Below, piece by piece: positions 1 through 33,727 of a stretch of 33,727 nucleotides of DNA. A model generated the notes under the pieces. It did not search any database. It saw nothing but the letters and a program-made list of their open reading frames with translations, and was not told the DNA's origin. The position numbers and the translations under genes were made by a program. Origin of the DNA: Cyanobacteria bacterium RM1_2_2 (GTDB lineage Bacteria > Cyanobacteriota > Cyanobacteriia > Elainellales > Elainellaceae); assembly GCA_012033495.1 (NCBI GenBank), contig JAAUQT010000038.1, positions 1 to 33,727 on the forward strand, read 5' to 3'. Positions within the stretch are counted from its first letter, which is position 1. Each line of letters starts with the position of its first letter.

Positions 1-210
1 AGAGGGTTGCTAATTCCCCTTGAAACGCCTCATCAAACAATTCGTGTCGACTTGACGCAGGAATGTCAACCGTTTGACCCGTTTAATCCGCTTGACTACC
101 TTTTGCTCGGTTGCCGACAACGCTATCGGTGGGTTCCACAATCGAGGACGCATGGTTACTCTCACGCTACAGCACCTCGACTGTACCCCCGTTTCAGCCC
201 TTTTGATTAG
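1..210 (+). CDS. possible 3' end of an unidentified ORF (open to the left edge)
   Basis: This frame is open from the first base and stops at the TAG before position 211, giving about 69 residues. The translation (Pro, Arg and Tyr rich, with the stretch LDYLLLGCRQRYRW) matches no family I recognise, and there is no clear ribosome binding site ahead of the TTG at 7. It could be the tail of a gene that begins outside the window or simply a chance open frame, so it is listed only as a possibility. Confidence 0.2.
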   Translation, partial: RGLLIPLETPHQTIRVDLTQECQPFDPFNPLDYLLLGCRQRYRWVPQSRTHGYSHATAPRLYPRFSPFD

Positions 211-533
211 GTGACCGACGCTCTAGGATTGCGATAGTCGTTAAAAAACGCCGTAATTAGCTCGTCGCAGCAGCCCTTTAATGCCGCTAGCAATGCTACA
301 AGCTGACAAAAAATCACAGGCTCCAAAGCTGATTTTGTTCGCAATTCTGCCGCCTGCCCTCTGCCCTTCCAAGCGTCGCACTGAGCGCATCTGTTGAACC
401 CGACAGGTTTTGGGGAACTCTACATCTAGAATCCATCAGGGTTCTAAAGCTAAATCTGAACATAAAACAAAAACAGGTTGCTACTCAAACAATCTGCTGA
501 TTGAAACCCAATTACCCTCATTGGAGCGACTGC
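211..533. other. intergenic leader upstream of the ABC exporter gene
   Basis: About 320 bases without a credible gene. It contains a short pyrimidine-rich stretch near 350-374 made of CTGCC/CTGCCC-like words, resembling the degenerate C/T-rich repeats common in cyanobacterial intergenic DNA. A 72-residue frame at 410-628 overlaps the start of the exporter gene and looks spurious. I see no clear promoter or terminator. Confidence 0.4.
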
Positions 534-2600
534 ATGTCCTCGCATCGTTTGCTACTCAATCTAGCCCGACGCTATCCCGGCTTGATTACGCTCAACATTG
601 CTTTAGGATTCTCTGGAGCGTTATTTAATGGCATCAGCACGGCTCTGATTATTCCAGTTTTGCTGAGCTTTTTGGGGCAGTCGATCGCGACTAAAGGCGC
701 TCCTCCCATCATTCAAGCGTTACTTGCTCCGTTTCAGGCTCAGGCAGGGGAATACAACATACTGCTGATGACGGGTGCCATTTTGCTGATGATTGGGTTG
801 AAGAACGTTGCAGCATACTGTAATGCGCTGATGTCAGGATTGTTGAAGCGAGCCACTTCTAACGATCTGCGCGATCAAGGACTACGGCTTCTGCTGGAAG
901 TAGACATGGACTACTATGTCAAAACCGGAATTGGGGATATCATCAACCGATTGAATGGCGAGGTTTCTAGAGCCGCGAGCGCTATCAGCACGATTACTCG
1001 CACCATCACCGTAGCAGTGACAGTGCTTGTCTTTACAGGTCTGCTCCTGTCGATGTCATGGCAGTTAACCATCATTTCAACCGTTCTGCTGGCAGTTGTT
1101 GCTTTGGTAAATCAACGTAGCATTGTTCGCTCTAAGATTTTTGGCAGACAGCTTTCTGAGGCATCTAAAAACTATTCGACAAATGTTCTTGATATGCTGT
1201 CAGGAATGCGGCTTGTACGTTCTACTGCGAATGAGCAAGCTGAATATCAGCGCATTAAAACTCAAATTATGAATCGGGAGCAAGCCGAATTCAAAGCGCA
1301 GTCCACCTCAGCCTTGATTGAACCCGTCAGTGAAGTGACTGGAATTTTCGCGCTGCTGTGTATTGTATTTATCGGACGCACGTTCTTTAGCGAACAAGTC
1401 GAATCCTTCTCAACTGTTTTGTTAACGTATCTTTTTATTTTGTTTCGCACGTTGCCGCTAGTTGCGCAATTAAATTCAGCCCGGAGTCAGCTTGCAAATA
1501 TTTCGCCTAGTTTAGACATCGCCCAAGACTTCCTGCGACGCGACAACAAATCCTTCATGGCGAATGGCTCAGTTCCGTTTCAGGCACTACAGGAAGGCAT
1601 TCACTTTCAGCAGCTTTTCTTTGCTTATCCGGGACAGACGAAGCAGGTTTTGAAAGGCATCGATCTCTATTTGCCGCGTAATTCAACCCTTGCTTTGGTT
1701 GGTGCATCGGGAGCGGGTAAATCAACCTTAGCTGACTTGTTGCCTCGGTTTTACGATCCAACAGGTGGCTGCATCACCATCGATGGGGAAGATTTGCGCA
1801 ATTTCGATTTCCACTCGCTGCGTCGGGCAATGGGGATCGTCAGTCAGGATACGTTTTTGTTTAACACCTCAGTTCGAGAAAACATCGCCTACGGCTGTCC
1901 TCACGCTACCGACGATCAAATTATTGATGCCGCAAAACGTGCCAATGCCTACGACTTCATCACGCAGCTTCCCAACGGCTTTGAAACCCAAATTGGCGAC
2001 CGGGGTGTGATGCTTTCGGGCGGACAGCGACAGCGGCTTGCCATTGCCCGTGCGTTGGTGCAAAATCCTGAAATTCTAATTCTAGATGAAGCCACCAGCG
2101 CTTTGGATACGGTTTCAGAACGGCTCGTGCAGGAAGCGATTGAGCATCTGAGCCGCGACCGCACCACGCTGGTGATTGCGCATCGGCTCTCCACCGTCCA
2201 GAAAGCTGACCAAATTGCCGTGCTGGAACAGGGCAGGGTTATGGAACTTGGAACCCACGATCAGCTACTTTCCCAGAATGGATATTATGCGCGGCTCTGC
2301 CAAATGCAGTTTAGCGATCAAACCCGGCTGCAAACTGAAGCAAGCCGACGACAGGTGTCTAAAACTTCCTATGCAATGCGGTCGTTGCTCAACAGTTTGG
2401 TGGGTTCGCTTAGCCTCGTAATGAATGGGTTAGTAGATGACCTCGAAGAGCAGGAAGAGTTTACGCAAGAAGCTTACGATTTAGCGCTGAGCTTAACCCG
2501 CTGGTGGGAGACGTTAGAGCGAGAAGCGAAAGGCCCGCTGCTTGAAGACCTACCGTTGAATCCGGGCGCAATTGCCGAAACCAAAGCCCAACTTTCTTAA
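534..2600 (+). CDS. ABC transporter, fused permease and ATPase (MsbA/HlyB type exporter)
   Basis: A half-transporter of the type I exporter fold, expected to dimerise in the inner membrane and use ATP to move a lipid, glycan precursor or peptide outward. Residues 1 to about 325 form the membrane domain with several hydrophobic helices. The nucleotide-binding domain follows, with Walker A GASGAGKST near residue 390, signature LSGGQ near 494, Walker B ILILDEATSALD near 514 and the switch His in IAHRLSTV near 550. The ATG at 534 is chosen because GGAG lies about 7 bases upstream; the same frame also has an upstream TTG at 501. After the usual end of the ATPase domain there is an extra tail of about 90 residues, partly helical and acidic (DDLEEQEEF), of unknown role. 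The glycosyltransferase gene starts 27 bases downstream, suggesting co-transcription and a glycoconjugate substrate. The substrate is inferred, not shown. Confidence 0.93.
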   Translation: MSSHRLLLNLARRYPGLITLNIALGFSGALFNGISTALIIPVLLSFLGQSIATKGAPPIIQALLAPFQAQAGEYNILLMTGAILLMIGLKNVAAYCNALMSGLLKRATSNDLRDQGLRLLLEVDMDYYVKTGIGDIINRLNGEVSRAASAISTITRTITVAVTVLVFTGLLLSMSWQLTIISTVLLAVVALVNQRSIVRSKIFGRQLSEASKNYSTNVLDMLSGMRLVRSTANEQAEYQRIKTQIMNREQAEFKAQSTSALIEPVSEVTGIFALLCIVFIGRTFFSEQVESFSTVLLTYLFILFRTLPLVAQLNSARSQLANISPSLDIAQDFLRRDNKSFMANGSVPFQALQEGIHFQQLFFAYPGQTKQVLKGIDLYLPRNSTLALVGASGAGKSTLADLLPRFYDPTGGCITIDGEDLRNFDFHSLRRAMGIVSQDTFLFNTSVRENIAYGCPHATDDQIIDAAKRANAYDFITQLPNGFETQIGDRGVMLSGGQRQRLAIARALVQNPEILILDEATSALDTVSERLVQEAIEHLSRDRTTLVIAHRLSTVQKADQIAVLEQGRVMELGTHDQLLSQNGYYARLCQMQFSDQTRLQTEASRRQVSKTSYAMRSLLNSLVGSLSLVMNGLVDDLEEQEEFTQEAYDLALSLTRWWETLEREAKGPLLEDLPLNPGAIAETKAQLS

Positions 2601-2627
2601 AAGATTTTGTTCATCCCTAAACCTGCC

Positions 2628-3824
2628 ATGATTAAGGACTATCTTTTCTTCACTCGCAGTACACTTCCTCAGCCCGGAGCCGACTTTATTCAGATTGTCA
2701 ATTGTGCTAATGGAGCCGCCAACCTGGGCTATTCTGCGGTTTTGACTTATCTCGATCAAGGCTTCAACGCACTGAATCCAAATCAATGGCTGCACCCATT
2801 CCAGCCTAAATCTCCTGATGGTGATCTTGCTCACTACTACACATTCCAAGATCGGCTTAAAGTAGCTGCTTTGCCCATGCCGTGGCTATTACATCGTTAT
2901 TTTCCAAATAAGTGGACAAATCCTAGCACACTAACTTGTAAATATTATTTACCCTTGCATTTACGTCCTACTACTCAGATTGTTCATACCCGTGATTGGA
3001 ATTTCATCAAGGCAGCAATTCGTTGTGGTATTCCGGCTATCTATGAACATGATCACTACGCAGAAAAGCCTTTTGAGCCAGAAATTGTTCATCACCCGCT
3101 GTTTCAGGTTGCCGTAACCGTTGCCGATCCAATTCAGCGAGACATGATTGAGCACGGAATGCCACCCGAAAAGATTGTTAAATTGCACAATGGCTTTAAC
3201 CAACTGTTCTTAACGAAGCATCCTCATCAAGCCGAGGCTTGGCGGCAGCGCTTGCTGGGTCAGCATCAGCACTTAGCGGTTTATTCGGGAGCATTATTTC
3301 CCTTCAAAGGGGTGGATTTGCTGATAGAGATTGCCAAAGATTTGCCTGACGTGCAGTTTGTCTTTGCTGGAGGTGACGAGACGCAGGTTGCCGCCTATCG
3401 AAAACTTGCGAGAGAAAAACAGACTGGGAATACTCAATTTCTAGGGCACCTGCCTCATGAAAAGTTGGCAAGTTTGCTGCAAGCGGCAGATGTTTTGCTG
3501 CATCCCCACTGTTCGGGTGAAGCGGCAACATTTACTTCCCCAATGAAATTTTTTGATTACATGGCTTCAGGAACGCCGATTGTTGCCACAGAAATTCCGC
3601 CATTGATGGAATTCAAGCCTTCTGGTGTAGTTGCCGGATGGTGCGAACCGGATCAGCCGATTCAGCTACGGGAGTGTCTGCGCCACGTTTTGCAGACCCA
3701 TCCACGGCGGGCAGAAGGTTATGCCAACAGCATGGAATTTGTGCAGCAGTTCTCTTGGGAAAATCGCATCGCCACGGTGTTGAAGTATGTAGAGGACTCC
3801 TTCAAGCCTGCCGTAGCTCAGTAA
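2628..3824 (+). CDS. glycosyltransferase family 4-like (group 1) protein
   Basis: A GT-B fold glycosyltransferase of about 398 residues. The C-terminal half carries the family-typical sugar-nucleotide binding region: YSGALFPFKGVDLLIE, then VFAGGDE, FLGHLPHEKLASLL, ADVLLHP and the retaining-GT4 Glu-X7-Glu-like area around SPMKFFDYMASGTPIVAT. The N-terminal half should bind the acceptor. The ATG at 2628 is preferred; an in-frame TTG at 2607 lies only 6 bases after the stop of the ABC exporter gene. The close spacing suggests both genes work in the same surface polysaccharide or glycolipid route. Donor and acceptor sugars cannot be told from sequence alone. Confidence 0.88.
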   Translation: MIKDYLFFTRSTLPQPGADFIQIVNCANGAANLGYSAVLTYLDQGFNALNPNQWLHPFQPKSPDGDLAHYYTFQDRLKVAALPMPWLLHRYFPNKWTNPSTLTCKYYLPLHLRPTTQIVHTRDWNFIKAAIRCGIPAIYEHDHYAEKPFEPEIVHHPLFQVAVTVADPIQRDMIEHGMPPEKIVKLHNGFNQLFLTKHPHQAEAWRQRLLGQHQHLAVYSGALFPFKGVDLLIEIAKDLPDVQFVFAGGDETQVAAYRKLAREKQTGNTQFLGHLPHEKLASLLQAADVLLHPHCSGEAATFTSPMKFFDYMASGTPIVATEIPPLMEFKPSGVVAGWCEPDQPIQLRECLRHVLQTHPRRAEGYANSMEFVQQFSWENRIATVLKYVEDSFKPAVAQ

Positions 3825-3999
3825 ATTTGTTGGGTTCAATGAATCGAAAGGGTGGGATTGAAGGGCCGCCGTCCCTACAGATTCATCCCGAAAAGTTATT
3901 TTTCGCTGATCTTATCTGGATGCCGATTACCTGAGAGCAAGTGCATAACTTGTACAAGCTCAATCCTACATGAAGGTATATCTCCTCACACACACTGCT

Positions 4000-4302
4000 A
4001 TGAACGTTAAACTCCCTGTTTTAACTGGTTTTAGTTTGGGTCTGGCTGCTTTTATGTCCGCTGCCCAACCCGCGTTGGCTGATGTATCAATCGAAATTAT
4101 TTCCCGCTCTGGTTCCGTTAGAGGCGCAAATCCTGGAAGCGGAGTTGAAACCAACGCTCCATCTTTTCAGCCCACTGCTTCTGAAAATGAGCCAGATCGC
4201 CAGGATCGGGTGCAGCCGCGCTCGCGGATTTCTGTGGACGCTGAACAAGACACTGCTGAGCCTACCGACGATGAGTTTGAAGGAATTCTCATTCGGATCT
4301 AG
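4000..4302 (+). CDS. small secreted protein of unknown function
   Basis: A protein of about 100 residues that I do not recognise. From the ATG at 4000 it begins with a classic signal peptide: a Lys near the start, a hydrophobic stretch (LPVLTGFSLGLAAFMSAAQ) and a likely cleavage after ALA before Asp. The mature part is short, polar and acidic toward the end (DAEQDTAEPTDDEFEG), lacks Cys and looks disordered. An in-frame ATG at 3970 would add ten residues and blur the signal peptide. No strong ribosome binding site precedes either start. It is probably exported to the periplasm. It stands alone between the glycosyltransferase and the convergent methyltransferase gene. Confidence 0.55.
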   Translation: MNVKLPVLTGFSLGLAAFMSAAQPALADVSIEIISRSGSVRGANPGSGVETNAPSFQPTASENEPDRQDRVQPRSRISVDAEQDTAEPTDDEFEGILIRI

Positions 4303-4385
4303 TTGCCTTTGTTTACACTGATCCCATTTCAACGATGAAGCCGGAGCCATTGTCAGACTCATTCTGCCGAATTACGAGCTACCCA

Positions 4386-4411
4386 TGGATCTAACTTTTG
4401 GATCTAACTTT
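4386..4411. repeat. 13-bp perfect tandem duplication at the 3' end of the methyltransferase gene
   Basis: TGGATCTAACTTT occurs at 4386-4398 and again at 4399-4411. Because 13 is not a multiple of three, the second copy is read in a shifted frame on the minus strand and supplies the stop codon at 4391-4393 after the residues KVRSKS. Confidence 0.85.
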
Positions 4412-5401
4412 CGGGTGTTCCAGTAAGTTCGCCAGCTTTTGCTGAGCAGCAGTTGTCCGATTCGTTTGATGTGCTCTAAGCTCCTCTGGATCGAGCGGCG
4501 CAGTATTTTGTAACAATACCGTGAATGCTCCGGCTCCTAAACTCGTTTGCGGAAACATCCGGTAACAGGGCAACGCCGTGAGGTGCGATTGGTAGGCTGC
4601 TAAATGGGGCACTTCGACAGGCTGAAACTGAGGGAACTTTTGCAACAGCCATTCTGTGACTTGCTCATTTTCTTCGAGCGAGTAGGCGCAGGTCATGTAT
4701 GCCAAAAAACCTTGTGGCGCGACGATTTGAGCCGAATTTGCCAAAATCCGCTTCTGCCGATTGGCATTCTTGTTGATGTTCACCGGATGGAAGCAACCGG
4801 GATTTTTTTCGCCTTTTGCCAGCAAAGATTGCCCGGTGCAAGGCGCATCTACGATTACGAGATCGGACGTTTCAGGAATGTCGGCAGCTAGCAGACTCGA
4901 ATCGAACATGACGGCAACGCAAGGTTGCACCTGACAGCGTTTGAGATTTGAGGTGAGTGCTCCCAGTCGTTTGCCGATTACCTCATTACTGATCAGCAAC
5001 TTCGGCTGTAGGGCTTTCCAGGCAAAAATACTCTTGCCGCCCGGCGCAGCGCACATATCCAATACGGTTTCAATGGGATGCTGCATCTGCAACAGCAAAA
5101 TCTGCAACAGCACCGATGCCGCAAATACTGAAGAAAAATCGAGACAGTAAAATGCGCCTTGATTGTGCAGCGGATGCCGTCCGGGTTTGGCATCGAAGGC
5201 TAATCGATCCACAAAAGGCGGCTGCCAGTCTAGAGGAGGTTCCACTACAAACGGGAACGGGTCGGGTCGTTGTCCTAGCCAGAGAATGCAGGGGTGAAAG
5301 GCTTGTGGCTGCATCAACGCTTCGATAAACTGCGCCTGCTCGCTCGGCTCAGGAAACAGCTTTTGGCTAAATTTTTGTAGCAATCGGGGCGCTTGTTCCA
5401 T
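4391..5401 (-). CDS. RNA (cytosine-5-)-methyltransferase, RsmB/NOL1/NOP2/Sun family
   Basis: An S-adenosylmethionine-dependent m5C methyltransferase of about 336 residues acting on rRNA or tRNA. The SAM-binding motif DMCAAPGGKS is clear. It is followed by the two catalytic-cysteine motifs of the family: DAPCTGQSLL (motif IV, Pro-Cys) and YMTCAYSLEENE (motif VI, Thr-Cys). The frame extends back to 5434, but the ATG at 5401 gives a normal N-terminus (MEQAPRLLQKFSQ). The start overlaps the 3' end of mnmH by about 35 bases, implying translational coupling of two RNA-modification genes. It lacks an N-terminal NusB-like domain, so it is closer to the shorter RsmF/YebU or NSUN-like members; the exact target nucleotide is unknown. 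The last residues are shaped by a 13-bp duplication. Confidence 0.88.
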   Translation of the reverse strand: MEQAPRLLQKFSQKLFPEPSEQAQFIEALMQPQAFHPCILWLGQRPDPFPFVVEPPLDWQPPFVDRLAFDAKPGRHPLHNQGAFYCLDFSSVFAASVLLQILLLQMQHPIETVLDMCAAPGGKSIFAWKALQPKLLISNEVIGKRLGALTSNLKRCQVQPCVAVMFDSSLLAADIPETSDLVIVDAPCTGQSLLAKGEKNPGCFHPVNINKNANRQKRILANSAQIVAPQGFLAYMTCAYSLEENEQVTEWLLQKFPQFQPVEVPHLAAYQSHLTALPCYRMFPQTSLGAGAFTVLLQNTAPLDPEELRAHQTNRTTAAQQKLANLLEHPKVRSKS

Positions 5402-6503
5402 GAATTTTGGCTTGCAGCAGGGTGGCAATCTCACCGTCCGATAGGCCTGTCACCTCGACGGTTTCAACTGGGACGTTACGACGCTGGAGATCGTAAGTAT
5501 AGGTGCGATCGTAGTAGTCCAAGATCAAATCGAATGCGGCAGTTAAGTTATTTTGTTGGATCAGTTCAACGGCTTGCTGGGTGCGGAGTCCGCCCAATCG
5601 CTTGCGAATCCGCTCGGTGGCAACCATCAAATCTACACGACTGGCAGCGCCGTAAACCTGCACCAGTAAGGCAAGCCGCTCGGCTCGACTTCGAGCAATT
5701 TCGATGATGTGAGAGCAATTCATCTGGTGAAATACGGCTTCGGGAATGCGGCATTGTCCAATGCCACGGCTTTCGGCTTCTAGCCAAACCGGACGCTGGG
5801 GATCGAGTTTTGCCCACTGAAGCGCAATCTGGTTTTCAAACTGTTCGGTTGTGGGCTGCGGCGGCAACCCCAGGGCGCCAAAACTGCTGCCCCGATGATG
5901 AGCCAACGCTTCTAGGTCAATCACCTGCTCGCCTTGAGCCGCCAGCGCCGCGAGAATATCGGTTTTGCCCGTGCCCGTCATGCCGCCCAAAATCACAATC
6001 GGTTTGGGAGTCTCGAACTGCTGAAACGCCCAGCCACGAAAAGCTTTATAGCCGCCCATCAGCAGAGAGACTTTGAAACCTGCCATTTCCAGCACCCAAG
6101 CAACTGCTTCACTCCGCATTCCACCCCGCCAGCAGTGCAGCCGAACTCGGCGATCGGGGGCGATTTGCTTTGCCTCCGTAATAAAATCTGCGAACTTTGG
6201 GCCAGCCATCGCAAACCCAAGCTCTACGGCGGCATCGCGTCCTTGCTGCTTATAACAAGTGCCCACCTGGGCTCGCTCATCGTCGCTGAACAGCGGAAAG
6301 CTCATTGCGCCAGGAATATGCCCTTGAGCGAACTCAGAGGGGCTGCGAACATCTAGCATCGCACCCGGCATATGGAGAAATTCGGTAAAAGGAAGAGAGT
6401 GAGGCACGTCGGCAACAGCAAGCAATAAAAAGCGATAAAACAGTGAGACAACAGAACCGTAAGACTCGCAATCAGCAATCGGGTATCCAGTTGAAGTCGG
6501 CAC
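5367..6503 (-). CDS. mnmH: tRNA 2-selenouridine synthase (SelU/MnmH)
   Basis: Replaces the sulfur of 2-thiouridine at the wobble position of some tRNAs with selenium, by way of a geranylated intermediate. An N-terminal rhodanese domain (about residues 40-160) carries the active Cys in HCWRGGMRS, Cys124 in this frame, equivalent by alignment of the motif to Cys97 of the E. coli enzyme; GTCYKQQGRDAA is another family block. A P-loop domain follows with GGMTGTGKTD near residue 173 and LEALAHHRGSSFG. Length is normal. The start is uncertain: GTG at 6503 gives an extra 32 residues, while GTG at 6407 (reading MPHSLPFTEF) fits the family better. It is divergent from the CapA-type gene and overlaps the methyltransferase gene downstream. 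No selD is visible here, so selenophosphate supply must be encoded elsewhere if the enzyme is used for selenium. Confidence 0.92.
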   Translation of the reverse strand: MPTSTGYPIADCESYGSVVSLFYRFLLLAVADVPHSLPFTEFLHMPGAMLDVRSPSEFAQGHIPGAMSFPLFSDDERAQVGTCYKQQGRDAAVELGFAMAGPKFADFITEAKQIAPDRRVRLHCWRGGMRSEAVAWVLEMAGFKVSLLMGGYKAFRGWAFQQFETPKPIVILGGMTGTGKTDILAALAAQGEQVIDLEALAHHRGSSFGALGLPPQPTTEQFENQIALQWAKLDPQRPVWLEAESRGIGQCRIPEAVFHQMNCSHIIEIARSRAERLALLVQVYGAASRVDLMVATERIRKRLGGLRTQQAVELIQQNNLTAAFDLILDYYDRTYTYDLQRRNVPVETVEVTGLSDGEIATLLQAKIHGTSAPIATKI

Positions 6504-6579
6504 TCATGATTGACTATAGCGATTTTTGCCCTCAGGAGTGGAGGAAGTAGAAAAGCAGTTCCCTTTTTTCCTCTGAGCG

Positions 6580-6585
6580 TATAAT
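6580..6585 (+). promoter_or_regulatory. candidate -10 element TATAAT for the CapA-type gene
   Basis: A perfect TATAAT lies 68 bases before the ATG at 6654, in the 150-base divergent space between mnmH and the CapA-type gene. No good -35 hexamer is seen 16-18 bases upstream, so this is tentative. Confidence 0.3.
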
Positions 6586-6653
6586 TTAGTGGATTTTGTC
6601 AGAGCCAGTCTCTAACAACCCAAATCAACCGCACAAAACCAACGGCATAAATC

Positions 6654-8417
6654 ATGAAGGCGCTGAGTCATCCAGAAGTATTAGGACTTGCTAGGCAGGG
6701 GGAACCCCAGGCAATTGCTTGGCTGATTAACCAGGCGCTCAGTGCAAGAGGGGTCAACGTCAGGGCGGTTTTACAGGCGGGCTGTTTGCATGTGCTCTTA
6801 GAGTCGGAACAGATTCCGGATCTGGTGATCTACGGGCGAGTAGTATATGCAGCAGTCCTTTGTTTGGGTGTGCCTGCCATTGAAACGCTGCGAGTCTATG
6901 GACGGCAGCAAGGAACCAGTGCCCCTGCCTGGACGCAAGCCTTTCGGTTAGCAAAAGCAGGTTTACCAACCAGCCTGGAAGCTAATCCAGCAGCCAGCAC
7001 AGCCAGCCAGCTTGATCCCCACGAAGCCGCGCCAGATCTGCACTTGGCTCCAGAATTGCCTTCACCTGTGCCAGTTAGAGCCAGCCGATCGAGACTCAAA
7101 TTCTCGCCTCCCTCGCTGCCATCTTCCCCCATCTCGTTGCCGCTCGCACTGTCAGTTTGTGCTGGATTGATTGGGCTGGGGGCAGGGCTGAGCTACCTCA
7201 AAACCGTTCAAGCCGACCAGATCGAGGCAGGCATCCCCGATGCTGCGTCTGTCAGTCCGGCTACTGCCAACTCACCGGCTCCCCCGACAGGTCGAGCCTT
7301 GCTGCCTGCTGCTCCTGTGCCATCAGCATCGCCATCAGTATCGCCATCAGTATCGCCATCAGTATCGCCATCTGCACCCACGCCGCCCGTCCCCCCATCT
7401 TCAGCAGTGTCGCCCGTCTCAGAGGTGTCCGTCACCATTAAGGCAGTGGGCGACTTGATTCCGGGCAGCACCTATTCTGGAAAATCGAATTTGCCGACCG
7501 AACCCGGAGAGGCGTTAACTGCTGAGCGCGAGTTTTTGTTTGGCAACATCAGACCGTTTTTTGATCAGGCAGATATTTTATTTGGCAACTTCGAGAGCAC
7601 CTTGACAGACGAGCCGTATCCCGCCAAGGATACCAGCCAAAACATGACCTTCGCCTTTCGGACGCCGCCCGTTTATGCCCAAATGCTGCAAGAACTCGGA
7701 TTTGATGTGCTCAGCGTTGCTAACAACCACTCGATGGATTTTGGCGAGCAGGGCTTTGCCGACACCATCACCCACATCGAGCAAGCCGGCATGAAGGCAG
7801 TGGGACGAAAAGGGCAAATTGTCTACACCACAGTAAATAACGTGACTGTAGCTTTTATCGGCTTCAGCTATCTGCCCGACCACAACCTGATGCATGACCT
7901 GGAAACCGCAGGCGCGTTGGTTCAGGAGGCGAAAAAACAGGCAAAAATCGTCGTGATCTCAGTTCACGCAGGCGCAGAAGGCTCCGACCAAACTCGTGTC
8001 AGCAACCGCAATGAATACTTTTTTGGCGAAGATCGCGGCAATTTGGTCACTTTCTCTCGCACGATGGTCGATCAGGGCGCAGACTTGATTCTGGGACATG
8101 GGCCGCATGTGCCGCGAGCCATGGAACTCTACCAGGGCAAGCTGATTGCCTACTCGTTGGGTAACTTTATGGGCTATAAAACCCTTTCCACCGTCGGCAC
8201 GCTGGGCGATTCGCTGATCTTGAAAGCCGAAATGGACGCAGAAGGAAATTTTGTTGGCGGTAGAATTATTCCGGTTGCCCTTGATGCCAATGGTGTCCCA
8301 AAACTGGATGATTACTTTCGCAGCGTGGTGCTCATTCGCAATTTAATCCAACAAGATTTTCCTGAAACCCCGCTCACTATCGACGATATGGGCTACATTT
8401 TGCGGAACAGCAGCTAG
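6654..8417 (+). CDS. CapA-family (PGA_cap) metallophosphoesterase-like protein with N-terminal cyanobacterial domain
   Basis: A 587-residue three-part protein. Residues 1-100 match a small domain found at the N-terminus of many unrelated cyanobacterial proteins (LARQGEPQAIAWLINQAL...VLLES...VYGRQQGTSAPAWTQAF). A single hydrophobic segment at about 161-181 probably anchors it in the membrane, followed by a Pro/Ser-rich linker with a four-fold SPSV-type repeat at about 225-240. Residues 259-580 form the CapA domain, with KAVGDLIPG, GNFESTLTD, VANNHSMDFGEQG, HAGAEGSDQ and GHGPHVPRAMELYQGK-LIAYSLGNF, the usual metal-binding set. CapA proteins act in poly-gamma-glutamate or capsule assembly, but no other cap genes are nearby, so an extracytoplasmic hydrolase role is all that can be said. 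The ATG at 6654 suits the conserved N-terminal domain. Confidence 0.87.
   Translation: MKALSHPEVLGLARQGEPQAIAWLINQALSARGVNVRAVLQAGCLHVLLESEQIPDLVIYGRVVYAAVLCLGVPAIETLRVYGRQQGTSAPAWTQAFRLAKAGLPTSLEANPAASTASQLDPHEAAPDLHLAPELPSPVPVRASRSRLKFSPPSLPSSPISLPLALSVCAGLIGLGAGLSYLKTVQADQIEAGIPDAASVSPATANSPAPPTGRALLPAAPVPSASPSVSPSVSPSVSPSAPTPPVPPSSAVSPVSEVSVTIKAVGDLIPGSTYSGKSNLPTEPGEALTAEREFLFGNIRPFFDQADILFGNFESTLTDEPYPAKDTSQNMTFAFRTPPVYAQMLQELGFDVLSVANNHSMDFGEQGFADTITHIEQAGMKAVGRKGQIVYTTVNNVTVAFIGFSYLPDHNLMHDLETAGALVQEAKKQAKIVVISVHAGAEGSDQTRVSNRNEYFFGEDRGNLVTFSRTMVDQGADLILGHGPHVPRAMELYQGKLIAYSLGNFMGYKTLSTVGTLGDSLILKAEMDAEGNFVGGRIIPVALDANGVPKLDDYFRSVVLIRNLIQQDFPETPLTIDDMGYILRNSS
7323..7370 (+). repeat. 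12-bp in-frame tandem repeat, four units
   Basis: The unit TCAGTATCGCCA is present three times after a first copy with one change (TCAGCATCGCCA). The period is a multiple of three, so it encodes repeated SPSV in the linker of the CapA-type protein and can vary in copy number without breaking the frame. Confidence 0.9.
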
Positions 8418-8510
8418 CAGCACCCCCTTAATGGACAGAGAAGGTTATCATCACAACATAGCTGTGTTTTGCATTCGCCTCTGTTTGTGTTCACGGTCAC
8501 GAGTCCTTGA

Positions 8511-9712
<1,202 letters not shown>

Positions 9713-9730
9713 CACACCAATTGACCAACA

Positions 9731-9862
9731 AAGCATCATCGTCATCTGATTGAGAATTTCTTTGCGAAGTCAAGCAGTATCGAGCGATTGCGATGCGCTA
9801 TGACAAGTTAGCAGAGACGTTTCTCAGTGCACATAGCGGCTATCGTCATCTAGCTCAATTGA
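9731..9862 (+). pseudogene. decayed 3' end of an IS5-family transposase
   Basis: Reading across frames reconstructs the conserved C-terminus of IS5-type DDE transposases. KHHRHLIENFFAK comes first (from 9731), then after a 1-base shift KQYRAIAMRYDKLAETFLSA, then after another shift IAAIVI-stop-LN-stop, where the stop replaces the usual Trp (TGG to TAG at 9851-9853) before the natural end at 9862. Only about 44 residues survive and there is no upstream catalytic core in the window. The element is dead: two frameshifts, one nonsense change and a large 5' deletion. The family assignment rests on the HLIENFFAKxKQYRAIAxRYDK pattern. Confidence 0.8.
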
Positions 9863-9877
9863 TGACACACCCTAGTC

Positions 9878-10042
9878 AGAGGATGTTTGAAAAGTAGTTA
9901 GTTGTGATTCTAAGCACTCGTGGTTCCTTCCTTAGCCCTTTTAAAAAGGACGAAATTGGGCTTTAAGTTCCTCTTTCTAAGGGAAATTTAGGAGGATCGA
10001 GATTGCTTTGATACCAACAAGAGAACTTTTCAAACATCCTCT
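9878..10042. mobile_element. 165-bp element bounded by perfect 18-bp inverted repeats (MITE-like or IS-end pair)
   Basis: AGAGGATGTTTGAAAAGT at 9878-9895 has its exact reverse complement at 10025-10042. The left arm sits 15 bases after the stop of the decayed IS5-type transposase, just where a right terminal repeat of that IS would be. The interior carries a C/T-rich and A/G-rich region (CCTTAGCCCTTTTAAAAAGG, then GGGCTTTAAG and AAATTTAGGAGG) of the style of cyanobacterial interspersed repeats. It has no coding potential. No obvious target-site duplication is seen next to the arms. Confidence 0.7.
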
Positions 10043-10197
10043 AAGACTCAAAAAAAATATACGAAAGTTAAGCAAAATATAAAAAGTGCGCAATAATGCT
10101 TATAGTTTTTTACCCGATGCTCTGAATCTTTTTGAGATTAGGTAAAAAATTTAGGTCATCCAACCTAACCCCTAACAGCTAGCAAAGGAAATCTGCT
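10043..10197 (+). promoter_or_regulatory. AT-rich leader of the epimerase gene
   Basis: This stretch is markedly AT-rich and probably holds the promoter. A small hairpin, TTAGGT at 10151-10156 with ACCTAA at 10163-10168, lies shortly before the start. AGGAAA ends about 7 bases before the ATG at 10198 and is a good ribosome binding site. No exact promoter hexamers can be fixed. Confidence 0.4.
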
Positions 10198-11262
10198 ATG
10201 AGTGCCCATTATTTAGCAGGGAAACCTGTCTTAGTGACTGGTGGAGCGGGATTCATCGGTTCACAGTTAGTGAGTGATTTATTAGCAATTGGCGCAGAAG
10301 TTGTTGTCATTGACAATGAATCTAGAGGATCAAAATCAAATCTAGAAGATGTCAATTTTGGTATCCGAGACAACAAAAACTACTTTAAAGTTGATCTGCG
10401 TGACCCGGATGCACAGAGGTATTTCAAAGACATTCACACGGTCTATCATCTTGCTGCCGATGTGGGCGGTATTGCCTACGCTTTGAGTCAAGGCATCCAG
10501 ATTTGGAAAAACAATACGCTGATCGACGCCAATGTGTTTGAAGCCGTGCTGAAGCATCAAGTGCCAAACTTGGTTTACGCTAGCTCTTCTTGTGTCTATC
10601 CGTTGAATCTGTCTTCTCCCGATCGGGCGCTTCAAGAATCCCATGCTTGGCAGGGCGAAATGCACACCCTCTATGGTGGCGAAAAGTTGCTGGGCGAAAA
10701 GGCAATTAGAATGCATTTACAAGGCTCTCATCCAACAAATACCGCTGTGGTTCGTTTCCATAACGTGTATGGGCCGCGCAGCATCATGAAGGGGAGGAAC
10801 GCGCAGGTGATCCAGGCTTTAATCTCTAGAGCTTTGAATCATCCATCTAAAAACTTGGAGGTTTGGGGCAGCGGACAGCAGGGGCGAGATTTTATTCACG
10901 TCAGCGATATTACCCATTGGTTGGTCAATCTTTGGCTGCCAACGACAAATTCTTTGCCTCAAGACCCGATTCAACGCGGCTCTGGAATCAACACTCAAAT
11001 TCGAGAAATTGCGCAACACATCATCAATATTTTGGAACTCAATATTGAGATTGATTTCCTTCCTGTTCCAGACGAAGGAGAGCGCGGTCGAAAGTCAGAT
11101 AATTCTAAATTTGATGCGCTCTATCCTCACTTACCGCAGCCCTTGCCAATTCAGGAAGGCATCCGTCGGTATATTGATTGGGTACTCGAACATGAAACTT
11201 TTTGGAAGGAAAAGATTAGTGAAGCGAGCAACAGGGCGGCTTTTCCGTGCCTAACGCGGTAG
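10198..11262 (+). CDS. NAD-dependent epimerase/dehydratase (extended SDR, GDP-mannose 3,5-epimerase-like)
   Basis: A sugar-nucleotide epimerase or dehydratase of 354 residues. The Rossmann motif TGGAGFIGS is at residues 14-22, with Asp39 likely to bind the ribose of NAD, DLRD near 66, HLAADVGGIAY at 84-94, the catalytic block SSSCVYP at 129-135 and the Tyr-X3-Lys pair Y159/K163 in YGGEK. The VGGIAY and SSSCVYP blocks resemble GDP-mannose 3,5-epimerases more than GalE, but the substrate is not certain. The ATG at 10198 has a good ribosome binding site. Its last 47 bases overlap the convergent histidine kinase gene tail to tail. It is likely used in cell-surface polysaccharide synthesis. Confidence 0.88.
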   Translation: MSAHYLAGKPVLVTGGAGFIGSQLVSDLLAIGAEVVVIDNESRGSKSNLEDVNFGIRDNKNYFKVDLRDPDAQRYFKDIHTVYHLAADVGGIAYALSQGIQIWKNNTLIDANVFEAVLKHQVPNLVYASSSCVYPLNLSSPDRALQESHAWQGEMHTLYGGEKLLGEKAIRMHLQGSHPTNTAVVRFHNVYGPRSIMKGRNAQVIQALISRALNHPSKNLEVWGSGQQGRDFIHVSDITHWLVNLWLPTTNSLPQDPIQRGSGINTQIREIAQHIINILELNIEIDFLPVPDEGERGRKSDNSKFDALYPHLPQPLPIQEGIRRYIDWVLEHETFWKEKISEASNRAAFPCLTR

Positions 11263-12439
11263 GCAACTGAATAAGGAATTCTGTTCCTTTTCCAAGGGAA
11301 GACTCAAATGACAAAAGCCCTTTGTGCTTCTCTGTAATAATTTGATGGCTAATTGCTAACCCCAAACCTGTTCCTTTACCAACGCCTTTCGTTGTAAAAA
11401 AGGGATTGAAAATTTGGTTTTGGATCTCATTAGGAATTCCTTTGCCATTGTCAGAAATGCGGATAGCGACATGCTTTCCATAGCACTCGGTTTGAAGTTG
11501 AATGCAAGGATTTTTGATCTCTTCTAAGGCATCAATTGCATTAGATAGGAGGTTCAAAAACACTTGATTTAATTCTCCTGAAAAGCATTCTATGGATGGT
11601 AATTCGCCGTAATTTCTGACAATGGCAATTCCTGCTTTTTTGATCCGATACTCCAAAATCAGCAAGCTGTCATCCATGCCTTCATGAATATCCACTGTCT
11701 TAAATTCGGCTTCGTCGAGTCGTGAAAAGCTGCGTAGAGATTTAACAATTTTACGAATGCGTTCACTTCCCAAACGAATCGATTGCAGAACTTTGGGCAA
11801 GTCTTCAACCACAAAATCGATTTCCATTTCGTCCAGAGTAGTTTGTAGCTCTGGTGATATTGAGCAGCTATTTTGATAGAGCTCCAGCGCTTTAACTAAG
11901 TACTGGTTGTATTCCTCTACGTGTACTAAGTTACCGTAGATGAAATTGACCGGATTGTTGATTTCATGGGCAATTCCTGCAACCAGTTGCCCCAAAGCTG
12001 CCATTTTTTCGGTATGGATTGCTTGCGTCTCGCTTTTGCTCCTACTGCCCTGATCATTGATCGCCTGATCAACTTTTGTGATGAATGACCAAATATATTC
12101 CTCGCCCTCTATTTCTAACAGTACCCCAGACAAGCGCACAGGAATTTCTTTTCCGTGCTTGTTGATGTATTCTTTCTCATACGGGCCGTACTGCCCTGTA
12201 TGTTTGAGCTGAGCTAACTGAAACAGTTCTTTTGAGCGATATTTTTCAGGGGTCAATTCCCAATACGATAGCTGCTGTAGCTGATCGATGCTGTAGTCCA
12301 ACATATCTGCCAAGTATTGGTTGGCATAGACAAATTGCCCGTTCATGCGGCATAGAAGTAAGCTGAAGGGTAGCTGTTCAATTAAAGTCAGCAGCGTTTC
12401 TTTTGTGTCGAGGGAAGTCGGTAAGCCAAGAGGGTTCAT
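11216..12439 (-). CDS. PAS-domain sensor histidine kinase
   Basis: A 407-residue, apparently soluble kinase with no membrane segment. A PAS domain spans about residues 15-125 ([19 protein letters not shown]...). The phospho-acceptor is His158 in [15 protein letters not shown]. The HATPase_c domain has the N box [10 protein letters not shown] at about 297, the G1 box DNGKGIP at 330-336, and the G2 region [13 protein letters not shown] at 352-364. It has no receiver domain and no response regulator gene adjoins it, so it is an orphan in this window. The last residues ([13 protein letters not shown]) are encoded inside the overlap with the epimerase gene. The ATG at 12439 is a reasonable start. 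The signal sensed is unknown; nothing in the sequence shows haem or flavin binding. Confidence 0.9.
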
Positions 12440-12776
12440 TCGAGAAACCTATACGAGGGTATTGATCAGCAGAATCAAGAGGTATTTTCTCATTTGAATT
12501 AGGCAGATACTCCAAAATTATCCAACCTCAAAAGGCTTTATGTCTTCTTTTGGAGCAGGCAGATCCAACGGAGGCAATATTGGACAAACAGCCGTATTTC
12601 GTTACATTTGAACATCTTCTCGTAAGATACCCAGAGCGACCTAAAAAGTAACGGCATAGCCAGGGTAGAGGCAAGGATTTCAGGATTTTATCGATTTAGG
12701 TTTATGCTGCATTCAATCCCAAGCAATTCATGATAATTGCCTGTTTTATGATGATGAGAAATTAAGGATCATAATT
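12440..12776. other. intergenic region between divergent kinase and fumC genes
   Basis: About 337 bases with no gene. It should hold both promoters. A small hairpin, GCAATT at 12723-12728 with AATTGC at 12735-12740, lies about 40 bases before the fumC ATG, and AAGGAT about 7 bases before that ATG is a usable ribosome binding site. I see no tRNA or riboswitch. Confidence 0.4.
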
Positions 12777-14182
12777 ATGGCTACTATGCAACCTGAGATG
12801 GCTACCCGAATCGAAACAGACAGCATGGGCCCAATTGAAGTGGCCGCCGATCGCTATTGGGGCGCTCAGACGCAGCGGTCACTCAAATATTTTGCGATTG
12901 GTCATGACGTGATGCCCCGTGAGATGATTCGGGCGTTTGGCATTCTCAAAAGGGCAGCCGCTACAGTCAACCGCGATTTGGGTAAACTACCGGAAGAGAA
13001 GGCAAAGCTGATCGTACAGGCAGCCGATGAAGTCATTGCCGGACAGCTAGACGATCACTTTCCGTTACGAATTTGGCAAACGGGCAGCGGCACTCAAACG
13101 AATATGAACGTGAACGAAGTGATCTCCAATCGGGCGATTGAACTAGCGAATGGAGTATTGGGCAGCAAAGATCCGATTCATCCAAACGATCAGGTCAACC
13201 TGTCTCAGTCCTCAAACGATACATTTCCAACAGCGATGCACATTGCCGCAGTTAAAGAAATTCACGATCGGCTGATTCCTGCGGTGACACGATTGCGAGA
13301 TAGCTTGATTGAAAAATGAATGAGTTCGATAATATTATTAAGATTGGTCGAACCCATCTCATGGATGCTGTGCCGCTTACATTGCAGCAAGAGTTCTCAG
13401 GATATGTATCTCAAATTGAAAAAGATATAATTAGAATTCAAACGACTCTACCAGATTTGTATGAATTAGCGATTGGTGGAACTGCTGTCGGAACAGGACT
13501 GAATACGCATCCAGAATTCGCCGATCGTGTTGCAGCCGAGATTGCCCAACTCACCGAACTGCCGTTTGTTTCTGCTCCCAATAAGTTTGCGGCTCTTGCT
13601 GCCCATGACGCAGTTTGCATGACGAGTGGTGCGCTGAAAACGCTGGCGGCCTCGCTGATGAAACTTGCAAACGACATTCGCTGGATGGGTTCAGGGCCGC
13701 GCTGCGGATTAGGAGAATTAATGCTGCCGGAAAATGAACCGGGATCTTCAATCATGCCGGGAAAAGTTAACCCAACTCAGTGTGAAGCAATGACGATGGT
13801 GTGTGTGCAGGTGATGGGCAACGACGCAGCCATCGGCATCGCCGCCAGTCAGGGCAACTTTGAGCTAAATGTGTTCAAACCTGTGATGATTTTCAATCTC
13901 CTCAATTCGATTCGGTTACTGTCTGATGCTTGCGTGTCCTTTACCAATTATCTAGTCGTTGGCATTCAGCCGAACCGTCCGCAAATTCAGCATTTCCTCC
14001 AAAATTCGCTGATGCTGGTGACGGCTCTCAATCCTCACATCGGCTACGATCGGGCGGCAAAAGTTGCCAAAAAAGCGCATACCGAAGGCAAAACCCTGCG
14101 CGAAGCCTGCATTGAGTTAGGCTTCTTGACTCCAGAAGCATTCGATCAATTGGTTCGCCCTGAGCAGATGCTTAGCTCCTAA
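12777..14182 (+). CDS. fumC: fumarate hydratase class II, broken by a 1-base frameshift at 13312-13316
   Basis: Interconverts fumarate and malate in the TCA cycle. The first frame (12777-13319) gives 180 residues with [16 protein letters not shown] and [15 protein letters not shown]. The second (13316-14182) gives 288 residues starting [20 protein letters not shown] and including the lyase signature [13 protein letters not shown], whose Ser is catalytic. Adding one A to the A5 run at 13312-13316 joins them as ...[17 protein letters not shown] and gives 468 residues, the usual FumC length. All active-site blocks are intact. Either a base was lost in sequencing or the gene is newly inactivated; I favour sequencing. 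The ATG-TGA overlap could mislead annotators into two genes. It converges on bioB, 46 bases away. Confidence 0.9.
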
Positions 14183-14228
14183 ACCTTGGCTCCTCAATCA
14201 AAACAAAGGCTGGCAGTTGGAGGGTGAG

Positions 14229-15248
14229 TTACACCGGAATGGCAATATTGTTGGCTGCCAGCGGCGAACCATCTGGGGCTTCTAGCACAAATCCGGCATC
14301 GCGGATCATTTCCCAGTCTTGATGGGCGGCTTGTCCGGGCGTGGTGAGGTAGTCGCCGACAAAGATGGAATTGGCGGCATAGAGTCCGAGGGGTTGCAGC
14401 GAACGTAGGTGGACTTCTCTCCCTCCGGCAATCCGGATTTCTTGGCTCGGCAGCAAGAAGCGAAACAGGCAAAGCATCCGTAAACAGTGCCGAGGGGTGA
14501 GGGTTTGCAGCCCCGCGAAGGGGGTTCCGGGAATCGGAATCAGGAAGTTGACGGGCACGCTGGTCACGCCTAATTGCCGTAGCGACAACGCCAGATCGAT
14601 CACGTCTTGATCTGATTCGCCCATGCCCAAAATGCCGCCCGAACAGGTGGTAATCCCTGCGGCTTTGATGTGCTGCACGGTTTCTGTGCGGTGATCAAAC
14701 GTATGAGTCGAGCAGATTTGGGAATGGTAGTCCTCAGAGGTGTTGAGGTTGTGGTTGACGCGATCGACGCCGACTGCCGCTAAGCGATCCACCTGCTCTT
14801 TGCTCAGCAGCCCCAAGCAGGCGCAGATCTTCAGGTCATAGTTGGTTTTGACAGTTTGGATCGCCTCCAGCACCCGATTAAACACCGACTCCGAAGGCGA
14901 GCGTCCTGAAATCACCATACAAAAAGTGCCTGCCTTTAACTGATGGGCCCGATCCGCCGCCGCCAGAATTTTGTCGGTTGCCATCAGCGGATATTTTTCG
15001 ATCTCGGCGCTCGAAATTTTCGACTGCGAGCAATAGTGACAGTCTTCTGGACACAACCCACTTTGGGCATTCAGCAAATAGTGAAGCCGGACGCGATTGC
15101 CCCAGTAGTGTTGCCGGACGCGATAGGCAGCAGCTAGCTGCTCCAAAATGGCTGTGTCGGGAGCACGCAAAACGGCAAGTGCAGAGTCCTGAGACAGGCA
15201 TTCTCCGGCAAGGGATTGATCGGCAAGCTGATTCCAATTCATGTTCAT
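14229..15248 (-). CDS. bioB: biotin synthase
   Basis: A radical SAM enzyme that inserts sulfur into dethiobiotin, the last step of biotin synthesis. The 4Fe-4S cluster cysteines are C66, C70 and C73 in [13 protein letters not shown]. Other family blocks include [30 protein letters not shown] and [13 protein letters not shown]-like [11 protein letters not shown], which hold the residues for the 2Fe-2S cluster and substrate. The length, 339 residues, is normal. ATGs at 15248 and 15242 are both possible. It is the last gene of birA-bioA-bioB, 44 bases after bioA. Confidence 0.96.
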
Positions 15249-15292
15249 AGCGGTAAAGCGTAAGAGAAAAAGCGTAAAAGCAGGCGCAAAAC

Positions 15293-16570
15293 CTAGAGCG
15301 AGTCCAATACACGCCCGATGGTTTGGTAAACTGATTCGAGTTCGGCAGGCGTGATGCAGTAGGGCGGCAGCAGGTAAAGCGTGTTGCCAAGCGGACGCAA
15401 CAGCAGCCCCGCCTCCAGAAAACGCGCCTTTAAGGTCGCCCCAACCGCGTTAAAGTAGCCGCTCGCCGCCTCGGTTTTGACCTCCATGGCCGCGATGGTG
15501 CCGCAAACTCGAATGTGCTCTAGCAGCGGATGATCGCGCAGCCACTTGTCGAGACAGCGCCGATGTTGGGTTTCGAGCGTTTGGTAAGCCGAATTTTGCT
15601 CCAGCAGTTCCAAAGAAGCCACACCTGTTGCACAAGCCAACGGATTGCCCGTATATGAGTGACCATGATAGAACGCTTGGGCCGGATCATCGCTGGCAAA
15701 AGCCTGATAAATGGACTCGGTGGCAACCGTGACTGCAAGGGGCAAACAGCCGCCCGACAAGCCTTTTGATAAGCAAATTAAATCGGGTACGGTCGCAGAT
15801 TTGAGGCAAGCGAACAGTTCGCCCGTGCGCCCAAAGCCGGTCATCACTTCGTCGTAGATCAGCAAAACATCATACCGCCGCACCAACGCCGCCAACGCCT
15901 GCAAAAACTGAGGCCGACACATTCGCATTCCGCCTGCCCCCTGCACCAGCGGTTCAATAAACACTCCAGCATAGTGATGGCTGTGCTGTTTCAGCAATTG
16001 CTCGATCTGGTCTAGGGCTGCGGCTTCTTTGGTTTCTACATCTGGATCGTGATCAAACGTGGCCGGAAAATCAACCAGATCGGTGGTAAACAGCAGCGGC
16101 TGAAACGGCTGCCACCAGCTAGAACCCTGCCCCACCGACATGGCGCCGATCGTGTCGCCGTGGTAGCCGCCCGCAAACCCGATAAACCGCGACCGCTGCT
16201 GTCCTTGATTTCGCCAAAACTGATACGCCATTTTCAGCGCCACTTCTACTGCTGTCGAGCCGTTGTCGGAGAAAAACACCCGCGTCAGGGCAGGGGGCAA
16301 CTGGGCGAGTAGGTTGTGGGCAAGCTGTTCCGCCGGATCGTGGGTGAAGCCTGCAAAAATTACGTGTTCTAGCGTCTGTGCCTGTTGGAACAACGCAGCA
16401 GCGAGGGCAGGATGGCTGTGGCCGTGCAGCGTCACCCACCAGCTTGAAATGCAGTCGATTAACTGCTGTCCGTCTTCTAGCTGCAAATAGACGCCTTGCC
16501 CTCTCACCACTTTCAGCGGCGGCGGTGCGGTTTGCATCTGGGTGAAGGGTTGCCAAATCGGAGAATTCAT
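15293..16570 (-). CDS. bioA: adenosylmethionine--8-amino-7-oxononanoate aminotransferase
   Basis: A PLP-dependent class III aminotransferase that makes 7,8-diaminopelargonic acid from 8-amino-7-oxononanoate, with SAM as amino donor in the classical enzyme. Diagnostic blocks: [13 protein letters not shown] (residues 42-54), [15 protein letters not shown] (101-115), [24 protein letters not shown], Asp240 in [12 protein letters not shown] contacting the PLP ring, and Lys269 in CLSKGLSGG forming the Schiff base. [12 protein letters not shown] is also typical of BioA. The ATG at 16570 gives the standard start [12 protein letters not shown]. It sits 42 bases after birA. bioF and bioD are not in the window. 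Confidence 0.96.
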
Positions 16571-16612
16571 GCGGCTTGTGAAAGAAACTACAGCGATTTC
16601 ACCATCAGTATT

Positions 16613-17434
16613 TCACCACAAGACGTGACCTGACGTAACCTGCGCCTGTCGGTCAGCCAGTTGCAGGATTAAACGCCCCTCCGCATCGATTCCGGCGGCT
16701 TGCCCGGAAAGGTTGGTGTTGGCTTGCTGTAGGGTAATCATGCGACCGAGCAGGGCATCTCGTTGGCGTAGCTCTGGCAGAAATTCGGTGAAGCCAGCCT
16801 TCGTTCTATTACTTGTATTGCCTGTGTTATTTGTCCTGATATTTCCGCCACTCAGTTGCTCGCTGACTTGCAGCAAATGATACCGCAATCTTTCCAGGAG
16901 AGGCAGTTCATCGGGAGGGGGCGCGACTTCGTGCAGGCTGATTGCGTTACCAATCGTGGCTTGATCCAGTCCGGCTTGAGCAAAATCAACGGCTCGATTT
17001 AGCCCCACTCCGACGATCACACGAGAGTGCGCGGCATGGCTGCGGGTCGTGGCTTCACACAAAATGCCTGCTAGCTTACGGTGATTGATTAACACATCGT
17101 TGGGCCATTTGATTTGTAGGACATTTTGCAACGACGGCAACACCTCTTCCACAGCGCGAATTACCGCAATTCCGGCAGCCAGGCTAAATCCTGACAGGCG
17201 ATTCAGCGGCAGGCGATCCATCACAAAACTGGCAGTCAGAACTCCTGCGGGAGCATACCAAACTCGTCCTTGCTGCCCGCGCCCGGCGGTTTGTTGGCGC
17301 GTGAAGATGACATCACCGTGCTGAAGTTGGGCTGCATGGTCAATTGCCCAAGTGTTGGTACTTGAACAGCGCTCTAAGGGATGCAACCAGTCTGGATGCC
17401 CCCCAGTCGGATAGAACGACGAAGACAGAAGCAC
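16613..17434 (-). CDS. birA: biotin--[acetyl-CoA-carboxylase] ligase, monofunctional BirA
   Basis: Activates biotin to biotinyl-AMP and attaches it to the biotin carboxyl carrier protein of acetyl-CoA carboxylase. Motifs: SSTNTWA near residue 24, the adenylate-binding loop GRGQQGR at 51-57, and KWPNDV at 109-114 with KLAGIL following. It begins directly with the catalytic domain and has no N-terminal winged helix, so it cannot act as the bio repressor of the E. coli type. Between the catalytic and C-terminal domains there is an unusual low-complexity stretch, NIRTNNTGNTSNRTK (about 198-212), encoded by AT-richer DNA. The start is a GTG at 17434. It is the first gene of birA-bioA-bioB. Confidence 0.92.
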   Translation of the reverse strand: MLLSSSFYPTGGHPDWLHPLERCSSTNTWAIDHAAQLQHGDVIFTRQQTAGRGQQGRVWYAPAGVLTASFVMDRLPLNRLSGFSLAAGIAVIRAVEEVLPSLQNVLQIKWPNDVLINHRKLAGILCEATTRSHAAHSRVIVGVGLNRAVDFAQAGLDQATIGNAISLHEVAPPPDELPLLERLRYHLLQVSEQLSGGNIRTNNTGNTSNRTKAGFTEFLPELRQRDALLGRMITLQQANTNLSGQAAGIDAEGRLILQLADRQAQVTSGHVLW

Positions 17435-18038
17435 TAAGCTTAATTCCTATTGTTTTGAATCAGGGACAGATCGATTATCCTTAAGTTGAGATTAAGTTTG
17501 ATGAACTGGACATGCGGCTCAACTCAACAGCGGAAATTAGCCTGAACGCTAGTCGTGAAGCAAAATTTTCCTGCTTGAAAGGGCTAAGTCGTTCAGCTAG
17601 GGAATCTCTGACTCTTGTTGTATCACGCCCTACCGTTTCGCCTGTACGAGAATCACCCAGTCAGACGATGTTTCGTCTAGCGTGGTCTCTTATCCTGGTC
17701 TTCACGACATATTACAAGCCGTGTTACAACTTGAGCGACTTCAAGGCTTTAACTGAACGCATCACCTTATCAAAAACAAAAAACAGCTAAATTAACAAAT
17801 CTTTATAAATTCGCGTCGTCACGATCTCACTCAATTGAAGTTCTGATTCTGGTGAACTTCGCTGTTCCCCTTGGCTAGTTCGACGCTTTGCTGTCCACGA
17901 TTGCAGGTGTGAATGAATGACGCACGCGACAAACTCAGAACGTTAGGCTAGATCTGCGTTTGAGTTTAGTGGTTTAAATCTCAGGGCAAGTATTGCGGTC
18001 TCTTCACGCCTTCCTTCCTTCACCCCGCCACTCCATCC
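17435..18038. other. 604-base intergenic region between birA and the RND pump
   Basis: No credible gene. A 92-residue frame at 17512-17790 has no recognisable domain, a Ser/Arg-rich start and no clear ribosome binding site, and is probably chance. One short hairpin, AGACGA at 17663-17668 with TCGTCT at 17673-17678, is present. The region should carry the divergent promoters of birA and the pump. The membrane fusion protein gene that normally precedes an acrB-type gene is absent. Confidence 0.4.
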
Positions 18039-21000
18039 ATGTTCGTTAATTACTTCATTAAACGCCCGGTTTTCACTGCGGTTTGCTCAATTATTACTGT
18101 GTTTCTGGGCGTGATTGCGGGGCTGACCCTGCCCATCGCTCAATTTCCTGAAATTTCCCCTGTGCAAGTTGTGGTGACATCAAACTACACTGGCGCAGAC
18201 GCAGAAACCGTGGAAAATGCCGTTACTAATATCCTGGAGCGGGAGATTAACGGCGTCAAAGGCATGAGATACATTAGCTCCAACAGCACCAGCGATGGAA
18301 CCAGCCAGGTGACTGTCACATTTGATGCGGCTCAAGATCCAGACATTGCAACGGTCAACGTCCAAAACCGAGTGTCGCGGGTGCAGCCGCTGTTGCCCGA
18401 AAGCGTGACCCAAACTGGAGTTGTGGTCAACCAGCAGTCGAGTAACTTCTTGATGGCAATGGCAATCTATGCCGACGAGGAGCAATACGACAGTCTGTTT
18501 TTGAGTAACTATGCTGATGTTTATCTGCTGGAAGGGCTAAAGCGCATTCCAGGGGTGGGATCGAATCGAAATCTTTGGGGAACGCAAATTGCGATGCGGC
18601 TCTGGCTTGATCCCTCTCGATTGGCTGGCCGCCAACTCACTTCCCAAGACGTAGTAGACGCGATCCAGGAGCAAAATATTCAAGTTGGGGCCGGGCAAAT
18701 CGGACAGCAGCCTGCTCCAGAAGATCTAGAGTATCAGTTCAATTTGCGAGCCGTTAGCCGCTTAACCGATGTTTCCGAGTTTGAAAACCTAGTACTCAAA
18801 ACCGAACCGGGCGGCAATTTGGTGCGGTTGAAGGATGTGGGACGGGTTGAGCTTGGCGCTGAAAACTACGGTACGTTCCTCGCCTACAACGGTCAGGAAG
18901 CGATTGGCTTAGGGATTAACCAGCGCCCCAACACCAACGCGCTGGAAACCGCCCAAGCGATCCGCGACGAGATGGAACGCCTCAGTCAAGATTTTCCGCC
19001 AGGGTTGCGCTATGCCGTCGCGTTTGATACGACAATGTTTGTGTCGGCATCGTTGAGAGATGTGGTATTCACGCTGCTGGGCGCGGTGGCGCTAGTGGTG
19101 TTGGTGATCTATCTCTTTTTGCAAGATTGGCGCACAACGCTGATTCCTAGTATCACCATTCCGGTGGCGCTGATTGGGACATTCATTTTTACGAAGATTT
19201 TTGGCTTTTCGCTCAACACGCTGACTTTGTTTGGTTTGACGCTGGCAACTGGGGTCGTGGTGGATGACGCGATTGTGGTTGTAGAGGCGATCACCACCAA
19301 AGTTCAAGACCAGGGGATGGATCCCTTCCAAGCTGCGATCGAAGCAATGCGGGAACTCACCGGAGCCGTAATTGCTACCTCACTGGTGCTGATGGCGGTG
19401 TTTGTGCCGGTGGCTTTCTTTCCGGGCACGACAGGGGCCATTTACAAACAGTTCGCCCTCACGATTGCCTTCTCAATCACAGTTTCCACCTTCAACGCGC
19501 TGACTCTCACCCCGATGCTTTCAGCCTTGCTGCTGCGCCGCAAGGAAGGAGACGGCGGCTTTTTGAGTGGCGTCTTTCGCCAGTTCAACCGGTTTCTGGA
19601 TATGTTGCGGCGGCGCTATCGGCGATTCCTGGGTTTTCTGACTCGAATTCGCGGCTTGCTGATCGCCGGGTTCATCGGCTTACTGTTTTTGACAGCGTGG
19701 ATGTATCGCGCTGTGCCGTCCGCGTTTTTGCCAGAGGAAGATCAGGGCTACTTTATTACGCTGGTGCAGGCTCCAGAAGGGGTTTCGCTGAATTACACCA
19801 AAAAGATTCTAGATCAAGCCTCCGAGCAAGTGCGACAAATTCCTGAAGTCGAATCTAATTTTGCGGTGACAGGATTTAGCTTCGCTGGCGTTGCCCCCAA
19901 CCAGGGCATTATGTTTACGCTACTGAAACCCTGGGAAGAGCGAACTAGACCCGAACAACAGGTGCAAGCGCTGATTGGGCAGGCGCAGATGGGATATTTT
20001 GGCATCCCGGAAGCCCAAATCTTCGCGCTTAACCCTCCGGCGATTCAAGGCTTGGGCAATTTTGGCGGCTTTCAGCTAGAGCTACAGGATCGGCGGGGTA
20101 ACTTATCGCTAAACGAATTTGTGGCCAACTTCGGCAATTTCCTAGGAGCCGCGAACCAAAGTCCGACAGTCCAGGGCGTTTTCTCTACCTATGCTGCCAA
20201 CACGCCTCAGCTTGAAATTGAGGTGAATCGAGAGCGCACAAAAGCCTTAGACATTGACATCAGCGATGTGTTTGACACGCTGCAAACTTTTTTAGGCTCG
20301 CAGTATGTCAACGACTTTACGCTCGATCGCCGCAACTATCGGGTATACGTGCAAGCTGACCAACAGTTCCGCTCTAGACCTGAAGACATTAGCCAACTCT
20401 ACGTGCGTTCTGGCGATGGGCAATGGTGCAATTGAGCAACTTGGTGACAGTGACACCCACCACCAGCGCCCAAACGATTACCCACTACAACCTGTTTCGT
20501 TCGATCTCGGTGCAGGGGGCGGCGGCTCCGGGCGTCAGTTCTGGGCAAGCGTTGGCGGCGATGGAAGAAACGGCAGCAGAAGTGTTGCCGCCAGGGATGG
20601 GCTATGAGTGGACAGGCACCGCGTTAGAAGAAATCGAGTCGGGTGGGCAAGCGCCGCTGATTTTTGGGCTGGGCTTGGTGCTGGTGTTTTTGGCTTTGGC
20701 TGCGCAGTATGAAAGCTTCATTGACCCAACCATCATCATGCTGACGGTTCCTCTGGCAATTTTGGGGGCGCTGTCTGGGGTGTTTGTGCGAGGCATCCCC
20801 AATGATGTTTACTGTCAAATCGCCCTGGTGATGCTGATCGGCTTGGCGAGTAAAAACGCCATTCTGATCGTGGAATATGCCAACCAACTGCGCGAGCAGG
20901 GCTTAACGATTACCCAAGCAGCGATTGAAGCAGCCCAAGAACGGCTCCGCCCCATTCTAATGACAGCAATTTCAAGTTTGGTAGGCTTCTTTCCGCTAGC

Positions 21001-21205
21001 CATTGCCAGTGGCGCCGGTGCTTCTAGCCGTCAGTCTTTGGGAACGGCACTGGTGGGCGGCTTCTTGATCGCGACGTTTTTGAGTTTGTTTATTGTGCCA
21101 ATTCTCTATATTGTGATCAAGCAATTGGCTGATCGCTTGTCGCCGCCTAAGAAAAAGAGAATGATGAAAACCCCCTTGCCTCAAACGGAAGTCGGCTCTC
21201 GCTAA
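18039..21205 (+). CDS. RND multidrug efflux pump (AcrB/HAE1 type), broken by a 1-base frameshift near 20422
   Basis: A proton-driven inner-membrane exporter. Frame one (18039-20435, 798 residues) starts MFVNYFIKRPVFTAV, the HAE1 signature, and includes VVDDAIVVVEA with the paired aspartates of the proton relay in TM4, and LPEEDQGYF at the start of the second periplasmic half. Frame two (20423-21205, 260 residues) continues with MVQLSNLVTVTPTTSAQTI and the last TM helices (MLIGLASKNAILIVEYA). Restoring one A at 20422-20423 (CAATGG to CAAATGG) joins SGDGQ to MVQLSNLV and gives 1055 residues, the usual size. The break lies in a periplasmic loop, so two separate proteins make little sense. No adaptor or TolC-like gene is adjacent. 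Substrates are unknown. Confidence 0.9.
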
Positions 21206-21305
21206 ATCTAAGCCTGAGTTGCTTGGGATGGAATACCTGATCGTCCGAGGGCGTGATAGAGTCGAGGAGACAGGCGCATCGATCGGTCGCTCGATAGATG
21301 ATAGT

Positions 21306-21320
21306 TCGATCTGAGATCGA
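21306..21320. promoter_or_regulatory. 15-bp palindrome TCGATCTGAGATCGA upstream of malQ
   Basis: Two perfect 7-base arms around a central G, in the 249-base space between the RND pump and malQ. It has the size and symmetry of an operator for a dimeric regulator, but no T-run follows and no regulator gene is nearby. Confidence 0.35.
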
Positions 21321-21391
21321 GATAATGTCACTAACTTTTAGGAGGCTTTTTTGCTGGAATGACGGCAAAACTGCCCTTTTTAAGATCTTGT

Positions 21392-21412
21392 TGTTAGCAG
21401 CGTGTTAGCAGC
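21392..21412 (+). repeat. two direct copies of TGTTAGCAGC with an 11-bp period upstream of malQ
   Basis: Copies lie at 21392-21401 and 21403-21412, one helical turn apart and 42-63 bases before the malQ ATG. This placing suits a regulator binding site, though it could be a chance duplication. Confidence 0.4.
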
Positions 21413-21454
21413 CTCGATCTAAATGACCCAAATCAATAGTCGCAGCCGTTCTCT

Positions 21455-22969
21455 ATGCCCTTTTCCAGAGCAAGTGGTATTCTCCTGCATCCAACGTCTT
21501 TTCCTAGCCGATTTGGTATCGGTGATTTGGGTTCAGAAGCCTATCAGTTCATTGATTTTTTAGCAGCTAGCGGTCAGCAGATTTGGCAGATTTTGCCGCT
21601 TGGCCCCACGGGTTATGGCGATTCTCCCTATCAGTGCTTTTCTGCCATTGCTGGCAACCCGATGCTGATCAGCCCTGACCGGCTACAGCAACAAGGCTTG
21701 CTCACCGAAGAAGATCTGAGTAATCTCCCGGATCTGCCTTGCCAAATCAACTTTGGTTGGGTGATGCATATCAAGCAGCCGCTCTTGCAGAAAGCCTGTA
21801 CTGCATTTCGGACGCAAGCATCGCCAGAGCAGCAGGAAGCCTTTCAGAAATTTTGTCAGCAGAAAGCAGCTTGGCTGGATGACTATGTGCTGTTTATGGC
21901 GCTGAAGGATGCTCACGGTGGCGCAAGCTGGCACACCTGGAAGGCTGAAATTGTGCAGCGGCGGCCCGATGCTTTGGAAGCAGCCCGACGAACGCTGACC
22001 AATCAAATCTTCTTCCATCAGTTTGTTCAGTTTCAGTTTTTTCAGCAGTGGTTGGATCTCAAGCAGTATGCTGAGCAGCGTCAGATCCAGATCCTAGGTG
22101 ATTTGCCAATTTATGTTGCCCATGACAGCGCTGAGGTGTGGGCCCATCCCGAAATCTTCCGCCTTGATGAAGAAACCGGATTGCCGGAGCTAGTGGCAGG
22201 CGTGCCGCCAGATTACTTCAGTGAAACGGGGCAACTCTGGGGCAACCCGATCTATAACTGGCAGCGCCTCCAAGAACAGGATTTTGCCTGGTGGGTGCAG
22301 CGGATTGAAGCCATGCTGGAATGTGTTGATCTGATTCGGATTGATCACTTTCGCGGCTTCGAGGCTTATTGGGCGGTGCCTTATGGCGAACCCACTGCGA
22401 TCAACGGCGAATGGGTGCAGGCGCCAGGACGAGCTTTCTTCAAGCATCTAGACGATGCGTTAGGCAAACTGCCCATTGTGGCTGAAGATCTGGGACTGAT
22501 TACACCAGAGGTCGAGGAATTGCGCGACGAGTTTGGCTTCCCTGGGATGAAAATTCTGCAATTTGCCTTTGATTCGGAAGCTGATAACCCTTATTTGCCG
22601 TTCAACTATCCGCGCAATAGCGTGGTTTATACAGGTACTCACGACAACGACACAACGGTAGGTTGGTTTAACAAGCGTTCGCCGGAAGGTCAAGACCGAG
22701 TGCGACAGTTTTTGGGCTGCACGAGTCCAGAAGGCATTCACTGGGACTTGATCCGGCTGGCAATGAGTTCGGTGAGTGATCTAGCCATCATTCAGCTTCA
22801 AGATCTGCTAGGGCTGGATACTGAAGCGCGGATGAATGCTCCAAGTCAACAGCTCGGCAACTGGGGCTGGCGTTACAGCAGCGATGCCCTTACAGACGAG
22901 TTGCGCGATCGACTTCGCTACCTGACTGAAATTTACGGACGCCTCCCCAAACCAACTGAGACAAACTGA
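21455..22969 (+). CDS. malQ: 4-alpha-glucanotransferase (amylomaltase, GH77)
   Basis: Transfers alpha-1,4-glucan segments between chains in glycogen and maltodextrin metabolism. The 504-residue protein starts with the typical MPFSRASGILLHPTSFPS and has the GH77 catalytic triad: nucleophile Asp297 in LIRIDHFRGFEAYW, acid/base Glu344 in IVAEDLG, and Asp397 in YTGTHDNDT. QILPLGPTGYGDSPYQ and GVPPDYFSETGQLWGNP (the 250s loop region) are further family blocks. The length is standard. No strong ribosome binding site precedes the ATG. It converges on the sugar kinase gene, 42 bases away, so both may be used in carbon storage and sugar turnover. Confidence 0.96.
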   Translation: MPFSRASGILLHPTSFPSRFGIGDLGSEAYQFIDFLAASGQQIWQILPLGPTGYGDSPYQCFSAIAGNPMLISPDRLQQQGLLTEEDLSNLPDLPCQINFGWVMHIKQPLLQKACTAFRTQASPEQQEAFQKFCQQKAAWLDDYVLFMALKDAHGGASWHTWKAEIVQRRPDALEAARRTLTNQIFFHQFVQFQFFQQWLDLKQYAEQRQIQILGDLPIYVAHDSAEVWAHPEIFRLDEETGLPELVAGVPPDYFSETGQLWGNPIYNWQRLQEQDFAWWVQRIEAMLECVDLIRIDHFRGFEAYWAVPYGEPTAINGEWVQAPGRAFFKHLDDALGKLPIVAEDLGLITPEVEELRDEFGFPGMKILQFAFDSEADNPYLPFNYPRNSVVYTGTHDNDTTVGWFNKRSPEGQDRVRQFLGCTSPEGIHWDLIRLAMSSVSDLAIIQLQDLLGLDTEARMNAPSQQLGNWGWRYSSDALTDELRDRLRYLTEIYGRLPKPTETN

Positions 22970-23011
22970 TTCTCAGATTCACTGAGGCAACGCGAATCCT
23001 GGCAGCTAATT

Positions 23012-23989
23012 CTACAGATGGTTCTGGAGATACAAAAATGCTTCTACCTCAGCGGCAGTGGGCTGGGCAGTGATAGCTCCGGCGCGAGTCGTGGTCAAAG
23101 CAGCAACCGCATTGGCATAGGAGACAATGGCGCAAATCTTCTGCGGATCGTTGAGGCTGGTGATGCCTTGCCGAATCAATTGATGCAAAAAGCCTGCCAC
23201 AAAGCTGTCGCCTGCCCCAATGGTGTCTTCAACTTCCACCGAGAAAGCAGGCACACTGCCCTGATGATCGTTCAAACAGTAGGTGCAGCCCTGAGCACCT
23301 GCGGTGACTAAAACGCCTTCTAAATCTCCGGTTTGGGCAATCACTGCCGGATCGGCGGTGTCAAATAGCCAGTGAGCTTCTGCTTCGGATAGCTTCAGAA
23401 AATCGATTTGCTTCACCAACTGCTGAATTAGCGGCTTAGCTGGGTTGGGATCGGGCCAAAACGTTGAACGCCAGTTGACATCTACCAAGATTTTGAGATA
23501 GTTCTGCTCGGCTAATTCCAGCGCCCGCTCGATCGCTTGTTGCGTATCAAAACCAGCGAGCGCTATTGTTCCTAAAACTAAAAACTCGGCGGCAGCAAAC
23601 AGTTCAACAGGCAGGAGGTCAGCTTGGAGATGGGTATCGGCAAAGTCTGTCGTGCGTCGGCCGCGAAATCCAGCAAATTGCTGCTCTCCTTGAGGGAGGC
23701 GCAAAACTTCAACTTGGCGAGTTGGAGCCAACGGATGGTGCTGAATGCCGACGGTGTTCACACCCAATGTTTGCAAAATTTCAACCAGCATCTGACCTCG
23801 CTCATCCGTGCCAACGCAGCCAATGAAGCCAGCCGGTGTTCCTAGCTTCACTAAAGCACAGGCCACATTGGCAGGCGCACCACCCGGATAGTGTGTCCAA
23901 GATTGAACTTGGGCAATTGAGGTCGTTGGTTGATCCGCCAAACAATCCCAGAGAATTTCTCCGAGGCACAAAACGCGCAGACTCTCCAC
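23012..23989 (-). CDS. PfkB-family carbohydrate kinase, probable fructokinase
   Basis: A ribokinase-fold sugar kinase of 325 residues. The N-terminal start LCLGEILWDCLADQ and the substrate-side motif HYPGGAPANVACALVKLG (residues 33-50) match plant and bacterial fructokinases. The C-terminal PfkB signature has DTIGAGDSFVAGFL with catalytic base Asp261 and its anion hole. The start is a GTG at 23989. Fructokinase fits because cyanobacteria break down sucrose to fructose, and this family is more often active on fructose than on ribose or adenosine, but substrate choice is inferred. It converges with malQ. Confidence 0.87.
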   Translation of the reverse strand: MESLRVLCLGEILWDCLADQPTTSIAQVQSWTHYPGGAPANVACALVKLGTPAGFIGCVGTDERGQMLVEILQTLGVNTVGIQHHPLAPTRQVEVLRLPQGEQQFAGFRGRRTTDFADTHLQADLLPVELFAAAEFLVLGTIALAGFDTQQAIERALELAEQNYLKILVDVNWRSTFWPDPNPAKPLIQQLVKQIDFLKLSEAEAHWLFDTADPAVIAQTGDLEGVLVTAGAQGCTYCLNDHQGSVPAFSVEVEDTIGAGDSFVAGFLHQLIRQGITSLNDPQKICAIVSYANAVAALTTTRAGAITAQPTAAEVEAFLYLQNHL

Positions 23990-24027
23990 AGTTTTCTTAT
24001 CCTACTGGTTGCAACAATTTTTTGTTT

Positions 24028-24144
24028 TAGGACTTACGCAGAAGAGATCCCCCAACCCCCTTACAAAGGGGGCTTTAGAAGTTCACTCCTCAAAAAGGGG
24101 GTTGGGGAAGATGGAGATTTCCAGCTTCAAGTACGTCAGTCCTA
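24028..24144. mobile_element. 117-bp MITE-like element with near-matching terminal inverted repeats
   Basis: The ends are TAGGACTTACGCA (24028-24040) and TACGTCAGTCCTA (24132-24144), which match as inverted repeats at 11 of 13 positions. Inside, CCCCAACCCCCTT at 24050-24062 is exactly complementary to AAGGGGGTTGGGG at 24095-24107, with an inner CCCCCTT/AAGGGGG pair (24056-24062 with 24066-24072). It has no coding capacity. Such elements with a TAGGACTTACGCA-type end are widespread between cyanobacterial genes. Confidence 0.72.
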
Positions 24145-24220
24145 CATTTTTGACAATATTTTTGGCAACGTCCATACAGAGTGTATCGGGCATTGGGCCC
24201 TCCGACTTGGATCAACTCAT

Positions 24221-24250
24221 AGATTCAGATAGATTCAGATAGATTCAGAG
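24221..24250. repeat. 10-bp tandem repeat, three units
   Basis: AGATTCAGAT occurs twice followed by AGATTCAGAG, ending two bases before the stop codon of the GTPase gene (minus strand, 24253-24255). Confidence 0.85.
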
Positions 24251-24252
24251 TT

Positions 24253-25766
24253 CTATTTTTCTGGCTCGGTTTCTTGGGTGAGCGGGCTGACAATCCGATC
24301 GATGGCTTCTTGTAGAAACCGTTTGACAAATTCATCCCGACGGTTGAGGCGAAATTGCTCTTGCACCACTTCCGTCATGCCACCATCGCCCCAGTCTTGA
24401 TTGCGACGGAAATATTCGATAAAGCTTCTGCCCGCAATGCGAGTCAGGTAGGCAGCCGTTACGCCCTGAATTGCTCGCCCGATCAGAAATGTGCCGACAT
24501 TGGTTTGCAGTGCGACAGAAAAAATTTCAATGGCTCCGCGCACCACACCCACTCCAATCAGCGTTTTGGCTAGAGAAGCCGCCAACTCTTTGCCGCGTTC
24601 CAAATTCATCTCGCAGCCGTAGATCCGCCCCAGTTCCACCACCATTTGGGCATTAATCGCCGCAGTGGCCAGCAAATCAACGACAGGTAGAGGCGTAGCA
24701 GCCACAACTCCAGCCCCAATCCACTGGAACCGATCAACGACTTTTTCGGCTTGCTGCTGCCGCTGAGCATCGATCAAACGGCGGGTTTCTGCCCCTAACC
24801 GCTGGGATTGCAGCAAAATATTATCGGCGATTAAATCTTCACCTTCGGCTCGCAGCACTGCTGCCATACGCTGAAGCAGGGGCAAAATGTTTGGCTCCGG
24901 CTGTACGATAGTTCCATCGGTCAGAGCCAACGCTTGAGGGTGGGCGGACACCGCAACCAGATCATCTGACAGCACCGCAGCTTGCAGCCGTTGAGAGAGC
25001 CGAGCCAGGATTTGCTGTCGGTCAGCATCGGGATACAAATCGGTTTTATTGAACACAACGATGAGCCGTTTGCCAATTTCGATCAGCCGTTGCAGCAGTT
25101 GATATTCCGACTGGCGCAGGTCATTGTCGATCACAAACAGCAGCAGATCCGCATCGGTGGCCAACTGCCGTGCAAGCTGGTCGCGTTCGGTTCCCATCAC
25201 GCCTGATTCAAACACGCCCGGCGTATCAACAACCGCAATGTCTCGATCGAGTCCTTGCAGCGCCAGCCGATAGGTTTCGCCCAGTGTGGTTGTTCCCATC
25301 GGCGCGCCACCTCCCCAACAATTTCGCCCAGAATCGCATTTACCAGAGACGTTTTACCCGCTGAGCCTGTGCCAAACACCACCACTTTTAGCTCTCGCTG
25401 AGTCAAATCTTGCGTAATAGCTTGGGATCGCTGCAACAACGCTTGGCGAGCCACCTCATCTTGAATCTGCGCCACCTGCTGCTCAACTGCTCTTAGCGTC
25501 TCTTGGGCGACGGTTGTTTTCTCTTGCGGCAGTGTTGGGCGACGAGGGCGAGGTTTGGGGCGCGTGAATAAAAACAGGTAATAGAGCAGCGCTGCAATGG
25601 CTGCAATTAAGCCGATCACTAGCAGCGTCAGCAAAAGGCTGGCTAGCATCGGCGAAATCGTTGCCAACGCCCAGTAGAGTCGCTGCAACGAGTCGAATAG
25701 CCACGCCACCATGCCTAGCGTCAGGAGCACACTAGCGACAATGGTAATCAGGCGGATTCGAGACAT
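24253..25766 (-). CDS. membrane-anchored GTPase with DUF697-like C-terminus, broken by a 1-base frameshift near 25307
   Basis: A GTP-binding protein (TrmE/Era-like fold) with two N-terminal membrane segments (about residues 8-23 and 43-67), a coiled region, then the G domain: G1 GTGSAGKTS at 132-140, G3 DTPGVFE and G4 NKTD. The C-terminal part has small hydrophobic helices of DUF697 type (GVVAATPLPVVDLLATAAINAQMV). The upstream piece (25197-25766) ends in a nonsense tail after GEIVGEV, and the downstream piece (24253-25299) starts at MGTTTLGETYRL. Adding one C on the plus strand at 25307-25308 (one G in the coding strand) restores GEV-GAP-MGTTTLGETY and 504 residues, joining G1 to the switch I threonines. 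Its role is unknown; relatives are common in cyanobacteria. The ATG at 25766 starts the gene. Confidence 0.87.
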
Positions 25767-25966
25767 GGAATGCTCAGGAAGCCAGAGTGCTTTATAGAAA
25801 TAGTGTAAACCCGCAGGGCATGACAGGAGGACTGACGCAACTCAGGTGAATGGTTCTCCTATCATTCCTAGTCTTAGAAAAATCCGTCACTTCCCAAATT
25901 CAAAAACAGAAGAGATCAATATTTCAGTTAGATAGAAGAACCCAATTAAACTGACTTAAAACTTGG

Positions 25967-26092
25967 GTTTCGGCTCCGCTCAACCCACTGTTCGACTGCG
26001 CTCAACCCACTGTTCGATTGCGCTCAACCCACCGTTCGACTGCGCTCAACCGATCGAATGCTGAAAGTTCGCGCGTTGAGCGAAGCCGAAAC
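25967..26092. repeat. 22-bp tandem array (3.3 units) enclosed by 18-bp inverted repeats
   Basis: Three units of 22 bp at 25977-25998, 25999-26020 and 26021-26042 share CGCTCAACCCACTGTTCGAC followed by TG, with one change each in units 2 and 3, and a partial fourth unit follows. The outer arms are GTTTCGGCTCCGCTCAAC (25967-25984) and GTTGAGCGAAGCCGAAAC (26075-26092), complementary at 17 of 18 positions. The whole could fold into a long stem-loop. Confidence 0.85.
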
Positions 26093-26135
26093 GCATCTGA
26101 CCGTTCATTTTGTTCATTTACTTGTCAGCAAAATA

Positions 26136-26155
26136 AAGCAGAAAAAAGTCTGCTT
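26136..26155 (-). terminator. candidate terminator hairpin downstream of the RRM gene
   Basis: AAGCAGA at 26136-26142 and TCTGCTT at 26149-26155 form a perfect 7-bp stem with a 6-base loop. Read on the minus strand it lies about 65 bases after the RRM stop and is followed by TATTTTG, a weak U-rich tract. Confidence 0.35.
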
Positions 26156-26220
26156 CAAGCTGTCATGCTGCTACGGGGTTGAGTTAAATCTTGTGTAGGC
26201 TTTTGAGCTTCTAGATCCTG

Positions 26221-26520
26221 CTAGTCTCTAGAAAAACCGCCGCCATTTCTGCGATTACCGCCACCACCGCCACCACCTTCACGCGGCTTTGCTTTGTTGA
26301 CTCTAATTTCCCGACCGAGCCATTCTGCTCCATCTAATTCTTGAATAGCCTGATCTTCTTGAGCATCCTCCTCCATCTCTACAAAAGCGAAGCCTCGCTT
26401 CCTGCCAGTTTCTCGATCAGTGGGTAAGCTGATACGGCTGACCTTCCCATATTCTGCAAAGACTTCCCGCAAATCTTCCTCAGTAGCCTGAAAAGACAGG
26501 TTGCCAACGTAAATAGTCAC
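26221..26520 (-). CDS. RNA-binding protein, single RRM with glycine-rich tail
   Basis: A 99-residue member of the cyanobacterial Rbp group. The RRM has RNP2 IYVGNLSF at the start and RNP1 RKRGFAFVEM about residue 45, followed by a Gly-rich, Arg-containing tail (PREGGGGGGGNRRNGGGFSRD). The start is taken as the GTG at 26520, because GAGAGG lies about 5 bases upstream and the protein then begins right at the RRM; the frame runs back to 26592 without other support. Family members bind single-stranded RNA, and glycine-tailed forms are often cold-induced in cyanobacteria. The long unassigned 5' region (26521-26899) would suit post-transcriptional control but this is inferred. Confidence 0.92.
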   Translation of the reverse strand: MTIYVGNLSFQATEEDLREVFAEYGKVSRISLPTDRETGRKRGFAFVEMEEDAQEDQAIQELDGAEWLGREIRVNKAKPREGGGGGGGNRRNGGGFSRD

Positions 26521-26899
26521 GATCCTCTCCAAACCATTCGACACAAGGGGGCAGTTCGGGGAGATCCGCAGGAACTTTAGGATAAATTCCAAGTCACTCT
26601 ATAGCCGAAAACTGCTTTGCTCGTGATCATATCCGATCTCAAAGTCAATGGCAGCAAAATGAAAAACAACTTCTTTTAAATTCCTAAAGCTTTCCGAATT
26701 TAAAAAATTGCCCTTAAGTGTTTCTGCTCAGAAAAGCAGGCAAAAGACCTGAGCCGCCGATTCGCTCTTCAGTTAGGCTGTTCACCCAATAGGCTCTTCA
26801 CCTAATAGTCCCTTCACCCAAAATCTCTGCTACTGCGACCCAAATCGCTACTCTGCCGTTGTTTATCTTCCCATCTTCCCGATCCTTCCCAATCTCCCA
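26521..26899. other. intergenic region upstream of the RRM gene, with repeats
   Basis: About 380 bases with no gene, between the 3' end of the penicillin-binding protein gene and the start of the RRM gene (both minus). It contains a 16-bp triple repeat at 26775-26822 and a pyrimidine-rich patch of CTTCCC/CATCTTCCC words at about 26865-26898. The part near 26600-26720 is AT-rich and probably holds the RRM promoter. Confidence 0.45.
26775..26822. repeat. 16-bp direct repeat, three adjacent copies
   Basis: AGGCTGTTCACCCAAT (26775-26790), AGGCTCTTCACCTAAT (26791-26806) and AGTCCCTTCACCCAAA (26807-26822) follow each other without gaps, sharing the TTCACC(C/T)AA core. They lie 255-302 bases upstream of the RRM start. 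Confidence 0.8.
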
Positions 26900-29200
26900 T
26901 CAGCGCACCACCCGCCGCATATAGTCTCCCCATAGCTGAGCCGCATCTGCACTCGCGCCGCTTGTCGGAAGATTGTCATCATTTCCGTACCAAATTCCGG
27001 TCACTAGCGCTTGACTTGGCACATATCCCACAAACCAAAGATCCACATAGTCGTTCGTGGTACCCGTTTTGCCTGCCTCGCCGTAGCCTAGGTAGCCATT
27101 GCGTCCGGTTCCGGCTTGCACAACGCCTTGCAGCAGGGCTGTCATGGTGTCGGCAACTTGCGGCTCTAAGACAGGAACATTCACCTCGGCGTTTTGGGTG
27201 GCATCATAAATGACTCGACAAGTGCGGGGATCATCAAAATCCTGGCAATCGCTGCTGTCTAAAATGCGGTTAATCGTATGCGGGCGGTTGCGGACGCCTT
27301 GATTTGCCAACACTCCGTAAGCGCCAGTCAGTTCGAGCAACGTGACTTCGTTTTGCCCTAGCACCATCCCCGGTACGGGATCAAGATTTGCCGTGATCCC
27401 CATCCGCCGTGCCGTTTGAACCACATAATTTAAGCCAACAGCTTCCGCGATCCGCAGGGCTACCACGTTTTCCGAGCGAGCCATGCCGCTGTACATATCC
27501 AAACCGCCATCTCCAGAGCGACAGCCTTCAAACGATTGCCCTTCCCAGTTCAGCGGCGCACAGGAGTAAGTTGAGCCGGGAGCAATGCCTTGCTCGATAG
27601 CTGCCGTGTAAGCAAAGGTTTTGAAGGTGGAACCGGGCTGCCGATAGGCTTGGGTGGCGCGGTTGAATTGGCTTTCACTAAAATCTACGCCACCGACCAT
27701 TGCCAGCACTTCGCCCGTGCCAGAGTCTAAAGTGACCAACGCCCCTTGCGAAAAGCCTTTCACTGCACCTGTGGTAGCGACGGCATCTTGAAGGGCGGCT
27801 TCTGCTGCCTCCTGAATTTCTAGATCGAGGCTGCTTTCAACGATAAAATTCCCCTCCTGGGCCAACTGCTCGCCCAGCAAAGATTCGATTTCGGCAAATA
27901 CTTCGGAGTAGAAATAAGGCGCAATCGTGCTTTCTAGCTCTTTGATCGCTTTAGGGTTGATTTCAATCCGCGAACGGCGGGCCCGCTGCGCTTCTTCCTG
28001 CCTCACCATGCCCAGCACCACCATGCGGTTTAGCACCCGATCGCGCAGTTCAACGGCGGTTTCGTAGTCTTGAACGGGGTTAAAGGCATTCGGAGCAGGG
28101 AGAATACCCACCAGGGTGGCAGATTCGGAGAGCGAAAGATCTTTGGCAGATTTGCCGAAATAAAACTGAGCGGCGTCTTCAAACCCATAGTTGCCGCTGC
28201 CCAAATAGACGCGGTTTAGATAAGTCAGCATCAGGGCATCTTTGCTATAGAAGGTTTCCAGCTTCAGCGCCACCACTGCTTCGCGGAGTTTGCGTCCGGC
28301 AGAGTCTTCGGTTCCCACATAGTCGCGGAAAATGCTGCGAGCCAACTGTTGCGTCACCGTGCTGCCTCCCTCGCGGATTTCGCCCCCTCGCACGTTTGTC
28401 ACCAAGGCGCGAAAAATCCCAATCGGATCGACGCCCAAATGCCAGTTATAGCGAGAATCTTCAGAAGCCATCACCGCTTTCGGCAGATAGCTGGAAAAAT
28501 CGGAAAGCTGCTTGAGTTCAATATGGGCGCGGGTTTCGATGGCTCGCAGCGGCGTTTCTTCATCGCGGGCATAGACGACGACCGGACCTTGCACCGAAGC
28601 AGGCAACGGCCGCACCGCAAACCGCTGCCATTCCATGCCGATCCAGAGGGCAACGAGGGCAGTTAAACCTGTGAAGCCATACAGCCCATATCGCGCAGTT
28701 TTGACATACCACGGGGGCGGATTGTGATACTGAATGCGGACGGCGGCGGCGAGTTCGGGCGGGCCGAGGGTCAATACATCGCCATGCTGGAGGTTCAGTT
28801 TCGTGAGGCGTCGTTTGCCGCGATAGATGCCGTTGGTGGAGTTTTCGTCGCGGATCACAAAAGGGGCGTTGCGCTGCCGCTGGTCGCGGGTGAGGGAAAG
28901 GTGGACTTGGCTCACCACCGGATTGCGAATCACAATATCGCAAGATTTGGAACTGCGTCCGAGCAGGTAGCGCTCGCCAAGCAGAGGATAAATTTCGGCT
29001 TTAGGCGCATCGGCATCTTGTACCCACAGTTCCGGCACTTTGGCGTCGGGCTTAAGCTGAAGTTTAGAAAAATCGACTCTAGCTTGAACCGTGCGGACTG
29101 CCTGAGTGATAGCTCCTAACAGCGTCTTGGGCGGCTGAGTGGGAGAAGGCGGCCGTTTGCCAGGTTCAGGGGATTGGTTAGGCGGTGGAGATGATGTCAT
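26900..29200 (-). CDS. class A penicillin-binding protein (PBP1A type) with N-terminal FHA domain
   Basis: A bifunctional peptidoglycan synthase of about 766 residues. A Pro-rich cytoplasmic start is followed by an FHA domain at about 75-150 (YLLGRSSKSCDIVI, SQVHLS, NSTNGIY), which binds phosphothreonine peptides. One membrane helix follows at about 171-190. The GT51 glycosyltransferase has its catalytic Glu in MASEDSRYNWH (about 247) and EGGSTVTQQLARSIF. The transpeptidase has STFK (Ser about 524), SEN (about 576) and KTGTT (about 711). It builds cell-wall glycan and crosslinks it in the periplasm. The ATG at 29200 is preferred; a GTG at 29239 would add 13 residues. The FHA domain suggests control by Ser/Thr kinases, as inferred for other cyanobacterial PBPs of this layout. 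Confidence 0.94.
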   Translation of the reverse strand: MTSSPPPNQSPEPGKRPPSPTQPPKTLLGAITQAVRTVQARVDFSKLQLKPDAKVPELWVQDADAPKAEIYPLLGERYLLGRSSKSCDIVIRNPVVSQVHLSLTRDQRQRNAPFVIRDENSTNGIYRGKRRLTKLNLQHGDVLTLGPPELAAAVRIQYHNPPPWYVKTARYGLYGFTGLTALVALWIGMEWQRFAVRPLPASVQGPVVVYARDEETPLRAIETRAHIELKQLSDFSSYLPKAVMASEDSRYNWHLGVDPIGIFRALVTNVRGGEIREGGSTVTQQLARSIFRDYVGTEDSAGRKLREAVVALKLETFYSKDALMLTYLNRVYLGSGNYGFEDAAQFYFGKSAKDLSLSESATLVGILPAPNAFNPVQDYETAVELRDRVLNRMVVLGMVRQEEAQRARRSRIEINPKAIKELESTIAPYFYSEVFAEIESLLGEQLAQEGNFIVESSLDLEIQEAAEAALQDAVATTGAVKGFSQGALVTLDSGTGEVLAMVGGVDFSESQFNRATQAYRQPGSTFKTFAYTAAIEQGIAPGSTYSCAPLNWEGQSFEGCRSGDGGLDMYSGMARSENVVALRIAEAVGLNYVVQTARRMGITANLDPVPGMVLGQNEVTLLELTGAYGVLANQGVRNRPHTINRILDSSDCQDFDDPRTCRVIYDATQNAEVNVPVLEPQVADTMTALLQGVVQAGTGRNGYLGYGEAGKTGTTNDYVDLWFVGYVPSQALVTGIWYGNDDNLPTSGASADAAQLWGDYMRRVVR

Positions 29201-29544
29201 GAACAGCGAGCGCAGGTGTCCTGTCGAGCAAGAATACACTGTGACCTGCTGGAGTTCCTGAAAGCAGTTCGATCAGCTACGGTCTATTGTACTCACTGGA
29301 TTGGGCGACGGGATAAGTGAGACGAATTCGGAATTTAGAGTTCGGAGTGACGGAGTTGGGCTATCGGGTTGATTTGTGGCGTTTGATCGAGCGCTGTTTT
29401 TTGAGAGTTGATATCGCTAAGGAATGGGAATTCAATCCGTTCGATCGTGGGTCGGGGCGGGTTTTGCTATCAAATCGATTGCCGGAAGCCCATTGATCTG
29501 CTCAGCCCGCCCGTCCAGTTTACGGATCGATTCAATCCACGATC
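29201..29544. other. intergenic region with nested inverted repeats
   Basis: About 340 bases without a credible gene; a 65-residue frame at 29424-29621 runs antisense into the ligase gene. Near the right end GATCGTGG (29443-29450) pairs with CCACGATC (29537-29544) and, inside it, GGGCGGG (29455-29461) with CCCGCCC (29506-29512). ATTCAATCC also occurs directly repeated at 29430-29438 and 29530-29538, exactly 100 bases apart. The promoter of the penicillin-binding protein gene should lie to the left. Confidence 0.45.
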
Positions 29545-30291
29545 CTAAGTCCGTTTGCTCTGGCTCAAGATCTGCTGCCATTCGGATTCACTCAAGGGCT
29601 GGGGCGTTAGCTGAATATTGAAACAATTAGCAGCAGCAGCAGTCAGAGCATTGATGATCGTCGCTTCGGTTTGAGGCAGGGGCAACGATAGATGGAGAGG
29701 CAATAGTTCAGTGGCAAAAACCTGGTGGAACAGAAACGGATCGGTGGTGAGGCGGATGGAACCATGTTGGAGAATTGCTTGTCCACGACGCAGTTGGGCA
29801 CTGCCGATCAGCTTGACGCCCTCCGAAGTGACAAGATCAGATCCGGTAGCGGTTCCAAAGCAGTTGGGATTGTGGATGTAGCCGCGTCCAGCTTCTCCGT
29901 AGTGGAGATCAACGCCCAACGATCGCCAGCCTTCGATCAAAAACTCGCAGATGGACTGATAGGCGTGCATCCGAGTGCCAGAGATGCCAGAAGTAATCAC
30001 CGCATAGGTGAGGTCGCCCTGATGCAAAACCGCCCGCCCGCCCGTAGGACGCTGCACCAGATCGATCGGTTCACCTTGCCAGGTAAGCTGCTGCCAAAAG
30101 TCAGGATAGTGGCGCTGATGATAGCCCAGCGAAATGGCAACCGGCGACCAGCCATAGAACCGCAGCGTTGGGGGATGTTGCCCTAGGCGATGTTGCTCTA
30201 ACAGCCATGCGTCGATTGCCATTTGGCGTGCGCCTGATGTTTGGATCGGCGGAATCAGTCGCCAGGTTGAATCAGTTGAGACGGTAGACAC
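29545..30291 (-). CDS. lipoate/biotin protein ligase family protein (BPL_LplA_LipB)
   Basis: An enzyme of the LplA/LipM fold that attaches or transfers lipoyl or octanoyl groups onto lipoyl domains of 2-oxoacid dehydrogenases or the glycine cleavage H protein. Visible are the N-terminal block MAIDAWLLEQHRLG, RFYGWSPVAISLGYHQ, the substrate loop RPTGGRAVLHQGDLTYAV, and KLIGSAQLRRGQAILQHGSI with the invariant Lys of the family. The frame runs up to 30378 and would overlap the YbjN gene, so GTG at 30291 is the more likely start, although no clear ribosome binding site precedes it. Whether it is a salvage ligase or an octanoyltransferase cannot be decided here. It follows the YbjN gene by about 25 bases. 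Confidence 0.85.
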   Translation of the reverse strand: MSTVSTDSTWRLIPPIQTSGARQMAIDAWLLEQHRLGQHPPTLRFYGWSPVAISLGYHQRHYPDFWQQLTWQGEPIDLVQRPTGGRAVLHQGDLTYAVITSGISGTRMHAYQSICEFLIEGWRSLGVDLHYGEAGRGYIHNPNCFGTATGSDLVTSEGVKLIGSAQLRRGQAILQHGSIRLTTDPFLFHQVFATELLPLHLSLPLPQTEATIINALTAAAANCFNIQLTPQPLSESEWQQILSQSKRT

Positions 30292-30316
30292 TCCAGCAAA
30301 ATTGAACGGACTGGAT

Positions 30317-30796
30317 CTAACTCGCAGGAAATTCGGCTTGTAGCGCTTCGTCGTTGTCGTCTGCGATAGTTGCCACAATGGTGATGTTGCGAGACACTTC
30401 AGCAGGAGAAAGTTCGGCTAAGGTACGCTGAGCGCAAACCACGACCTGATGATCGACAATCGCAAAGCGAGCCTCGAAGGTGTCGCTCCAGTTCATTTCC
30501 ATCAGCTTGTGGACTAAGGCTGCTTCATTAGTGACGGGCAACTTTAAGATAGGCGACCACACATTCAGCGTATCTTCGTCACTGGTTCCGAGAAGTTGAA
30601 CGAAAACCTCCACGCTGCCATATTTGAACTTCCACAGATAGCCGCCTGTCTCGTCATGGCTAACCATTGCGCTTTGGTCTTGTTGCAGACTAGAAATGAC
30701 AGTTTCGATCACTTCAACGTAGTTCATGGTAACTTCAGAGCCTCCTGAGCTTCCTGTCTCAGCACTCGTCTCAAGATCAAGTTCGTAAGCGCTCAT
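30317..30796 (-). CDS. YbjN domain-containing protein
   Basis: A cytoplasmic protein of about 159 residues. The YbjN-type domain starts at MNYVEVIETVISSLQQDQS and contains LWKFKYGSVEVFVQLL, LNVWSPILKLPV and the closing helix LSPAEVSRNITIVATIADDNDEAL. The family is an SpoIIIAA/type III chaperone-like fold; some members affect stress or motility, but there is no firm biochemical role. An N-terminal Ser/Glu/Thr-rich stretch of about 23 residues precedes the domain. The ATG at 30796 is chosen because AGGAA lies about 9 bases upstream; ATG at 30727 is the alternative. It probably shares a transcript with the ligase gene downstream. Confidence 0.83.
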   Translation of the reverse strand: MSAYELDLETSAETGSSGGSEVTMNYVEVIETVISSLQQDQSAMVSHDETGGYLWKFKYGSVEVFVQLLGTSDEDTLNVWSPILKLPVTNEAALVHKLMEMNWSDTFEARFAIVDHQVVVCAQRTLAELSPAEVSRNITIVATIADDNDEALQAEFPAS

Positions 30797-30981
30797 ATTC
30801 GGTGTTCCTGTTTGGTTCAATTCACTACAGTTCGCAGGTTGCCTACCCCAACTCTAGCTCGGATGCGGTCAATTCATTCTGGAGTCTCGTGATTTTTTTA
30901 TTTTTAGACGGAGAGATTACAGCGTTTGGGGAAGGGGAATGCTGAAGCTAGACTGTCTGTTCAAATCTCAAGAATTCAAAA

Positions 30982-31614
30982 ATGTCGCATTACCGCACGT
31001 CGTTTTGGTTGAATGGGCTATTTTTATTGATGCTGATTGGGTTAGTTGCGTATGTCAAATCGGCTGGACTTTCAGCAAAAGCGTTATTTTTACATCCAGA
31101 AACCTACCCGCATTTCACGGTTGCTTCGCTTACCCATTTGTTTCAAATGCTGTCTGGGGTTCCGCCTATCATCTGCTGGTTCACCTACGGGCTGTTGCGC
31201 AGTGTCCGATCGGAAGGGAGCAGGGCTGAAACTCGCTTTATTTTAGCGTCGGCGTTGGTGACGAGTGGGTTTTGGCTGAACGAAATTTACCGCATTCACA
31301 TTTACTTATCAATAGTCGGCATTGGCAAGCCGGTTGTGATTTTAATATATGCAATTACGTTAGCGATTTATGCCCTCAGCTTTCGCAAGCAGCTTCTCTC
31401 TACCCCTTATCCAATTTTGTTGACAGGCGTTGGAATTTTGTTCGTCGGTATTTTTATCGATGCGTTACAACTGCCCGATCAAAACCTGACCGATTTTTTA
31501 GAAGGCATCCCAAAAGTGCTGAGCCAGCTAAACGTTGCATATTATTTTTGGTGCGTCTGTCGGCAAGCCATGCGCCCGTTCCCAAAAACAGCCCCTAGCA
31601 TTTTGACTGGGTGA
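30982..31614 (+). CDS. membrane protein of unknown function
   Basis: A 210-residue protein I cannot place in a named family. It shows about five or six hydrophobic segments: near residues 9-26 (FLLMLIGLVAYV), 46-72, 87-100, 113-131 (VVILIYAITLAIYALSF), 142-162 (ILLTGVGILFVGIFIDAL) and a last amphipathic part near 180-195. Some features (NEIYRIHIYLS, DALQLPDQNLTDFLEGIPKVLSQLNVAYYFW) look conserved rather than random. It is preceded by only a weak ribosome binding site. It is divergent from YbjN and its stop abuts that of glyQ on the other strand with one base between. Confidence 0.68.
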   Translation: MSHYRTSFWLNGLFLLMLIGLVAYVKSAGLSAKALFLHPETYPHFTVASLTHLFQMLSGVPPIICWFTYGLLRSVRSEGSRAETRFILASALVTSGFWLNEIYRIHIYLSIVGIGKPVVILIYAITLAIYALSFRKQLLSTPYPILLTGVGILFVGIFIDALQLPDQNLTDFLEGIPKVLSQLNVAYYFWCVCRQAMRPFPKTAPSILTG

Positions 31615-31615
31615 A

Positions 31616-32497
31616 CTACGCTGCTTCTTGCACCTTCAACAGCGGGAAACCAAGCTCCTCTCGTTGCTTCAGATAAAGCTGAGCGATCTGCCGCGCCAAG
31701 TTGCGAATCCGAGCAATGTAGCGAGTGCGTTCTGTCACTGAAATGACGCCTCTTGCATCCAGTAAATTGAACGTGTGTGAACATTTCAGCACTTGATCAA
31801 AAGCAGGTAAGACAAGCTTCAGCTTCATTAACCGTTCCGCCTCCCGCTCATGGATGCCAAACAGCGTAAACAACGTGTCTGGATCGGAGGCTTCAAAGTT
31901 GTAGGTGGAGTTTTCAATTTCGCTTTGCAAATGCACATCGCCATAAGTCAATTCGTCATTCCAGCGAATCTCAAAAATTGAGTTCACCTCTTGCAGATAC
32001 ATGGTCAGCCGCTCTAAACCGTAGGTGATTTCAATCGATACTGGACGGCAATCCAGTCCGCCACACTGTTGAAAGTAGGTAAACTGCGTCACTTCCATGC
32101 CGTCTAGCCAAACTTCCCAACCCACACCCCACGCGCCCACAGCGGCATCTTCCCAGTTGTCTTCCACAAACCGAATATCGTGGTCTTCGGGCTTGATGCC
32201 GAGGGCCTTCAGCGAATCGAGATAGATATCTAAAATATTTTCGGGTGATGGCTTAATCAACACCTGATATTGGTAATAGTGCTGCACTCGGTTTGGGTTC
32301 TCGCCATAGCGACCATCTGCCGGACGCCGACAAGGTTCTACGTAAGCCACCGACCACGGCTCGGGCCCTAGCGCTCTCAAAAACGTATGGGGACTTTTTG
32401 TACCGGCCCCTTTTTCCGTATCGTAGGGTTGAACAATGAGGCAGCCTCGTTCGCTCCAAAACTGATGCAGCGTTGCAATAATTTGCTGAAAATTCAC
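31616..32497 (-). CDS. glyQ: glycyl-tRNA synthetase alpha subunit
   Basis: The alpha subunit of the heterotetrameric bacterial glycyl-tRNA synthetase, holding the class II catalytic core that makes glycyl-adenylate. The sequence is textbook: [43 protein letters not shown] (motif 2), [22 protein letters not shown], and [13 protein letters not shown] (motif 3). The GTG at 32497 is preferred because AGAGG lies about 9 bases upstream and it gives a family-typical start ([13 protein letters not shown]); a TTG at 32506 adds three residues. The beta subunit gene glyS is not in the window, so the two subunits are encoded apart, as is common in cyanobacteria. Confidence 0.96.
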
Positions 32498-32646
32498 AAC
32501 AATCAACCTCTGATCCAGAACTCAACGGCGCTCACAACTTTTGCGAGCCGATCAATACCCATCAATTGTCGCGCAATCCTGTCCCCCAAAATCAGATCTG
32601 CGGGATGAGCAGACGCAACATCGGCTCAATCGAGGCTGCCCCTAAT

Positions 32647-33102
32647 TTACTCTACTGCTTGGAGGCGAGTCACTTTGAGGTTAAACCGCCCCGTGCCCTG
32701 CCCGGCATAAGGACTAACGCGAACAATATAGCTGCCAGGCCGGGTGACTCGCGCAAACAGCATTGAGTTGGTTGATCCATCCGGTGCATCGTCATTTTCG
32801 GCAACGGCTGCGCCATCGGGGCCAATCAGGACAATAATCGTGTCAAATTCTTCGGATGTGAGATCAATCACAACCTGCTCGCCTTCTTTAAACGTCACCA
32901 AATAATCGCGGGCAAACCCACCGCTCCCCGTCGGGATATCCTTGTCCGTGAGGCTGTCTGATACCTCATTGTTATCCGGCATGGGAATTGGGCTATACAA
33001 GGTGGTTTGAGCTGCCGTTGATAGAGCACTCATACCAATTGCCAGCGCAGTTGCTGGAGCTAGCAGCAGAAAACTAAATTTGGACACCAGAGAATTCCTC
33101 AT
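32647..33102 (-). CDS. secreted protein with pre-peptidase C-terminal (PPC) like domain
   Basis: About 151 residues. It begins with a signal peptide (MRNSLVSKFSFLLLAPATALAIG, cleavage probably near AAQ). The mature part resembles a lone PPC domain: FARDYLVTFKEGEQVVIDLTSEEFDTIIVLI, GPDG, NDDAPDG and FARVTRPGSYIVRVSPYAGQGTGRFNLKV. This beta-sandwich domain usually trails secreted peptidases but also occurs alone in cyanobacteria, and probably binds ligand or calcium rather than catalysing. The ATG at 33102 gives the best signal peptide; the frame extends to 33129. It is expected in the periplasm or outside the cell, and stands alone. Confidence 0.78.
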   Translation of the reverse strand: MRNSLVSKFSFLLLAPATALAIGMSALSTAAQTTLYSPIPMPDNNEVSDSLTDKDIPTGSGGFARDYLVTFKEGEQVVIDLTSEEFDTIIVLIGPDGAAVAENDDAPDGSTNSMLFARVTRPGSYIVRVSPYAGQGTGRFNLKVTRLQAVE

Positions 33103-33311
33103 AAAAATCGCAAGATCCCACCGAAACAACAGAGTCGGTCAATTATGCCCCATTATGCCTTTGATCCTAGATCCCTAGAATGGACTGGCGAAGAATTTAG
33201 GTTTGTATAAGGTTTGCAGAGGTTGGGATCAGGTTTGTCGATCCGTGTCGGTGCTTGGGGAAAGGGAAAGCGGTAGACTAAATGAAGAAAGATTGCGAGC
33301 TAGAAATTCCT

Positions 33312-33572
33312 ATGGCTGCCAAAGTCGAGATTTACACCTGGAGCACCTGTCCGTTCTGCATTCGGGCGAAGGCTCTACTAGACAAAAAAGGCGTAGACTA
33401 TACCGAATATTGCCTGGATGGAGATGAACCAGGTCGGGCTGAAATGGCACAACGGGCCAATGGTCGCCGCTCAGTGCCGCAAGTTTTTATTGACGATCAG
33501 CATGTGGGCGGCTGCGATGATCTCTACGCACTTAACGCAAAAGGTGAACTTGATTCCCTTTTGGCAGCGTAA
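33312..33572 (+). CDS. grxC: glutaredoxin 3
   Basis: A small dithiol oxidoreductase that uses glutathione to reduce protein disulfides. The active site CPFC lies in YTWSTCPFCIRAKALL, and SVPQVFIDDQHVGGCDDLYAL carries the conserved cis-Pro and the glutathione-binding GGCDD. From the ATG at 33312 it has 86 residues, normal for the family; an in-frame ATG at 33282 would add ten (MKKDCELEIP) and has a purine-rich region upstream. The glutathione synthetase gene starts 37 bases downstream, a common pairing in cyanobacteria that places glutathione synthesis and use in one transcript. Confidence 0.94.
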   Translation: MAAKVEIYTWSTCPFCIRAKALLDKKGVDYTEYCLDGDEPGRAEMAQRANGRRSVPQVFIDDQHVGGCDDLYALNAKGELDSLLAA

Positions 33573-33609
33573 GCAGCAAAATAGCGAACAAATCGTCAGG
33601 AGAGGCTGC

Positions 33610-33727
33610 GTGAAATTTGCCTTCATTATTGATCCGATCCAAAAACTTGATCCTGGTCATGACACGAGCGTTGCTTTGATGGAAGCAGCGCAAGCCCTAG
33701 GGCATCAAGTTTGGATCACCGAAGCCC
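33610..33727 (+). CDS. gshB: glutathione synthetase, 5' part (cut by window edge)
   Basis: The first 39 codons of an ATP-grasp enzyme that joins gamma-glutamylcysteine and glycine. The start KFAFIIDPIQKLDPGHDTSVALM and AQALGHQVW match the N-terminal domain of prokaryotic GshB. The GTG at 33610 is supported by a strong AGGAGAGG ending 4 bases upstream. The gene runs off the right end. Confidence 0.93.
   Translation, partial: MKFAFIIDPIQKLDPGHDTSVALMEAAQALGHQVWITEA

Follow-up and report, generated by a model that had tools for sequence, protein, structure and literature searches.

The window, i.e. the whole 33,727-nt stretch of cyanobacterial DNA analyzed here, encodes a protein in which an FHA domain is fused to a bifunctional PBP (FHA-PBP), an arrangement that is the rule in its class outside one family, f19. 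We think it probable that the cytoplasmic FHA domain binds phosphothreonine (pThr) carried by a membrane protein that belongs to the Ser/Thr kinase network, bringing the synthase to such sites or holding it there. Behind this reading stand the architecture itself, a conserved pocket and the FHA fold of a structural model; several relatives also have kinase genes next to them, and a membrane protein of kinase fold has decayed in most lineages losing FHA-PBP; pThr binding and the identity of the pThr bearer we infer.

The known routes from Ser/Thr kinases to peptidoglycan synthesis are mostly those of Actinobacteria and Firmicutes, where the reader or adaptor is a protein of its own. FHA-PBP would unite reader and synthase in a single chain throughout most of a photosynthetic class. 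Since its pocket residues are identified and a docking site can be nominated, kinase control of cyanobacterial wall growth is now directly testable. Family f19, which named contigs together with genome sizes suggest to be the Synechococcus/Cyanobium/Prochlorococcus family, should pose few confounders for such tests, since FHA-PBP provides the sole FHA domain found in 61 of its 222 genomes.

Architecture and FHA pocket

The open frame on the minus strand (29239–26900) begins at a GTG; the ATG at 29200 is the likely start, and residue numbers count from it. The gene comprises the following features:

26903..29200, minus strand: FHA-PBP gene, 766 aa from the ATG at 29200
29069..29149, minus strand: N-terminal tail, residues 18–44, mostly predicted disordered (alignment and AlphaFold model)
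28763..28969, minus strand: FHA domain, residues 78–146 (Pfam, alignment, AlphaFold and structure matches)
28634..28690, minus strand: single membrane helix, approximately residues 171–189 (sequence)
28022..28552, minus strand: GT51 transglycosylase, residues 217–393, with Glu247 and Glu307 (Pfam and motif)
27008..27745, minus strand: transpeptidase, residues 486–731, with STFK, SEN and KTG (Pfam and motifs)

A preliminary description of this DNA had proposed an FHA domain fused to a bifunctional PBP with intact catalytic motifs. Indeed, Pfam recovered FHA (PF00498, 53.9 bits against a gathering cut-off of 20.7), Transgly (PF00912, 182.4 bits) and Transpeptidase (PF00905, 121.1 bits) with E-values of 2.5e-14 to 6.9e-54, which, together with the recurrence of the same layout across the class, excludes a chance match of the domains. 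Against NCBIfam PBP_1a_fam the protein scored 502.0 bits, 6.75 bits short of the cut-off (508.75). GT51 possesses both catalytic glutamates, Glu247 and Glu307 (the latter via the motif KLRE), and the transpeptidase motifs STFK (524–527), SEN (576–578) and KTG (711–713) are intact. The FHA signature consists of Gly81-Arg82, Ser97, His100, Asp118, Ser121 and Asn123, so that the Gly-Arg, Ser, His and Asn named beforehand, like the coordinates of the gene, were right; the FHA, GT51 and transpeptidase motifs alike are taken to have their usual functional roles. The one hydrophobic stretch of the protein (171–189) separates FHA from GT51. In class A PBPs, a domain N-terminal of the membrane helix is cytoplasmic, and the FHA domain is placed in the cytoplasm because of this topology.

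In an alignment of 84 rows, from which the duplicate locus L103 had been removed beforehand and in which a small number of second copies remain (L083, L096 and L097 among them), G81, R82, S97, H100, D118 and G124 were invariant, and S121 and N123 were kept in 83 rows. In another set, of 39 FHA segments (the window's and 38 from named contigs), nine columns were invariant: a single Leu plus eight residues of the FHA signature. The Arg, Ser and Asn of the pocket were kept even in rows whose FHA segment shares only 24–30% identity with that of the window. The AlphaFold model of the FHA part (94 of 153 residues with pLDDT ≥90) adopts an FHA fold, whose nearest structures are Synechocystis Slr1951 and FHA domains, several of them with phosphopeptides or phosphorylated partners. 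The best solved matches were FHA domains with Z-scores of 14 to 16.9, topped by 3hx1 (16.9); 3oun (FhaA bound to MviN; Z 14.9) and 6hc1 (DgcB bound to its own phosphorylated N-terminal tail) were also among them. Pocket, modeled fold and class A PBP topology support the earlier claim of a pThr reader on the cytoplasmic side, as a prediction.

FHA-PBP is surrounded by a lipoate-ligase-like gene, a YbjN gene, glyQ and the genes of an RRM protein and of a GTPase with DUF697 (Pfam); no Ser/Thr kinase was found in the window by Pfam scan (28 ORFs out of 45 of ≥100 aa). A fumarase-type lyase (12777–14182), an AcrB-type pump (18039–21205) and the DUF697 GTPase (24253–25766), whose upstream half had no Pfam match, each appear to be divided between two overlapping frames, an indication of frameshift errors in the draft assembly.

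Spread of the fusion and neighboring kinase genes

The survey across cyanobacteria suggested in the preliminary description covered 291 genomes of the phylum, with the resulting listing counted by hand. The fusion is present in 103 of the 105 class genomes outside f19 (exceptions: G229 and G276) and in 11 of the 36 f19 genomes, and is thus commoner than that description had implied. Identity to the window's FHA-PBP drops from 73% to ~40% across the survey. In other classes of the phylum no genome had a best score in the range of the fusion, absence there being read from scores alone. The window's own genome harbors two further class A PBP-like places (C324 and C94), with matches beginning behind the FHA part, as well as 16 FHA places and 32 kinase places above cut-off. 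One genome, G272, encodes a second, divergent FHA-PBP (L206, 11991–14336, plus strand; 51% identical) with no kinase within the available stretch. Genomes of genus g42 (G131 and G409–G419) gave very weak (E ~1e-6 to 1e-5) or no matches to the class A PBP query; this genus may lack any class A PBP.

Kinase genes adjoin several relatives of the window's gene. In L205 (G171) and L167 (an uncultured cyanobacterium), the stop codon of a canonical kinase (Pkinase, 128.9 and 132.9 bits, respectively) lies three bases before the ATG of FHA-PBP, both genes being on one strand, and upstream there is a PP2C gene (L205 by Pfam, L167 by tblastn); this pairing fits a kinase itself as the partner. A second f19 copy, FHA-PBP2, is divergent from genes for an FHA protein, a kinase, a vWA protein and a PP2C (L106–L109 and L171–L174); L106–L109 had been selected for nearby kinase and FHA places, L171–L174 had not, and all four of the latter show the cluster. 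Of 41 FHA-PBP2 places, at least 25 lie no more than 4 kb from a second FHA protein, and at least 12 no more than 6 kb from a kinase. On the Nostoc plasmid pNsp_h (L124, 8941–15612), typed as mobilizable, FHA-PBP is convergent with kinase and PP2C genes.

Across the flanks of 80 named contig loci, scanned with queries derived from the clusters themselves, kinase/PP2C/vWA matches accompanied five of 49 FHA-PBP loci vs. none of 31 others (L160, which starts inside the protein, being counted without FHA). The available flanks of the remaining 44 FHA-PBP loci had no such match, and the primary copy, i.e. the window's kind, usually has no kinase neighbor in the available flank. At L110 of G135 (3347–5704, minus strand; 10496–13530, plus strand), an ABC transporter with two FHA domains is found close to the kinase-vWA-PP2C genes known elsewhere as companions of FHA-PBP2, which looks like an exchange of the effector.

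A membrane kinase-fold protein of family f19

Genomes of f19 encode a membrane protein, here labeled MKP, in which a kinase-fold domain is joined through a linker to one membrane helix; the part C-terminal of the helix has no Pfam match and is presumably extracytoplasmic. Its relatives outside f19 are canonical (CVLK, HRDI[SA]P[DE]N and DFG in seven of seven aligned). Within f19, the VAIK Lys is replaced by Arg in all 43 genomes read with a primary FHA-PBP, HRD is mostly HGD and the glycine loop is degenerate, leaving an active kinase unsupported; by its sequence, f19 MKP looks like a pseudokinase. Given the Arg in place of the VAIK Lys it may be inactive, in which case another enzyme would have to phosphorylate.

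Among 80 chosen f19 genomes, MKP was found in 62, i.e. in all 42 with the primary FHA-PBP and in 20 of the 38 without it; the 18 genomes with no MKP match all lack the primary gene. Among the genomes read, the catalytic-loop Asn of MKP is kept in 43 of 43 with primary FHA-PBP vs. one of 14 without (G221), and an exact DFG in 40 of 43 vs. three of 14 (G221, G135 and G258), its Asp being present in all 43. Outside these sets, to which G219 and G444 were added, stand six genomes lacking the primary gene in which the kinase part was not found (G358, G260, G360, G251, G348 and G294) and G298, which has the primary gene but is cut by a contig edge, its motif ADRTVVL being visible. The C-terminal part persists in the 20 genomes with MKP and no primary FHA-PBP, the kinase part being decayed or not found in 19 of them. 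It speaks against a general link that a search at E 1e-5 missed this C-terminal part in 87 of 156 class genomes, including the window's own (91.65% complete), and that several genomes in which it went undetected do have FHA-PBP.

The juxtamembrane linker of MKP carries an R-T-x-x-L site in 43 of 43 genomes with primary FHA-PBP vs. two of 14 without (G135 and G221), counted in the stretch before the membrane helix (three of 14 when this limit is lifted). The pattern T-x-x-[LIV]-x-P, defined in f19, recurs in 11 of 22 linkers of the canonical relatives; shuffled linkers gave a mean of 1.8, and none of 2000 shuffles reached 11, a test of composition and not of independence among relatives that share ancestry.

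Mapped onto an atpD tree (72 usable rows), the primary FHA-PBP shows five changes. In independent pairs, the state of the MKP kinase-fold domain was concordant in four, opposed in none and unchanged in one (G221), corresponding to p 0.125 in a test that cannot reach 0.05 with fewer than six pairs; genomes lacking MKP were scored as not intact, and G298, G300, G344, G462, G464 and G465 were omitted as unread or uncertain. Mere presence of the MKP gene tracks FHA-PBP less well (1.8 of 5 pairs). This co-decay fits MKP as the membrane partner of FHA-PBP in f19.

A tally at Pfam cut-offs over 222 f19 genomes gave 114 with both FHA and kinase (113 of them with FHA-PBP), two with kinase only, one with FHA only and 105 with neither. 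The near-perfect co-loss of FHA and kinase that it seemed to reveal is withdrawn, as genus g61 retains MKP with a decayed kinase part below the Pfam cut-off; it is further weakened by only three to four changes on the tree carrying the pattern.

Mechanism, alternatives and known systems

In the mechanism we favor, kinase signaling would put pThr on a membrane partner, the cytoplasmic FHA domain would bind it, and docking would bring or hold the glycosyltransferase/transpeptidase, across the membrane, where the partner is phosphorylated. Placement would be the simplest effect of docking, compared with activation or restraint of the enzyme. As first candidate for the pThr bearer we consider the membrane kinase family (MKP), with its R-T-x-x-L / T-x-x-[LIV]-x-P site next to the membrane. 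Weighing against the mechanism are the lack of kinase neighbors in the window and in the available flanks of 44 of 49 FHA-PBP loci, the Arg in place of the VAIK Lys in f19 MKP and the small number of independent losses. More tentatively, FHA-PBP might be a one-protein signal-to-wall effector recruited by the phosphorylated juxtamembrane T-x-x-[LIV]-x-P of widespread cyanobacterial membrane Ser/Thr kinases, a system reduced in part of f19 to a pseudokinase-like receptor and the PBP's single FHA domain. The preliminary description had seen in the fusion a direct route from Ser/Thr kinases to wall growth: the kinase genes beside some relatives and the co-decay with a kinase-fold protein lend such a route contextual support, but it may be less direct than proposed, with FHA only positioning the enzyme.

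Phosphorylation might instead act within FHA-PBP itself, with phosphorylated Thr32 of its own N-terminal tail binding FHA in an intramolecular or homotypic switch that shuts out other partners, much as the phosphorylated tails of OdhI and GarA bind their own FHA domains. Outside f19, this mostly disordered (by prediction) tail is conserved around a TQAV motif (of 71 rows, 57 have Thr and 8 have Ser at residue 32, and 48 have Val at the +3 position), and the DgcB complex provides a precedent among the structure matches; yet the 13 f19 rows of the alignment have no such tail and retain the pocket, and we regard the switch as unlikely. The FHA fold could also be an ordinary docking surface with phosphorylation uninvolved, as FHA-like folds that do not bind pThr exist and the related Yop-YscD family matches FHA-PBP too (Pfam, 41.2 bits). 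Against this, R82 and S97, which we take to contact the phosphate, and N123, the presumed pocket Asn, stand in no fewer than 83 of 84 rows, also where identity to the window is only 24–30%, and a phosphate-free scaffold appears quite improbable.

The pattern in f19 might likewise stem from a general reduction of signaling, by which small genomes lose FHA-PBP and kinase domains with no mutual link. The independent events are few (five losses), the f19 genera with the smallest genomes lack both FHA-PBP and kinase, and passages of PMC2176072 report kinases to be absent from four of five Prochlorococcus strains and from Synechococcus WH8102. The same survey assigns a single kinase gene each to Synechococcus CC9902, CC9605 and CC9311. 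However, genome size alone fails as a predictor of loss, because G335 (1.8 Mb) keeps both while G199 and G354 (2.6 Mb) have lost FHA-PBP and show decay. The persistence of the MKP C-terminal part beside a decayed kinase part also argues against shared decay, which furthermore leaves the gene linkage with kinases unexplained; we consider it possible, if somewhat doubtful.

Compared with class A PBPs of the PBP1A family, FHA-PBP has the same GT51 and transpeptidase domains, single membrane helix and full set of motifs, and differs in the FHA domain and tail before the helix. With OdhI/GarA and DgcB it shares an FHA fold and an N-terminal tail that can be phosphorylated (a prediction in the case of FHA-PBP), whereas its output would be an extracytoplasmic enzyme. 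The genes from which FHA-PBP2 is divergent resemble what we take to be the TerY-P triad (vWA-PP2C-kinase), with families assigned by Pfam and NCBIfam scans only; FHA-PBP as the neighbor sets them apart.

A search of the open literature at the depth of titles, abstracts and some passages found no report of the fusion, nor any binding, phosphosite or phenotype for FHA-PBP. That FHA proteins in general go together with kinases and phosphatases is already known, a near-perfect correlation being quoted in a passage of PMC2176072. To our knowledge, neither the co-decay of MKP nor the shared site in the linker has been described before; both come solely from the present analysis.

Closest in concept is FhaA-MviN, where, in passages of PMC12599244 and PMC11898655, the FHA domain of FhaA is bound by the phosphorylated tail of MviN, which PMC11898655 calls the lipid II flippase. 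Peptidoglycan synthesis is controlled there by an FHA domain that recognizes pThr on a membrane protein of kinase fold, as we propose for FHA-PBP, and f19 MKP, which looks like a pseudokinase, is close in concept to MviN; FhaA, however, is a separate protein, whereas in FHA-PBP the putative reader is fused to the synthase itself. Components and principle are thus known, and the fusion is a class-wide variant of them.
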